Assembly (NCBI GenBank): GCA_033344895.1
Contig: JAWPMN010000001.1
Coordinates: 186,001-250,000 of the forward strand
Reading direction: 5' to 3'
Length of the DNA stretch: 64,000 nt
Origin: Alphaproteobacteria bacterium
Lineage (GTDB): Bacteria > Pseudomonadota > Alphaproteobacteria > UBA8366 > Aestuariispiraceae
Both the position numbers and the translations under genes were made by a program. The first letter of the stretch is position 1. Every line of letters starts with the position of its first letter. The notes under the pieces were generated by a model. The model was not told the DNA's origin. It made no database searches and was given only the letters and a program-made list of their open reading frames with translations. Below, piece by piece: positions 1 through 64,000 of the stretch.

Positions 1-2
1 GA

Positions 3-1088
3 ATGCTCTTCACCCTCCTCTCTCCCCTCGCGGAAGACTTTCAGGGCTTCAACCTGTTCCGGTATCTGACCTTCCGGACCGGCGGGGCCATCATGACCGC
101 ATTGCTGATCAGTTTCCTGATCGGCCCGTCCGTCATCCGCTGGCTGCGGTCGAAACAGGCCGGGTCGTCCAACATTCGCGACGATGTGCCCGAAGGGCAT
201 CTGGCCAAGGCCGGCACGCCGACCATGGGCGGGTTCCTGATCCTGGTCGCGTTGGTGATGTCGACCCTGCTCTGGGCGGACATTTCGAACCCCTATGTCT
301 GGATTGTCCTGCTGGTCACGGTGGGTTTCGGCGGTATCGGCTTCGCGGATGATTTCCTGAAGCTGACGAAGCGCAATTCCAAGGGACTTCCGGGCAAGCT
401 GAAACTGCTTGGGCAGATCCTGATCGGGACCGCGGCCACCATCTGGTTCGTGTCGGTCACCGACGGCCCGTTGGCTCAGGGCCTCGCCGTTCCCTTCCTG
501 AAAGACACCCTGGTCAATCTGGCCTGGTTCTTCATTCCATTCGCCGTTTTCGTCATGGTCGGCGCGTCCAATGCCGTCAACCTGACGGACGGTCTGGATG
601 GCCTGGCCATCGTGCCGGTCATGATCGCGGCAGGCTGTTTCGGCTTCATTGCCTATCTGGTCGGCAACACCGTCTATTCCGGCTATCTCGGCATCCATTA
701 TGTGGATGGCAGCGGCGAACTGGCGGTGTTCTGCGGTGCGGTACTGGGCGCGGGTCTGGGATTCCTTTGGTACAATGCCCCTCCCGCCATGGTCTTCATG
801 GGCGACACGGGCTCTCTGTCACTCGGCGGCGCCCTGGGGGCGATTTCCGTCGTCACCAAACATGAGATCGTCCTGGCCATCATCGGCGGCCTGTTCGTTC
901 TGGAAACCGTATCGGTGATCGTCCAGGTCGCCAGTTTCAAGCTGACCGGCAAGCGCGTCTTCGCGATGGCGCCGCTGCACCACCACTTCGAGAAGAAGGG
1001 GTGGAAGGAGCCGACAATCGTCATCCGTTTCTGGATCATCGCCGCCATCCTGGCCCTTGTCGGGCTGGCCACACTGAAGCTGAGGTGA
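3..1088 (+). CDS. mraY: Phospho-N-acetylmuramoyl-pentapeptide transferase (MraY)
   Basis: Integral inner-membrane enzyme that moves phospho-MurNAc-pentapeptide from UDP onto undecaprenyl phosphate, giving lipid I. The 361-residue product has the family's usual length and about ten hydrophobic segments. Hallmarks seen are the Asp pair in GFADDF (about residues 116-117), the NLTDGLDGL loop and the [12 protein letters not shown] motif near the C-terminus. The ATG lies two bases from the window edge, so its ribosome binding site cannot be seen, but the N-terminus matches the family. murD starts 4 bases after the stop, so this is the first visible gene of the dcw operon; murF probably precedes it outside the window. 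Confidence 0.97.
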
Positions 1089-1092
1089 CGGG

Positions 1093-2460
1093 ATGACGAC
1101 AGGGACCGACATTTCCGATCCAATCCTCTACGCCGGGCGACGCGTGTTCGTTGTCGGTCTCGGCCGTTCCGGCATGGCCGCGGCCCACGCCCTGCGCGCC
1201 GGCGGTGCGACCGTTCTGTGCTGGGACGATGGCGACGCGGCACGCAGCGCGGCCGCTTCCGAACGCTTCGACATCGTCAACCCGACGACCGAGGGCGCCC
1301 TGAGCGACGCCGCCTGCATGGTTCTGGCGCCCGGCATTCCGCTGACCCATCCCCGGCCGCACCCCGCTGTTATCGCCGCCCGCCATGCGGGCGTCGAGAT
1401 CGTCGGCGACATCGAGCTTCTGTTTCGTGCGCGACCGGAGGCCACCTATGTCGGGATCACCGGTACGAATGGAAAATCCACCACGACGGCCTTGATCGGC
1501 CATATCCTGAAATCAGGCGGGATGGATGTCGCAATCGGTGGGAATCTGGGAATTCCGGCATTGAGCCTGCCAAAGGCGGATATCTATGTCTTGGAGATGT
1601 CGTCCTATCAACTGGATCTGACGCCCAGCCCTGCCTTTGACATCTCGGTGTTGTTGAACATCACACCGGACCATCTGGACCGTCACGGCGGCATGGGCGG
1701 TTACATCGATTCCAAACGGCGCATCCTGCGGCCGCGCACATCGGACAGTCTCGCCGTCATCGGCACCGACACCCCCGTCACCGAGACTATTGCGGTGGAG
1801 CAGCGCAGCCGCAACGCCGACGGTGTCGTTACGATCTGTCATGCGACCCAACCGGTCGCGGATTACGTGGCCGACGGACGTTTCCCCGCCATCGCCGGCG
1901 ATCACGGCGTTCAGAATGCCGCAGCGGCCTTTGCCGTCGCCCGTCGCCTGGGCCTGTCCGACGACGTCATTCTGCGGGGTCTGGAAACTTTCCCCGGTCT
2001 TGCCCACCGGCAGGAACGCGTGGCGACCCTTGACGGGATCACCTTCATCAACGATTCCAAGGCGACCAATGCGGAAGCCGCGGCCAGGGCCCTGTCGACC
2101 TTCGACGGCATCTACTGGATTGCGGGTGGCCGCGACAAGAATGACGGCTATGCCCCGCTGGATCCTTATCTGGGGCATGTCCGCCGGGCCTTTCTGATCG
2201 GCGAGGCCGCGGAAGCCATCGATCTGTGGATCGACGGCCGCATTCCCACCCTACGATCCGGCGACCTGACGAATGCCGTTCACGCCGCCCGCGAGGCGGC
2301 AAGGGATGACGACGCGCCCGGCCCGATCCTGCTGTCGCCGGCCTGCGCATCCTTCGACCAGTTCCCGAATTTCGAAATCCGGGGTGAAACGTTCAAGAAC
2401 ATCGTCCTCGCCCTTCCGGCAACCGACCGGATCGTGCACGGCGCGAAGGAGGCGGCGTGA
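1093..2460 (+). CDS. murD: UDP-N-acetylmuramoylalanine--D-glutamate ligase (MurD)
   Basis: Cytoplasmic ATP-dependent ligase that adds D-glutamate to UDP-MurNAc-L-Ala. The 455-residue product shows the Mur-ligase P-loop GITGTNGKSTTT (about residues 120-131), the NITPDHLDRHG motif of the central domain, and the C-terminal Rossmann-like domain with FINDSKATNAEA and SPACASFDQFPNFEIRGE, which binds the incoming amino acid. The product of D-glutamate metabolism is its substrate, which is of interest because a dgcN-dgcA pair that consumes D-glutamate lies 23 kb downstream. Its stop overlaps the ftsW start by one base (TGATG). Confidence 0.97.
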   Translation: MTTGTDISDPILYAGRRVFVVGLGRSGMAAAHALRAGGATVLCWDDGDAARSAAASERFDIVNPTTEGALSDAACMVLAPGIPLTHPRPHPAVIAARHAGVEIVGDIELLFRARPEATYVGITGTNGKSTTTALIGHILKSGGMDVAIGGNLGIPALSLPKADIYVLEMSSYQLDLTPSPAFDISVLLNITPDHLDRHGGMGGYIDSKRRILRPRTSDSLAVIGTDTPVTETIAVEQRSRNADGVVTICHATQPVADYVADGRFPAIAGDHGVQNAAAAFAVARRLGLSDDVILRGLETFPGLAHRQERVATLDGITFINDSKATNAEAAARALSTFDGIYWIAGGRDKNDGYAPLDPYLGHVRRAFLIGEAAEAIDLWIDGRIPTLRSGDLTNAVHAAREAARDDDAPGPILLSPACASFDQFPNFEIRGETFKNIVLALPATDRIVHGAKEAA

Positions 2461-3575
2461 TGGCTATCGCGCGGAATGACAATTCAGTTCTGGGCCGCTG
2501 GTGGTGGACCGTCGACCGCTGGACACTGGCGGCACTGGTCACACTTGCTGTGCTGGGATTGCTGATGACCCTGTCCGCCAGCCCGTCCGTGGCAGAGCGG
2601 ATTGGCGCGGATTCCATGCATTTCGTCCGGAAGCAGGCGATTTTGCTGGCCCCGGCCGTGCTGGCGATGATCGGCGTGTCGCTGATGGAACCGCGCGCCG
2701 TGCGCCGGCTCGCCCTGTTGATGCTCGGTGGCTCGATCCTGCTGCTGCTGGGCACATTGGTCCTCGGCGCGGAAATCAAGGGTGCCACCCGTTGGATTTC
2801 CATTGCCGGCTTCACCATTCAGCCGTCCGAATTCGTAAAACCGGCCTTCGCGGTCATCGCGGGCTGGATGTTCGCAGCCCGCCGCCTGGGCGAACCGATT
2901 CCGGGATACACCATTGCCTGCGGCCTCTACGTGATTGTCGTCGGCCTGCTGCTGCTGCAGCCGGATGTCGGGCAAGCCGCGGTCGTCACCGCGATTTTCG
3001 GCGTGCAGTTCTTCCTGGCCGGGCTGCCCATGGTCCTGGTCATTATCATGGTCATCGGCGGGATCGGGCTGCTGGTCGGCGCGTATTTCATCTTTCCCCA
3101 CGTGCAGAGCCGCATCGACCGGTTCCTCGACCCGGCAGCAGGCGACACCTATCAGATCGACCGGGCCCGGGACGCCTTCATGAATGGCGGCCTGTTCGGA
3201 CGGGGCCCGGGCGAAGGGACCGTGAAAGCCCATCTGCCGGACAGCCATGCCGATTTCGTCTTCGCGGTCGCGGGCGAGGAATTTGGCATCATTGCCTGTC
3301 TGCTCATCGTCTCGGTCTTCGCCTTCATCGTGCTGCGCGGCTTCGCGCGTGTGCTTCAGGACAACGACCTGTTCGTCGTCATCGCCGCGACCGGCCTGCT
3401 GGTCCAATTCGGTCTGCAGGCCCTGATCAACATGGCATCGACCTTGAGCCTGATCCCGACCAAGGGCATGACCCTGCCCTTCCTGTCCTATGGGGGATCT
3501 TCGCTGCTGGCTCTCGGTCTGGGGATGGGCATGCTGCTCGCACTCACCAGAAAGCGACCGGGGGTGCTGTCATGA
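2460..3575 (+). CDS. ftsW: Peptidoglycan glycosyltransferase FtsW
   Basis: SEDS-family polytopic membrane protein that polymerises lipid II at the division septum together with the class B PBP FtsI. About ten transmembrane segments and the SEDS signatures are visible: GATRWISIAGFTIQPSEFVK, and near the C-terminus IPTKGMTLPFLSYGGSS. I place the start at the ATG that shares its A with the murD stop; a GTG one codon earlier is also possible. The product is 371 residues, usual for alphaproteobacterial FtsW. The stop overlaps the murG start (ATGA), which indicates translational coupling. Confidence 0.96.
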   Translation: MAIARNDNSVLGRWWWTVDRWTLAALVTLAVLGLLMTLSASPSVAERIGADSMHFVRKQAILLAPAVLAMIGVSLMEPRAVRRLALLMLGGSILLLLGTLVLGAEIKGATRWISIAGFTIQPSEFVKPAFAVIAGWMFAARRLGEPIPGYTIACGLYVIVVGLLLLQPDVGQAAVVTAIFGVQFFLAGLPMVLVIIMVIGGIGLLVGAYFIFPHVQSRIDRFLDPAAGDTYQIDRARDAFMNGGLFGRGPGEGTVKAHLPDSHADFVFAVAGEEFGIIACLLIVSVFAFIVLRGFARVLQDNDLFVVIAATGLLVQFGLQALINMASTLSLIPTKGMTLPFLSYGGSSLLALGLGMGMLLALTRKRPGVLS

Positions 3576-4702
3576 GCAAAGGCAATCTCGTCGTCCTGGC
3601 AACCGGCGGAACAGGCGGCCACGTCTTCCCGGCCCAGGCCCTGGCTGAAGAACTGAAGCGCCGCGGCAACCGCCTCGCCCTGATCACGGACAGACGCGGC
3701 GACGCATATTCCGGCCCCCTGGGGGAACTGGACGCCCACACGATCAGCGCCGCCGGGGTTTCCGGAAAGGGCCTGCGCGCCCGCATCGCCGCTGTCTTCA
3801 AGCTGATGGTGGGCTATTTCCAGGCACGCAAGCTGCTGCGAACGATGCGCCCCGCCGTGGTCGTAGGCTTCGGCGGCTATCCCAGCGTGCCGACCATGAT
3901 GGCCGCCAGCCACCTCAAGATTCGCACGGCCATCCATGAACAGAACGCCGTTCTGGGGCGCGCGAACCGGCTGATGGCCGGCCGGGTCGACCGGATCGCC
4001 CTCAGTTTCAATGAAACGGACGGCTTGTCGCCGAAGGATCGCGAACGCAGCGTCCTGACAGGCAATCCGGTTCGCCCGGAAATCGCCGCCCTCGCCGGAC
4101 GGCCCTTCAAGACACCGGACAGCGACAGTCCCCTGCATGTGCTGATCGTCGGCGGCAGTCAGGGTGCTCAGATCCTGGGAGAAGCGGTACCCGCGGCCAT
4201 GGCCAGACTGCCCGAAGGGTTGAAATCCCGGCTGAGGGTTGAACAGCAGGCACGGCCCGAACAGCTGGACGCCGTCAGGAGCGCCTATCGTCAGGCCGGC
4301 ATCGACGCCGACATTCGCCCCTTCTTCGACGACATGCCGGTGCGACTGGCCCGCGCACATCTGATGATCGGCCGGGCCGGCGCCTCCACCCTGGCGGAAC
4401 TGACCACCGTAGGGCTGCCGGCCATCCTGATCCCTTACGCTTATGCGATCGACAACCACCAGGCGGCCAATGCGGCGCGGCTCAGTGACGCCGGCGGCGC
4501 CTGGGCGATCCCGCAGATGGATGTCACCGCCGACGACCTCGCCCGCCGCATCGAACAGCTTCTCGGCAACCCGCCGGTGCTGAGCGCAGCCGCACAGGCC
4601 GCCGCACGCACAGGCATTCCCGATGCCACCCGACGTCTGGCCGACGCGGTCGAAGGCCTGACGAACGGCAACGGCGGAAACTCGATGAAGGAGGCTGCGT
4701 GA
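3572..4702 (+). CDS. murG: UDP-GlcNAc--undecaprenyl-pyrophosphoryl-MurNAc-pentapeptide GlcNAc transferase (MurG)
   Basis: Peripheral membrane GT-B glycosyltransferase that converts lipid I to lipid II. The 376-residue product opens with the family glycine loop TGGTGGH (residues 11-17), has a second glycine loop IVGGSQGAQ before the C-terminal domain, and the UDP-GlcNAc-binding segment [20 protein letters not shown] followed by DNHQAANA. The ATG overlaps the ftsW stop, so the much longer open frame that runs back through ftsW is not used. It overlaps murC by one base. Confidence 0.97.
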
Positions 4703-6108
4703 TGCGCATGCCCTTGACCCTCGGTCGCCTGCATTTCGTCGGCATCGGCGGGATCGGCATGTCCGGAATCGCCGAAGTCATGCACAATCTCGGCTACACA
4801 GTTTCCGGTTCCGACATGGCGGACAACGCCAATGTGAAGCGACTGCGCGGCCTCGGTATCGACGTCCGGATCGGCCATGAAGCGGCCCATGTCGATGGCG
4901 CGGCCGTCGTCGTGGTTTCTACCGCGGTGAAACGCGATAATCCGGAGGTTTCTGCAGCGCGTGCGGCCCTGATCCCGGTCGTGCGTCGGGCCGAAATGCT
5001 GGCCGAACTGATGCGCCTGAAATGGTCCGTCGCCGTCGGCGGCACGCATGGCAAGACGACCACCACGTCGTTGGTCGCCCAGATGCTGGATACCGCGAAG
5101 AAGGATCCGACCGTGATCAACGGCGGAATCATCAACGCCTATGGAACCAATGCCCGATTGGGTCAGGGCGAATGGTTGGTCGCAGAGGCGGACGAGAGCG
5201 ACGGAACCTTCGTGAAACTGCCTGCGACGATCGCGGTCGTAACCAATATTGACCCGGAGCATATGGATCACTACGGCAGTTTCGACGCCCTGCGCGACGC
5301 CTTCCGGACCTTCGTTCAGAATATTCCCTTCTACGGGTTCGCAGCCGTGTGCCTCGACCACCCTGAGGTCCAGGCACTGATCGGGCGCATCGAGGACCGA
5401 CGCATCGTCACCTACGGTTTCAGCCCGCAGGCCGACGTCCGCGCCGTGTCCTATACGCCCGGCCCCGACGGTTATGTCATGGCGGTTGAAATCGCCTTGC
5501 GCGGTGAGGAGAAGCGCCGCATCGATGACATTCACCTTCCGATGCATGGCGACCACAATGTCCAGAACTCCCTGGCTGCAATTGCCGTTGCAGTTGAAAT
5601 GGACATCCCGGACGAGGTCATTCGGGCAGCACTGGCCGCCTTCTCCGGCGTGAAGCGGCGGTTCACGAAGACCGGCACCTGGAATGACGTGACCATCATC
5701 GACGATTACGGCCATCACCCGGTCGAGATCGCAGCAGTCCTTCGCGCCGCGCGGCAAGCCACCCGAAACCGGGTCGTCGCCGTGGTTCAGCCGCATCGCT
5801 ACACCCGACTGCACGATCTGTTCGAGGATTTCTGCACCTGCTTCAATGATGCGGACATGGTTCTGGTCGCGCCGGTCTACACGGCCGGGGAACAGCCGAT
5901 CGAAGGTGCCGATCGCGACCATCTGGCCGATGGGCTGCGCGCGCGTGGCCACCGTTCCGTCCGCGTGATCGAGGGTGAGAGCGATCTTGCCGACACCGTT
6001 CGCGAGGTAGCCCAGCCCGGTGACATGGTCATTTGTCTGGGTGCGGGTTCGATCACCGCCTGGGCGAACGCGCTTCCGGAACGCCTGGCGGCGGGAGGCG
6101 CGGCATGA
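4702..6108 (+). CDS. murC: UDP-N-acetylmuramate--L-alanine ligase (MurC)
   Basis: Cytoplasmic ATP-dependent ligase that adds the first stem residue, L-Ala, to UDP-MurNAc. The N-terminal Rossmann motif [17 protein letters not shown] binds the uridine nucleotide; the P-loop [13 protein letters not shown] (about residue 113 on) binds ATP; the [10 protein letters not shown] and QPHRYTR motifs are typical of MurC. The 468-residue length is normal. I start at the ATG that shares its A with the murG stop; a GTG one codon earlier is the alternative. The C-terminal [12 protein letters not shown] motif is intact, and the stop overlaps the murB start. Confidence 0.97.
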
Positions 6109-7031
6109 TGGCGATGAAGTCGGATATCGAAACCGGCTTGCTGGCGAGACTGCCCGACGTGCGTGGACGCATTTCCGAAGGCAGCCCGCTGTCGAAGGTC
6201 ACCTGGTTCCGCGTCGGCGGGCCGGCGGATGCGATGTTCAAGCCGGCCGACCTGGCCGACCTGCAGGCCTTCCTGGCTGCGACCCCGAAGGACATTCCCG
6301 TAACCCCGATCGGCGTCGGGTCCAACCTGTTGGTGAGAGACGGCGGCGTCGCCGGTGTCGTACTGCGACTGGGGGGTGGATTTGCCGACATCTCGGCGGA
6401 CGGCACCGAAGTTGAAGCCGGCGCTGCGGCCCTGGACGCCAATGTCGCCAGAACTGCCGCCAGCCATTCCCTGACCGGACTGGAGTTCTATTCAGGCATC
6501 CCTGGCACGATCGGCGGCGCATTGCGTATGAATGCCGGCGCCTACGGCACGGAAACAAAAGATGTCCTGATCTGGGCGGAGGCGTTGGATCGTGAAGGCA
6601 CGCTGCACCGCATCGACGCGGCCGATATGGGATTCGACTATCGCCATTGCGGCATCCCCATGGATTGGATTTTCGTACGTGCCCGCTTCCGTGCGGAACC
6701 CGGGGACGAAACGGCAATTCGCGCCCGCATGGCGGAAATCCAGGAAAGCCGAAGCGCCAGTCAGCCGATCCGCAGCCGGACCGGCGGATCCACCTTTCGA
6801 AACCCGCCGGGCGGCAAGGCCTGGAAGACAATCGACACAGCCGGCTGCCGCGGCCTTCGGGTGGGCGGCGCACAGGTGTCGGAGCAGCACTGTAATTTCC
6901 TGATCAATACCGGCGACGCAACCGGCGCGGACCTCGAGTCCCTCGGCGAGGAAGTCCGCCGACGGGTGCGCGAAAGCCAGGGCGTCGAACTTACCTGGGA
7001 AATCAAGAGGATCGGGAGGACCGCGGAATGA
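6105..7031 (+). CDS. murB: UDP-N-acetylenolpyruvoylglucosamine reductase (MurB)
   Basis: FAD- and NADPH-dependent reductase that makes UDP-MurNAc from the enolpyruvyl intermediate. FAD-binding motifs are [14 protein letters not shown] and [12 protein letters not shown]; the segment [17 protein letters not shown] is typical, and the catalytic serine lies in [10 protein letters not shown]. The C-terminal [11 protein letters not shown] strand carries the family's terminal glutamate. The ATG overlaps the murC stop (ATGATG) and gives 308 residues; the open frame extends upstream within murC without family similarity. The end overlaps ddl by ATGA. Confidence 0.96.
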
Positions 7032-7933
7032 CGAAATCGGTGGCGGTTCTTATGGGCGGCTGGTCCGCCGAACGCGAGGTTTCACTGGTCTCCGGCAAGG
7101 CCTGTGCCGACGCGCTGGAAAATGCCGGCTATTCGGTGAGCAGGATCGATCTGCAGCGGGACGTGCGCGCCCTGATCGACGCCCTGGAGCCACGACCGGA
7201 CGTCGTCTTCAACGCGCTGCATGGCCGATGGGGCGAAGACGGTGCGATCCAGGGCCTGCTGGACATGATGGCCATTCCCTATACCCATTCCGGGCGGATG
7301 GCATCGACCCTGGCGATGGACAAGCCGTTGTCGATCCAGCTCTTCCGTCAGGCGGGCCTTCCGACGGCAAATCATGTCGTGACCGACATCGACGCCCTGC
7401 GTTCCGGGCCGGAGCCGATGCAGCGCCCCTTCGTCGTGAAACCCGCCCATGAAGGCTCCTCCGTCGGGGTCTATATCGTGCTGGAAGGCAATAACGGTCC
7501 GGACTATTCCGCCTGGTCCTACGGAACCGCGATGGTGGAGGAGTATGTGGCGGGACAGGAACTGACCGTCTCGGTCATGGGCGGCAAGGCAATGGCCGTC
7601 ACGGAACTGCGCCCTAAGCAGGGATTCTACGACTACGAAGCCAAATACACCGACGGCAAGACGGTGCATCTCTGCCCGGCGCCGATCTCTGACACCCTAG
7701 CCCGGACCTGCATGGATCTGGCGGAGCGCGCCCATGTTGCGCTGGGCTGCCGCGGCGTGACCCGTTCCGACTTCCGCTATGACCCGGAATCGGGCCGACT
7801 GATCATTCTGGAGGTCAACACACAGCCGGGCATGACACCCTTGAGCCTCGTCCCGGAACAAGCGCTCCAGTTAGGCATTTCGTTCGAAGAACTGGTGAGT
7901 TGGATGGTGGAGAACGCGTCATGCGATTCCTGA
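7028..7933 (+). CDS. ddl: D-alanine--D-alanine ligase (DdlB type)
   Basis: ATP-grasp enzyme that makes the D-Ala-D-Ala dipeptide added by MurF. The 301-residue product has the N-terminal [11 protein letters not shown] motif, [19 protein letters not shown], the ATP-grasp loop [12 protein letters not shown], and the metal-binding segment [20 protein letters not shown]. The ATGA overlap with murB fixes the start. The 3' end overlaps the start of ftsQ by 13 bases, as is common in this cluster. Confidence 0.96.
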
Positions 7934-8814
7934 TGCGCGCCAAGAAACCGACCGGGAAAGCCGCCAAGGCCGCACCGCGCGAACGCGCCAAGTCGCGTAA
8001 GGCAGACAACGACGCGGAGAGCACGGGCATGCGGACACCGCTGACGCTCGGCGCATCCTTCGCGGGTCTGCTCGCGGTATTGGGCGGCCTTGCCTACGCC
8101 TGGCATATCGATGCCCCCTCCCGCATTGCGGCCTGGACATATGACAGCTTCATGGCCGCTACCGCGGGGGCCGGCCTGTCGGTTCGTGAAGTCTATGCCG
8201 TCGGCCGCACGGAAACCGCGCGCAGCGACATTCTGAGCGCCCTGCAGGTCGATATCGGCGATCCGATCCTCGACTTCGATCCCGAAGTCGCGCGCACCCG
8301 CCTGGAGGAACTGGGGTGGGTCCGTGCAGCCGAAGTTCGCCGCACCTTCCCCGGCACCGTCGTCGTCCGTCTGGAAGAACGCGAGGCAATCGCGATCTGG
8401 CAGCATGACGAACGTTTCGTACTGATCGATTCGAACGGGATCGAGATCGGCGAGAAGGACGTGCACCGGCACAGCCATCTGAAGATTGTCGTCGGGCCCG
8501 ACGCACCTCAGCATACGGCGGAACTGCTCAGTCTGCTGAAAAGTGAGCCGGAACTGGAAGACCGCGTCGTGGCAGCCGTTCGCGTTGGCGCGCGGCGCTG
8601 GAACCTGCGGCTTGAGGGCGGGATCGACGTCAGCCTGCCGGAACAGGGCGCATCGGTGGCCTGGCGCAAACTGGCGGATTATCAGCGCGAGCACGAAATC
8701 CTGTCGCGGGCGGTGGGTGAAATCGACCTTCGCCATCCCGACCGCATGACAGTGCAACTGACAGAACCCGGCCTGCAGGAAGTTATGGGCCGGGGAAAAG
8801 GCGAAGAAACCTAA
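7921..8814 (+). CDS. ftsQ: Cell division protein FtsQ
   Basis: Bitopic divisome protein that links early and late division proteins through FtsB and FtsL. The product (297 residues) has a basic cytoplasmic N-terminus, one membrane helix (about residues 41-62), then a periplasmic POTRA domain beginning near LSVREVYAVGR, followed by the FtsQ domain with EEREAIAIW. The ATG at 7921 is chosen because a GGAG lies 8 bases upstream; an in-frame ATG at 7933 overlaps the ddl stop and is a weaker alternative. A 60-base gap separates it from ftsA. Confidence 0.93.
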   Translation: MRFLMRAKKPTGKAAKAAPRERAKSRKADNDAESTGMRTPLTLGASFAGLLAVLGGLAYAWHIDAPSRIAAWTYDSFMAATAGAGLSVREVYAVGRTETARSDILSALQVDIGDPILDFDPEVARTRLEELGWVRAAEVRRTFPGTVVVRLEEREAIAIWQHDERFVLIDSNGIEIGEKDVHRHSHLKIVVGPDAPQHTAELLSLLKSEPELEDRVVAAVRVGARRWNLRLEGGIDVSLPEQGASVAWRKLADYQREHEILSRAVGEIDLRHPDRMTVQLTEPGLQEVMGRGKGEET

Positions 8815-8874
8815 AGGGGCAACCAAGACGCGGGTCCGGTAAGGGCCGGCCCGGCTTTTCGAGGAAGAACGACG

Positions 8875-10110
8875 GTGGCGACGACACGTAAACTGACGGC
8901 TTTGGATGTGGGATCGACGAAGATCTGCTGCTTTATCGCAGAGGTCTCGGATGCCGGGCGCATCCGCGTTACCGGCATGAGCCATCAACAATCAGCCGGG
9001 CTCAAGGGTGGCGTGGTCGTCGATATGGAAAGCGCCTATCGCGCCATTCTGTCCGCGGTCCATTCCGCTGAGCAGATGGCCGGCACCACGATCGAGGACG
9101 TCATCGTCTCCATCAACGGGGCGAAGCCGAAAAGCACCACCCTGATGCGGGAAATGACCATCGGTGGCGGGGCAATTCGCGACCCCGACATTGCTCGCCT
9201 GCTACAGGAAGCCAAAGAGGCGGAGAACCACGAGAATCGGATGCTGTTGCACGCCATTCCGATCGGATACTCCGTCGACGGCGGCCCGCTGCTGAAAGAA
9301 CCCCGGTCGATGCATGCCCAGACACTGGGCGTGAAGATGCATCTGGTGACCGCCAATGAAGGCGCCGTGCAAAACCTCGTGAACTGCGTCGCGCGCTGTC
9401 ATCTGAAGGTCTTCGATTTTGCGCTTTCCTCCTACGCGGCCGGTCTGTCCGCTCTGGTTGAGGATGAAAAGGACCTCGGCGCGACGGTGATCGACATGGG
9501 TGGCGGCACGACCAGTTTCAGCGTCTTCTATGAAGGTGCAGCGGTCTATGGCGACTGCATACCGGTGGGTGGTCAGCATGTTACCTCCGACATCGCCCGC
9601 GGGCTTTCGACCACGATCCATCAGGCGGAACGGCTGAAGACGCTTTATGGATCGTGCCTGCCCGCGCCGTCGGACGACCGCGACATGATCGATGCGCCGC
9701 GCATTGGCGAGGAGGACGATGCCTCCCCCAATCGCGTCCCCAAAAGCTATCTGGTTTCGATCATCGCCCCCCGATTGGAGGAGACATTCGAACTGGTCAA
9801 GAAGCGCCTGGATGCATCCGGTGCCGCCGGCATGGCCGGTCAGCGCGTCGTCCTGACCGGTGGCGCGAGCCAGTTGCCCGGCGTTCGCGAAATGGCGGGA
9901 CGCATTCTTGGAAAGCAGGTTCGGCATGGGCGCCCGCTCAAGGTTTCCGGCCTTGCCGAAGCTACCGGAGGGCCGGCATTCGCCACTGCGGCCGGCCTTC
10001 TGCACTTCGCTGTGGACGATTGTGGGGAGGCCCGCAGCACCGCGACGCAACCTGCAGCGAATCAGGGGGGAATCATGGCGCGTGTCGGAGGGTGGTTTCG
10101 TGGCTTTTAA
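8875..10110 (+). CDS. ftsA: Cell division protein FtsA
   Basis: Actin-like ATPase that tethers FtsZ to the membrane and recruits later divisome proteins. The 411-residue product shows the actin-fold phosphate loops TALDVGSTKICCFIAEV (N-terminus) and VIDMGGGTTSFSVF, the adenosine motif VVLTGGASQLPG, and a short amphipathic C-terminal helix (IMARVGGWFRGF) typical of membrane targeting. A GTG start is used, with GAGGAAG about 9 bases upstream. The gap to ftsZ is 150 bases and holds the GANTC cluster. Confidence 0.95.
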   Translation: MATTRKLTALDVGSTKICCFIAEVSDAGRIRVTGMSHQQSAGLKGGVVVDMESAYRAILSAVHSAEQMAGTTIEDVIVSINGAKPKSTTLMREMTIGGGAIRDPDIARLLQEAKEAENHENRMLLHAIPIGYSVDGGPLLKEPRSMHAQTLGVKMHLVTANEGAVQNLVNCVARCHLKVFDFALSSYAAGLSALVEDEKDLGATVIDMGGGTTSFSVFYEGAAVYGDCIPVGGQHVTSDIARGLSTTIHQAERLKTLYGSCLPAPSDDRDMIDAPRIGEEDDASPNRVPKSYLVSIIAPRLEETFELVKKRLDASGAAGMAGQRVVLTGGASQLPGVREMAGRILGKQVRHGRPLKVSGLAEATGGPAFATAAGLLHFAVDDCGEARSTATQPAANQGGIMARVGGWFRGF

Positions 10111-10177
10111 GCAACACCCAAGGAAAAAACGCACAAAACCATGCAGTGGAAACGCTAAAAACCGGTCCAAAGCCTGC

Positions 10178-10220
10178 GAATCACTAGAGACTCGATTCTC
10201 GATATCAGGTCTCGCGAATC
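10178..10220. promoter_or_regulatory. Cluster of four GANTC (CcrM-type) sites before ftsZ
   Basis: Four GANTC pentamers lie within 43 bases: GAATC at 10178, GACTC at 10189, GATTC at 10194 and GAATC at 10216. The first and last sit in the same octamer GCGAATCA, a direct repeat 38 bases apart. GANTC is the target of the cell-cycle methyltransferase CcrM in Alphaproteobacteria, and methylation of the ftsZ promoter region is known to affect its transcription in Caulobacter. A regulatory role here is inferred from this position, 41 to 83 bases before the ftsZ start codon. Confidence 0.55.
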
Positions 10221-10260
10221 AGGACCGGCTGAAGACATCGTCGCTCGAAGGAGGCGCATC

Positions 10261-11967
10261 ATGAGTATCAATTTCAAGGCACCCGAGGCCGAAGTCGACC
10301 TGAAGCCGCGGATCGTGGTCGTCGGAGTCGGCGGCGCGGGCGGCAACGCCGTCAACAACATGATTCGCTCGAACCTCGAGGGTGTCGAGTTCGTCGTCGC
10401 GAATACCGATGCGCAGGCGCTGAAACATTCCCAGGCGGACCGGAAGATCCAGCTCGGTGCGGATGTCACCCGCGGACTCGGTGCCGGTGCCCGACCGGAA
10501 ATCGGTCGCGACGCCGCGATGGAATCGCTGGACGACGCGCTGGAACACCTGACCGGCGCGAACATGGTCTTCATCACCGCCGGCATGGGCGGCGGCACCG
10601 GCACCGGTGCCGCACCGGTACTGGCCGAGGCCTGCCGCGACCACGGCATGCTGACGGTCGGTGTCGTGACCAAGCCGTTCCATTTCGAAGGCGCCCACCG
10701 CATGCGGGCCGCCGAGCAGGGCATCGAGGAACTGCAACAGTTCGTCGACACCCTGATCATCATTCCGAACCAGAACCTGTTCCGGGTCGCGAATGAGAAG
10801 ACGACCTTCGCCGACGCCTTCAAGATGGCGGACGATGTCCTGTATTCCGGCGTGCGTGGCGTGACCGACCTGATGGTCATGCCGGGCCTGATCAACCTGG
10901 ATTTCGCCGACATCCGCACGGTGATGAGCGAAATGGGCAAGGCGATGATGGGGACGGGCGAAGCCGATGGCGACAATCGCGCCATCCTGGCCGCCGAAAG
11001 CGCCATCTCCAACCCGCTGCTGGAAGATGTGTCGATGAAGGGGGCCCGCGGCGTCCTGATCAACATCACCGGCGGGCCGGACATGACCCTGTTCGAAGTC
11101 GACGAAGCCGCCAATCGGATCCGCGAGGAGGTCGATGCCGACGCCAACATCATCTTCGGCTCCACCTTCGAGGAAAACCTGGAAGGCAAGATGCGGGTCT
11201 CGGTGGTCGCAACCGGTATCGAATCCGAAGCCGGCGTCAATCCGCGCCCGGCCCAGCAGCGTTCTTCGGTAACGCCGCTGCGTCCGCGTAAGGTGGAAGC
11301 CCCGGCGGCAGAGGTCGCGGAGGCCCCGGAAGTCGTTGCCGAAGCCGATCCCTACGAAGAAGCGCATGAGCAGATGGAAGCCACGGTAACCGCGGAAGAA
11401 ATCTCTCAGGTTGCGGCAACCCGGCCGGAAGCTGCAGAGCCGACGGCCGAGTCGGACGAATACGATCCGGAGCCGGCACTCTTCGACGACCCGCCCGCAG
11501 CGACGGACCGGAAGGAAGCCGCAGACATGGATGCCGTGCCCGAAACGGCCGGACCGTCCCCTGCCCCGGAAGCCGTCCGTCCGAAAGACGCCTTCATTCC
11601 GCCGCGACCGGTGCGCCCGGAGGAACTGAAGCGCGGCCCCGCCCGAGAGGCCGAGCCGTTCCGTGAAGCCGAAATGATGAACGGTAGCGACGGCGCCCAG
11701 CGTCCGCGCGGCAAGACCAGCCTGTTCAGCCGCGTTACCGGACTGGGCCTGGGAAACGGGAAGACCGCGCCGTCGAAGCAGAGTGAACCGTCTTTGGTGC
11801 GCGGCGAAGCCAAACCCGCCCAGCAGCCGCAGCAGGCCGCGCCCCGGCCGGCGCCGATTCAAAGAACTGCGGAAGCCGCAAAACCGGTTGAAGCCGATCT
11901 GGCACCGTCAAAGGCGGAAGAGGAAATGCTGGAAATCCCGGCATTCCTCCGCCGCCAGGCAAACTGA
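10261..11967 (+). CDS. ftsZ: Cell division protein FtsZ with long C-terminal linker
   Basis: Tubulin-like GTPase that forms the Z-ring. The GTPase domain has the glycine loop [13 protein letters not shown] (about residues 22-34), the tubulin signature [12 protein letters not shown] (108-119) and [11 protein letters not shown]. After about residue 320 comes a 230-residue Ala/Glu/Pro-rich linker, then the conserved C-terminal peptide EIPAFLRRQ, which binds FtsA and other partners. The 568-residue length is long for FtsZ but within the alphaproteobacterial range. The start has a GGAGG 6 bases upstream. A strong hairpin follows the stop. Confidence 0.97.
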
Positions 11968-12278
11968 CGGGTCTCAACATTGCGATAGACCGGCCGCCGC
12001 CCATATCGGGTTGGCGGCCGGTTTGCGTTTGGATAACGCGTTCCGCCCGGAAATCCCGCCCTGTTCCTGCCCTAGATCGACCAAGGGGGCTCGCCGACAC
12101 AACAGGTTGGGATGCGCACCGCCATTTGCCGCGCCGCAATGCAACATTGTGTAACACTAGTTGATTTGTTGCCTTGCGACCCCGGTGGTACATCCATCAG
12201 CGTGCCGAACAGCGCGGCGCGGGGGTGACACGAAAACGCTGCTTCAAGTAACCGATCGATAGGGTGTGGGTGGTGACA
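11968..12278. other. Non-coding spacer between ftsZ and lpxC
   Basis: No convincing gene is seen. The 5' part carries the ftsZ terminator hairpin (see separate entry). The 3' part, from about 12130, has an AT-richer stretch around GTAACACTAGTTGATTTG that may hold the lpxC promoter, but no clear -35/-10 pair can be assigned. Confidence 0.5.
11989..12030 (+). terminator. Intrinsic terminator-like hairpin after ftsZ
   Basis: Ten-base perfect arms ACCGGCCGCC (11989-11998) and GGCGGCCGGT (12013-12022) enclose a 14-base loop and run into TTTGCGTTT. It lies 21 bases past the ftsZ stop, so it probably ends the dcw transcript. The U-tract is imperfect. Confidence 0.6.
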
Positions 12279-13214
12279 ATGCTGGACGGGATGAGCGAAC
12301 TGACGGAAGTGACGGAACGGTCCGTATCGGCCGGTCTTCTGCAGCGCACTCTCAAATCTTCGATCAACTGCCGCGGCATTGGCTTGCACTCCGGTGAACC
12401 GGTGAACATGACGCTGACCCCTGCCGACCCCGGTACGGGCATCGTCTTCCGCCGCGTCGACCTGAAGAATGGCGCGCGCGACATCCCTGCCCGGTTCGAC
12501 ATGGTCACGGATACGCGGCTCTGCACCAAGATTTCGAACGACCACAACGGTTCTGTCGCCACCATCGAACACCTGATGGCCGCGCTTGCCGGCTGCGGCG
12601 TCGACAATGCCATTGTCGAACTCGACGGACCGGAAGTGCCCGTGATGGACGGCAGTTCCGAACCCTTTGTGTTCCTGGTCGAATGCGCCGGGGTCGTCGA
12701 ACAGTCGGTCGAGCGCAATATCGTCCGGGTGAAACGCCCCGTGCGTGTCGGCACGGATGAGGCTTTTGCCTCGCTGGAGCCGGGCCACCGTTTCACAATG
12801 GCGATGGGCATCGATTTCGCGAGCCGCGCCATTGGTCGACAGGACATTTTCCTGGAAATCAGTGACCTGACTTTCAAGCGGGAGCTTTCCAAGGCCCGTA
12901 CCTTCGGCTTCGCCCATGAGGTCGAGGCCATGCGCGCCGCCGGGCTGGCCCGCGGCGGCAGCCTGGAAAACGCGGTTGTCATCGACGGCGACACCGTCAT
13001 GAACAAGGACGGTTTGCGGTTCGAGGACGAGTTCGTCCGCCACAAGGCGCTGGATTGCGTCGGAGACCTGGCACTGGCAGGTGGTCCGATCCTGGGCCAT
13101 TTCCGCGGCCGTCGAACCGGCCATGCGTTGAACAATCAACTGCTCCGCGCGCTGTTCTCCGATTCGGAAAATTACGCCCTGGTCCCCGCTTCCGAGACCT
13201 TATCCTTAGCCTGA
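12279..13214 (+). CDS. lpxC: UDP-3-O-acyl-N-acetylglucosamine deacetylase (LpxC)
   Basis: Zinc-dependent deacetylase that commits UDP-acyl-GlcNAc to lipid A synthesis in the cytoplasm. Motifs seen: CRGIGLHSGEPV near the N-terminus, ATIEHLMAALAGCGVDNA with the first zinc histidine, HKALDCVGDLAL with the other two zinc ligands (His and Asp), and GHALNNQLLRALF with the catalytic histidine. The start is uncertain: the ATG at 12279 gives 311 residues; GTG at 12264 and ATG at 12291 are in frame. Its own spacer and the preceding terminator suggest a separate transcript from ftsZ. Confidence 0.95.
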   Translation: MLDGMSELTEVTERSVSAGLLQRTLKSSINCRGIGLHSGEPVNMTLTPADPGTGIVFRRVDLKNGARDIPARFDMVTDTRLCTKISNDHNGSVATIEHLMAALAGCGVDNAIVELDGPEVPVMDGSSEPFVFLVECAGVVEQSVERNIVRVKRPVRVGTDEAFASLEPGHRFTMAMGIDFASRAIGRQDIFLEISDLTFKRELSKARTFGFAHEVEAMRAAGLARGGSLENAVVIDGDTVMNKDGLRFEDEFVRHKALDCVGDLALAGGPILGHFRGRRTGHALNNQLLRALFSDSENYALVPASETLSLA

Positions 13215-13554
13215 AGGGCTGCCGGACGACTCGGTCACGAAGCCTCCCCGCCTGCTTGCCGGTCAAACCGCATCCGCGCCGAGAGATCGCGCGCCTGGAA
13301 CGGCGTTGGATCCCAGGCATGTCAGGGCGCGGCCACTTAGCGATGCAAACCGAGTGTCGGGGCCGGCAGGCGCGTATGTTTTCTGCCGGAAACGGCCTTC
13401 TGCTTCCCTCGTGTTTTCATGATCGAATCCCCGGAACCGCCAGGATATCGTTCGGTCCGGCCGCGGGCCGCGAATGAATTTTGATCCCCGGGCCGTAATG
13501 CTATATTCAGCCAGTGTGAAAGCGTCGCCTTCCCGGGAACACGAGCGATCCAAT
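13215..13554. other. Non-coding spacer between lpxC and bamD
   Basis: No gene is supported. A small GNRA-like hairpin (GCCG, loop GAAA, CGGC) lies at about 13385-13396. Near the 3' end is a promoter candidate, listed separately. Short open frames crossing this stretch overlap lpxC and look like no known protein. Confidence 0.5.
13481..13507 (+). promoter_or_regulatory. Possible bamD promoter
   Basis: TTGATC (13481-13486) and TATATT (13502-13507) are separated by 15 bases, short of the 17-base optimum. The pair lies 48 bases before the bamD start codon. This is a weak motif match only. Confidence 0.3.
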
Positions 13555-14382
13555 ATGCGTCTGATCAAATCTTTACAGAGCCGCACTCTAGTAGGTCTCA
13601 TGGCCGCATTTCTGATGCTGGGTCTGACTGCCTGCTCCGAGGACGAGCCGGAATATGTCGAACGCCCGGTGGAGGAACTCTACAACGAGGCCATGGACAT
13701 GCTCGAAGTCCGAAACTTCGACGCCGCCATTCTGGCCTTCGAGGAAGTGGACCGGCAGCATCCCTACTCTGTCTGGGCCACGAAGGCCCAGTTGATGTCG
13801 GCTTATGTGAACTATCGCGCCGACCGCTATGACGAGGCGATCATCGCCCTGGACCGGTTCATCGACCTACATCCCGGCAACCGGGATATCGCCTATGCAT
13901 ACTACCTGCGCGCCATCGCATATTACGAACAGATCGTCGATGTCGGCCGCGACCAGAAGATCACGCGCCTTGCGCTGGACGGGTTGCGCGACGTGGTGCG
14001 CCGATTCCCCAATACCGAATATGCCCGCGACGCCAATCTGAAGATCGACCTGACCCAGGACCATCTGGCCGGCAAGGAAATGTCGATCGGGCGCTTTTAC
14101 CAGCGCCGGGATGAGCACGTCGCCGCGATCAACCGCTTCAAGACGGTGATCGCGCAGTTTGAGACGACGACCCATGTCCCCGAGGCCCTGCATCGGCTGG
14201 TTGAAAGCTACGTCGCACTGGGAATTCGGCCGGAAGCGGAGCGGACCGCGTCGGTGCTGGGATACAACTTCCCGGGCAGCGACTGGTACGCCAATTCCTA
14301 TGCGCTGCTGGAAGGCGGCCGGAATCTGGACGCCCCGGACGAGGATTCGTGGCTGAGCTGGACCTGGTCCTGGATATTCTGA
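13555..14382 (+). CDS. bamD: Outer membrane protein assembly factor BamD (lipoprotein)
   Basis: Outer-membrane lipoprotein of the BAM complex that inserts beta-barrel proteins; the older family name is ComL. The signal peptide ends in the lipobox LTAC with the lipidated Cys at residue 27. Tetratricopeptide-like helix pairs follow (LYNEAMDMLEVRNFDAAILAFEEV; QLMSAYVNYRADRYDEAI), with the family segment HPGNRDIAYAYYLRA. The 275-residue length fits. I start at 13555 because it places a good signal peptide at the N-terminus; the open frame extends upstream to 13474. recN follows after 19 bases. Confidence 0.94.
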   Translation: MRLIKSLQSRTLVGLMAAFLMLGLTACSEDEPEYVERPVEELYNEAMDMLEVRNFDAAILAFEEVDRQHPYSVWATKAQLMSAYVNYRADRYDEAIIALDRFIDLHPGNRDIAYAYYLRAIAYYEQIVDVGRDQKITRLALDGLRDVVRRFPNTEYARDANLKIDLTQDHLAGKEMSIGRFYQRRDEHVAAINRFKTVIAQFETTTHVPEALHRLVESYVALGIRPEAERTASVLGYNFPGSDWYANSYALLEGGRNLDAPDEDSWLSWTWSWIF

Positions 14383-14401
14383 TCGGAGACCGGCGCGCAT
14401 C

Positions 14402-18218
<3,817 letters not shown>

Positions 18219-18219
18219 C

Positions 18220-19467
18220 ATGAAACCACTGGCCTGCCTCCTGCTGCTGCTTTGCGTGGTGTACCCCGCGGCAGCCGAGGCACAGGGTTGGACGGTACTG
18301 GAATATGACGCGAATGGCCGGGTCGTCGGGTCACGCAACAACACGAGTGACGCAGGCGACGACGATTCGGTTTCCGGCGCGCGCCAACAGGCCGTGGAAC
18401 CGAACGAGTTGCTGGTTGTCGACCCGACGGCAGGTCAGTTGGCCGAATTGCGCGGGGCGGGGTTTGGCATTCTTCGCCGCAGCGTGCTGACGGGACTTGG
18501 CTTCACCCTGGTCGAAATTTCGACACCGCCCGGCATGTCGGTGCCGGAGGCGATGAGCTTCATCTCGGACCGCTATCCCGAACTGCTGGTGGAAACGAAT
18601 GACCTGCTGGACCTGTCCGGCAACGGCTATCGGGACCGGCAGCAGGCCCAGTCGATCGATTTCACCCGCGATCTCTCGGGCTGGGGCGATGTTCCCGACA
18701 GTTGCGGTGCCGGCATCGTCCTGGGACAGATCGACGGCTTCGTGGATGTCGATCACGCAGCGCTGCGCGGCAAGAAGCTGATCTATGAAAGCTTCCTGAA
18801 GCCGGACCGGGTTCCGGCGGCAGAAGATCACGGCACCGCTGTGGCGGTCATGCTGATCGGCCGCGCCTTCAACGACCGCTCCAGCGGCCTGCTGCCCGGC
18901 GCGAAGCTCTTTGCCGCGAACATCTTCGAGCGACGCAATGGCAAGGATGTCGGCAATCTGGCTGCCCTGGTCCGGGCCATCGACTGGCTGGCGACGAACA
19001 ACGTCAGGGTCGCCAACCTGTCCATCGCGGGGGGCGACAACAAGATCATGCGGCTGGCAATCAACCGTGCCCTGCAGAAAGGTCTGTTGCTGGTCGCAGC
19101 CGCCGGCAACAACGGACCCAATGCGCCGCCCGCATGGCCCGCCGCCCATCCCGATTCCTTTGCGGTTACGGCGATCGACAAGACCATGCGCCTCTATCGC
19201 CATGCCAATCGGGGCGCCTACATCGATTTTGCCGCCCCGGGGGTGGACATCCCGACCCAGACGCCGCGTGGTCTGAAGAACCAGAGCGGTACATCCTTTG
19301 CCGCGCCCTTTGTCACGGCCATGGTCGCCCTGCACCTGGATGCCGGTTTTGAAGCGGATCCGGAATTGATCCGCCGCAGTCTGCAGCGTTACTCCATGGA
19401 TCTCGGGACATCCGGGAAGGACGACGTCTACGGCTGGGGGTTGGTACGGCTGCGGCCGAGCTGCTGA
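18220..19467 (+). CDS. Exported subtilisin-like serine peptidase (S8 family)
   Basis: A 415-residue protein with a signal peptide (residues 1-21), a possible inhibitor-like propeptide (about 60-130), and an S8 catalytic domain. The triad is visible: Asp172 in GQIDGFVDVDH, His204 in EDHGTAVAV and Ser359 in SGTSFAAPFV; the oxyanion Asn297 lies in AAAGNNGP. The Asp motif departs from the usual DTG/DSG, being DGF. It starts one base after the ligA stop, so it may be cotranscribed. It is probably periplasmic; the substrate cannot be told from sequence. Confidence 0.9.
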   Translation: MKPLACLLLLLCVVYPAAAEAQGWTVLEYDANGRVVGSRNNTSDAGDDDSVSGARQQAVEPNELLVVDPTAGQLAELRGAGFGILRRSVLTGLGFTLVEISTPPGMSVPEAMSFISDRYPELLVETNDLLDLSGNGYRDRQQAQSIDFTRDLSGWGDVPDSCGAGIVLGQIDGFVDVDHAALRGKKLIYESFLKPDRVPAAEDHGTAVAVMLIGRAFNDRSSGLLPGAKLFAANIFERRNGKDVGNLAALVRAIDWLATNNVRVANLSIAGGDNKIMRLAINRALQKGLLLVAAAGNNGPNAPPAWPAAHPDSFAVTAIDKTMRLYRHANRGAYIDFAAPGVDIPTQTPRGLKNQSGTSFAAPFVTAMVALHLDAGFEADPELIRRSLQRYSMDLGTSGKDDVYGWGLVRLRPSC

Positions 19468-19536
19468 TCGAAGTAGCCCCGAAATCGCCTGAATCAGACC
19501 CAGTTGGTGCCGCATCGCCCGGGCACATTCCCGGCC

Positions 19537-20325
19537 ATGACACACACCAGTTTCGTAACCGCCTTCCTGGCGCTGCTCTCCCTCTGCGCGGTCATCGCCG
19601 CGCCGGTCATGGCCTTTTTCTGGTCTCGGGCCGTCCTGCCACCGCCCGTGCAGGTCTCGGAACGCCTGCTGCCGACACCTGAGGCCGCGCGACACACGGT
19701 GGCCAGCCGCCTATCCCAGTTCGGGCAAGCGGCGCGGACCCGTCTGCAGCCGGCCTTTCAGGAAGCCGATCTGCCTTATCCACCGGCGGAGGTCGTCATG
19801 GTCGGCCTGAAGCGCGAGCGCAGACTGGAACTCTACGGCAAGGCCCCGGAAGGAGAGCTTCAGTTCGTCAAATCCTATCCGCTTCAGGCGTGGACAGGGT
19901 CTCTGGGCCCGAAACTGATGGAGGGGGACATGCAGATCCCTGAGGGCGTTTACGGCGTGGAGTATCTCAACCCCAACTCCGTCGCCCATGTTTCACTGAA
20001 AATTGGATACCCGAACCCTTTCGAACGGGCCAGAGGCGTCGAGGACGGGCGCGACAATCTGGGCGGCGACATCATGATCCACGGCTGGACCAACGGGTCC
20101 CAAGGCTGCATCGTCGTGAAAGACGAGGATGTCGAGGAGATATTCACTCTGGCATCGGATACGGGGCTGGGCCGGATGCGTATCCTGCTCGCGCCGTCCG
20201 ACCTTCGCCGGAAACCAGCCGAGATTCCGGCTGAAGCCCCGCCCTGGACGGAAGCCGTCTATCGCGACCTGGTCGACGAAATGGCACATTTGCCGCTTCC
20301 GTCCATCCAGGTCGCGGGTGACTGA
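19537..20325 (+). CDS. L,D-transpeptidase (YkuD) family protein
   Basis: A 262-residue protein with one N-terminal membrane helix (about residues 8-25) and a periplasmic YkuD domain. The catalytic motif IMIHGWTNGSQGCIVV is intact, with His182, Ser188, Gly190 and Cys191. YkuD enzymes make or cut 3-3 peptidoglycan crosslinks or attach proteins; the closest subtype appears to be the murein peptide amidase/transpeptidase-like group, but this is uncertain. I chose the ATG at 19537; a GTG at 19504 is in frame. The stop abuts the gapR stop on the other strand with no spacer. Confidence 0.85.
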   Translation: MTHTSFVTAFLALLSLCAVIAAPVMAFFWSRAVLPPPVQVSERLLPTPEAARHTVASRLSQFGQAARTRLQPAFQEADLPYPPAEVVMVGLKRERRLELYGKAPEGELQFVKSYPLQAWTGSLGPKLMEGDMQIPEGVYGVEYLNPNSVAHVSLKIGYPNPFERARGVEDGRDNLGGDIMIHGWTNGSQGCIVVKDEDVEEIFTLASDTGLGRMRILLAPSDLRRKPAEIPAEAPPWTEAVYRDLVDEMAHLPLPSIQVAGD

Positions 20326-20616
20326 TCAGGCCATGCCCAGCGCGGCCATGTAGGTTTCCAGCAACGCATCCTCTTCGGCGCGGTCGTCCGGATCCTTCTT
20401 CCGCAGTGAAACGATCTTGCGCATCGTCTTGACGTCGAAGCCCTGGCTCTTCGCCTCGGCATAGACTTCCTTGATGTCGTCCGCGATGGTCTTCTTCTCT
20501 TCTTCCAGGCGCTCGACCCGTTCGATGAAGGACCGCAGACGCGCACCGGTTGCGGTTTCGGTGCTGGTTTCCGTTTCGCCCTGCTGGGTATCGGTTTCGG
20601 CGGCGAGATCGGCCAT
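20326..20616 (-). CDS. gapR: GapR-family nucleoid-associated protein (DUF2312)
   Basis: Small (96-residue) alpha-helical protein. The segment [20 protein letters not shown] followed by [18 protein letters not shown] is the DUF2312 signature. In Caulobacter, GapR clamps overtwisted DNA ahead of replication and transcription and is needed for normal growth and division. The N-terminal 20 residues are Thr/Glu-rich and variable. It is transcribed away from hemN, and the 149-base gap between them holds an FNR-type box nearer to hemN. Confidence 0.93.
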
Positions 20617-20717
20617 GGATAAGGACCTTGTCTGTTCGGGTGGGATTGGGGCGGGACTGTACCTCCGCCCCCCTGCCCCTTCAAGACGGCAAGCCGGATA
20701 GACGGACGAAAACGGGA

Positions 20718-20731
20718 TTGATCGGGATCAA
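20718..20731. promoter_or_regulatory. FNR/FixK-type box before hemN
   Basis: Perfect palindrome TTGAT-CGGG-ATCAA, which fits the FNR/FixK/Anr consensus TTGAT-N4-ATCAA exactly. It lies 35 bases before the hemN start codon and 102 bases before the gapR start. FNR-type activation of hemN under low oxygen is well known in proteobacteria, so control of hemN is the likely role. Confidence 0.8.
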
Positions 20732-20765
20732 TGCCCCGCCGCGGGCGCCCTTGCATGATAGGGGC

Positions 20766-21971
20766 ATGAGACAGGATCTGATCAGACGGTACGGCGGGGC
20801 CGCCCCGCGCTATACCAGCTATCCAACGGCACCGCATTTCTCGGACACGGTGGGCCCACCCCAATACCGGGAGCGCCTGTCGCAGCTGCCGGCGGATGAA
20901 CCGGTGTCGCTCTATCTGCATGTCCCGTATTGCGACACGCTGTGCTGGTTCTGCGGTTGCCATACGAAAATGACGCGACGCTACCGACCGGTTTCCAACT
21001 ATGTCGACACGTTGATGCAGGAACTGGTCCTGATTGCCCAGACCGCCCCCAGGAAGCTGCGCATGTCCCATATGCATTGGGGCGGCGGGTCGCCGACCCT
21101 GCTTCAGGCGGACGATATCCTGCGTCTGGCCCGCGCCGCGATTGCGCTGTTCCCGCCCGCCCGGGGTTTCGAATTCGCGGTGGAGATCGATCCAAGAGGA
21201 ACGGGAACCGACCGGATCGCTGCCCTTGCCAGGGCGGGACTGACCCGTGCCAGCATCGGCGTCCAGGATTTCGATCCGACGGTACAGCGCGCGATCAACC
21301 GGATTCAGACATTCGCGGAAACCGCCGACGTCGTTCGGAATCTCAGAGATCACGGGATTCAAAACCTGAATCTGGATCTGATGTACGGCCTGCCGCATCA
21401 GTCCAGGGTGCGAACCTTATCGACCGTGCGACGGGCACTGGAACTGGAGCCCGCGCGCGTTGCCCTGTTCGGATATGCGCATGTGCCCTGGATGAAGACC
21501 CATCAACGGATGATTCCGGAAGAGGCCCTGCCCGGTCCGGCGGAGCGGCTTGAGACATTCGAAGCGGCCGCCGCGCTGCTGACAGAGGCGGGCTATGTCC
21601 GGACCGGCATCGACCATTTTGCCAAGCCGGACGATTCCATGGCGCAAGCCTTCGAACAGGGGAACTTGCGCCGCAATTTTCAGGGTTACACGACCGACCG
21701 TGCGGAAACACTCATCGGCGCCGGGGCCAGCGCCGTCAGTCGGCTTCCAGGCATGTATGCCCAAAACTCCGTACCAATTCAGCGTTATACCGCCATGGTA
21801 CGGGAAGGCGACCTGCCGGTCGAAAAGGGTGTCCGCCTGACCAACGAAGATCGCATGCGCGCCGAAATCATCGAACGCATCATGTGCGACTTTGCGGTCG
21901 ATCTGGGCGCCATCTGCCGTCGACACGGCACAACTATTGAACGCATTTCAGAATCAACCAGACAACTGTAA
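20766..21971 (+). CDS. hemN: Oxygen-independent coproporphyrinogen III oxidase (HemN), C-terminally truncated by an in-frame stop
   Basis: Radical-SAM enzyme that makes protoporphyrinogen IX without oxygen in heme synthesis. The 401-residue frame has the RYTSYPTAPHF N-terminus and the cluster motif YCDTLCWFCGC with Cys56, Cys60, Cys63 and Cys65; HWGGGSPT and NLDLMYGLP also match. HemN is normally about 450 residues. Here a TAA at 21969-21971 ends the frame early, and the same frame continues downstream with 47 codons that look like the missing tail. Whether the shorter protein works is unknown; the C-terminal domain helps close the active site. The last codons are AT-rich, unlike the rest. 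Confidence 0.9.
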   Translation: MRQDLIRRYGGAAPRYTSYPTAPHFSDTVGPPQYRERLSQLPADEPVSLYLHVPYCDTLCWFCGCHTKMTRRYRPVSNYVDTLMQELVLIAQTAPRKLRMSHMHWGGGSPTLLQADDILRLARAAIALFPPARGFEFAVEIDPRGTGTDRIAALARAGLTRASIGVQDFDPTVQRAINRIQTFAETADVVRNLRDHGIQNLNLDLMYGLPHQSRVRTLSTVRRALELEPARVALFGYAHVPWMKTHQRMIPEEALPGPAERLETFEAAAALLTEAGYVRTGIDHFAKPDDSMAQAFEQGNLRRNFQGYTTDRAETLIGAGASAVSRLPGMYAQNSVPIQRYTAMVREGDLPVEKGVRLTNEDRMRAEIIERIMCDFAVDLGAICRRHGTTIERISESTRQL

Positions 21972-22115
21972 GAATTCATGTGCGATAACTTAGTCATATT
22001 GGACGAAAACCGTTTATCCGTACAACCTATCGGAATACCATTCATCCGAAATATTGCATCCTGCTTCGATAAATACTTTGTGATCGGCAAAAAAGTTCAC
22101 TCTCCGGCCATATAA
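21972..22115 (+). pseudogene. hemN: Detached C-terminal tail of hemN beyond an in-frame TAA
   Basis: Reading on in the hemN frame after the stop gives 47 residues and then TAA at 22113. The segment PFIRNIASCFDKYF matches the conserved HemN C-terminus (E. coli has a RNICMCFDTYL stretch). With one residue in place of the stop, the total is 449 residues, the usual HemN length. The stretch is AT-rich with rare codons (TTA, ATA, AGA). A nonsense mutation, a base-calling error, or a recombined and decaying 3' end could explain it. Confidence 0.75.
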
Positions 22116-22118
22116 ATT

Positions 22119-22137
22119 AAACTTCTAGAAAGTTTTT
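22119..22137 (+). terminator. Weak terminator-like hairpin after hemN
   Basis: Arms AAACTT (22119-22124) and AAGTTT (22130-22135) flank CTAGA and lead into a short T-run. It lies just past the full-length hemN frame, which supports the view that the gene originally ended at 22115. Confidence 0.4.
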
Positions 22138-22206
22138 AGGTAAATTATCTCCAGTACGAGGGTGGGACCTTGCACACGCTCCGGCGTCTGGGCCGGGGAC
22201 TGGGGA

Positions 22207-24369
22207 ATGAAAATGTCGATCAAGAGCTTGCCGATAGCGCGCAAGACGGCGCTACTGCTTATCCTTTCGGCACTGGCACTGGGTGGCAGTATTGCGACAG
22301 TCAGCGCCTGGCGAACACACAACCTTTCCTTCGAGCTGATCGAAGAAGAGCTTCACGCCATCGCGGTCGGAAGAGCGGGTGCCCTCACTGCCTATCTGGC
22401 ATCCATCGAGCAGGACCTTCTGATCACCGCCCGAAATGAACAGACCATCGACGCCGTGCAGGCCTTCACTGCCGCCTATCAGGCGCTGGGGAGCAATGCG
22501 GAAGCAGCACTGCAGAAGGCCTATATCACCGACAACCCGCACCCGACAGGGTCCAAGGAACAGCTGGATGTCGCGGATACGGGCACGGAATACGATGCCC
22601 TTCACGCCCGTCATCACCCGTATTTCCGTTTCATGCTTCAGCAGCGCGGATATTACGACATCTTCCTGTTCGATACGGCGGGCAACCTCGTCTATACGGT
22701 GTTCAAGGAACTGGATTACGCGACGAACCTGAACACCGGGGAATGGAAGGGCACCGATCTGGGCAACGCCCTCCGCGCAGCCCTGGCTGGGTCCGGGCCG
22801 GCACCGGTCGCGTTCTTCGACTTCAAACCCTACGCCCCCAGCCACGGCGCACCGGCCAGCTTCATTGCGACAAAGATCAATGATACGGACGGCAAGACAG
22901 TCGGCGTTCTGGTCTTCCAGATGCCCATAGACCGCATCAATGCGGTGATGGACGAGGCCGGGGACATCGGGGAAACCGGCGAGGCTCTCATCATCGGGGA
23001 AGACCACCTGATGCGCAATCAGTCCCGGCTGACCGATGAACCGACAATCCTGCAGGCGTCGCTGGTCTCAGACGCGGTGGACGCCGCCCTTTCCGGTAAG
23101 GAAAGCGCCGGCGTCGAAGCTCATGGCGATATCAGCTATGCCGCTGCCGTGGCTCCAATGCGCTTCCACGATGCCAACTGGGCAATTGTGGCCCGAATCC
23201 AGAAGGATGAGGTCGAAGCCCCGGTGATGAATGGCATTCTGATCATGGTCGCCCTGTCCGTCGGTCTGATCCTTGTCATCGCCGTTGTCGGGATTTTCTT
23301 CGTGCGTGGTCAGATCGTGCGCCCCCTTGTCGGACTTGCCGACACGATGAAGGCCTTGGCCAGCGGCGAACGCCAGATCGAAGTTCCGGGCGCCGATCGC
23401 GGCGACGAAATCGGCGGAATGGCCCGCGCGGTCGATGTCTTCAAGCAGGCGCTGCTTGAAAATGACGATTCACAGGCTCGACAGGCAAGAGAGAACGAAC
23501 TTCGTCAGCGCCGACAGGAAAAAATCGACTCCCTGATCAGCAATTTCACCACCAGCTCGGAAGCTGTGCTGGGGCAGTTGAACCAGGCCTCCGGCGCCAT
23601 GTCTCAAACCGCCGAAGACCTGACCCGCAGTTCGGAAGAGAACATGGGACAGGCATCCAGTGTTGCGTCAGCGGCCGAACGGACTTCGGGCAGCGTTCAG
23701 ACGGTGGCCAGCGCGGCCCAGGAACTGTCCGCCGCCATTGGAGAGATCGGCGTTCAGGTCGAACGTTCCAACGAAGTGACCCGAAACGCGGCGGATGAGG
23801 CCCAGGCCACGACCGCCAAGGTCGAGGCTCTGCGGGAAGCCGCCGAGAGCATTGGCGCGGTAATCACCCTGATCAACGACATTGCGGAACAGACCAACCT
23901 GCTGGCGCTAAATGCGACGATCGAAGCCGCCCGCGCCGGGGAAGCCGGAAAGGGGTTCGCCGTCGTGGCCAGCGAGGTCAAGTCCCTCGCGGCTCAGACC
24001 AGCAAGGCGACGGAACAGATCTCGTCGCAGATCTCGGGCATGCAGGCTGCGACGTCGGATTCGGTGGAGAGCATCGCCCGGTTTACCGAGACAATCCGAA
24101 CCCTGAACGATATCGCCAGCGGGATCGCAAGCTCCGTGACAGAGCAGCAGAGTGCGACGGAAGAGATCGCACGCAATGTCGAGGCGGTCGCAGCCAGCAC
24201 CGATGAGGTCACCGGCAGCATCGGTCTGGTCCGTCAATCGGCCAACGACAACCGTCAAACAGCGGACAAGGTTCGGGATGCCGCGAGCACGCTGTCGAAG
24301 GAGGCGGAGGTACTGAGCCGCGAGGTCAAGACCTTCCTGCAATCCATCGCCGCGGCCGACGAGGCCTGA
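22207..24369 (+). CDS. Methyl-accepting chemotaxis protein with periplasmic Cache-type sensor
   Basis: A 720-residue chemoreceptor. It has a first membrane helix (about residues 12-33), a large periplasmic region (to about 340) with Cache-like motifs such as [20 protein letters not shown], a second helix (about 342-367), a HAMP domain, and a cytoplasmic signalling domain with the invariant hairpin tip ([20 protein letters not shown] and [15 protein letters not shown]). It lacks a terminal CheR-tethering pentapeptide. ATG at 22207 or 22213 both fit a GGGGA upstream. The ligand is unknown; the convergent D-glutamate genes next door are a hint only. Confidence 0.93.
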
Positions 24370-24389
24370 TGCAGTCCCGCTCCGTGGTG

Positions 24390-24409
24390 GCGCTCTACCC
24401 CCAGAGCGC
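24390..24409. terminator. Bidirectional terminator-like hairpin between the chemoreceptor gene and dgcA
   Basis: Perfect 7-base arms GCGCTCT (24390-24396) and AGAGCGC (24403-24409) around a six-base loop. It lies 20 bases after the chemoreceptor stop and overlaps the dgcA stop codon, at a convergent junction. No long T-run is present. Confidence 0.45.
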
Positions 24410-25378
24410 TGCCACGGGCGGCAGCATCGTGGACCCCTCGAACTCGAACGCCGGCTCCCGGTCTTTCGCCAGCAGCAACGGACCGTCCAGATCGACAACC
24501 TTCGCGCCCTGCGCGACCATGAAGGCCGGTGCCATGCCCAGCGACGTCGCCAGCATGCATCCGACCATGATCTCCATCCCGGCCGATTCCGCCGCCTCTT
24601 TCAGGGCCAGTGCCTCGGTCAGGCCGCCGGTCTTGTCGAGCTTGATGTTGATCATCTCGTACTTGCCGACCAGTTTCTCGAATCCGTCCCGCGCATGGGC
24701 GCTTTCATCGGCGCACAGAGGTACCGGATGGGCGAGTTCGACCAACAGACCGTCGTCAGCCGCCGGTAGGGGCTGTTCGATCATTTCGACCCCCAGCGCG
24801 GAGAGCTTTTCGGAGAACGGCTCCACCATCGCGGCGGACCAGCCCTCATTGGCATCGACGATCAGACGCGTATCCGGTGCCGCCTCCCGAACCGCCGCTA
24901 CCCGCTCCAGATCGCCTTCGCCTGTCAGCTTCAGCTTGAACAGCGGCCGCGTCGCGTTGCGTGACGCCGCCGCCGCCATGTTTTCCGGCGTATCCAGGCT
25001 CAACGTATAGGCCGTGACCAGGGAGGTCGGCGCCTGAGGCAGTCCGGCGGCCCGCCAGACGGGCGTACCACTGCGCTTCGCCTCCAGATCCCACATCGCG
25101 CAGTCCAGCGCGTTACGGGCCGCGCCGGCGGGCATCACGGCGTTCAGGGCGGCACGGTCCTGTCCGGCTTCGACACCGGCACGGAACTCCCGAATCTGGG
25201 CCATGACACTGTCGATGCTTTCGCCATAGCGGGCATAGGGAACACATTCCCCACGCCCGACCATGCCGTCCGCCTCCAGTTCCGCCACCACGACCTCGAC
25301 ACTGGTCTTTGACCCGCGCGAGATCGTGAATGTGCCGGCAATCGGAAAGCTGTCGTGACGAACCGTCAGTTTCACCAT
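24395..25378 (-). CDS. dgcA: Enolase-superfamily epimerase, probable N-acetyl-D-glutamate racemase DgcA (or L-Ala-D/L-Glu epimerase)
   Basis: The 327-residue product belongs to the dipeptide-epimerase branch of the enolase superfamily. Catalytic and metal motifs are all seen: KLKLTGE with the KxK acid/base pair, LIVDANEGW, EMIEQPLP, CADESAH and INIKLDKTGG with the second lysine. Members next to a DUF1611 gene have been described as DgcA, which racemises N-acetyl-D-glutamate in D-glutamate use; other members epimerise L-Ala-D-Glu in murein recycling. The gene starts 4 bases after dgcN on the same strand, which favours DgcA. Confidence 0.82.
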   Translation of the reverse strand: MVKLTVRHDSFPIAGTFTISRGSKTSVEVVVAELEADGMVGRGECVPYARYGESIDSVMAQIREFRAGVEAGQDRAALNAVMPAGAARNALDCAMWDLEAKRSGTPVWRAAGLPQAPTSLVTAYTLSLDTPENMAAAASRNATRPLFKLKLTGEGDLERVAAVREAAPDTRLIVDANEGWSAAMVEPFSEKLSALGVEMIEQPLPAADDGLLVELAHPVPLCADESAHARDGFEKLVGKYEMINIKLDKTGGLTEALALKEAAESAGMEIMVGCMLATSLGMAPAFMVAQGAKVVDLDGPLLLAKDREPAFEFEGSTMLPPVAALWG

Positions 25379-25382
25379 GACG

Positions 25383-26378
25383 TCAGAGCGCGTCGACCAG
25401 TCGGCCGGCGCCCTGCCGGAAGGCATCTACCGTAGGCAGCCCCAGTTCCTTCTCAACCTCTTCGAGGTAGGAATCCTGACGGTCCTTCGGCAGCGCGGAG
25501 GTATTGACGGAAACACCGATCACGCGGGCATCCGGATTGACGATCCGGGCCATGCGCTCGTTCAGGTCGATGCATTCCTTCAGGCCCGGCAGCGGGAAGT
25601 CCGGCAGTCCGCGCATATGGGTGCGGGTCGGTTCGTGACACAGGACCATGGCATCGGGCTGGGCGCCATGCAGCAGACCCAGGCTGACGCCAGCAAAGGA
25701 CGCATGGAACAGCGAACCCTGCCCTTCGACGACGTCCCAGTGATCGGCGTCATTCGGCGGGCACAGTTTTTCCGTGGCACCGGAAATGAAATCGGAAATG
25801 ACGGCATCGACCGACACGCCGGAACCGGCGATGAAGATGCCCGTCTGACCCGTGGCGCGGAAATCGGCCTTCATGCCGCGCGCCTTCATTTCCCGCTCGA
25901 TAGCCAGTGAGGTGAACATCTTGCCGGCCGAACAGTCGGTGCCGACCGTCAGCAGACGTTTGCCCGGCCGACGGGACCCTTTTGCGACTTCGAAGTTTTC
26001 GGTCGGATGACGTACATCGAACAGCTTGCGGCCATGTTCGGCGGCAAGGCTGGACAGCGTTTCGATATCCGTAAGACGGTTATGCAGGCCCGACGCGACA
26101 TCGAAGCCCATGACAAGGGCCTGTTCCAGGGTCGAGAGCCAGGATTGCGGAATGATCCCACCCCGGTTCGCGACGCCGACGATGACCGTCTTGCAGCCGG
26201 CGGCCTTGGCCTCTTCCAGCGTCATGTCGGTCAGGCCGAGATCCGCCTTGCAGCCATCGAGGCGCAACTGGCCCTTACACCATTCGGGACGCCACTTGGC
26301 GACACCGTTGGCCACTTTGGCGGCCAGGTCGTCCGCCGCGTCGCCCAGAAACATCAGATACGGATTTTCGATTTGCAT
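25383..26378 (-). CDS. dgcN: DUF1611 protein, probable D-glutamate N-acetyltransferase DgcN
   Basis: A 331-residue cytoplasmic protein of the DUF1611 family. It has an N-terminal Rossmann-like part (TVIVGVANRGGIIPQSW) and a C-terminal P-loop-like domain (TVGTDCSAGKMFTSLAIE; HWDVVEGQGSLFHASFAGVS). DgcN N-acetylates D-glutamate as the first step of a catabolic route described in marine bacteria; DgcA then racemises the product. The start is the ATG at 26378, with GAGGGG about 12 bases upstream. A CGTCAC/GTGACG palindrome in the divergent spacer may be its operator. Confidence 0.82.
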   Translation of the reverse strand: MQIENPYLMFLGDAADDLAAKVANGVAKWRPEWCKGQLRLDGCKADLGLTDMTLEEAKAAGCKTVIVGVANRGGIIPQSWLSTLEQALVMGFDVASGLHNRLTDIETLSSLAAEHGRKLFDVRHPTENFEVAKGSRRPGKRLLTVGTDCSAGKMFTSLAIEREMKARGMKADFRATGQTGIFIAGSGVSVDAVISDFISGATEKLCPPNDADHWDVVEGQGSLFHASFAGVSLGLLHGAQPDAMVLCHEPTRTHMRGLPDFPLPGLKECIDLNERMARIVNPDARVIGVSVNTSALPKDRQDSYLEEVEKELGLPTVDAFRQGAGRLVDAL

Positions 26379-26456
26379 GACCGAGAATTCCCCTCGAACA
26401 AAGTGATTTGCGCGGTTTTGCCCGCGGCGGCGCACTATAAGGTCGTGGAACACGCC

Positions 26457-26473
26457 CGTCACGCCTTGTGACG
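26457..26473. promoter_or_regulatory. Palindrome between dgcN and the divergent DUF1800 gene
   Basis: Perfect 6-5-6 inverted repeat CGTCAC-GCCTT-GTGACG. It lies 79 bases before the dgcN start codon and 59 before the DUF1800 start. A possible dgcN -10 (TATAGT on the minus strand, about 26435-26440) is close by, so the repeat would sit near position -35. The regulator is unknown. Confidence 0.45.
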
Positions 26474-26531
26474 AAACGGAATCGCGATACGGTTTCCAAG
26501 CTTTGTTGCCGCATGGGAGCGACTTCGCCCG

Positions 26532-27899
26532 ATGGCTCAACCCTACCCGAAGGAATTCACGCCCGAAATCCGTTTCGCGGCCATCGCAGCATCGCGCTTC
26601 GGTTATGGTGCGCGTCCCGGACAATTGGCGGCCATCTCCGCGGATCCTTCGGGCTGGTTGATGTCGCAGGTCTCCGGCGCCCCCGAACCCAGCCCGGAAT
26701 TGAGCGCCCTGCCGGACAGTCGGATGCATGCCGCGGCCCTGCTAGCAGCGCATGCGGCGGGACCAGGGGCCGTGCGCGTTCATCGGCGCGAGGCACAAGC
26801 CACTTTCGAACGCGAAGCCCGCGCCCATATGGCCCATGCCCTGTCCAGCCGCGCCCCGTTCCGTGAAAGGCTGGTCCGGTTCTGGTCCAACTTCTTCGGC
26901 ATCACCGCCACCGATCCGAAATCCTTGTCGCTGGCTTTCGCCTTTGAGCGGGAGGTCGTGCGCCCGAACCTGACCGGCAGCTATGCCACCATGCTGACGG
27001 AGGCCGTTCGACATCCGGCCATGCTTCTGGCCTTCGAGAACAGCGGATCCTTCGGAAACTATTCCGATGCCGGCCTGGGCGGCGGCTCCGGCCTAAATGC
27101 GGCATTGGCGAACCATATCCTGTCGCGGCTGACCATCGCCGACGAGTCCGCCTATACCAACCGGGATATCATTGAACTGACGAAGATGCTGACCGGCTGG
27201 TCGGTTGCGGGACCGCAGGAAGGCGCCCCCGGCAGCTTCGTGTTTCGGCAGGCCCTGCACCAGCCACAGGGCAAATTCTTCCTGAACCGGGCCTATCCGG
27301 CCGCCGGGGCACTGGAGGCGGAAGCGGCCCTGGACGCGCTGACACGGCGCGAGGCAACCGCGCGGAATCTGGCGACCCGAATGGCCCGCGCCATTCTGGC
27401 GGACACGCCGTCTGAATTCGTTATCGATTCCATGATCTCCGGCTATGCCGGCGGCGGCAACAGTTTGCGCGGGCTGGTCAAGGGCATGGTCGATGCTTCG
27501 GAAGCCTGGAAACCGGAAGGGACGAAGGCCAAGTCTCCGGAAGACCTGGTCCTGTCCGTCGCCCGCAGCCTCGATTATGGCCCCTCGATGGCCGGTGTCG
27601 CGTTGCGTTCGCTGCGGTCGTTGGGACAGGCCCCGAAACGCGCACCGGTCGTCGCCGGCTGGCCCGATCTGGACGCGGCCTGGATGGCCCCGCAGCAGAT
27701 GATCGAACGGGTGCAGTGGGTCGCGGCGGCGGCAGCCGATCGCGTATCCGTACTGGGCCGCACACCGATCCCGGAGTTTGCACTGTCGATCCTGGGGCCG
27801 CTGCTCCGGCCATCGACATATCGCCGGCTTTCGGTGACACGGGACCGTGCGGAGGCATTGGGCCTGCTGTTCGCCTCCCCGGAATTTCAGCGTCGGTAG
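26532..27899 (+). CDS. DUF1800 family protein
   Basis: A 455-residue protein with the DUF1800 signatures ASRFGYGARPGQ near the N-terminus, RERLVRFWSNFFGI and NRDIIELTKMLTGWSV. No clear signal peptide is seen. DUF1800 genes are almost always paired with a DUF1501 gene, as here (5-base gap), but their biochemical role is not established. It is rich in alanine and serine. Confidence 0.88.
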   Translation: MAQPYPKEFTPEIRFAAIAASRFGYGARPGQLAAISADPSGWLMSQVSGAPEPSPELSALPDSRMHAAALLAAHAAGPGAVRVHRREAQATFEREARAHMAHALSSRAPFRERLVRFWSNFFGITATDPKSLSLAFAFEREVVRPNLTGSYATMLTEAVRHPAMLLAFENSGSFGNYSDAGLGGGSGLNAALANHILSRLTIADESAYTNRDIIELTKMLTGWSVAGPQEGAPGSFVFRQALHQPQGKFFLNRAYPAAGALEAEAALDALTRREATARNLATRMARAILADTPSEFVIDSMISGYAGGGNSLRGLVKGMVDASEAWKPEGTKAKSPEDLVLSVARSLDYGPSMAGVALRSLRSLGQAPKRAPVVAGWPDLDAAWMAPQQMIERVQWVAAAAADRVSVLGRTPIPEFALSILGPLLRPSTYRRLSVTRDRAEALGLLFASPEFQRR

Positions 27900-27904
27900 G
27901 GAAA

Positions 27905-29131
27905 ATGAGCTTGAGGAACCCGACCCTATCACGACGCGCGCTGCTCTCCCTGGGAGGAGCGGCCGCGATTACGGCCTTTTCCGGGGTCCGGGTGACCTAT
28001 GCAGATGGACCGCGGGATCGGCCCCTGATCCTCGTACTGCTACGCGGGGGGCCGGACGGACAGGCTCTCCTGCCGATGCATGGCGACCCGGCCTACCGCA
28101 GCGTGCGCGGTCCCCTGGCCCTTCCCGGGCCGGATTCTCCAGGCGGAATATATGATCTCGACGGCTCGATCGGGCTTCACCCGAATGCGGGCGAACTCAT
28201 TCCGCTGTGGCAATCGGGACAACTGGCCGTTCTGCCCGGTGTCGCATCGCCTTACCGCGGCGACTCCCACGCCGAAGCCATCACTGTCCTGGAGTCCGGA
28301 TCGGCGGGAGTCGAGGCCGCGATGGACGACGGCTGGCTGAACCGCGCGATCGCCGCCAGCGGCGCCGCCGAAGGCGAGGCGGCCGCCATCGGGCATCCGG
28401 TCGGGAACACGCCCCTGATCCTTCGTGGCACCGCCGATGTCACTGCGATTTCCGGCACCGAGCCCCCGTCCCCCGACGAGCGGCTGTTTGCGAAGGTTCA
28501 GGCGCTTTATGCTGAGGATCCCGCCCTCGCGGAGACATTGGGGGCCGGTCAAAAGTCCCATGACATGCTTGCCTCTGCCCTTGGCGGCGACCATGCGGCC
28601 GCCAACGCCATGGGGCGCCACCCACAGGCCTTCCCGCTGATGGCCCGAACCATAGGTGAGGCAATCGCAGACGGTAGCGCGCCAAGCTGCGCCGTGATCG
28701 AGCTGGGCGGTTGGGACACCCATATCCAACAGGGCGCCGAGCGCGGGCCACTTGCGCGACGCATTGCCGGACTGGCCGGCGGACTGGCCCAACTGACGGA
28801 GTCCCTGGGTGCCATGATGGCACACAGCATGATCGTCGTTATCGGCGAGTTCGGGCGTTCCGTATCGCCCAATCGGGCCGGAGGCACCGATCCTGGCCTC
28901 GGCGGTGCGGCCCTGGTCCTCGGCGGTGGAATTGACGGTGGAAAGCGGCTCGGCCCGCTGCCCAGCCTCGCGGCTGAGTCTCTGGCCAAGAACGGCGCCT
29001 TGGTTCCGACGGTCGACAGTCGCGCCCTGTTCAAGGCGGTGCTGGCCAAACATTGGAGGGTCAGCGCATCCGCCATGAACAAGCGGATCTTTCCCGATTC
29101 AGGCGACGTGCCGCCGCTGCCGGGGCTTTAG
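27905..29131 (+). CDS. DUF1501 family protein with Tat-type signal
   Basis: A 408-residue protein with a twin-arginine signal near the N-terminus (SRRALLSLGGAAAITAF, Arg10-Arg11), so it is probably exported folded. DUF1501 proteins have an alkaline-phosphatase/sulfatase-like fold; visible motifs are LVLLRGGPDGQALLPMHGD, ELGGWDTHIQQG and VVIGEFGRS. It follows the DUF1800 gene after 5 bases and the two probably act together. The substrate is unknown. The start is the ATG at 27905, since the longer frame upstream lies inside the DUF1800 gene. Confidence 0.88.
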   Translation: MSLRNPTLSRRALLSLGGAAAITAFSGVRVTYADGPRDRPLILVLLRGGPDGQALLPMHGDPAYRSVRGPLALPGPDSPGGIYDLDGSIGLHPNAGELIPLWQSGQLAVLPGVASPYRGDSHAEAITVLESGSAGVEAAMDDGWLNRAIAASGAAEGEAAAIGHPVGNTPLILRGTADVTAISGTEPPSPDERLFAKVQALYAEDPALAETLGAGQKSHDMLASALGGDHAAANAMGRHPQAFPLMARTIGEAIADGSAPSCAVIELGGWDTHIQQGAERGPLARRIAGLAGGLAQLTESLGAMMAHSMIVVIGEFGRSVSPNRAGGTDPGLGGAALVLGGGIDGGKRLGPLPSLAAESLAKNGALVPTVDSRALFKAVLAKHWRVSASAMNKRIFPDSGDVPPLPGL

Positions 29132-29145
29132 CAATTCGCCGATTG

Positions 29146-29967
29146 TCAGGCCTGTGATGCCAAGGGTCCGTAATAGGATTCGGGGAATCCGGCGCGGGCA
29201 CGGCTCTCAACATTGAAGGGCGGGCGCAGCCCTCCCTTGAAATGCCGCTTCACCATGGATTGCCAGGTCTCAACCGGCTCGACACCGCGTTCCGAGCAGA
29301 CATGCTCGAACCAACGCCGTCCCACCGCGACATGGCCGATTTCGTCGTCGTGGATGATCTGCAGGGCCGCCGCGCTTTCGGGGTCGCCCGCCGCTTCCAG
29401 CTTTGCAATCATCGCTGGCGTCACGTCGAGACCACGCGCCTCCAGCACCATCGGAACGATGGCCAACCGTGCCAGAACGTCATGGGCGGTTTCCATGGAA
29501 GCCTGCCACAACCCGTCATGCGCCGGGAGATCACCGTAGCTGGCGCCAAGCCCTCGCAGGCGGTCATCCAGCATCAGGAAGTGCCGCGCCTCGTCGTCGC
29601 CGACGGCAATCCAGTCATCGAAGAAATTCTCCGGCAGGCCGCTTCCCGCGAAGCGCGCAACGATATCGAAGGCCAGATCAATCGCATTCAGCTCGATATG
29701 GGCAAGGGCATGCAACAGCGCGATCCGGCCTTCCGGGGAGGGTCCGATCTTGCGGCGCGGCACATCCTTCGGACGCTTCAACTCGGGCTGCGGCGGCCGG
29801 GCCGGACGCTCCGGCACCGGGCGGGGCCCATTGCAGCATTCGACACCCCGGGTCAGCCAGTCACGCGCAACGCGTCGAGCCGCATGCGCCTTTTCCCGCG
29901 CATCGGAGGTTTCCAGAACCTCGATCGCCGCGCAGGCCAGGGTCCGTTCGTTCTTGCGGGGGGTCAA
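29146..29967 (-). CDS. DUF455 family ferritin-like protein
   Basis: A 273-residue protein with a predicted four-helix ferritin-like domain. Candidate di-iron residues sit in HIELNAIDLAFDI, DDEARHFLML and IIHDDEIGHVAVG, matching E/ExxH spacing. The family (PF04305) is common in proteobacteria but its reaction is not known. The start appears to be a TTG that overlaps the stop of bcp upstream (TTGA), so the two are probably translationally coupled. Confidence 0.85.
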   Translation of the reverse strand: MTPRKNERTLACAAIEVLETSDAREKAHAARRVARDWLTRGVECCNGPRPVPERPARPPQPELKRPKDVPRRKIGPSPEGRIALLHALAHIELNAIDLAFDIVARFAGSGLPENFFDDWIAVGDDEARHFLMLDDRLRGLGASYGDLPAHDGLWQASMETAHDVLARLAIVPMVLEARGLDVTPAMIAKLEAAGDPESAAALQIIHDDEIGHVAVGRRWFEHVCSERGVEPVETWQSMVKRHFKGGLRPPFNVESRARAGFPESYYGPLASQA

Positions 29968-30428
29968 AGCGATTTCACGGCAGCGAGGACTTCATCGACG
30001 TGACCGGGCACCTTTACCTTGCGCCAGATCTTCGCCAGCTTGCCGTCTCCGTCAATCAGGAATGTGGCCCGTTCGATGCCCATGTATTTCCGTCCGTACA
30101 TGTTCTTTTCGACCCAGGTGCCGTAGGCCTCGCACACGGATCCGTCCTCGTCGGACGCGAGGGGAAAGGTCAGGTCATACTTGGCCTTGAACTTTTCATG
30201 CTTGGCGACCGTGTCCTTCGACACCCCGATCACGGTAGCGCCGACACCGGAGAAATCCGGCAGCGAGTCGCGAAATCCGCAGGCTTCCTTCGTGCACCCC
30301 GGGGTATCGTCCTTGGGGTAGAAGTAGAGCACCACCGGCTTCCCCTTCAGATCCGACAGCCGGGCCGTACCACCACCATCCGTCGGCAATGAGAAATCCG
30401 GGGCGGTGTCGCCCTCGCCAAGTGCCAT
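29964..30428 (-). CDS. bcp: Thioredoxin-dependent thiol peroxidase (Bcp/PrxQ peroxiredoxin)
   Basis: A 154-residue cytoplasmic peroxiredoxin that reduces hydrogen peroxide and organic peroxides. The motif YPKDDTPGCTKEACGFRD has the peroxidatic and resolving cysteines separated by four residues, typical of Bcp. GEGDTAPDFSLP is the family N-terminus. The ATG at 30428 has GGGAG about 10 bases upstream; longer in-frame starts lack similarity. It overlaps the ferritin-like gene, an arrangement that suits oxidative-stress defence. Confidence 0.94.
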   Translation of the reverse strand: MALGEGDTAPDFSLPTDGGGTARLSDLKGKPVVLYFYPKDDTPGCTKEACGFRDSLPDFSGVGATVIGVSKDTVAKHEKFKAKYDLTFPLASDEDGSVCEAYGTWVEKNMYGRKYMGIERATFLIDGDGKLAKIWRKVKVPGHVDEVLAAVKSL

Positions 30429-30507
30429 CGCGTCGCTCCCAATCTGTTTCGTCGAACATCCGACACGCGTCATGTAGCGCGTCTGCAAAACTCTGCAAGG
30501 GCCGGAC

Positions 30508-30544
30508 AGAAAACCGCCCCGCGAGATATCACCTAGCGGGGCGG
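30508..30544 (-). terminator. Intrinsic terminator of rne
   Basis: Perfect 9-base arms CCGCCCCGC (30514-30522) and GCGGGGCGG (30536-30544) with a 13-base loop. On the minus strand the hairpin runs into TTTTCTGTCC. It lies 7 bases past the rne stop and separates rne from bcp. Confidence 0.8.
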
Positions 30545-30551
30545 ATAAGAC

Positions 30552-33257
30552 TCAACCCAGAACCCGGTTCCACCAGCCGCGTTTCTTCGGCTGGGACGGG
30601 GTGTCGTCGTTCCCGGCCTCAGCCGCGTCAGACGACTCTTCCGCTGCCGGTTCCGCACTGTCATCGGATGGTGCGGCTTCGGGCTTCGGCGGCTCAGGGG
30701 CCGGCTCGGGGCTTGGTTCGGGGGACTCCGAGGGCGCGTCGCTGTTGGCGGCGGCCGGGACATCGACCTGTTCCGCCGGTTCAGCGGGTTCCGGCTTGGC
30801 CGCAGCGGCCTTCTTGCGGGAACGACGCGGACGTTTCGGCTTCTCTTCCGATTCGGCCTTGGCCGCTTCCGGATCGGAGACCACGGCATCCACGGCTTCC
30901 GCTGCAGCCGGCTTCGCAGCGGCGGCCTTCTTGCGGGACCGGCGTGGACGCTTCGCTTTCGCTTCCGCCGGCTTCTCTTCTGCCGGTTCGTCCGAAGCAT
31001 CCGCCTTGTCCGAAGACGGCTCGACAGCTTCCGGCGACTTGGCCTCTGCCGTTTCCTCGCCGGTTTCCGTCACGGTCTCCGTGGCGGCAACGTCCGTATC
31101 TCCGTCATCCCCCGCCTCACCGGATTGGGCCTCACCGGATTGGACGTCATCGGACTGGGAGTCTTCCGACTGTGCGTCACGACGACGACCGCGGCTGCGA
31201 CGGCGCCGTTTCGGCTTCGTTTCCTCACCGCCCTCGTCGGCCGCATTGTCATCGGTCTGGCCCGCGTCCCCCTCCGAATCGGCGGACTGTTCCTCACCGC
31301 CTTCGCCGGATTCCTGAGTACCATCCTCGTTGCGATTGCGTCCGCGTCGACGCCCGCCGCGACGGCCACGTTTACGGCGACGGCGACCACGGTCGTCCCC
31401 GCTGCCGCCCTCACCGTCAGACTGTTGATCGCCCTCAGCGGATTCCTCGGCCTCCGACTCGTCTTCGACCTCCTCCGCATCCTGGATATTCTGATCTTCG
31501 TCATCCCGGCTGCGGCCACGACGACGACCGCCGCGGCGACCACGACGCCGTGACCCGCGATCTTCGTCGCTGTCACCGCCCCGATTGCGTTCGCGATTGT
31601 CCTCAGTCTGGGCTGTCTGCTCCCCGCCTTCGCCTTCGATCGTGCCGGAGCGCTGAATTTCGAAGTTGGGCGGCAGCATTCCGTCGACCGCCTCGATCGT
31701 AACGGTGAAACCGTAGCGGCTCTCCATATCGGTCAGCGCGGCGCGTTTGTGGTTCAGGATATAGAGGGCAACCGATCCCGGCACCTTGACCGTGATCTCG
31801 CTGGCACGACGGCGCAGCCCCTCTTCTTCCAGCGCCCGTGTCACCATCAACGCGGCCGATTCCGTCGACACGATATAGCCAACGCCGCCGCAGGTCGGGC
31901 AGGACTGGCTCATCGCTTCCAGCAGGCTGGGACGCAGCCGCTGGCGCGACATCTCCAGCAGCCCGAAGGCCGAAATCCGACCAACCTGAATCCGTGCCCG
32001 ATCCCGGCGCAATGCCTCCTTGAGGCGACGCTCAACCGCGTGATCGTTGCGGTTCTCGTCCATATCGATGAAGTCGATCACGATCAGACCGGCCAGATCG
32101 CGCAGACGCAACTGACGCGCCACTTCTTCGGCCGCTTCAAGATTCGTCTTGAGGGCGGTCTCTTCGATATGACGTTCGCGAGTCGCCTTGCCCGAGTTCA
32201 CGTCGATCGCCACCAACGCCTCGGTCTGGTGGATAACGATGGATCCGCCGGAGCGCAGATGAACCGTCGAATCGTGGATCAGGGCCAGTTGCTGCTCGAC
32301 CTGATAGCGGTGGAACAGCGGGATACCCTGCTCGTCCTTGTAGGGCTGAACCTTCTTAGCGTGGCTGGGAATTAGCGCGCGCATGAAGTCCTTGGCGACG
32401 CGATATCCCTCATCCCCGGCGACCAGGACCTCCTCGATGTCCTTGGTGTAGAGATCTCGGATCGCCCGCTTCACCAGGCTGCCTTCTTCATGGATCAGGC
32501 TGGGCGCCGTCGATTCCAGGGTCCGTTCGCGAATTTCATCCCACAGCCGCATGATGTAGTCGAAGTCGCGCTTGACCTCGGCCTTGGAGCGTTCCGCCCC
32601 GGCGGTACGCAGGATGACGGCCATACCTTCCGGAACACTGAGTTCCGACAGGATGGATTTCAGGCGCTTGCGGTCCTGAACATTGGCGATCTTTCGGCTG
32701 ACCCCGCCGCCGCGCGACGTGTTGGGCATCACCACGCAGTACCGGCCGGCCAGCGACAGATAAGTCGTCAGCGCCGCCCCTTTGGTGCCGCGTTCTTCCT
32801 TGACCACCTGCACCAGCATGACCTGCCGGCGCTTGATCACTTCCTGGATCTTGTACTGACGACGCAGGCGCGGACGGCGGCGTGCCGCTTCCTCAACCGC
32901 TTCGTCGACGCCTTCTCCGGCGCCCATATCCTCGACACCGTCGCCGGCCTCACCATTGACGTCGTCCTCATCGGCATCGACGTCTTCGACCAGCTCTTCC
33001 CGGTCCGAGACCGGAATACGGTAATAGTCGGGATGAATTTCCGAAAAGGCCAGGAAGCCGTGGCGATTGCCGCCATATTCCACGAACGCCGCCTGCAGCG
33101 AAGGCTCCACCCGCGTCACTTTCGCGAGGTAGATATTGCCCTTTATCTGCTGTTTTGTGGTGGTTTCGTAGTCGAATTCCTCAAGCCGGTTGCCGCTGAC
33201 GACCGTCACCCGGGTTTCTTCCGGATGGGTCGCATCTATTAACATGCGTCTTGTCAT
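30552..33257 (-). CDS. rne: Ribonuclease E
   Basis: Endoribonuclease that starts mRNA decay and processes rRNA, and scaffold of the degradosome. The 901-residue product starts MTRRMLIDATHPEE as in other Alphaproteobacteria. The S1 domain holds a 70-residue acidic insertion (DVDADEDDVNG on), usual in this class. The catalytic aspartates lie in VIDFIDMDENRN and later, and the zinc-link is SCPTCGGVG. The C-terminal 390 residues are disordered, alternating acidic stretches with three Arg-rich patches and a twice-repeated KRPRRSRKKAAAAKP. AGGAG lies 3 bases before the ATG. Confidence 0.96.
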   Translation of the reverse strand: MTRRMLIDATHPEETRVTVVSGNRLEEFDYETTTKQQIKGNIYLAKVTRVEPSLQAAFVEYGGNRHGFLAFSEIHPDYYRIPVSDREELVEDVDADEDDVNGEAGDGVEDMGAGEGVDEAVEEAARRRPRLRRQYKIQEVIKRRQVMLVQVVKEERGTKGAALTTYLSLAGRYCVVMPNTSRGGGVSRKIANVQDRKRLKSILSELSVPEGMAVILRTAGAERSKAEVKRDFDYIMRLWDEIRERTLESTAPSLIHEEGSLVKRAIRDLYTKDIEEVLVAGDEGYRVAKDFMRALIPSHAKKVQPYKDEQGIPLFHRYQVEQQLALIHDSTVHLRSGGSIVIHQTEALVAIDVNSGKATRERHIEETALKTNLEAAEEVARQLRLRDLAGLIVIDFIDMDENRNDHAVERRLKEALRRDRARIQVGRISAFGLLEMSRQRLRPSLLEAMSQSCPTCGGVGYIVSTESAALMVTRALEEEGLRRRASEITVKVPGSVALYILNHKRAALTDMESRYGFTVTIEAVDGMLPPNFEIQRSGTIEGEGGEQTAQTEDNRERNRGGDSDEDRGSRRRGRRGGRRRGRSRDDEDQNIQDAEEVEDESEAEESAEGDQQSDGEGGSGDDRGRRRRKRGRRGGRRRGRNRNEDGTQESGEGGEEQSADSEGDAGQTDDNAADEGGEETKPKRRRRSRGRRRDAQSEDSQSDDVQSGEAQSGEAGDDGDTDVAATETVTETGEETAEAKSPEAVEPSSDKADASDEPAEEKPAEAKAKRPRRSRKKAAAAKPAAAEAVDAVVSDPEAAKAESEEKPKRPRRSRKKAAAAKPEPAEPAEQVDVPAAANSDAPSESPEPSPEPAPEPPKPEAAPSDDSAEPAAEESSDAAEAGNDDTPSQPKKRGWWNRVLG
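30793..30965 (-). repeat. Two direct repeats coding a basic motif in the rne tail
   Basis: Two copies of about 42 bases (near 30793-30835 and 30910-30953) code the same 15-residue peptide KRPRRSRKKAAAAKP, spaced about 39 residues apart. The copies differ at several third positions, so the duplication is not recent or is kept by selection on the peptide. Confidence 0.6.
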
Positions 33258-33962
33258 ATACTCCTACCTCGGCGGTTCCGGTCCCGATCGGGCGGCCCGC
33301 CGGCAGCCGTTGTGCGAGCGCGACCGCTGCCGTTCCGCGCCGGTAACGGCCGGATCGGGAGGGACGTGCGCCGAATGCCGCGCGCGCCATGGGCGCGCCC
33401 GGGGTCGGTGTGCAAATGCTCGCTGGTTTCATCATATCGCTTGCGCGTCTCGAATAATCATGTCCTGTGTCCGGCACTCTCGACCCCCGTCGCATGACCC
33501 CGAAATTTTGGAGCACGACAACGGGCCGGCGGCGCCGAAAATCTCTTCCCGACGCCCAGAAACCTTCTTTTAGAAAAGTTCATGTACGCCGTGTGGCGGA
33601 GTGTCTCGCCTGGCGGCATCCGTCGCGCCGACCCTGCCCGCAATTGGACAGGCGGAACGCTGAGTTCCGGATGACCGCCCCCGCATCCGTCCCGCATTTA
33701 AAATTCGACGCACGGCGCGCCCTTTCTTCCGGCGCTGCCGCTCGCCCCCTGCGGTGGACACGAAACGGACTCTCTCGACGGCTAGACTATCTGCCGCGCG
33801 GTTCTTTAACAACGCAATTCACGCACCAATTTCAGAAAGTTCTTCCAAACCGGCCGACGGGGCAGGTGTTGCGCGGTTCGCCTTTGAGTTTTCCCGCGAC
33901 TCAGGCCATAGATGCTCCGTACGGGCGCACGGAATGGCAGCGCAGGCGAAGGCACGGTGCTT
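33258..33962. other. Long divergent spacer between rne and amiC
   Basis: No gene is supported in these 705 bases. A TATGAT on the minus strand (33431-33436) could be the rne -10, giving a leader of about 170 bases, in line with the long leaders used for RNase E autoregulation elsewhere. AT-rich stretches at about 33700-33720 and 33800-33850 could hold the amiC promoter. Short open frames here have no recognisable product. Inverted GGCGCGC-type arms near 33380-33400 are compatible with leader structure. Confidence 0.4.
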
Positions 33963-35204
33963 ATGCCCAAAGGTATCCGGATCGAGCGCATCCTTCGGAT
34001 TGCCGCGTTTCTGACGCTGGCGATCGGAATGGCGCTGATGACCGGCGCGACTGTTCGCGCCGAAGGACCGGTGCTGTCCGACGCCCGGATCGGAGTGCAT
34101 GACGGCCAGACGCGCTTCGTTCTGGAGTTCACCCAAAGCGTCCCCTACAAGATTTTCACGCTGGCCGGCCCGGACCGGGTCGTTATCGATCTGCCTTCCG
34201 TCGACTGGCGCGGACCGAAATCTGGTCAGGCCGGCGGGCGCGGGCTGATCAGCGGCTATCGACACGGCCTGTTCAAGCCGGGCATCACCCGTGTCGTCAT
34301 CGATCTTGCTGCCCCCGCCTCCGTATCGAAGCATTTCGTGCTTGGCGCGGGCGGCGGCGCAGGCCCACGGGTCGTGGTCGACCTCGCCCCCGCCGTCCGC
34401 ACCGTGCAGAGCGCCGAACCCGAGGAATCGCCGAGTTGGGCCGCCTATGCGTCCGAACTGTCGCGCAACGCCCCTGCCACGACAGCCGCCGCCACGCCGA
34501 CCGACTCCTCCAAGCGGATCATCGTGATCGATCCCGGTCATGGCGGTGTTGACCCGGGTGCCATTGGTGCCAGTGGCATCTATGAGAAGAAAGTAGTTCT
34601 TTCTTTTGCGAAGACGCTGCAAGCCGCCCTTGAAGGCACGGGCCGCTACGACGTGGTGATGACTCGCGACCGGGACATCTTCATTCCGCTACGCGACCGA
34701 TATCAGGTGGCACATTCGGTCGATGCCGGACTGTTCCTGTCGATCCACGCGGATTCCCACAACAGCGCCAATCTGCGCGGCCTCTCCGTCTACACCCTGT
34801 CCGACAAGGCTTCCGACAAAGAGGCCGAGGCGCTGGCCAAGAAGGAGAACCTTTCGGACGTGCTGGCAGGGACCGATCTGACCGGCTACGAGGCGGACGT
34901 GACCTCGATCCTGATCAGCCTTGCCCAGCAGAGCGTGAAGCAGAGCAGCGCCCTGTTCGCCGAAACGCTGGTCGACGAAATGAAGAAATCGGTCAAGCTG
35001 CTGCGCAATCCACATCGCTTTGCCGGTTTTGCAGTGCTGAAATCCCCGAATGTCCCGTCGGTCCTCATCGAATTGGGCTATCTGTCGAACCGAACCGATG
35101 AGGCGAACCTGATGTCCGAGGCCCAGCGCCGGAAAATGGCGGCCAGCATGGTTCAGGCGATCGACCTCTATTTTGATCGCAAGGAAGCCCTCGAACGTTC
35201 GTGA
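33963..35204 (+). CDS. amiC: N-acetylmuramoyl-L-alanine amidase with AMIN domain (AmiC-like)
   Basis: Periplasmic zinc amidase that splits septal peptidoglycan to separate daughter cells. The 413-residue product has a signal peptide (about residues 1-34), an AMIN domain that targets the septum (ARIGVHDGQTRFVLEFTQS on), a Pro/Ala/Thr linker, and an Amidase_3 domain. Zinc and catalytic residues lie in IDPGHGGVDPG, the Glu of GIYEKKVVL, SIHADS and VLIELGYLSN. I chose the ATG at 33963; the frame extends to 33912. mrcA follows on the same strand after 126 bases, a conserved order. Confidence 0.94.
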   Translation: MPKGIRIERILRIAAFLTLAIGMALMTGATVRAEGPVLSDARIGVHDGQTRFVLEFTQSVPYKIFTLAGPDRVVIDLPSVDWRGPKSGQAGGRGLISGYRHGLFKPGITRVVIDLAAPASVSKHFVLGAGGGAGPRVVVDLAPAVRTVQSAEPEESPSWAAYASELSRNAPATTAAATPTDSSKRIIVIDPGHGGVDPGAIGASGIYEKKVVLSFAKTLQAALEGTGRYDVVMTRDRDIFIPLRDRYQVAHSVDAGLFLSIHADSHNSANLRGLSVYTLSDKASDKEAEALAKKENLSDVLAGTDLTGYEADVTSILISLAQQSVKQSSALFAETLVDEMKKSVKLLRNPHRFAGFAVLKSPNVPSVLIELGYLSNRTDEANLMSEAQRRKMAASMVQAIDLYFDRKEALERS

Positions 35205-35330
35205 CGCGCCCCTTGTGCCAGGTCGGCGGTCCGTGCCGCAATTGCGTCATGGAATCGCCCTACCGCTTCCTATAGTTTAGGAGATGCTGGAAAAGTTCCG
35301 GCCCTATGAGTGTAACCGGTTGAGACGATT

Positions 35331-37895
35331 ATGCGATTTGTCAGGCGTGCCTTCCTTTATCTGTTCTTTCTGGGTCTGCTGGCCGGTGTGGTCGGTGTCG
35401 GCACGGTCGGCTGGGCGTTCTGGGAATACGGAAAGGATCTGCCGGACTACAAGTATCTGGCGGATTACGAGCCGCCGACATCGACACGTGTCCATGCCGG
35501 GGACGGGCGGCTGCTGGCCGAATTTGCGGTCGAATCCCGCGTCTTCGTGCCGATCGAGGCCATTCCCCGCCGCGTAACCCAGGGGTTCATCGCCGCCGAA
35601 GATCAGCATTTCTACGAGCATTTCGGCGTCGACCTGCAGGCGCTCATGCGGGCCGTCGTCACCAACGTCGTCCATTACATCCAGGGCCGCCGGGTCATCG
35701 GGGCTTCGACCATTACCCAGCAGGTCGCCAAAAACTTCCTGCTGACCAATGAAGTGTCGATCAAGCGCAAGATCCGTGAAGCGATCCTGGCGCTTCGTAT
35801 CGAGCGGGCGATGGACAAGAACCGGATTCTCGAGCTTTACCTCAATGAGATCTATCTGGGGTATCGCTCTTATGGGGTTGCCGCGGCGGCGCTGAACTAT
35901 TTCGACAAGAGCCTGGACGAACTGACGGTGGCCGAAATCGCCTATCTGGCCGCCCTGCCCAAGGCACCGAACAACTACCATCCGATCCGGCGCCGCGAAG
36001 CCGCCGTCGCGCGGCGCAACTGGGTTGTCGGGCGGATGCTGGAAGAAGGCTTCATCACCGGCGAAGAGGCCGCGATGGCACGCGCGGCGCCTCTGGACGT
36101 GAAGACCCATCTGGCGGCGGATTTGGTTGATGCGGGATATTTTCTGGAAGAGGTACGGCGTGAACTGGACGACCGCTTCGGTGAAAGGGGACTTTACGAG
36201 GGCGGCCTATCCGTTCGGACGACCCTGGACCCGGTCCTGCAGGAATATGCCCGCGCCGCGCTGCGCGACGGGCTGATCGCCTATGACCGGCGCCATGGCT
36301 ATCGCGGTCCGATCGGTCGGGTCGGCGAGAACGAGCCATGGCATCCCGCGCTCACGGCCTTCGAGAAACCGAAAGGGGCGCTGGACTGGCAGATCGCCGC
36401 GGTCCTGAAAGTCGACCGGGACTCCGCCGAAATCGGACTGCCGGATGGATCGACGGGCACACTGCCCCTGGCGGAATTGCGCTGGGCCCGCAAGCCGAAC
36501 AATGACGAACGCCGTACGGTCGGCCCGTCGATCGGCAAGGTCGGGGATGTCCTCAGCGAGGGCGATATCATCCTGGTCGAACCGGTGCGCGAGGGCGCCC
36601 CGGCCAAGGACGGCGAACCGCCGGTCGAATATCCCGAAGGCACCTTCGCCCTGCGCCAGATTCCGGAAGTGAACGGCGCGATTGTCGCGATGGACCCGCA
36701 TACCGGCCGTGTCCTGGCCATGAGCGGCGGCTGGAGCTTCGAGACCAGCCAGTTCAACCGGGCGACGCAGGCCTATCGTCAGCCGGGCTCATCCTTCAAA
36801 CCCTTCGTCTATCTGACAGCGCTGGAGAATGGATACACCCCGGCGACCATCATCCTGGACGCCCCCTTTGTGATTGATCAGGGCGAAGGGCTGGGAAAAT
36901 GGAAGCCATCCAACTTCTCCCGGGAATTCTATGGCCCGTCCCCGATGCGCATCGGGATTGAGAAGTCCCGCAACCTCATGACGGTCCGGCTGGCGCAGGC
37001 AATCGGCATGGATAAGGTGTCCGAAACCGCAGAGCGTTTCGGCATCAAGGAGGCCATGCCGGCTCAGCTCGCCATGGCCCTGGGTTCCGCCGACGTCTTG
37101 CTGATCGACATGGTATCGGCCTATGCGGCGCTGGTGAACGGCGGCAAGAAGATCACACCGACGCTGATTGACCGCATCCAGAACCGGAACGGCAAGACGG
37201 TCTTCCGCCATGACGACCGTCCGTGCGAAGGCTGCGATGTGCCTTACTGGGACAATCAGCCGGTACCGGAACTGCCGGACACCCGTCCGCAGATCACCGA
37301 CCCGGCCTCCGCCTACCAGATCGTCACCATGCTGGAAGGCGTAGTTCAGCGCGGCACCGGCCGCCGCATCGCGGAACTGGGCAAGCCCCTTGGCGGCAAG
37401 ACCGGCACGACCAACGATTCCAAGGACAGCTGGTTCATCGGCTTCTCGCCGGACCTTGCGGTCGGGGTTTTCATCGGTTTCGACAATCCGATCCCGCTGG
37501 GTTATCAGCCCTGGGGTGGACAAGAGACCGGGTCCTCCGTGGCGGCACCGGTCTTCAAGACCTTCATGGCGGACGCGCTGGCGGACAAGCCGGCGATTCC
37601 GTTCCGGACGCCACCGGGTATCCGCATGGTCCGTATCGACGCAGAGACCGGGAAACTGGCGACCCCATCCAGCGGAAAGGTGATCACGGAGGCCTTCAAG
37701 GCAGGCACAGAACCGGGCTCTCAATCCAGCGCCGTATACATTTCCGGGACCAATGCGCCGGTCCTTCCCGTGGTTTCGGAAGACGGCACCTCGGTCAACG
37801 GTCAGGGCAGCGTCGATACATCGCCGGTTCCGGGCAGCATCCCCGACACCTCTGGCACGACCCAGCCACAGACCGCGCCGAGCGGCCTTTACTGA
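35331..37895 (+). CDS. mrcA: Penicillin-binding protein 1A (bifunctional class A PBP)
   Basis: Inner-membrane enzyme that polymerises lipid II and crosslinks stem peptides. The 854-residue product has an N-terminal membrane helix (about residues 7-32), a GT51 domain (AAEDQHFYEHFGVD with the catalytic Glu; GASTITQQVAKN; RKIREAILALRIE), an OB-like insert, and a transpeptidase domain with Ser487 in SSFK, an SRN motif (about 546) and K690-TGT. The final 90 residues are Ser/Pro/Thr-rich and probably disordered. It stands as a single transcript or with rlmJ, which starts 10 bases later. Confidence 0.96.
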   Translation: MRFVRRAFLYLFFLGLLAGVVGVGTVGWAFWEYGKDLPDYKYLADYEPPTSTRVHAGDGRLLAEFAVESRVFVPIEAIPRRVTQGFIAAEDQHFYEHFGVDLQALMRAVVTNVVHYIQGRRVIGASTITQQVAKNFLLTNEVSIKRKIREAILALRIERAMDKNRILELYLNEIYLGYRSYGVAAAALNYFDKSLDELTVAEIAYLAALPKAPNNYHPIRRREAAVARRNWVVGRMLEEGFITGEEAAMARAAPLDVKTHLAADLVDAGYFLEEVRRELDDRFGERGLYEGGLSVRTTLDPVLQEYARAALRDGLIAYDRRHGYRGPIGRVGENEPWHPALTAFEKPKGALDWQIAAVLKVDRDSAEIGLPDGSTGTLPLAELRWARKPNNDERRTVGPSIGKVGDVLSEGDIILVEPVREGAPAKDGEPPVEYPEGTFALRQIPEVNGAIVAMDPHTGRVLAMSGGWSFETSQFNRATQAYRQPGSSFKPFVYLTALENGYTPATIILDAPFVIDQGEGLGKWKPSNFSREFYGPSPMRIGIEKSRNLMTVRLAQAIGMDKVSETAERFGIKEAMPAQLAMALGSADVLLIDMVSAYAALVNGGKKITPTLIDRIQNRNGKTVFRHDDRPCEGCDVPYWDNQPVPELPDTRPQITDPASAYQIVTMLEGVVQRGTGRRIAELGKPLGGKTGTTNDSKDSWFIGFSPDLAVGVFIGFDNPIPLGYQPWGGQETGSSVAAPVFKTFMADALADKPAIPFRTPPGIRMVRIDAETGKLATPSSGKVITEAFKAGTEPGSQSSAVYISGTNAPVLPVVSEDGTSVNGQGSVDTSPVPGSIPDTSGTTQPQTAPSGLY

Positions 37896-37905
37896 TCGGG
37901 CCGTC

Positions 37906-38736
37906 GTGAATTACCGACACGCGTTCCATGCCGGCAATTTCGCCGATGTTCACAAGCATTGGATCCTGTCTCTTCTGCTGCGCCGGCTGGCCGCCAAGGA
38001 CAAACCCTTCTTCGTCCTGGACAGCCATGCCGGTGCGGGGTTCTACGATCTGGCGCGAGAGGAAACAGGCCGGACCGGTGAGGCCGCGAACGGTATCGGG
38101 CGCCTGATCGATCTCGACGAGCCCCCACCGTCCCTTGGGCCCTATCTGGCCGCCATCCGGGGGCTGAACCCGGAGGGCGGACTGCGCTGGTATCCGGGAT
38201 CGCCCTGGTTGATCAGCCATTTCCTGCGCCCGCAGGACCGGCTCGCGGCGGTCGAGGCGCATGAGGAGCAGTCGGCGCTGCTGCGGGCAACATTGCGCGA
38301 TGCGCCCAATGCCCGGGCCTATGCCCGGGACGGATATGACGCCATTCCCTCGTTACTGCCGCCGAAGGAACGGCGCGGACTGACCCTGATCGATCCCCCC
38401 TATGAGGATCGAACGGAAGTGGCGCGCATTGCAAAGGCCGTCGCGGATGGCATGAAACGGTTTGCCACGGGCAGTGTGGCCATCTGGTATCCGATCAAAA
38501 CCCATATGCTGGGTGACGCCCTGGCGGAGGACCTGCCCCCCGCGGAACGCGGCCGTATTCGCTGCGAGATCTGGGTGCGCCCGACCGATCGAGAGGATGC
38601 CGGCCTGACCGGAAGCGGTGTCATCCTGTTGAACCCCGTCTGGCCCGTGCAGGACACGATCGCCGCGGAGCAGCCGGCCCTCGCCGCCCTGCTCGCGAAG
38701 GAGGACGGTGCCGGATCCCGCATTGTCTCCTTCTGA
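37906..38736 (+). CDS. rlmJ: 23S rRNA (adenine(2030)-N6)-methyltransferase RlmJ
   Basis: SAM-dependent enzyme that methylates A2030 of 23S rRNA (E. coli numbering). The 276-residue product starts with the family motif NYRHAFHAGNFADVHKH, so the GTG at 37906 is used. The catalytic motif is LIDPPYEDRTE and the SAM loop lies in VLDSHAGAGFYDL. GSVAIWYPIK is also typical. It begins 10 bases after mrcA. Confidence 0.93.
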   Translation: MNYRHAFHAGNFADVHKHWILSLLLRRLAAKDKPFFVLDSHAGAGFYDLAREETGRTGEAANGIGRLIDLDEPPPSLGPYLAAIRGLNPEGGLRWYPGSPWLISHFLRPQDRLAAVEAHEEQSALLRATLRDAPNARAYARDGYDAIPSLLPPKERRGLTLIDPPYEDRTEVARIAKAVADGMKRFATGSVAIWYPIKTHMLGDALAEDLPPAERGRIRCEIWVRPTDREDAGLTGSGVILLNPVWPVQDTIAAEQPALAALLAKEDGAGSRIVSF

Positions 38737-38787
38737 GCCGACCGAATTGTATATTGCAGACTGACGTCCCTTGCCGGAGCATGAAAG

Positions 38788-39711
38788 ATGAGCCACCACG
38801 ACGCCCCGGAGCCCGACTGCCACGGCGATGACTGCCATCCGGTCGACCTGGTCATCGAACCGAAGATCCGGAACATCGGTGCCTTCGAAGTTCGCCGCGT
38901 TCTGCCGGTCGCACAACGTCGTTCCGTCGGCCCCTTTGTCTTCTTCGACCAGATGGGGCCAACGACCTTCGAGAACGGACAGTATCTCGATGTCGGACCG
39001 CATCCGCATATCGGGTTGTCGACCATCACCTGGATGACCGAAGGGGAAATTCTGCACCGGGACAGCCTGGGATCCGTGCAGGCAATCCGGCCCGGCGACG
39101 TAAACTGGATGACAGCGGGCTCCGGCGTCGTGCATTCGGAGCGCTCTCCCGACAGCGAACGACGGGAGGGTGCGCGCGTCGCAGGCATCCAGGCCTGGAT
39201 CGCACTGCCCGAAGCCGACCAGGAATGCGCCCCGTCCTTTCAGCATTACCCCGCCAATGAGATTCCCTGGATCGACCGCCCGGATGTGCGCGCCGCCCTG
39301 ATTGTCGGCCACGCCTGGGGACTGGAATCGCCGGTCGCCACCCCGACAGAGACCCTCTATGCCGACATCGACCTTTCGGCCGGTGCCACGCTGCAATTGC
39401 CGGACGAAACCCCGGAACGGGCGATTTACGGGCTTGAGGGGGATTTCCAGCTCAACGGAACGGTCTTCGCAGCCGGCCAGATGCTCGTTCTGAAGCCAGG
39501 CGTCTCCGTGGCAGTGACGGCCGGCCCAGCCGGTGCGCGGATGATGCTGTGCGGCGGAGAACCGTTGGACGGGCCGCGCCACATGTACTGGAATTTCGTG
39601 TCCACGTCGAAAACACGGATCGAGGAGGCCAAGCGGGATTGGTCCCAGGGAAACTTTGGTTCCATCCCGGGCGAAGGGCCTGTCATTCCGCTGCCGGGAG
39701 AACGCGCCTGA
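38788..39711 (+). CDS. Pirin family protein
   Basis: A 307-residue bicupin. The N-terminal cupin has the pirin metal ligands in PHPHIGLSTITWM (two histidines) and GSGVVHSE (His and Glu). The C-terminal GxxYWNFVSTS motif is typical. Bacterial pirins include quercetinases and redox-sensing regulators; which applies here cannot be told. The N-terminus is His/Asp/Cys-rich (HHDAPEPDCHGDDCH), which could bind metal. Its last 29 bases overlap the 3' end of the convergent HD-GYP gene. Confidence 0.92.
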   Translation: MSHHDAPEPDCHGDDCHPVDLVIEPKIRNIGAFEVRRVLPVAQRRSVGPFVFFDQMGPTTFENGQYLDVGPHPHIGLSTITWMTEGEILHRDSLGSVQAIRPGDVNWMTAGSGVVHSERSPDSERREGARVAGIQAWIALPEADQECAPSFQHYPANEIPWIDRPDVRAALIVGHAWGLESPVATPTETLYADIDLSAGATLQLPDETPERAIYGLEGDFQLNGTVFAAGQMLVLKPGVSVAVTAGPAGARMMLCGGEPLDGPRHMYWNFVSTSKTRIEEAKRDWSQGNFGSIPGEGPVIPLPGERA

Positions 39712-42604
39712 GCGCATCCAGATCGATATCGTCGATCTGATCCGGGCGCAGGTATTTCCGGGCATAGTCCAGATAGATTCCGGACCGCAGGAAAAGGTCG
39801 AACAGGTCGGGGTCGATATGGCTGTCCTTGACCATGAACCCCATGATCCTGAGAGCCTCGGAGAGTGTCTTCCCCTTCTTGTAGGGCCGGTCGACTGCGG
39901 TCAGCGCCTCGAAAATGTCCGCAACCGCCATCATCCGGGCGACCATCGACATTTCGTCCCGATGCAAGCGTTTCGGATAGCCCGTGCCATCCATCTTCTC
40001 ATGATGTCCACCGGCCAGTTCCGGCACCTGGCGCAGGTGCTTGGGGAACGGCAATCGGTCCAGCATCTTGATGGTCTGCACAATGTGCTCGTTGATCTTG
40101 TAACGATCCTCATCGGTCAGGGTCCCCCGGGCGACCTTGAGGTTATGGATCTCACCCCGGTTATACAGATATTCGGGAACGTCCATCCTGAACCCCCAGG
40201 GATTGTCGGGGGCGATCCGATCCGCTTCCGGTCGCTCGAAGAGATGTTCGGGGCGGTCTGACAGCAGCGGCTCGGTCACCGGCAGACCGGACGACGCGCC
40301 TGCCCGCTCCTTGCGGGCCCGCTCGTCGTGGGACACGCCCAGCCGATCATCCAGCGTGCGCGTCCAGGTTCTGCCGGCAATGCGTTCGATCTCATCCATC
40401 CGATCGGGGGACATGAACTCCCCCCCTTGATTGCATTCCGCCAGAAACGCGAAATCGGCATCCAATGCCGCCAGTTCCGCCTTCAGAGCCGCGTCGTCCG
40501 CAGGGTCCCCGCCGGTTTCCAGAACCTGCCGCAGGAATGCGATTTCCGCCTCTCGCTTCATGACCTCGACCCGCATGCGGACTTCGTGAATGCGGTCGTA
40601 GATGGTTTCCAGCTTTGTCGCCTTGTCGACGACGAATTCGGGGGTCGTCACCTTCCCGCAGTCGTGCAGCCAGGACGCCACATGGATGGCCTCCCAATCA
40701 TCCTCCGACAGACGAAAGCCACCGAAGGGCCCGTCCGTCGCCCGGTCCGCTTCGGCCGCCAGCATCTTGGTCAATTCGGGCACACGGGCACAATGACCGC
40801 CGGTATAGGGGCTCTTGGCATCAATCGCGCCGGCGATCATCTGGATGAAGCTTTCGAACAGCTCCTTCTGGGCGGCAATCAGCTGGCGGGTTTCTACGGA
40901 AACCGCGGCGGCCCCGGACAGGGCTTCGGTGAACCGAACCAGCGCCCGATCCATGGAGTGGCTTTCGATCAGCAACAGGACACCGACCAACTCTTTCTGG
41001 CGATTGTAGAGTGGGGCAGCCAGAAGGAATTGCGCGGGCTCCGAAAGGTGGGCGTCGATCCCGACCAGTCCACAACGCTCCAGTTCCACCGTGTTGGCTT
41101 CGGCGCTTTCGGCGTTCTCATCCGCAATCGACCGGACGACAACATTGTCCCGATGCTGCAGCAGGATTTCCGGTATCGAAAATTCAAGATCGGTCTGATC
41201 ATCGAGGCGGGCGGCATGCGGTACGAGGCGGCGCTCATCCGCGTCCGTCAGATAGAGAATCCCCGCTTCGGTGTCGGTCGTCGCGATGATCTCGTCCAGA
41301 AGGCGCCGAACCAGCCTGTCGAAGTCTTCCTCCGCCGCTATGGCACGGTTGATTTCCAGGAAGCGCTGAATGGTCATACGCATCCCGTCGATCGTATGGG
41401 ACAGTTCGGACACTTCCAAAATCCGGGTGCGGGTCCGGATCGGATCGTCGAATTCGAAGGAAGCAAGCCCTCCTACCTCCTCCGACAGCGCCTTGAGCGG
41501 GCGTGAGATCTGGCGCACGACGAACAGCCCAACCGGGAAGGCCAGAATAAGGATCAGCAGGATCAGAACGCCCTGTTTCTGGGCGATGTCCCGCGACGCG
41601 GACAGCATGTCGCTTACCGGCACCGCAAGCACGATCATCGCCGCCTCGCCCAGCCCGATATCCAGTTCACCGTATGAGTAGATCCAATCCTCGCCGTCGA
41701 CCTCGATCAGACCATGATGGTCCTTGTCGCCCCGGGCAATCGAGGCCGCGACCTGCGAGAGAACCGGCACGCCGAGTTGGTCGACATGGATGCGCGATGC
41801 CCCGCCGTCGGCCTCCTGCCGGATGATTCTGGACAGGTCCGTATAGGCAATCAGGGTGCCGTCCGGTTCCAGAATGGCGACTTCCGAAGATTCCGTCGGA
41901 CGGACATCGGCGACTTCGGCCGCCAGTTGCTCCAGGGTCGCGTCCATGCCCAGGATGGCCCCGGCATTGGCGGCGCGGCGTGACACGGTAATTCCGACCT
42001 CACCCGTCGTATAGAACAGATAGGGGCGGCTGATCCTGGGTGCGCCGGTACTTTCGCTGGCCTGGTACCAGGGCCGGCGGCGCGGATCGTAGTCGTAATC
42101 CGGCCTCTCCAGCGCCTGCAACAGACGAATCCGCTCATCGTAGTAGCGGTATTCGCCGAGCATGGTGCCATCCCCCTGCTCTGTCAGCGTCTGGACCAGA
42201 TAGGCGGCATCCGACGGGGCCTCGAAGAAGACTCGCACTTCCTGGTCGTTCAAGCGCCGTACCAGGATGAACTCACCATTGGGATACCCGGCATAGACCG
42301 ACTTGACCGTCGGGTTCACGCGCAGGCTTTCCACCAGGATCGGCAACCGGTCGAGCCGCGCGGGCAGGTTTCTGGCCAGGGATAGCCGGTCGTGGATCAG
42401 AAGCCCCAATTGCGACTGGATCGGTTCGACCAGCCGTCGACCGCGTTCGTGCAACAACCGATGCAGGCTTTCGAACTGATCGCCCAGCGACGCCCGCATT
42501 GTGGAATTCATGCCGGAATACCCGACATAGGCGATCCCACCGCCGACCACGAGCATCATCGCAAGACCAGCCGCCAGAAGCACTGTCTGTACCGACAGCT
42601 TCAC
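39683..42604 (-). CDS. Membrane sensor with Cache, HAMP, GAF and HD-GYP domains (probable c-di-GMP phosphodiesterase)
   Basis: A 973-residue protein: membrane helix (about 8-30), large periplasmic dCache-like region (RRPWYQASESTG; YTTGEVGITVSRR), second helix (about 345-365), HAMP, a GAF-like domain (about 430-600) and an HD-GYP domain. The HD pair is at about residue 647 (SWLHDCGKVTTPE) and the GYP motif at about 874 (HHEKMDGTGYPKRL). HD-GYP enzymes hydrolyse c-di-GMP. These motifs are normally about 65 residues apart, so roughly 160 extra residues with a coiled-coil-like stretch split the domain. A GTG start is used, without a strong ribosome binding site. Confidence 0.88.
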   Translation of the reverse strand: MKLSVQTVLLAAGLAMMLVVGGGIAYVGYSGMNSTMRASLGDQFESLHRLLHERGRRLVEPIQSQLGLLIHDRLSLARNLPARLDRLPILVESLRVNPTVKSVYAGYPNGEFILVRRLNDQEVRVFFEAPSDAAYLVQTLTEQGDGTMLGEYRYYDERIRLLQALERPDYDYDPRRRPWYQASESTGAPRISRPYLFYTTGEVGITVSRRAANAGAILGMDATLEQLAAEVADVRPTESSEVAILEPDGTLIAYTDLSRIIRQEADGGASRIHVDQLGVPVLSQVAASIARGDKDHHGLIEVDGEDWIYSYGELDIGLGEAAMIVLAVPVSDMLSASRDIAQKQGVLILLILILAFPVGLFVVRQISRPLKALSEEVGGLASFEFDDPIRTRTRILEVSELSHTIDGMRMTIQRFLEINRAIAAEEDFDRLVRRLLDEIIATTDTEAGILYLTDADERRLVPHAARLDDQTDLEFSIPEILLQHRDNVVVRSIADENAESAEANTVELERCGLVGIDAHLSEPAQFLLAAPLYNRQKELVGVLLLIESHSMDRALVRFTEALSGAAAVSVETRQLIAAQKELFESFIQMIAGAIDAKSPYTGGHCARVPELTKMLAAEADRATDGPFGGFRLSEDDWEAIHVASWLHDCGKVTTPEFVVDKATKLETIYDRIHEVRMRVEVMKREAEIAFLRQVLETGGDPADDAALKAELAALDADFAFLAECNQGGEFMSPDRMDEIERIAGRTWTRTLDDRLGVSHDERARKERAGASSGLPVTEPLLSDRPEHLFERPEADRIAPDNPWGFRMDVPEYLYNRGEIHNLKVARGTLTDEDRYKINEHIVQTIKMLDRLPFPKHLRQVPELAGGHHEKMDGTGYPKRLHRDEMSMVARMMAVADIFEALTAVDRPYKKGKTLSEALRIMGFMVKDSHIDPDLFDLFLRSGIYLDYARKYLRPDQIDDIDLDALRRVLPAAE

Positions 42605-42806
42605 GTTCTGAAAGTAATGCAGCGCAGGTTCCCCAGGATGCCCGATTTCGTCCCGGGGATTGTTTTAGCGCGTCGAAGCACCTGCTGTAACCAAGTTTTC
42701 GCGCTTTACCTGAATTCGGTGGCTTCAGGCAGATTACTGCGAGAAGCCTCGACATGACATGCGCTTCGGGGTGAGGGGCGTTGCAACCCACCCGTCCCGC
42801 TTCAGA

Positions 42807-43160
42807 TCACGGCGTGGCCGGGTCGACTTCGTAAAGCAATGTGCCCGTGCTGTCATAGGCGCGGACGACGTCACGACCGTCTTCCGTTCGGATCAGAAGG
42901 TAAAGCCGGCCACCATCCGCGGTCATGGACAGGACACCGCCGGACGCCCCACCCGGTGCCGGGTTAGGCATGGATGCGGGAACCGTGGCGGATGTTTCGG
43001 GACTATCGGAGGAACCCAGCTTGCCCGCCTTCATGGCGATACCGTATACCAGCCCTCCCAAACCCAGGACGATCAGGACGCCCAGGGTCGCAACGACGAT
43101 GACGATGCCGCGATTGGCGCGGACCGGATGTTCATTCGGATCGATGTCGTTCTGGGCCAT
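42807..43160 (-). CDS. Small single-pass membrane protein (DUF6476-like)
   Basis: A 117-residue protein: about 18 polar residues, one strong membrane helix (GIVIVVATLGVLIVLGLGGLVYGIA, shown in part), then a Ser/Pro-rich linker and a small beta-rich C-terminal domain (GRLYLLIRTEDGRDVVRAYD). No family is recognised with certainty; small membrane proteins sit next to rluD in other Alphaproteobacteria (DUF6476). The ATG at 43160 is chosen; one at 43187 is in frame. It is divergent from rluD with a short shared spacer. Confidence 0.65.
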   Translation of the reverse strand: MAQNDIDPNEHPVRANRGIVIVVATLGVLIVLGLGGLVYGIAMKAGKLGSSDSPETSATVPASMPNPAPGGASGGVLSMTADGGRLYLLIRTEDGRDVVRAYDSTGTLLYEVDPATP

Positions 43161-43212
43161 GGCAACTGGTTCCTGAATATCCGGCATGCCGACCGGATCA
43201 GAGGTGGATACG

Positions 43213-44250
43213 ATGACCGACGGACTTCCCGAAGACGACGACAACCCCGTGATCGCGGGGGCCGGCGACGACGCCGGTGGCGCGGTCCTGCTGACCGTGA
43301 CGGACGATGCCGAAGGTACCCGCCTCGACCGTTATCTGGCCGATGTGCTGCCGGACCTTTCCCGAAGCCGGGTTCAGGCCCTGCTGCGGGATGGCTGCGT
43401 CCAATCGGAAAGCGGCACGACAGTATCCGACGCCTCGGCGAGGGTCAAACGCGGTGCGACCTACTCCGTGACGGTCCCTGCCCCGGAGGCCGCGACACCC
43501 GAGCCGCAGGACATTCCCCTGAACATTGTCCATGAAGACGCGCATCTGATTGTCATCGACAAGCCGGCCGGCATGGTCGTGCATCCCGCCCCTGGAAACC
43601 GTGACGGCACCTTGGTCAACGCGCTTCTGCATCATTGCGGGGACAGTCTGCTCGGGATCGGCGGGGTGCTGCGTCCCGGCATCGTACATCGCATCGACAA
43701 GGACACATCCGGGCTCATGGTCGCAGCCAAGAGCGACAAGGCCCATGCCGGTCTGGCCGCCCTCTTCGCAGAACACGCGATCGAGCGGCTGTATCGCGCC
43801 ATTGTCATCGGCGTTCCCGAGCCGGTCCAGGGCACCATCGACCAGAATATCGGTCGCCATCCGACCGACCGCATCCGCTTTGCGACGGTCAGCGAGTTCA
43901 GCGGTAAGACCGCGATCACCCACTACCGGCTGCTGGCCCAGTCCGACATGGCCGTCGCGGAAATCGAATGCCGCCTGGAAACCGGTCGGACCCATCAGAT
44001 CCGCGTGCACATGGCCAGTGCCGGACACCCGCTGGTCGGGGATCCCCTCTATGGACGGTCGACCCGCACGCGTCGGGCCGCGCTGTCCCGCGAAAAGCGG
44101 ATCGCCGCCGATGCCTTCCCCCGCCAGGCCCTGCACGCGGCCACTCTGGCCTTTCGGCATCCAGTGACCGGAGAGGACCTGTCCTTCGCGACCGAGCCAC
44201 CGGAGGACTATCGCACCCTGAGATCACGGATGGGTCTCGACAACGGGTAG
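43213..44250 (+). CDS. rluD: 23S rRNA pseudouridine synthase RluD (RluA family)
   Basis: Makes pseudouridines in helix 69 of 23S rRNA (1911, 1915 and 1917 in E. coli). The 345-residue product has an N-terminal S4-like RNA-binding domain (TRLDRYLADVLPDLSRSRVQ) and the RluA catalytic motif GIVHRIDKDTSGLMV with the active Asp. KPAGMVVHPAPG and GRTHQIRVHMA are further family blocks. The ATG at 43213 has AGAGGTGG about 6-13 bases upstream. Confidence 0.94.
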   Translation: MTDGLPEDDDNPVIAGAGDDAGGAVLLTVTDDAEGTRLDRYLADVLPDLSRSRVQALLRDGCVQSESGTTVSDASARVKRGATYSVTVPAPEAATPEPQDIPLNIVHEDAHLIVIDKPAGMVVHPAPGNRDGTLVNALLHHCGDSLLGIGGVLRPGIVHRIDKDTSGLMVAAKSDKAHAGLAALFAEHAIERLYRAIVIGVPEPVQGTIDQNIGRHPTDRIRFATVSEFSGKTAITHYRLLAQSDMAVAEIECRLETGRTHQIRVHMASAGHPLVGDPLYGRSTRTRRAALSREKRIAADAFPRQALHAATLAFRHPVTGEDLSFATEPPEDYRTLRSRMGLDNG

Positions 44251-44273
44251 TTGCGACCGATTATCAGCGCGAT

Positions 44274-44293
44274 TGACAATCATTATCATCAAT
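44274..44293. promoter_or_regulatory. Fur-box-like site before bfd
   Basis: TGACAATCATTATCATCAAT contains NAT repeats and resembles one face of the Fur consensus (GATAATGATAATCATTATC). It lies 41-60 bases before the bfd start codon, in a good place to repress bfd when iron is plentiful. The match is imperfect. Confidence 0.55.
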
Positions 44294-44334
44294 ACTATCT
44301 GAATTGCGTAGCGACCTAGGAGGTTATGCGCGCG

Positions 44335-44523
44335 ATGTATGTTTGCATTTGCAATGCTGTATGCTCCGACCGGGTGTCCGCGGCGATCGATAGCGGACAT
44401 CACGATCCGGAATCCGTCTATGCTGCCTGTGGCGTACGGCCGAATTGCGGCATGTGCGCCGAAACCATTGAAGAGATGATCTGGAGTCGCAAGGCGTCGG
44501 TCACGCCGGTGCCCGCGGAGTAG
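44335..44523 (+). CDS. bfd: Bacterioferritin-associated ferredoxin (Bfd)
   Basis: A 62-residue [2Fe-2S] protein that delivers electrons to bacterioferritin so stored iron can be released. The four cysteine ligands are in YVCICN and CGVRPNCGMC. It starts MYVCICNAV like the family; an ATG three codons earlier (44326) follows AGGAGG more closely and may be used instead. The bfr gene lies 245 bases downstream on the opposite strand. Confidence 0.9.
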   Translation: MYVCICNAVCSDRVSAAIDSGHHDPESVYAACGVRPNCGMCAETIEEMIWSRKASVTPVPAE

Positions 44524-44524
44524 A

Positions 44525-44689
44525 ATGTTCACGTTCCGCATGATGAGCCGGTGGATCCGCATGGCGGAAAGCCCCGTCAGAGAAGAGCCGGACAACAACG
44601 ACGACCGTCAGAACCCGGACCGCCGCGCCAGCGTTCCCGACACTTCGGCTCCGGACGATCGAGACCGTTCCGGACGTTGGACGCCCTGA
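44525..44689 (+). CDS. Possible 54-residue protein between bfd and bfr
   Basis: An ATG one base after the bfd stop (TAGAATG) opens a 54-codon frame rich in Arg, Asp and Pro, ending before a hairpin. It has no recognisable domain or membrane segment. Coupling to bfd translation would allow expression without its own ribosome binding site. It could equally be chance. Confidence 0.3.
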   Translation: MFTFRMMSRWIRMAESPVREEPDNNDDRQNPDRRASVPDTSAPDDRDRSGRWTP

Positions 44690-44705
44690 CGCCGCTCTAA
44701 CGGAA

Positions 44706-44739
44706 AGTCCCGGCCTGCGCGGAACGGCAAACCGGGACT
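44706..44739. terminator. Hairpin between bfd and bfr
   Basis: Perfect arms AGTCCCGG (44706-44713) and CCGGGACT (44732-44739) with an 18-base loop, at the convergent junction of bfd and bfr. No T-run follows on either side, so it is only a weak terminator candidate. Confidence 0.4.
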
Positions 44740-44767
44740 CAATCCCATCCGAAGAATGTCGATGCCC

Positions 44768-45256
44768 TTACGAGGACGATGAATCTTCACCGAACATGTG
44801 CTCCTGCAGGTAGTTCTGCAGTCCCGTGCTCTCGATCAGATTCTGCTGGGTTTCCAGCCAATCGATATGCTCTTCGGTGTCTTCCAGGATCTTCTCGAAA
44901 ATCTCCCGGCTGACGAAGTCACGGTTTTCCTCGCAGACCGGAATGGCCTCCTTCAGCGCGGCCTGGTTGGCCATTTCCAGAGACAGGTCGCATTCCAGCA
45001 TTTCCGGCACGTTCTGACCGATCTTGAGGCGGCCGAGATCCTGCAGGTTGGGCAGCCCGTTGAGCATCAGGATTCGCTCGATCAGGTAGTCGGCGTGCTT
45101 CATCTCGCCGATGGATTCTTCATAGACCTTGTGCGCGAGACGCTGAAAGCCCCAGTCCTTCAACATGCGCGCATGCAGAAAGTACTGATTGATCGCCGTC
45201 AGTTCGTTCTTGAGGATCGCATTCAAATGTTCAATGACGCTCGGGTTACCCTGCAT
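44768..45256 (-). CDS. bfr: Bacterioferritin
   Basis: Heme-containing ferritin that stores iron in a 24-subunit shell. The 162-residue product matches the family along its length. Met52 (in EMKHAD) is the heme ligand; ferroxidase residues Glu18, Glu51, His54 and the later Glu and ExxH ([11 protein letters not shown]) are in place. Start at the ATG giving [13 protein letters not shown] Fur-like site lies 67 bases upstream. Confidence 0.96.
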
Positions 45257-45322
45257 CTCGCCATCCCTTCGATTCCATGATTGGTTGCTCCCAACCTGCC
45301 CAAGACAGCAAGAGAAGTCCAC

Positions 45323-45337
45323 TGATAACGACTCTCA
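45323..45337. promoter_or_regulatory. Fur-like 7-1-7 site before bfr
   Basis: TGATAAC-G-ACTCTCA approximates the TGATAAT-N-ATTATCA form of the Fur site. It lies 67 bases before the bfr start codon and 35 bases past the end of the PAS gene. Four mismatches in one half make it tentative; an Irr- or RirA-type site is also possible. Confidence 0.4.
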
Positions 45338-45371
45338 AGACATTGATACTATTTGCGTTTTGCACCTAAGA

Positions 45372-45872
45372 CTAAGTTGCAACGACGGCACTGATGAGAA
45401 AGTCGACCCGTTTCCCGTCCCGGCTCAGCGGCAGACGCAGGGTCGACATCTGTTTGTATCCGGGCATGTCCCAGTCAACGGGTCCCGATTGCCGGCCGAT
45501 CGCCGGTTTCTGCACGAGTTTGCGAATGAAGGCGAGATCGAACTCATTGTAGTTGGTCGCATCGATCCGATTGCCATAGAAGTGCTGCATCGTCTTGCCG
45601 GTCATTTCCAGGCGCGTCAGTTCGGCCACATGCGTCCCCCACAGCCGATACCGCATGGCGCTGCCCTCGGGATCGACTATTTCACCCAGCGTGATCCATC
45701 CCCACCACCCGCGGAAATTCTCAAACCCGAACTCGGATTTCAGCGGTACGCGACCACCGGAACGGTGGGCAGACCAAATGCGCACAAAATCCGCGTGCGC
45801 GCCGAATTGGTCCGGCTCCGTGTTCAGATCGAAAATCTCGTAGACCCAGTCCTGCTCTTCACACCAGATCAA
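45372..45872 (-). CDS. PAS-domain protein (PAS_5-like)
   Basis: A 166-residue soluble protein resembling the PAS_5 family (PF07310) common in Rhodospirillales. Visible blocks are FRGWWGWITLGEIVDPEG, MRYRLWGTHVAELT and LRLPLSRDGKRVDFLI. No output domain is present, so it may be a stand-alone sensor. The start appears to be TTG with AAGGGG about 10 bases upstream; an in-frame GTG does not exist before a stop. It is read toward bfr and away from rpoH. Confidence 0.75.
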   Translation of the reverse strand: MIWCEEQDWVYEIFDLNTEPDQFGAHADFVRIWSAHRSGGRVPLKSEFGFENFRGWWGWITLGEIVDPEGSAMRYRLWGTHVAELTRLEMTGKTMQHFYGNRIDATNYNEFDLAFIRKLVQKPAIGRQSGPVDWDMPGYKQMSTLRLPLSRDGKRVDFLISAVVAT

Positions 45873-46010
45873 TCGGTCACAACCCCTTCATTCCCTTGCA
45901 CAGCCGGCCCGGCGCCCCCAAGTCACCACATTGTCCTGCCGCAGCCACAGTTCCGCCGCAATCCCGTTTGACACTACAGGAACAAAGTTAGGGTGAATAC
46001 AGCCCTATCG

Positions 46011-46039
46011 TTTCCCATCACGACAAGGTGATTGGGAAA
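46011..46039. promoter_or_regulatory. Inverted repeat in the rpoH upstream region
   Basis: Arms TTTCCCATCAC (46011-46021) and GTGATTGGGAAA (46028-46039) pair with one bulged base around a 6-base loop. It lies 112-140 bases before the rpoH start and could be an operator or a leader hairpin. Nothing ties it to a known regulator. Confidence 0.35.
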
Positions 46040-46150
46040 TGTCAGTTATCAGTGACACCGTATCTTGAATGATCGGGACGCAAACCCTATCTCTCAGGTC
46101 GGTACCTAAGCTGGCTTTTCGCATGCCAGTGACGTTGGGGAGATACATAT

Positions 46151-47038
46151 ATGGCCAACACCGCAAACATTCCTGCGCTCACGCCGGAAGGCAATCTGCA
46201 GCGCTACCTCGACGAGATCCGCAAGTTCCCGATGCTGGAACCGGATCAGGAATACATGCTGGCCAAACGGTGGCGCGAGCATGAGGACCGCGATGCCGCG
46301 CATCAACTGGTCACCAGCCATCTGCGTCTGGTTGCCAAGATCGCCATGGGCTACCGCGGCTATGGATTGCCCGTTGCAGAACTGATTTCCGAAGGCAATG
46401 TCGGCATGATGCAGGCGGTCAAGCGCTTCGATCCGGAGCGTGGGTTCCGCTTGGCGACCTATGCCATGTGGTGGATTCGCGCCGCGATCCAGGAATACAT
46501 TCTGCACTCCTGGTCGCTGGTGAAGATGGGCACCACCGCCGCCCAGAAAAAGCTGTTCTTCAACCTGCGCAAAATCAAAGGGCGCCTGCAGGCGCTGGAG
46601 GAAGGCGATCTGGCGCCGGAAACCGTTGCCAAGATTGCGCAGGAACTGGACGTACCGGAACAGGACGTCGTGAGCATGAACCGGCGGCTGGCCGGGGGCG
46701 ACAACTCGCTCAACGCGCCGCTGCGGGCCGACGGCGACGGGGAATGGCAGGATTGGCTGGAAGACGACAGCGACAGCCAGGAAACCGTGCTCGCCGAGAG
46801 CGAGGAACTGTCCCTGCGCCGGGAAATGCTGGCCCAGGCCATGACCAATCTAAATGACCGGGAACGGCACATTCTGACCGAACGCCGACTGAAGGACGAT
46901 CCGAAGACGCTGGAGGATCTCAGTCAGGAGTACGGCATCAGCCGCGAGCGCGTTCGTCAGATCGAGGTTCGGGCGTTCGAAAAGCTGCAGCGCTCCATGC
47001 GCAACAAGGCAATCGAGCAGAAACTGCAAACCGCCTGA
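46151..47038 (+). CDS. rpoH: RNA polymerase sigma factor RpoH (sigma-32)
   Basis: Heat-shock sigma factor that directs transcription of chaperones and proteases. The 295-residue product has region 2 (LVAKIAMGYRGYGLPVAELI; RLATYAMWWIRAAIQEYI), the RpoH box QKKLFFNLRKIKGRL between regions 2 and 3, and region 4 helix-turn-helix (LEDLSQEYGISRERVRQIE). GGGGAGA precedes the ATG by 6 bases. A strong terminator follows. Many Alphaproteobacteria have two rpoH copies; only one is in this window. Confidence 0.96.
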   Translation: MANTANIPALTPEGNLQRYLDEIRKFPMLEPDQEYMLAKRWREHEDRDAAHQLVTSHLRLVAKIAMGYRGYGLPVAELISEGNVGMMQAVKRFDPERGFRLATYAMWWIRAAIQEYILHSWSLVKMGTTAAQKKLFFNLRKIKGRLQALEEGDLAPETVAKIAQELDVPEQDVVSMNRRLAGGDNSLNAPLRADGDGEWQDWLEDDSDSQETVLAESEELSLRREMLAQAMTNLNDRERHILTERRLKDDPKTLEDLSQEYGISRERVRQIEVRAFEKLQRSMRNKAIEQKLQTA

Positions 47039-47064
47039 CCATCAAGCTCGACGGGCAGACATTC

Positions 47065-47104
47065 GAACGGGCGGCTGGATGCTTCAGCCGCCCGTTCCCG
47101 TTTT
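47065..47104 (+). terminator. Intrinsic terminator of rpoH
   Basis: Perfect 12-base arms GAACGGGCGGCT (47065-47076) and AGCCGCCCGTTC (47086-47097), a 9-base loop, then CCGTTTT. It lies 26 bases after the rpoH stop. The second arm reaches into the 3' end of the convergent membrane-protein gene. Confidence 0.85.
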
Positions 47105-47776
47105 ACCATGGTCTTCGTCAAAGGCTTCATCCGACAGGCCATTGCCGTTTCCGTCCATTGAGTCGGGGTCTGGCTCTTCCTCTTCACCGTCGGACGTTCC
47201 CGATTCGACCGCGGCCAGTTCGTCCAGCGGTGCCGATTTGCGCACCTCGCTGCCCCATTCCTTTTCCAGATCCTTCTGGCTTTCCTTGATCGACTTGCGG
47301 CGCATCTCCAGCGACAGGTCGAGATAGCGCAGGACCATGCCAGGGACCATGAAGTGCACGCCCCAGCCCACGCCGGCCGCCCCCAGCATGATGATCCAGT
47401 TCATCGGATCGCGCAGCAGGTCGATGGTGGATGCCAGCGAAACATCGCCGCCCCAGAGATCGAACGCCACGATCAGCGCGCCGGCCAGATTGGTCCAGGC
47501 GACCGTCTTTGTCGCATAGCGGCGCGGATGGGTGTCGATCAGGTAGGCGACACCGGTTGGCAGCATACCCACCGCCAGAAGAATGACCGTCTCGTAGAAG
47601 AACAGGCAGATCAGGCAGGAAAAGGCCATGATGATCGTGTAGTAGCCGGCGGACCGCTTTTTGGGGGCGGCCCCTCTGGCCTGGTTGGCGCCCCTATTGA
47701 CGGGAGCCGGTGCCGCCTGGGGCGCCCGCGCCGAGCCAATTTCGTCGACCAGGTCGTTATCCGGTGACCGTGCCAT
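47084..47776 (-). CDS. Hypothetical four-helix membrane protein with acidic tail
   Basis: A 230-residue protein of no recognised family. The N-terminal 40 residues are Ala/Pro-rich and basic near the membrane. Membrane helices are likely at about residues 46-62, 64-82, 92-110 and 125-147. The C-terminal 75 residues hold a charged helix (SLEMRRKSIKESQKDLEKEW) and a strongly acidic Gly/Asp/Glu tail. The gene is convergent with rpoH and its last codons overlap the rpoH terminator. The downstream neighbour of the pseudokinase gene, it may be cotranscribed with it (138-base gap). Confidence 0.7.
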   Translation of the reverse strand: MARSPDNDLVDEIGSARAPQAAPAPVNRGANQARGAAPKKRSAGYYTIIMAFSCLICLFFYETVILLAVGMLPTGVAYLIDTHPRRYATKTVAWTNLAGALIVAFDLWGGDVSLASTIDLLRDPMNWIIMLGAAGVGWGVHFMVPGMVLRYLDLSLEMRRKSIKESQKDLEKEWGSEVRKSAPLDELAAVESGTSDGEEEEPDPDSMDGNGNGLSDEAFDEDHGKTGTGG

Positions 47777-47914
47777 CTTATGCTGCCGTCTCCATACGCG
47801 TTCACCAGTTCCTAGACTATCCTGTGGCGAGAGTAACCCAACTACGGCTACGCGCCCATTAGGGTCTCAAGGGCGATATGTCGCCGCAAACCTATCCGCT
47901 TATCCAATTCATCC

Positions 47915-49942
47915 CTAGAAGAATGTCGCAAAGCCGGCCAGGGCCACCGTTGCGACACACCCCAAAAGCGCCGCTGCCCCCGCCAGTTGTCCGCCCAATT
48001 CTTCTGCCAGCCGGTGCTTGTTGTTGATGTCCCGCGTCAGGTTGATCAGTTCCTGGGTCGACCTCGCGTAATCCATGCAGGCCTTGTCGAACGCATTCTG
48101 GTCCTTGGACACTTCCTGCGTATCGTCGATGATATCCAGCAGATCCTTGAGGCGTCCCGACTTCGCGACCTTCCGCAAACGCGCCCGTACATGCTTGCGC
48201 CGATCCCGGCTGTGGAATCGTTCAACCGCCGGCTCCAGCAACGCCGCGCAAAATGCGCAGATATGCGGAAAATTGACATTGCGATGCAGGGCGTCCTGCA
48301 GATTCGACAGAATTCGAACCTGTGCGATACGACCTTCTTCCTCATCCGCGGCACGATCGATGTCACGCAACTCTCCGCCGATGGCACGCTTGAAACCTGT
48401 GCCCAAGAACGCGGCGATATGACGATCGATCAGGCGTTTGGGACGGTCCTCAGAGGCGCAAAGCCGTTCAATCGCCGGCATGATGTGTTCGATCGTCGGG
48501 ACGAAATCCCTCTCGAACAGCGGCGACATGCAGGGAAGGCCATTGTTGAGTTCATAAATGACACGCTCCATCCCGAACCCCAGGCCGGTCTGATTTAGGA
48601 TGGGTTTTACCTTGTCGAGACGGTTCATGTGGCGAACATGGCCCGCCTCCAACCCGCGCTGCTGATCCAGCCAGAAATTCACCAGGCCATAAGAAATTAC
48701 CTGGGCGAACAGCTGACGCGCCTGCTGATCGTCCGGGAAAGCGGCGATCAGGTTGGAAATGCCTTCCAGCGTCGCGGAGAACTCGCGCAGGCGGATAGGA
48801 CCTTCCGGATCAAGCGCGATCAGCACACGGGACACCAACCGGTCCGGATTGTCGTTGCCGATGGATTTCGCCAGATTGACCGCTTCGACCCGATCATCCT
48901 CCCCCAGAGAGCGCCGAAGCCAGGTATCCAGCGCACCGGAATTCACCAGAATGATGGCCTGGTCCCAATTGCGGTGCATGACATGGGCGACTTCTCGCGC
49001 GGTCGTCAGATCCACGCCTGCAATGGTCAACGCCCGGGACCCCTTGGTCGGCATCGCCTGCTGCTTGGGTGAAAGGCGCCTTCCGTTCAGCCACAGGGAC
49101 AGGTCCTCCACCGTCCATCGTTCGCTGGGGTGATCGTTCAGCAGCCCGCGCAGCGGTTCCATCATCGTCAGCGACACACGGTGGTTCTGCACCATCGCCG
49201 CATAGGATCCGACATTCAGCTTCAACCGGATGATCTCGTCGTCGGACTTGCCGACAAGCGGGCTATGTCCAGTAAGCAGCGCCAGAATGGTCACGCCCAC
49301 CGCGTAAAGATCGTTTTCCGGCCCCCCCTCGCCACGCCCGGCGGCGGAGGCCAGCGAGCACTCCAGCGTCTCGTATACGATTGGACTGGTGATTCCCGCC
49401 GGGGCCGAAAAACACTCCCCGACCAGCATTTCGCGCTGGTCGTCCGACATCCAAAACAGGTTGTCCGGCCGGATCATGCGGTGGTAGGTCCCCAACGCAT
49501 GCATCTCGCGCAGGATCTGGCAGATCGGCTCGATGAAATGCCGGGTCACCCGTTCTTCCTGCATCGGCGCAGTTGCCGTTTGCAGGGATTCCATGACGCG
49601 TTTGCCGACGGGCCGCTCCAGAATAACGACCGGGCATCGGCGGCCCTCCGGCGGCCAGTCCACAACGTCCCAATCCAGGGCGCGGATCAGATTCCGGTGA
49701 TCGATACGGCGCAGAATGCTGACGACATCAAATCGCGGGGGCAGCTTCGGATCGCAAATCAGCGCATAGAGGTTGCGCTTTGAATCCCGCTTGTGAGAGC
49801 AGGCATAAGCGATCGCCGGCTGAGAATCGAAATCAGGGAGCGGCTTTCCGGAATCGATTTCGTATCGATCCTTGACGTCGACGACGCGCGCGGTCGAAAT
49901 CGTCTTTTCCGCGCCGCCGCCACCACTGACCTTCAGGGCCAT
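47915..49942 (-). CDS. Membrane-anchored protein with degenerate serine/threonine kinase domain
   Basis: A 675-residue protein. Residues about 30-300 look like a eukaryotic-type protein kinase, with HRMIRPDNLFW in place of the HRDxKPxN catalytic loop (the catalytic Asp is Met, near residue 156), GEC in place of DFG, and no VAIK-type lysine (YALICD). The later ENDLYAVGVTILALLTGHSP (subdomain IX) is well kept. The next 350 residues are helical and unrecognised, with a CAFC pair; the last 22 form a membrane helix, so it is tail-anchored. ATG at 49942 has GGGAGA upstream; GTG at 49966 is the alternative. It follows purA. Confidence 0.75.
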   Translation of the reverse strand: MALKVSGGGGAEKTISTARVVDVKDRYEIDSGKPLPDFDSQPAIAYACSHKRDSKRNLYALICDPKLPPRFDVVSILRRIDHRNLIRALDWDVVDWPPEGRRCPVVILERPVGKRVMESLQTATAPMQEERVTRHFIEPICQILREMHALGTYHRMIRPDNLFWMSDDQREMLVGECFSAPAGITSPIVYETLECSLASAAGRGEGGPENDLYAVGVTILALLTGHSPLVGKSDDEIIRLKLNVGSYAAMVQNHRVSLTMMEPLRGLLNDHPSERWTVEDLSLWLNGRRLSPKQQAMPTKGSRALTIAGVDLTTAREVAHVMHRNWDQAIILVNSGALDTWLRRSLGEDDRVEAVNLAKSIGNDNPDRLVSRVLIALDPEGPIRLREFSATLEGISNLIAAFPDDQQARQLFAQVISYGLVNFWLDQQRGLEAGHVRHMNRLDKVKPILNQTGLGFGMERVIYELNNGLPCMSPLFERDFVPTIEHIMPAIERLCASEDRPKRLIDRHIAAFLGTGFKRAIGGELRDIDRAADEEEGRIAQVRILSNLQDALHRNVNFPHICAFCAALLEPAVERFHSRDRRKHVRARLRKVAKSGRLKDLLDIIDDTQEVSKDQNAFDKACMDYARSTQELINLTRDINNKHRLAEELGGQLAGAAALLGCVATVALAGFATFF

Positions 49943-50057
49943 GTTCCGGTCGTCTCCCAGTTTCACCGCAGCCTAAGCCGCCAGCGTCGCACGTATCACG
50001 ATTCGACGCCAATCAAACGGACCGGGAATGACGGAGACGAGACCCCCTGCGGGCGTC

Positions 50058-51350
50058 TCAATCCTCGAAAGGATCGTGCACCCGGATCGTGTCGTCACGT
50101 TCGGGACTGGTCGACAGCAGCGCAACCGGCGTTTCAATCAGCTCCTCGATCCGGCGGATATACTTGATCGCCGTCGCCGGCAGATCGGCCCAGCTGCGCG
50201 CCCCGAACGTGCTTTCCTGCCACCCTTCCAGAGTCTCGTAGATCGGCTCGGCCCGCGCCTGCAACGCGGTGGAGGACGGCAGGTGATCGTAGTCCCGGCC
50301 GTCGATGCGATAGCCCGTGCAGACATTGATCGTTTCCAGCCCGTCCAGCACATCCAGCTTGGTCAGGGCGATGCCGTTGACGCCACCGACTTTCATGGCC
50401 TGACGGACCAACACTGCATCGAACCAACCACAGCGACGCTTGCGACCGGTCACGACGCCGAACTCCCGGCCCCGTTCACCCAGACGTTCGCCGATCTCGT
50501 CATGCAGTTCGGTCGGGAAAGGCCCGGACCCGACCCGCGTGGTATAGGCCTTTGTAATCCCCAAAACGTAGCCGACACCGCCCGGTCCCATGCCGGATCC
50601 GGTGGCCGCCTGTCCCGAGCCGGTGTTGGACGACGTCACATAGGGATAGGTTCCATGGTCGACATCCAGCATGACGCCCTGCGCGCCCTCGAACAGGATG
50701 CGACGGCCACGGCGGCGCAGATCTTCAAGCTTCTTCCAGACCACCCCGGCATAGGGCAGAAGCTTCGGCGCGATTTCTTCCAGTTCCGCGATCAGGCTGG
50801 CGGGATCGACGGTCGGCGCGCCCATCCCCTTCAGCAGCGCATTGTGGTGCAGCAGCAGCGCTTCCACTCGTTCAGGCAGACTTGCCGGATCGGCCAGATC
50901 GCAGACGCGGATCGCGCGGCGCGCGACCTTGTCTTCATAGGCCGGACCGATGCCGCGACCCGTCGTACCGATCTTCGATTCGCCCCGGGCCGCCTCGCGG
51001 GCGTGGTCCAGCTCGCGGTGGACCGGAAGGATCAGAGAAGCGTTTTCGGCCACCATCAGGCTGGACGGGCTGATTTCGACCCCCTGCGCGCGAACGCGTT
51101 CGATCTCTTCCATCAGCGCCCATGGGTCGATGACGACGCCGTTTCCGATGACCGACAGCTTGCCGCGTCGAACCACGCCGGACGGCAGCAGGCTCAGTTT
51201 GTAGACCTTGCCGTCGATGACCAGCGTATGTCCCGCGTTATGGCCACCCTGGAAACGCACGACGACATCCGCGCGTTCGGACAGCCAGTCCACGATCTTG
51301 CCCTTGCCTTCATCGCCCCACTGGGAGCCGATCACCACCACATTCGTCAT
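50058..51350 (-). CDS. purA: Adenylosuccinate synthetase (PurA)
   Basis: Cytoplasmic enzyme that converts IMP, aspartate and GTP to adenylosuccinate, the first committed step to AMP. The 430-residue product begins [19 protein letters not shown] with the GTP loop, then [11 protein letters not shown] with the catalytic histidine; [24 protein letters not shown] and [12 protein letters not shown] are further signatures. GAGGG lies about 9 bases before the ATG. hisZ ends 12 bases upstream, so the two are probably one transcript. Confidence 0.97.
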
Positions 51351-51362
51351 CTGTTCAAACCC

Positions 51363-52523
51363 TCAGAGATCGTCCAGAGCGGCGGGGCCATCCCCGCGCG
51401 TCGGATCGAATACGTGACTGCAGCCAAGGCGCCGCGCCTCGGCCGTAACATCGTCCACCGGCGCCAGGGCCGCCAGAGTGCACCATCCCTCGGCCCGCAG
51501 TGCCGCCGCCGCAGCCGGCGCGACGCCATGGGGCAGGAATACCGTGTCGCCCTCCCCTGCCTCGGGCACCGCCCGCAAGACGGAGTCGAGATAAAGCGAA
51601 AAGCCGCTGGACGGCTCGCCGCCGCCCTGGCCCGCGTGATAGCGGCCGCCGCGCCCCAGTTCGCCGCGCACGCCCTTCGAAAAGAGCGTGAAGCTGAGGC
51701 CGGTCTGGTATTCGAAGCCGCGATGTTCGACAGGGTCCACCGTCACGGCGAGCGAAGGCACCGCTTCCTCCAGAAGGTCGAGTACTCGGGCCAGTCGATC
51801 GCGCTCCGCCTCTGCGACCGGCGGCAATTTGATGCCGTTGAGCGTCTCGAGGGCGCGCCGGGCAGGACCGCACGCGTCCAGAAGGGCGCCCAGTCTCTCC
51901 GCTGCCTTGCCGCCAAGCGCCGCGACATCGTGCGCATCCTTGCGATCAAGCGCGATTCGCGCCGCGCGCCGTTCTTCGGCCGTCATGCCCAGGGCCTCGC
52001 AGACCGCCGGCACGACCGTCGGCAGGCTGATATCCACGGAAAGATCCCCGGCACCGACCGACGCCAGGGCATCGGCCGCCACTTCGATGAGCTCGGCATC
52101 CGCTTCCGGCGTATCGGCGCCGATCAATTCGCATCCCGCCTGGGTGATCTGCCGTTCCGGCCGCAGCTGACTGCCCCGAACCCGAAGGACCGGGCCGGCA
52201 TAGCATAGGCGGAGCGGACGGGGCGCACGCCCCAGCCGGGAGGTCGCAATACGCGCGACCTGAACCGTCATGTCCGCCCGCACCCCCATCATGCGCTGGG
52301 AAACCGGATCCATGAGTCGGAAGGTATGCGTCGCCGTCGCCGCGCCGGCCCCGTCGAGCAGGCTGTCCTCGAATTCCACGAGAGGCGGATCGACACGGCG
52401 ATAGGCGGAAGCCCGGAATCGGTCGATCAGGCCGCGCATGACCGTCGCTTCGCGGGTCGCCTCCGGGGGGAGAACGTCGCGCAAACCATCAGGTAGCAGC
52501 GTCTTGGAAAGGCCGTCGGTCAT
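51363..52523 (-). CDS. hisZ: ATP phosphoribosyltransferase regulatory subunit (HisZ)
   Basis: HisRS-like protein that pairs with short HisG to start histidine synthesis. The 386-residue product shows class II synthetase-like motifs (LLPDGLRDVLPPEA; QITQAGCELIGAD; GGRYHAG) but lacks the anticodon-binding domain of HisS and keeps HisZ-type gaps. Its presence implies a short-form HisG elsewhere. It stands just before purA, a common order in Alphaproteobacteria, linking histidine and purine synthesis. Confidence 0.93.
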   Translation of the reverse strand: MTDGLSKTLLPDGLRDVLPPEATREATVMRGLIDRFRASAYRRVDPPLVEFEDSLLDGAGAATATHTFRLMDPVSQRMMGVRADMTVQVARIATSRLGRAPRPLRLCYAGPVLRVRGSQLRPERQITQAGCELIGADTPEADAELIEVAADALASVGAGDLSVDISLPTVVPAVCEALGMTAEERRAARIALDRKDAHDVAALGGKAAERLGALLDACGPARRALETLNGIKLPPVAEAERDRLARVLDLLEEAVPSLAVTVDPVEHRGFEYQTGLSFTLFSKGVRGELGRGGRYHAGQGGGEPSSGFSLYLDSVLRAVPEAGEGDTVFLPHGVAPAAAAALRAEGWCTLAALAPVDDVTAEARRLGCSHVFDPTRGDGPAALDDL

Positions 52524-52642
52524 GATCGGGGGCTCGTCTGCCGGGAAATGCCAATGAAACGCCGGTTTGGTAGCGGGTTTGCCGGTTCAGGGCAAGCAAT
52601 GGCGCTCGCGACAGGTAGCCGCGCCCGTCGCGATCGTCCGGA

Positions 52643-54256
52643 TCACGCCGGGATCGGATCGGCCGACGCCACCACCCGGTTCCGACCGGCCTCCTTGGCA
52701 GCCAACAGGGCACGATCCGACCGTTCATACAGGCTGTTCGGCGTGTCCCCCTGGGCGACCAATGCCACGCCGAAACTGGCGGTCAGCGATACGGGCTGGC
52801 CGTGCCAGTCGAATGTCAGGGCCTCGATGCCGGAGCGGGCCCTTTCCGCGATTCGCATGAGGGCCCCTTCCGCGCCGTCGGCAATCAGGAGGCCGAACTC
52901 CTCCCCACCCATTCGGGCGGCAACATCCGACGGCCGGACGATTTCGTGCAGCAGTTCCCCGACCGCCTTCAACGCCGCGTCACCGGCAGGATGCCCCAGC
53001 GTGTCGTTCAGACTCTTGAACCGGTCCAGATCGAGGAGAATCAGGCCCGGCTTTCCCCCGCTGCGTTTGGCGCGCTCCAGTTCGCGTTCCATGACGGCGA
53101 AGAAACTGCGTCTGTTATCCAATGCCGTCAACGGATCGGTCAGTGCCATGCGTTCCAGCTCCGCCTGCACCGCGCGCCGCTGCGCCACCTCACGGCGCAG
53201 ACGCAAGGCCATGAAACCGATCGCCCCGGCCATGCCTGCAAACAGCACGGTGCCGGCAATTCCACCCAGCACAGCCGGCCGAACCCAGCCCGGCAAAACA
53301 TCCAGCGGTCGATACAGGAATGCGTCGAAGTCCACCGCATCGTCCATCATGCCGGCCCGCTTGAAGATGTCCGCGATGTGGCGCCACCGTCCGGGATTGC
53401 TGTGCCCGATCTCCACGATCGACGGCAGGATCAGCTTTTCGGTCTCCCGAGCCTCAAACATCAAATGCGCACGAGACTGATCGCGGCTATATCGTTTCAG
53501 GATCAGGTCGACAATTTCTTCCGGGTGGTCCATCGCATAGGTCCAGCCCTTCAGGCTGGCGTCCCGGAAGGCCTCGACCATTTCGCGATCGCCATTCAGC
53601 AGGTCCTCACTGGTGAAGAGCGTATCGCCGTAGAAGTCGATCCCGCCCGAACGCGGGGTCACGACATTGTATCGGATTTCCAACTCGCGCAGGGCGAACG
53701 GCTCGTCCGTTACATAGGCCGACATGCCGGCCACGCGCCCGTCCAGCAGCGGCGTGATGGATCGTGTATGCGGGCGCCGGATCAGCGCATCCGCACTCAA
53801 CCCCTCATCCTGCATGAATACCAGCAGCTCGGCGCCATGCGACTCGATCATCAGCGGTTGCCCGGCCAACGACTGAACATTGTCGAAACCGCGGGATTGC
53901 AGCGTGATCAACGCGAAGGGAGAGTGCTGGAAAATCGGCGCCAGCACGACGACCGGCTGCCCCTTCGAGCGGGCAACGATCAGGTCCGCCGAACTGACCC
54001 CGAAATGCGCAGAACCGGACAGGACAGCCGCGACCGGGTCGTCATCCCCCTTCGCCGGACGAATCGCAACGTCCAGCCCGGCATCCCGATAGTAGCCCTG
54101 CTCCACTGCCGCATAGTAGCCGGCGAACTGAAACTGATGGTGCCATTGAAGCTGCAGAACAACGGGCCGAAGCGGTTCCGCCTTACCCTCTGTTCCCATT
54201 GCGGCCGCGATGGCCAGACACAACGCAAGCGTCGTCAGAAAACACCGAACCGACAA
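52643..54256 (-). CDS. THI5/SsuA-like periplasmic domain fused to a GGDEF diguanylate cyclase
   Basis: A 537-residue membrane protein. After a signal peptide (about 1-26) comes a periplasmic NMT1/THI5-like domain (LQLQWHHQFQFAGYYAAVEQ; GSAHFGVSSADLIVA), the fold that binds hydroxymethylpyrimidine-type ligands in transporters. One membrane helix (about 322-345) and a short coil lead to a GGDEF domain with RMGGEEF (about residue 450) and the inhibitory RxxD site five residues before it (RPSD). It should make c-di-GMP in response to a ligand. The start seems to be TTG, as it places the signal peptide at the N-terminus. Confidence 0.88.
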   Translation of the reverse strand: MSVRCFLTTLALCLAIAAAMGTEGKAEPLRPVVLQLQWHHQFQFAGYYAAVEQGYYRDAGLDVAIRPAKGDDDPVAAVLSGSAHFGVSSADLIVARSKGQPVVVLAPIFQHSPFALITLQSRGFDNVQSLAGQPLMIESHGAELLVFMQDEGLSADALIRRPHTRSITPLLDGRVAGMSAYVTDEPFALRELEIRYNVVTPRSGGIDFYGDTLFTSEDLLNGDREMVEAFRDASLKGWTYAMDHPEEIVDLILKRYSRDQSRAHLMFEARETEKLILPSIVEIGHSNPGRWRHIADIFKRAGMMDDAVDFDAFLYRPLDVLPGWVRPAVLGGIAGTVLFAGMAGAIGFMALRLRREVAQRRAVQAELERMALTDPLTALDNRRSFFAVMERELERAKRSGGKPGLILLDLDRFKSLNDTLGHPAGDAALKAVGELLHEIVRPSDVAARMGGEEFGLLIADGAEGALMRIAERARSGIEALTFDWHGQPVSLTASFGVALVAQGDTPNSLYERSDRALLAAKEAGRNRVVASADPIPA

Positions 54257-54363
54257 ACCCCGATCCCTACCCCGGTCATCCTCGGGTCAGTTTAATCGGT
54301 GCGATATATATTGCCATTCGAAATTGAAGTTCGGGCGCAACCCCATCCGTTTGCGATAGCCCG

Positions 54364-55605
54364 TCACGCGGCCTTCATGATCTTGCGCAGCGGCATCGCC
54401 GTATCGGCCAGGAGACCCGGATCCGGATTCACGCCGCGCTCCATCATCATCTGGGCGACCTTCACATCCTTGGCGATGGCGGAGACCTGCCCAAACCCCG
54501 CAACGCCCGTCAGGGTCCCCTTTTCAAAGGTGAAGAATATGACGGCGCCGTCCTCGTAACTGCCGCGGGTGACCACAGTGTCGCATTTTCCGGGCAGCCC
54601 TGCGGTCTGCAGCGTCCAATCGTACTGATCCGACCAGAGCCAGGGCACAGGCGCATAGGCCTCCGGCTTGCCGCAGATGCTGCGCGCGACAGCGCGGGCC
54701 TGCATATCCGCGTTCTGCCAGCTTTCGAGACGGATCGCTTCCCCATAATGCGGGTTGACCGCGCGGGCACAATCGCCCGTCGCATAAACGCCCGCGACCC
54801 GGGTGGCACCAAATTCGTCGACCAGAATGCCATCCTCGCAGGGGATCCCCGCTGCCTCCGCGAGATCGACGCCAGGCGCGATCCCGATGCCGATGACAAC
54901 CACATCGCAGGGCATCTCGGATCCATCCTGGAAGCGGATGGCGGTTACCTTGCCATCCTTCCCTTCGAAACCCGCGATCCGGACGTTCAGATCGATCTTC
55001 ACACCATTATCGGTGTGCAGCCGTGCGACGACATCGGCGACTTCCTGAGGGACGGACCGACCGAGAATCCGCGGAGCACCTTCCAGGACCGTCACGTCAC
55101 ACCCCATCTGCCGGGCACTTGCCGCCGTCTCCAGACCGATGAAGCCTCCGCCGATGACCGCAACCCGGGCACCTGGCGTCAGATCCGCGCCGAGTTCCGC
55201 GCTGTCCTCAAGAGTACGGACGACATGAATGCCCTTCAGATCCGCGCCGGGCAGCGGCAGGCGCTTGACCACACCGCCTGTCGCCAGGACCAGCGCGCCA
55301 TAGGGCAGCACACTGCCATCGCTCAGACTGACGGTTCCGGCCGTTGTGTCGATGGCTTCGACCCGGGTTCCGGTTTTCAGGGTAATCCGGTTGTCGTCAT
55401 AGAAGGCCGCGTCATAAAGGAAGCAGTGCGACGCGTCCTTTTCCCCCTTCAGGACCGCCTTGGACAGCGGCGGACGCTCATAGGGGGCGTGCGGTTCCGC
55501 ACCGATCAGACAGATGTCCCCTTCGAACCCTTCCTGGCGCAGCAAGGCAGCAGTGCGGCCGCCGCTTTGCCCGGCCCCAACGATAACCACGGACTCGACA
55601 GTCAT
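54364..55605 (-). CDS. FAD-dependent ferredoxin/rubredoxin reductase-like oxidoreductase
   Basis: A 413-residue flavoprotein of the putidaredoxin/rhodocoxin reductase group, which passes electrons from NAD(P)H to a ferredoxin. FAD motif VVIVGAGQSGGRTAALLR at the N-terminus, PYERPPLSK, NAD(P)-binding VAVIGGGFIGLETAA, and VYATGDCARAVNP near the C-terminus are seen. No ferredoxin or oxygenase gene lies next to it. It is the second gene after the class II aldolase (38-base gap) and probably in the same transcript. Confidence 0.92.
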   Translation of the reverse strand: MTVESVVIVGAGQSGGRTAALLRQEGFEGDICLIGAEPHAPYERPPLSKAVLKGEKDASHCFLYDAAFYDDNRITLKTGTRVEAIDTTAGTVSLSDGSVLPYGALVLATGGVVKRLPLPGADLKGIHVVRTLEDSAELGADLTPGARVAVIGGGFIGLETAASARQMGCDVTVLEGAPRILGRSVPQEVADVVARLHTDNGVKIDLNVRIAGFEGKDGKVTAIRFQDGSEMPCDVVVIGIGIAPGVDLAEAAGIPCEDGILVDEFGATRVAGVYATGDCARAVNPHYGEAIRLESWQNADMQARAVARSICGKPEAYAPVPWLWSDQYDWTLQTAGLPGKCDTVVTRGSYEDGAVIFFTFEKGTLTGVAGFGQVSAIAKDVKVAQMMMERGVNPDPGLLADTAMPLRKIMKAA

Positions 55606-55643
55606 GTACCCTCAACCCTTTCCTTCGGCGAGCAGGCCCGGGC

Positions 55644-56402
55644 TCAATTCCTGTAGTCCGGCTCCTCCTCGTCCAGAATGTCACGAAGCGCCTGAAAGTG
55701 CTTCTCCGCCGCGCCGGGATAGTCCTCCCATTGCTGGGCCGTTTTCTCCGCCACCGCGTCACTGGCGACATTGAGGTCCCGGCCGCTGGACAATGCAAGG
55801 AATAGCGTCTCGCAGGCGCGTTCGAAATAGTACAGTTCATCGAACGCCTTGGCGACCGTCTCGCCGACGGTCATCACACCATGCTGGCCCATCAGCAGAA
55901 CCGACCGATTGCCCAGCACCCCGGACAGCCGTTCCGCTTCATCGCCAAGCCCCATGCCGTCGAAACCGGTGTCGACCGCAACACGGTTATAGTAGCGCAT
56001 CGTCGTCTGATCGATCGGCGGGATCGACGTATCCTTCAATGCCGACAGCGCGGTCGCATACTTCGAATGGACATGCAGAATGCAGCGCGCCTGCGGGTTG
56101 TTCCGATGCATCGCACCATGAATGCAATAAGCCGTGGGATCGATCACGTCGCCCATGCCTTCCGGCTCCTCGCGTGCATCGACCAGCATGATGTCGCTGG
56201 CGCGCATCTTTGAGAAATGGCGGCCGTAACGGTTGACCAGAAACTCGTTGCCGTCGTTCGAGACCGCGACACTGAAATGATTGGCCACGGCCTCATGCAT
56301 GTTCAGGCGCGCCGTCCAGCGGAAGGCGCAGGCAAGGTCCTCTCGTTCCTGGCGATGCGGCAGATCGGTCGGTCTGGCTTCGGACAGCTGGCTGACGGAC
56401 AT
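55644..56402 (-). CDS. Class II aldolase/adducin family protein
   Basis: A 252-residue protein with the zinc-binding motifs of class II aldolases: HVHSKYATALSAL (two His) and MGQHGVMTVGETV (third His). Family members act on fuculose-, rhamnulose- or ribulose-phosphates, but several alphaproteobacterial members have unknown substrates. It is the first gene of a minus-strand pair and is read divergently from a LysR gene, which probably controls it. Confidence 0.9.
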   Translation of the reverse strand: MSVSQLSEARPTDLPHRQEREDLACAFRWTARLNMHEAVANHFSVAVSNDGNEFLVNRYGRHFSKMRASDIMLVDAREEPEGMGDVIDPTAYCIHGAMHRNNPQARCILHVHSKYATALSALKDTSIPPIDQTTMRYYNRVAVDTGFDGMGLGDEAERLSGVLGNRSVLLMGQHGVMTVGETVAKAFDELYYFERACETLFLALSSGRDLNVASDAVAEKTAQQWEDYPGAAEKHFQALRDILDEEEPDYRN

Positions 56403-56487
56403 ACTGGTCCCCTTTCAAATGAAGATTTTCGCGGGGGAGCATGCGGCGGGGCCTTTCGCAGGACAAACGAATAAACTCGGCCCTATT

Positions 56488-56504
56488 CATTAGTCATACT
56501 AATG
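56488..56504. promoter_or_regulatory. Palindromic operator candidate in the LysR/aldolase spacer
   Basis: Perfect 7-3-7 inverted repeat CATTAGT-CAT-ACTAATG, containing a T-N11-A-like core, in the AT-rich centre of the 139-base divergent spacer. It lies 86 bases before the aldolase start codon and 38 before the LysR start. It fits a LysR binding site that would also allow autorepression. Confidence 0.6.
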
Positions 56505-56541
56505 ATAGACTTATCCAAACTTCGACGTCTATGGAGTCGCC

Positions 56542-57426
56542 ATGCGCCCCGGACAAATGCCGCCCCTCAACTGGCTTCGCAGTTTCGAAGCGGCCGCGCG
56601 TACATTGAGTTTCACCGCCGCCGCCACGGAGCTGGGCATCACGCAGTCCGCCGTCAGTCAGCAGATCAAGGCGCTGGAGGACACGCTGGGGCGCGGACTT
56701 TTCATCCGGCGCGCGCGCAGCCTGCAACTGACGGACACGGCCCGGGTCTATCTGCCGGCGGTACAATCGGCATTCGAAACCCTGATCGCCGAAACCGCAG
56801 CCATTGTGGGCCAGGATGAGGACGCACGGCTGGATATCCATGCCAATATGGCCTTCACCATCTTCTGGCTGGCGCCCCGTCTCGATGCGTTTCTGAAGCT
56901 GCACCCCTGGATCCGCCTCAATGTCGCGACGTCGGTCTGGACCAGCGAGAATGTCGCCCCCTATGCCAGTGTCGAAATCCGCTTCGGCGCCGGTCGATGG
57001 GAAGGTCAGACCGGGGAGAAGTTTGCCCAGGGTGAGGTCTACCCGGTCTGCGCGCCGGAGGTCGCCGAGACCCTCCGTTCACCACAGAATCTTCACACCC
57101 AGCGCCTGATCGATGTGGCCGGGCTGCGTCAGGGATGGGATCAATGGCTGCAGGCCGCCGGCGTATCGGGCGGCAGCGATTTCGAGCGCCACTGGGCCAG
57201 CACCTATGTCATGACCTTCGAACTGGCGCAGCAGGGAACGGCCGTGGCGCTCGCGCACTCGCCCATTGTCGACGGCCACCTGGACAGCGGACGCCTGATC
57301 CGCCCATTCGATATCGCCATCCCGATGCAGGACGCCTATTATCTGATCACACCGCCGACGGCGCGGTTGAATGCGGCCGCCCGGATCTTCCGGGACTGGT
57401 TGCTGGAGCAGTCGCCATTGACCTGA
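56542..57426 (+). CDS. LysR-family transcriptional regulator (GcvA-like)
   Basis: A 294-residue regulator. The N-terminal winged helix-turn-helix (SFTAAATELGITQSAVSQQIKALE) and the RRARSLQLTDTAR segment are typical, and the effector domain resembles the GcvA group. Divergent from the aldolase gene around a palindrome, it probably regulates the aldolase/oxidoreductase pair and itself. The VOC gene follows after 20 bases, likely cotranscribed. The ATG giving MRPGQMPPLNWLRSFE is used. Confidence 0.92.
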   Translation: MRPGQMPPLNWLRSFEAAARTLSFTAAATELGITQSAVSQQIKALEDTLGRGLFIRRARSLQLTDTARVYLPAVQSAFETLIAETAAIVGQDEDARLDIHANMAFTIFWLAPRLDAFLKLHPWIRLNVATSVWTSENVAPYASVEIRFGAGRWEGQTGEKFAQGEVYPVCAPEVAETLRSPQNLHTQRLIDVAGLRQGWDQWLQAAGVSGGSDFERHWASTYVMTFELAQQGTAVALAHSPIVDGHLDSGRLIRPFDIAIPMQDAYYLITPPTARLNAAARIFRDWLLEQSPLT

Positions 57427-57446
57427 GGAAACCGGGACGGTTCGCC

Positions 57447-57845
57447 ATGTACAGCCACATCACGCTCGGCACCAATGACGGTGCGAAAGCCATTCCCTTC
57501 TATGACGCGATCATGGAATTACTGGGCCACAGTCGGTTTCATGGCGATGAAGACAAGGGGTTCGGGGCCTGGGGGCAAGCCGACGGCGACCAGGTCTGGG
57601 TGCTGCCGCCCTATGATGGAAAGGACGCCACACACGGCAACGGAACGCATGTCGCCTTCATCGCGCCGGACCGTGCAACCGTGCGCGCGGTGCATGCAGC
57701 TGCCCTGTCCCTGGGTGCTGTCGACGAAGGCGCCCCCGGTCTGCGACCGCATTACCACCCGCATTATTACGGCGCCTACTTTCGCGATCCGGATGGCAAC
57801 AAGCTTCAGGTCGTCTGCCATAATCCGGAGAATGAAGCGGAATAG
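57447..57845 (+). CDS. VOC (glyoxalase/dioxygenase) superfamily protein
   Basis: A 132-residue protein with two beta-alpha-beta-beta-beta units. Histidine in the first strand (MYSHITLGTND) and GTHVAFIAPDR fit two metal ligands; the C-terminal strand has YFRDPDGNKLQVVCH, where the usual final Glu is replaced by Gln. Related proteins include lactoylglutathione lyases and dioxygenases; the substrate is unknown. The ATG at 57447 is chosen; the frame extends upstream inside the LysR gene. Confidence 0.88.
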   Translation: MYSHITLGTNDGAKAIPFYDAIMELLGHSRFHGDEDKGFGAWGQADGDQVWVLPPYDGKDATHGNGTHVAFIAPDRATVRAVHAAALSLGAVDEGAPGLRPHYHPHYYGAYFRDPDGNKLQVVCHNPENEAE

Positions 57846-57952
57846 CAGGCGATTGCGGCAAACCGCCACTTGACCGCCAAGGGCCCTCCGCTATTTTGCG
57901 CCGTGAGTGAAAGGCCCGTTTCTACGGCATTTTTGGTTCGGAGATCGCGCGC

Positions 57953-58984
57953 GTGGCGACCATTCTTCCCCTGAACGAGAAGCGAGATGCGGACGCGGAG
58001 TCCCGTCGTCCCAGCCTGGACGCCCTGTTGGCGCTGATTGATGACGACCTGCGCAAGGTCAACCAGCACATTCTCGATCACATGAAGAGCCCGGTCGCGC
58101 TGATCCCGCAACTGGCCGGCCATATCATCGCGGCCGGCGGCAAGCGCCTGCGCCCGGTTCTGACGCTGGCATCGGCGCAATTGTGCCATTACGAAGGCGA
58201 CCGCCATATCGCGTTGGCGGCCTGTGTCGAGTTCATTCATACCGCCACCCTGCTGCATGACGATGTGGTCGATGAGAGCGACCTGCGCCGCGGACAGGCC
58301 AGCGCCAATGCAATCTGGGGCAATGAAGCGTCCGTTCTGGTAGGCGACTTCCTGTTCTCCCGTGCATTCCAGCTGATGACGGCGGACGGGTCCCTGGATG
58401 TCCTGCGCATCCTGTCCGATGCTTCCGCCGTGATTGCGGAAGGCGAAGTCCTGCAGCTGATGACCGCAAACGAGCCGACGACAACCGAGGAAGCCTATCT
58501 GGAGGTCATCCGGTCCAAGACCGCGACCCTGTTCGCGGCCGCGACCCGGATCGGCGCGGTCGTGGCCGATCGTCCGGCCGCCGAAGAAGAGGCGCTGGAA
58601 AGCTACGGCATGAATCTGGGCGTCGCGTTCCAACTGATCGACGACGTGCTGGACTATTCCGCAGACCAGCGCGCCCTGGGCAAGACCGTCGGCGACGATT
58701 TCCGTGAGGGCAAGGTCACCCTGCCGGTCATTCTGGCCTATCGTCGTGGCGACGATCAGGAGCGGGAGTTCTGGCACCGCACGATCGAACGTCTGGAACA
58801 GCAGGACGGCGATCTGGAAGAGGCGATGCGCCTGATGACCTCGCATGGAACGCTGAGCGATACGGTTGATCGGGCCCGTCACTATTGCAGTGTCGCGCGC
58901 GACGCGCTGGGCATCTTCCCGAAGGGCGAAATCAAGGACGCGATGACCGACCTTGTCGATTTCGTCACGGACCGGGCCTACTGA
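57953..58984 (+). CDS. ispB: Polyprenyl (octa-/decaprenyl) diphosphate synthase
   Basis: Trans-prenyltransferase that makes the side chain of ubiquinone. The 343-residue product has GGKRLRPVL, the first Asp-rich motif LLHDDVVDESDLRRG and the second LIDDVLDY, as well as RSKTATLFAAA. The chain length cannot be set from sequence, but Alphaproteobacteria usually make ubiquinone-10. The start is a GTG at 57953. It stands first in a run of same-strand genes. Confidence 0.94.
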   Translation: MATILPLNEKRDADAESRRPSLDALLALIDDDLRKVNQHILDHMKSPVALIPQLAGHIIAAGGKRLRPVLTLASAQLCHYEGDRHIALAACVEFIHTATLLHDDVVDESDLRRGQASANAIWGNEASVLVGDFLFSRAFQLMTADGSLDVLRILSDASAVIAEGEVLQLMTANEPTTTEEAYLEVIRSKTATLFAAATRIGAVVADRPAAEEEALESYGMNLGVAFQLIDDVLDYSADQRALGKTVGDDFREGKVTLPVILAYRRGDDQEREFWHRTIERLEQQDGDLEEAMRLMTSHGTLSDTVDRARHYCSVARDALGIFPKGEIKDAMTDLVDFVTDRAY

Positions 58985-59062
58985 TTCAGGGCATTCGCCG
59001 CCGTCCGGTTGCCTTCCAAGAACGAAGCGGGTATTGAGCCGCGGAATTTTGCGGCCTTTGTC

Positions 59063-60088
59063 ATGGCCGCTTCGACAGAGGCCCCGCCGTCCATGACGCA
59101 GTCATCCGTACCAAAGAGCCCCTGGCGCAAGCATGCCGCCATAGCTTTGAAGGTTGCCGTGACGGGGCTTCTGTTCTGGCTTATCGCCCAGGATATCGAC
59201 CTTGTGGAGATCGGGGGGCTGCTGCAGGCGGCAGACCCGCTTCTGCTCTGTGCCGCGACCAGCCTGATTTTCGTGCAGCTGATATGCAACTCTCTGCGAT
59301 GGCGCCGCCTGATGGCGATGGACCGCGTCGCGCTGTCCTTCGCGCATTCCTTCCGGTTCTATCTGGAAGGCATGTTCTTCAATCAGGCGCTGCCCGGGGC
59401 CATCGGCGGCGACGTCATGCGGGTCTATCGTGTACGCCCGTTCTGTTCCGGCTTCGGTCAGGCCGTGAACGGGGTCGTCCTGGATCGCGTGACCGGGCTT
59501 GTCGGCCTCTGCTTTATGATTCTGATCGGAATGCCGCTGCTGCTGGAGCGGGTCGGAGATACCGGCATACTCGGCGGCTTCGCGGGGGTCCTTGTCGCCG
59601 GCGTAGCGGGCGTGATCTTTCTGGCATTTGTGGCGCGCATGCCGGAATCCGGCCGCGGTGGCCGCCTGCGCGGTGCAGCCGTGCGCTTTGCACGATTGTT
59701 CATCCAGCTGGTGCGCCGCCCGTCCGACGCCTTGCCGATCCTGGGATTGGCGCTGATAACGCATATCATGCTGATCGCAACGGCCTATCTGTCGGCACGC
59801 GCGATCGGATTGACGTACAGCATCGAGGATTGCCTGATCGTGGTGCCGACCTCGATCCTGGTCGCGACACTGCCGATTTCGCTCGGCGGCTGGGGCGTCC
59901 GGGAAGGCGCCTTTGCCGCGGGCTTCGTACTCATCGGCGCGGCGACCTCAGGCGACGCCGGACCCGTCGCCCTGGGAATCGTGATGGGCTTGGAAATGTT
60001 GGCCGTCGGCCTGATCGGCGGTGCAGTATGGTTCTTCGGTGGGGCCGTCCGTCCCAAGGAACCGGTTACGGCCGAAGGAGGGGAATAG
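59063..60088 (+). CDS. Flippase-like integral membrane protein (UPF0104 / lysylphosphatidylglycerol synthase TM-domain family)
   Basis: A 341-residue protein with about eight membrane segments. Signatures of PF03706 are RWRRLM, GMFFNQALPGAIGGDVMRVYR, DRVTGL and PISLGGWGVREGAFA. Related proteins include the membrane half of AglD-type dolichol glycosyltransferases and the hopanoid-associated HpnL; a lipid-transfer role is inferred, not shown. ATG at 59063 (or 59093) is chosen since earlier TTG starts lack support. The following methyltransferase-glycosyltransferase gene starts 2 bases later. Confidence 0.88.
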   Translation: MAASTEAPPSMTQSSVPKSPWRKHAAIALKVAVTGLLFWLIAQDIDLVEIGGLLQAADPLLLCAATSLIFVQLICNSLRWRRLMAMDRVALSFAHSFRFYLEGMFFNQALPGAIGGDVMRVYRVRPFCSGFGQAVNGVVLDRVTGLVGLCFMILIGMPLLLERVGDTGILGGFAGVLVAGVAGVIFLAFVARMPESGRGGRLRGAAVRFARLFIQLVRRPSDALPILGLALITHIMLIATAYLSARAIGLTYSIEDCLIVVPTSILVATLPISLGGWGVREGAFAAGFVLIGAATSGDAGPVALGIVMGLEMLAVGLIGGAVWFFGGAVRPKEPVTAEGGE

Positions 60089-60090
60089 AC

Positions 60091-61668
60091 ATGGCGAAGA
60101 AATCCACTGCGAAAAAGGCGTCGCGCAAGACGGCGGCAAAGAAGTCCGCCCCGAAGCAGGCCGGCGCAGCGCAGCCCAAGGCCGCGACGGGGAAACATTG
60201 GCGCGATCGCTTGTCGAAGCGCAAATCGTCGATCCTGGACCATATCGAAAACATTGCCGTCAAGCGCGATTCCTGGCGCGATCGGAACGCTGGCTTCTAT
60301 GCCGACGACCTTGCCTTCATGAAGTTCCTGATCCCCGAGGGATCCCGCATTTTGGACCTCGGGTGCGGCACCGGGACGCTGCTGGCCGATCTGAAGCCAT
60401 CCTATGGCATCGGCGTCGACTTTTCGGCCAACATGGTCGATGTGGCCCGAACCAATTATCCGGAACATGAATATCCCGAACTGCAGTTCCGGGTCGGTGA
60501 CGTTGAGCAACTTTCCTCGGTCCGTCGTGAACTGGAAGGACCGTTCGATTTCATCGTTCTGTCGGACACACTGGGTTTTCTGGACGATTGCCAGGCGACG
60601 CTGGATCAGCTTCACGACCTGTGCGACGAGGAAACCCGGATCGTCATTTCCTATTACAGCCATCTTTGGGAACCGGTCCTGAGGGTCGGCGAAGCGGTCG
60701 GGATGAAGATGCCTCAGCCGGAGGTCAACTTCCTGAGCCCGGCGGATATCGCAAACATCCTGGACCTGTCGGATTTCGACGTCATCAAGACCGAATGGCG
60801 GCAGTTGATTCCCGCCCGCCTTCTGGGCCTGGGAACACTGATCAACCGATACATCGGCACATTGCCGCTGATCCGTAAGCTGTCGCTGCGCCATTTCATT
60901 GTGGCCCGGTCGAAACGGAAGGCCAAGCGCAAGAACCTGTCGACGACGGTGCTGGTTCCCTGCCGGAATGAACGCGGCAACATCGAAAGTGCCGTCACCC
61001 GCCTGCCCCGCTTCTGCGAGGATATCGAGGTGCTGTATGTCGAGGGCAACTCTTCCGACGGAACCTATGAGGAATGCGAGCGGGTGCGCGACCATTATGC
61101 CAAGCCCGAAAACGGCGGCTGGGATATCAAGGTCTTCAAGCAACCGGGCAAGGGCAAGGGCGATGCGGTCCGAAAAGGGTTCGATGAGGCACGCGGCGAC
61201 ATTCTGATGATCCTGGACGCCGACCTGACCATGCCGCCGGAGGAACTGCCGAAATTCTATGAGGCAATTGCGACCGGAAAGGGCGAGTTCATCAACGGAT
61301 CGCGGCTTGTCTACCCGATGGAAAAGGGCGCGATGCGGTTTCTGAACTACTGGGCGAACCGCACCTTCGCGATGATCTTTTCCTTCCTGCTGAACCAGCG
61401 CTTCACCGATACGCTGTGCGGCACAAAGGTCCTGACCAAGGCAGATTACGAGAAGATTCAGGCCGGCCGCTCCTATTTCGGAGATTTCGACCCGTTCGGC
61501 GATTTCGACCTGATCTTCGGGGCTGCCAAACAGAACCTGAAGATCGTGGAAATTCCGATGCGATACGCCGACCGCACCTATGGGGAGCCGCAGATCAGCC
61601 GCTTCCGGGACGGCTGGCTGCTGCTGAAGATGGTCGTCTTCGCCTGGCGTAAGCTGAAAGCATTCTGA
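60091..61668 (+). CDS. Fusion of SAM-dependent methyltransferase and GT2 glycosyltransferase with Lys/Ala-rich N-terminus
   Basis: A 525-residue protein of three parts. Residues 1-35 are a Lys/Ala-rich tail (AKKSTAKKASRKTAAKK) like histone H1 C-termini. Residues about 60-250 form a class I methyltransferase with ILDLGCGTGTLLADL. Residues about 285-525 form a GT2 domain like dolichyl-phosphate mannose synthases: VLVPCRNERGNIESA, LMILDADLTMPPEEL with the DXD-type Asp, DTLCGTKVLTKADY. It has no clear membrane helix. GGAGGGGA precedes the ATG by 8 bases and the upstream membrane protein gene ends 2 bases before. Confidence 0.9.
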   Translation: MAKKSTAKKASRKTAAKKSAPKQAGAAQPKAATGKHWRDRLSKRKSSILDHIENIAVKRDSWRDRNAGFYADDLAFMKFLIPEGSRILDLGCGTGTLLADLKPSYGIGVDFSANMVDVARTNYPEHEYPELQFRVGDVEQLSSVRRELEGPFDFIVLSDTLGFLDDCQATLDQLHDLCDEETRIVISYYSHLWEPVLRVGEAVGMKMPQPEVNFLSPADIANILDLSDFDVIKTEWRQLIPARLLGLGTLINRYIGTLPLIRKLSLRHFIVARSKRKAKRKNLSTTVLVPCRNERGNIESAVTRLPRFCEDIEVLYVEGNSSDGTYEECERVRDHYAKPENGGWDIKVFKQPGKGKGDAVRKGFDEARGDILMILDADLTMPPEELPKFYEAIATGKGEFINGSRLVYPMEKGAMRFLNYWANRTFAMIFSFLLNQRFTDTLCGTKVLTKADYEKIQAGRSYFGDFDPFGDFDLIFGAAKQNLKIVEIPMRYADRTYGEPQISRFRDGWLLLKMVVFAWRKLKAF

Positions 61669-61684
61669 TGACAGCCGCATCGGT

Positions 61685-61705
61685 GCCCCCACAGTTGCAG
61701 GGGGC
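61685..61705 (+). terminator. Hairpin between the glycosyltransferase and methyltransferase genes
   Basis: Arms GCCCCC (61685-61690) and GGGGGC (61700-61705) with a 9-base loop, followed by TTCTG. The stem is short and the T-run weak, so it could attenuate rather than end the transcript. Confidence 0.35.
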
Positions 61706-61762
61706 TTCTGCTCAGGGCATGAACAACGAAGATTCCTGCGTTTCCGGGAACATGGGGGGGCG

Positions 61763-62515
61763 ATGACCCAAGATTTGGACCCGCGCCTGCAATCGCATGC
61801 CACCGCCTGGGAAAAGAAGGCCAGCCTGAGGGCGGTCTACGGCGATTATTACCGGCGCATGCTGGACGCGCTGCAGAAGGATGGCGCCTATCTGGAAGTC
61901 GGCGCGGGATCGGGGCACAGCCGCGATTTCACCGAAGGCATGGATGTAACGCGCCTCGACATCCTGCCCGCGCCCTGGGTCGATACGGTGTGCGATGCCC
62001 AGGCCCTGCCCTTCCCGGATGACAGTTTCGACGGCATTTTTCTTCTGGACGTGCTGCATCATCTCGCGGAACCGCGAAAGTTCTTCGAAGAGGCGGCGCG
62101 AGTCCTGAAACCCGGGGGCCGCATCGCGATGATCGAGCCCGGGATCACGCCGCTGAGCTGGTTGTTCTACAACTACCTGCACGAGGAGCCGGTGGACATG
62201 TCGGCATCCCCGCTGGAGCGGCAGCCCTATGGCGAGACCAAGGATCCTTTCGAAAGCAATCAGGGCATTCCGACCCTGCTGTTCCGGCGGCAGGAACATC
62301 GCATCGCCCTGTCGGAAACCGTTCCGGCCCTTCGCAGCGTTTCCCGCGAATGGCTCAGCCTGTTTGCCTATCCGCTGACCGGCGGCTTCAAGTCCTGGAG
62401 CCTGATCCCGGCCGGATTGGCCGAAAGACTGGTACGCCTGGAGGACAAGCTGCTGCCGGCATTGGGCATCTTTATGGCATTCCGGCTGTTCGTGGTGATG
62501 GAGAAACGCCGCTGA
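61763..62515 (+). CDS. Class I SAM-dependent methyltransferase
   Basis: A 250-residue protein with the SAM motif YLEVGAGSGHS, a typical DAQALPFPDDSFDGIFLLDVLHH segment and GGRIAMIEPGITPLS. It is like small-molecule or lipid methyltransferases of the UbiE/COQ5 type in fold, but the substrate is unknown. GGGGGG lies just before the ATG. It sits 94 bases after the fusion gene and may act in the same pathway. Confidence 0.85.
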   Translation: MTQDLDPRLQSHATAWEKKASLRAVYGDYYRRMLDALQKDGAYLEVGAGSGHSRDFTEGMDVTRLDILPAPWVDTVCDAQALPFPDDSFDGIFLLDVLHHLAEPRKFFEEAARVLKPGGRIAMIEPGITPLSWLFYNYLHEEPVDMSASPLERQPYGETKDPFESNQGIPTLLFRRQEHRIALSETVPALRSVSREWLSLFAYPLTGGFKSWSLIPAGLAERLVRLEDKLLPALGIFMAFRLFVVMEKRR

Positions 62516-62594
62516 GCGGTGGCATTCACCATTTACAGAAAATCTGTTTCGCCTGAGAGTGGTTCCAGTCGATGGAATTACGGAGGGCCGGTTC

Positions 62595-63587
62595 ATGTCG
62601 GAAACTCTGCTGGCGATGCTGGATGACCGGCTGCGGGCGCAGCGGCAGGACTTTGACCGCATCCCTGTGATCGACATTTCCGGCATCCGCGACGGCAGCG
62701 ACCGGGACACCGCAGCGCGCGGCATGAACTGGGCCCTGGCGAATACCGGGTTCATGTATGTCAAAGGGCACGGCGTGCCGGACGATCTGGTTGACGCTAC
62801 CTTCGCCGCCGCCCGTGCCTTCTTCGCGCAGCCCGATGACGTGAAGATGCCCTTGCACATTACCAATTCCGGCACGGCTCTGCGCGGCTACACAGAGCTG
62901 TTCGGCGAGAACACAAACCCGGGCGTCACGCGGGATTACAAGGAATGCTTCGATATCGGGATCGAGTATGACGGTCTGACCGGCCCCTTCCACGGCAGGA
63001 ACCAGTGGCCCGATCTTCCGGATTTCAAGCAGACCGTCTCCGCCTATCTGGATGCGATGCTCTCGACGGCACGGACCGTCCTGGAGGGAATCGCGGTCAG
63101 CCTGGACCTGCCATATGACTATTTCGCCGAGAAGATGACCCAGCCCGTGATGATCCAGCGCCTGATCCACTATCCCAGTCAGGCCGGCCAGGTGGATGAG
63201 AGGATGATCGGCATCGGGGCCCATACCGATTACGGCCTGATGACCATTCTGGCGCAGGACGATGTCGGCGGACTTCAGGTCATGAACCGATCGGGAGAAT
63301 GGGTCGAGGCGCCCCCCATTCCGGGGACGTTTGTGGTCAATATCAGCGACCTCGTTCAGCGCCTGACCAACGACGCCTATCTGGCGAACCTGCATCGCGT
63401 GGTGAACGTTTCCGGCCGGCAGCGCTATTCCATGCCCTGTTTCGTCGACTGCGACATTGATGCGGTCATTGAGCCGCTGCCGTCCTGCGTAACGGATGCC
63501 GCGCCGCTGGCCTATGCGCCGGTGCAATGCGGCCTGCACAAGATGTCCCGCTACGCAGCGACTTTCCCGCATCTCGCCGCGGAATGA
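62595..63587 (+). CDS. 2-oxoglutarate/Fe(II)-dependent oxygenase (isopenicillin N synthase-like)
   Basis: A 330-residue protein of the DIOX/2OG-Fe(II) group. N-terminal motif IPVIDISGIRDG, then GAHTDYGLMTIL with the His and Asp iron ligands, NLHRVVNVSG with the third His, and RQRYSMPCFVDC with the 2-oxoglutarate-binding Arg-x-Ser. Family members modify many small molecules, so the substrate cannot be named. GGAGG lies 8 bases before the ATG at 62595. The next gene overlaps its stop (ATGA). Confidence 0.9.
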   Translation: MSETLLAMLDDRLRAQRQDFDRIPVIDISGIRDGSDRDTAARGMNWALANTGFMYVKGHGVPDDLVDATFAAARAFFAQPDDVKMPLHITNSGTALRGYTELFGENTNPGVTRDYKECFDIGIEYDGLTGPFHGRNQWPDLPDFKQTVSAYLDAMLSTARTVLEGIAVSLDLPYDYFAEKMTQPVMIQRLIHYPSQAGQVDERMIGIGAHTDYGLMTILAQDDVGGLQVMNRSGEWVEAPPIPGTFVVNISDLVQRLTNDAYLANLHRVVNVSGRQRYSMPCFVDCDIDAVIEPLPSCVTDAAPLAYAPVQCGLHKMSRYAATFPHLAAE

Positions 63588-64000
63588 CCGGGCTTTCGGA
63601 CGCCCTGCGTTCCTGGGACGGAAAATCCACAGTGGCGCTACGGGCCCAATACGCAAGGCACGGCGACACGCCGGACTTTGTCGACAGGCTGCTGTCCGCG
63701 CCGGCGGGATCACGTCGTGCGGCGACCTGGTTGATCAAGATGCATGTCGAAAAGGGTCATCGACTGAATGCGCCTACCGTCGCGCGCCTGATCGAACTCG
63801 CGGGGGATGAAACCGCACATTGGGAAACCGTGCTGCACTGCCTTCAGGCCCTCGCGCTTCAATCCATCCCGGAATCCAAAACCGAGGAGCTGGCCTCCAC
63901 CTTGAAGCAGCTTACCGGTCACAAGCGCCCCTTTGTCCGTGCCTGGGCCTATGGCGGCGCGCTGTCTCTGTCGCGTCAGGTGCCGCACCTCGTCGACTGG
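63584..64000 (+). CDS. Hypothetical protein, 5' part only (cut by window end)
   Basis: An ATG overlapping the oxygenase stop (ATGA) opens a frame with no stop over 139 codons to the window edge. The product is helical with repeats such as TVARLIELAGDETAHWE and LASTLKQLTGHKRPFVRAW, which suggests a HEAT-like fold; no family is named. The start-stop overlap and codon use like its neighbours support a real gene. Confidence 0.7.
   Translation, partial: MTGLSDALRSWDGKSTVALRAQYARHGDTPDFVDRLLSAPAGSRRAATWLIKMHVEKGHRLNAPTVARLIELAGDETAHWETVLHCLQALALQSIPESKTEELASTLKQLTGHKRPFVRAWAYGGALSLSRQVPHLVDW

Follow-up and report, generated by a model that had tools for sequence, protein, structure and literature searches.

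The hemN locus and its neighbours

The window analysed here is the whole 64 kb stretch of DNA that corresponds to positions 186001-250000 of the G000 genome (G000:C1:186001-250000), the assembly of which consists of a single contig of 4,637,961 bases and is 98.77% complete. To go by the homologues that carry a name, the genome is alphaproteobacterial. The forward strand of this window harbors an apparent gene for the oxygen-independent coproporphyrinogen III dehydrogenase (HemN or CgdH, family TIGR00538) in which, as read from the assembly consensus, the coding frame is interrupted by an in-frame stop codon. The features of the locus are as follows.

20718..20731, + strand: putative FNR/Anr-type box TTGATCGGGATCAA, separated from the hemN start by 34 bases
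20766-22115, + strand: overall hemN frame (401 codons, TAA, 47 codons, TAA)
20766..21968, + strand: hemN head of 401 codons, radical SAM domain and first half of HemN_C (TIGR00538)
21930..22150, no strand: AT-rich stretch covering the 3' end of hemN and the space before the following gene, shared with G004
21969..21971, + strand: in-frame TAA, codon 402 (frame reading and order-wide comparison)
21972..22112, + strand: orphaned tail of 47 codons, homologue of the HemN C-terminus (TIGR00538 positions 411-447)
21978..22112, + strand: candidate re-initiation frame of 45 codons with its ATG 6 bases 3' of the stop (from the list of open reading frames)
22113..22115, + strand: original stop TAA, aligned with the end of G004 hemN
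22210..24369, + strand: methyl-accepting chemotaxis protein (MCP) gene downstream of hemN, named by eye, start provisional

The first-pass annotation proposed that the TAA at 21969 ends hemN at 401 residues, that the same frame then runs for 47 codons to a second TAA, and that these codons resemble the conserved end of HemN, all of which is borne out by the present analysis. The head alone scores 399.5 bits against TIGR00538 (curated cut-off 324.95), and the CxxxCxxC motif within it is intact, as are further invariant residues of the head: C56, C60, C63 and C65 are unchanged across 38 sequences. On its own, the tail of 47 residues matches positions 411-447 of the 454 positions of the same model (18.7 bits, E 6e-4) and, judged from this match, is homologous to the HemN end and in register with it. 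Composition-matched shuffled or Markov sequences stay open over the length of the tail in 5.6-5.9% of cases, so the open frame alone is mild evidence only, and it is the homology that makes the tail more than a chance open frame.

The gene order around hemN was compared in the other five members of the genus (G001-G005), of which G004 is the sister species and nearest relative of G000, with the neighbouring genes, hemN excepted, named by eye. The genes for ligA, an S8 protease and a DUF2312 protein are grouped with hemN in G001, G003, G004 and G005, the contig of G002 ending before the expected position of ligA, and an L,D-transpeptidase-like gene lies near hemN in four of the five genomes, G001 being the exception. 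Downstream, hemN is followed by the MCP gene, dgcA and dgcN in G000 (window positions 22150-26400) and in G004, and these three genes were not found near hemN in the stretches compared of G001, G002, G003 and G005; in all four, a convergent M16 peptidase gene lies a short distance past hemN. The M16 gene is located at 3.17 Mb in G000 and at 3.36 Mb in G004, and neither an MCP nor an M16 neighbour was found in the short flanks of 11 loci outside the genus. A tblastn search with a very loose cut-off for a leftover original tail beside the M16 gene at 3.17 Mb of G000 produced nothing that stood out among the matches listed (best E ~0.4). The G004 record (G004:C1, CP051228.1; L032) bears the title 'MAG: Mesoflavibacter sp. 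isolate ih5' and thereby the name of a Bacteroidota genus; this title looks wrong because the hemN region of the record is collinear with the alphaproteobacterial window described here.

The box upstream of hemN fits what we take to be the FNR/Anr-type consensus and is the sole exact match in the 64 kb window, where 0.05 matches are expected and at least one match was obtained in 5 of 100 shuffles. Since every one of the six genus members carries an exact box that precedes its hemN by 33-34 bases, the putative low-oxygen control site appears to have been kept. A simple scan of positions 20500-22600 revealed no promoter- or terminator-like sites.

Heme synthesis genes among relatives

All five other members of the genus possess an uninterrupted hemN of 448 or 449 codons, in agreement with the original statement that 449 residues is the normal length of the protein. 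When 43 genomes of the order, including G000 and G004, were searched with the full-length G004 protein as the query (E <= 1e-60), a hemN match was detected in 28, and an internal stop was present only in G000 (1 of 28); the G034 match, cut off by a contig end at residue 376, is uninformative for the stop site. The alignment of homologues comprised 109 rows, with L032 being a repeat of L003. The 108 rows other than G000 all extend across the stop column, 107 of them by 45 residues or more, the exception, L061, running off its contig 16 residues past the column, which leaves 107 rows informative for the tail; the tail is missing in none of these. Relatives that end at the same place, named in advance as evidence against an interruption, are thus not seen (0 of 108 rows end at the stop column). 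No second genome of the same species turned up in the genome and homologue searches.

The stop column itself is occupied by Ala in 35 of the 108 rows, by Glu in 18, by Lys in 16 and by twelve other residues in the remaining 39, and the counterparts of the stop codon within the genus are GAA (G004), AAA (G002), AGC (G001), CGG (G005) and CGC (G003). The first-pass suggestion that Glu is common at this place is therefore correct in that Glu accounts for 18 of 108 rows and is encoded by GAA in G004, but Ala is commoner and the column is variable. Similarly, the proposed change of GAA to TAA is a possible one-step route but merely one such route, AAA in G002 offering another: to go by the codons seen in the genus, one base change from either would suffice for TAA.

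A hemF match was identified in 53 of 59 genomes (G000 included) and in every one of the six genus members, and in G000 the gene is an uninterrupted frame of 292 codons. Judged from gene content, HemF covers the HemN step, in growth with oxygen only. In 15 of the 43 genomes of the order, including 5 of the 21 of best quality, hemN is missing or below the threshold, and at least two of the 15 (G017 and G023) hold a partial match. As suggested by the first-pass annotation, we searched the G000 genome for a second hemN, and no true one was found, the sole other match being HemW (L002), which scores 290.4 bits against TIGR00539 (cut-off 205.4). HemW is a related radical SAM protein in the same genome but is a separate gene with 26% identity that belongs to TIGR00539, and it was rejected as a second hemN. 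With respect to respiration, ccoN is present in G000; nosZ has no match in the genus, narG exceeds the cut-off in G001 only and not in G000, and all napA matches fall below the cut-off.

Composition and divergence of the tail

The 3' end of hemN lies in a stretch of unusual composition: in 100-base windows over 21930-22150 the G+C content is 0.32-0.45, compared to ~0.6 in the surroundings. The G+C content of the tail is 0.38 in G000 and 0.40 in G004, against 0.61 and 0.63, respectively, in the heads, and in both genomes the AT-rich stretch spans the gap to the downstream neighbour; for the remaining four genomes of the genus, the difference between head and tail is 0.03 at most. The tail also has diverged rapidly. 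Between G000 and G004, the heads are 74% identical and the tails 36%, the expectation for the tail from 5356 pairs excluding G000 and G004 being 64% (z -4.2 for the G000-G004 pair), and in each of the 69 pairs with a similar head identity (0.69-0.80) the tails are at least 44.7% identical. Against distant homologues, both tails are unremarkable because their mean residuals over 105 comparisons rank only 13th (G000) and 6th (G004) lowest of 106. The tails closest to that of G004 are those of genus members, and the tails closest to that of G000 come from outside the genus (L092, L098, L078 and L049, at 0.43-0.45), with G004 itself at 0.36. An origin of the tail from a foreign, AT-rich donor is not supported, the top tail identity being 0.45 for G000 and 0.49 for G004. 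Because G004, with its open frame, shows the same AT-richness and fast change, the tail was, on this comparison, already AT-rich, drifting and less constrained before the stop arose. That the rearrangement of the neighbours caused this drift is a guess.

Codon models were fitted to the sequences of six species and must be read with the limits that synonymous sites are saturated and that composition varies along the tree. In the first set, with one-ratio branch lengths scaled from the head, the tail dN/dS was 0.25 in the G000 + G004 clade vs 0.10 elsewhere, and the two-ratio model (lnL -807.85, vs -816.11 for one ratio) gained 8.3 log units. Separation of the G000 tail (0.33) from G004 and the ancestor (0.21) gained only 0.7 log units, and a neutral tail forced on the G000 branch was 6.3 log units worse than the fitted 0.33. 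For the whole head, dN/dS showed no difference in the same set (0.084 vs 0.077-0.079). The last full segment of the head, residues 343-399, gave 0.18 in G000, 0.14 in G004 and 0.10 elsewhere (2 delta lnL 4.3), but two other head segments differ as much or more, with other patterns (5.1 and 6.4).

In a second set, three variants with scaled lengths gave 0.45-0.53 for the G000 tail, with neutrality costing 2.0-3.1 log units; with free lengths, neutrality cost 0.1, 1.3 and 3.5 log units and the fitted values were 1.8, 16 and 0.10. Neutral evolution of the tail thus appears disfavoured, with a strength that varies with the model, and the argument on the age of the stop varies with it. An old pseudogene is disfavoured by the open tail together with one codon model (6.3 log units). 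Probably, then, the stop is not old, or else the tail is still translated.

Effect and interpretation of the stop

By alignment, the stop corresponds to residue 408 of the 457 residues of E. coli HemN (PDB 1OLT). The G000 protein resembles HemN in its radical SAM head with the invariant cysteines, in passing the family cut-off, in the FNR-type box upstream and in the homologous, in-register tail, but differs in that the product would end ~50 residues early, without the second half of HemN_C. In the truncated protein, Pfam Radical_SAM is found at 51-214, and HemN_C matches over positions 1-36 of 67 with 17.1 bits, below the cut-off of 24; the control scores over 66-67 positions are 28.8 for G004, 34.2 for G001 and 38.6 for G005. 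A complete HemN_C and the C-terminus are accordingly lacking from the predicted 401-residue product. Within the orphaned tail, R428 and D435, which are invariant in all 107 informative rows, are both kept, and so are F434 (100 of 107 rows) and S446 (95 of 107); Gly408 (75 of 108 rows) is replaced by Asn, and at position 424 G000 and G004 share an Ile where the majority of rows have Arg or Lys.

As modelled at full length, the G004 protein has, beyond residue 401, the last part of a helix (391-406), two strands (410-413 and 416-419) and a further helix (421-432). With a mean pLDDT of 92.9, the model of the truncated protein is confident in its core. Relative to the full-length model of G004, its mean confidence is lower at residues 11-20 (54 vs 90) and at residues 391-400 (80 vs 93). 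Residues 14-20 are invariant in 38 sequences, and the lost tail might hold this N-terminal arm in place, as suggested by the confidence values of two different proteins. In NocN, a relative of HemN, the active site is reported to lie between the radical SAM and the C-terminal domains (PMC13266988). Because the lost piece holds the invariant Arg and Asp, the 401-residue product is probably inactive, and because the C-terminal domain helps form the active site in the HemN family, it would be inactive or poor.

The interpretation that we favour, with restrained confidence, is that hemN of G000 is a nonsense allele of a gene frequently missing from genomes of the order, and that this allele probably arose recently compared with the divergence from G004. 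Under this scenario, translation would end at codon 401, yielding a protein without the second half of HemN_C and the C-terminus that would have little or no activity, and the cell would withstand the loss by living in the presence of oxygen, or of low oxygen, with HemF and the cbb3 oxidase. The three causes listed in the first-pass annotation, namely a nonsense mutation, a sequencing error and a tolerated truncation, each retain some probability.

It appears unlikely that the truncation is tolerated because the 401-residue HemN still works, the tail having lost its importance first in the common ancestor of G000 and G004. The elevated tail dN/dS in the whole of this clade with the head unchanged, the high mean confidence of the truncated model and the kept promoter box are compatible with such an enzyme, and yet the two invariant residues persist even in the orphaned tail, no other homologue row lacks the tail, half of HemN_C is gone, and truncation lowers the model confidence of the invariant N-terminal segment. 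The unchanged constraint on the head would be shown likewise by a working truncated enzyme, and a recent nonsense event need not leave a mark there.

An error in the consensus sequence, with a sense codon as the real codon 402, seems unlikely as well. A single wrong base would suffice, and the frame of the tail remains open, its neutral evolution being rejected by one codon model, but the genome is a single contig with high completeness, and the error would have to be a substitution rather than an indel. Moreover, when 188 genes of G004 were compared with the first 250 kb of G000, with shadow frames filtered by codon-position G+C, hemN was the only gene with a clear stop deep inside the coding frame, and for this reason the assembly does not look error-rich. 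We inspected 12 flagged positions, that of hemN among them, and for some the likely gene is a longer frame on another strand or in another phase. Other flags lie near predicted starts that, judged as a group from frame statistics, probably are placed too far upstream; one, at 38003, is ambiguous, and one, at 124642, falls in a 282-codon frame, 18 codons short of its end. A further flag is at G000:C1:155739-157807 (L155), where two adjoining frames match one 716-codon G004 frame in different frames, which may reflect a gene fusion or a frameshift in either G000 or G004.

Considerably less probable is a split HemN, in which translation would re-start at the ATG at 21978 and the 45-residue peptide would complete HemN_C in trans; that such a peptide would pack against the invariant N-terminal arm to form a split radical SAM enzyme is equally doubtful. 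The in-frame ATG, with a gap of 6 bases after the stop, and the tail that is not neutral in one codon model fit this possibility. According to one study of translational coupling (PMC10666635), the effect drops sharply as the distance grows and has almost vanished at ~20 bases, a small E. coli group lying near +10, which makes re-initiation possible at a very short distance and unlikely at ~20 bases; the same study gives short overlaps as by far the commonest arrangement, which argues against a split HemN. By eye, there is no good ribosome-binding site before the ATG, and this codon is not special because Met is the commonest residue one codon upstream in the family alignment; neither an RNA family match nor a fold of unusual stability was seen at the stop. 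Read-through of the stop by a suppressor tRNA or a changed code, although compatible with the still recognisable tail, is scarcely credible given that G004 hemN itself ends with TAA and that the search for a TAA-reading tRNA called for at the outset found no UUA anticodon among the 43 tRNAs detected in G000, a list that is incomplete since tRNA-Ile GAU and tRNA-Ala UGC are missing from it.

Returning to the favoured nonsense allele, the G000 gene is comparable to an ordinary bacterial nonsense pseudogene in having one in-frame stop, a recognisable remainder and a second enzyme that can perform the step in the presence of oxygen. It differs in that the tail was apparently AT-rich and less constrained before the stop, as in G004, and that the G000 and G004 tails adjoin the same downstream neighbour. 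In the literature searched, including the accessible portions of PMC13266988, PMC7242693, PMC6974649, PMC8018945 and PMC10666635, we found no report of this allele. On the whole, it looks like an ordinary interrupted gene and a case of gene loss, with nothing new in kind. For annotation, hemN of G000 should be flagged as interrupted, and a hemN match alone gives no ground to assume anaerobic heme synthesis in this organism. The locus also offers a small worked case of a gene end that drifted beside a changed neighbour before a stop appeared and, if it were true that a split or truncated HemN works, would show which part of HemN_C is needed.
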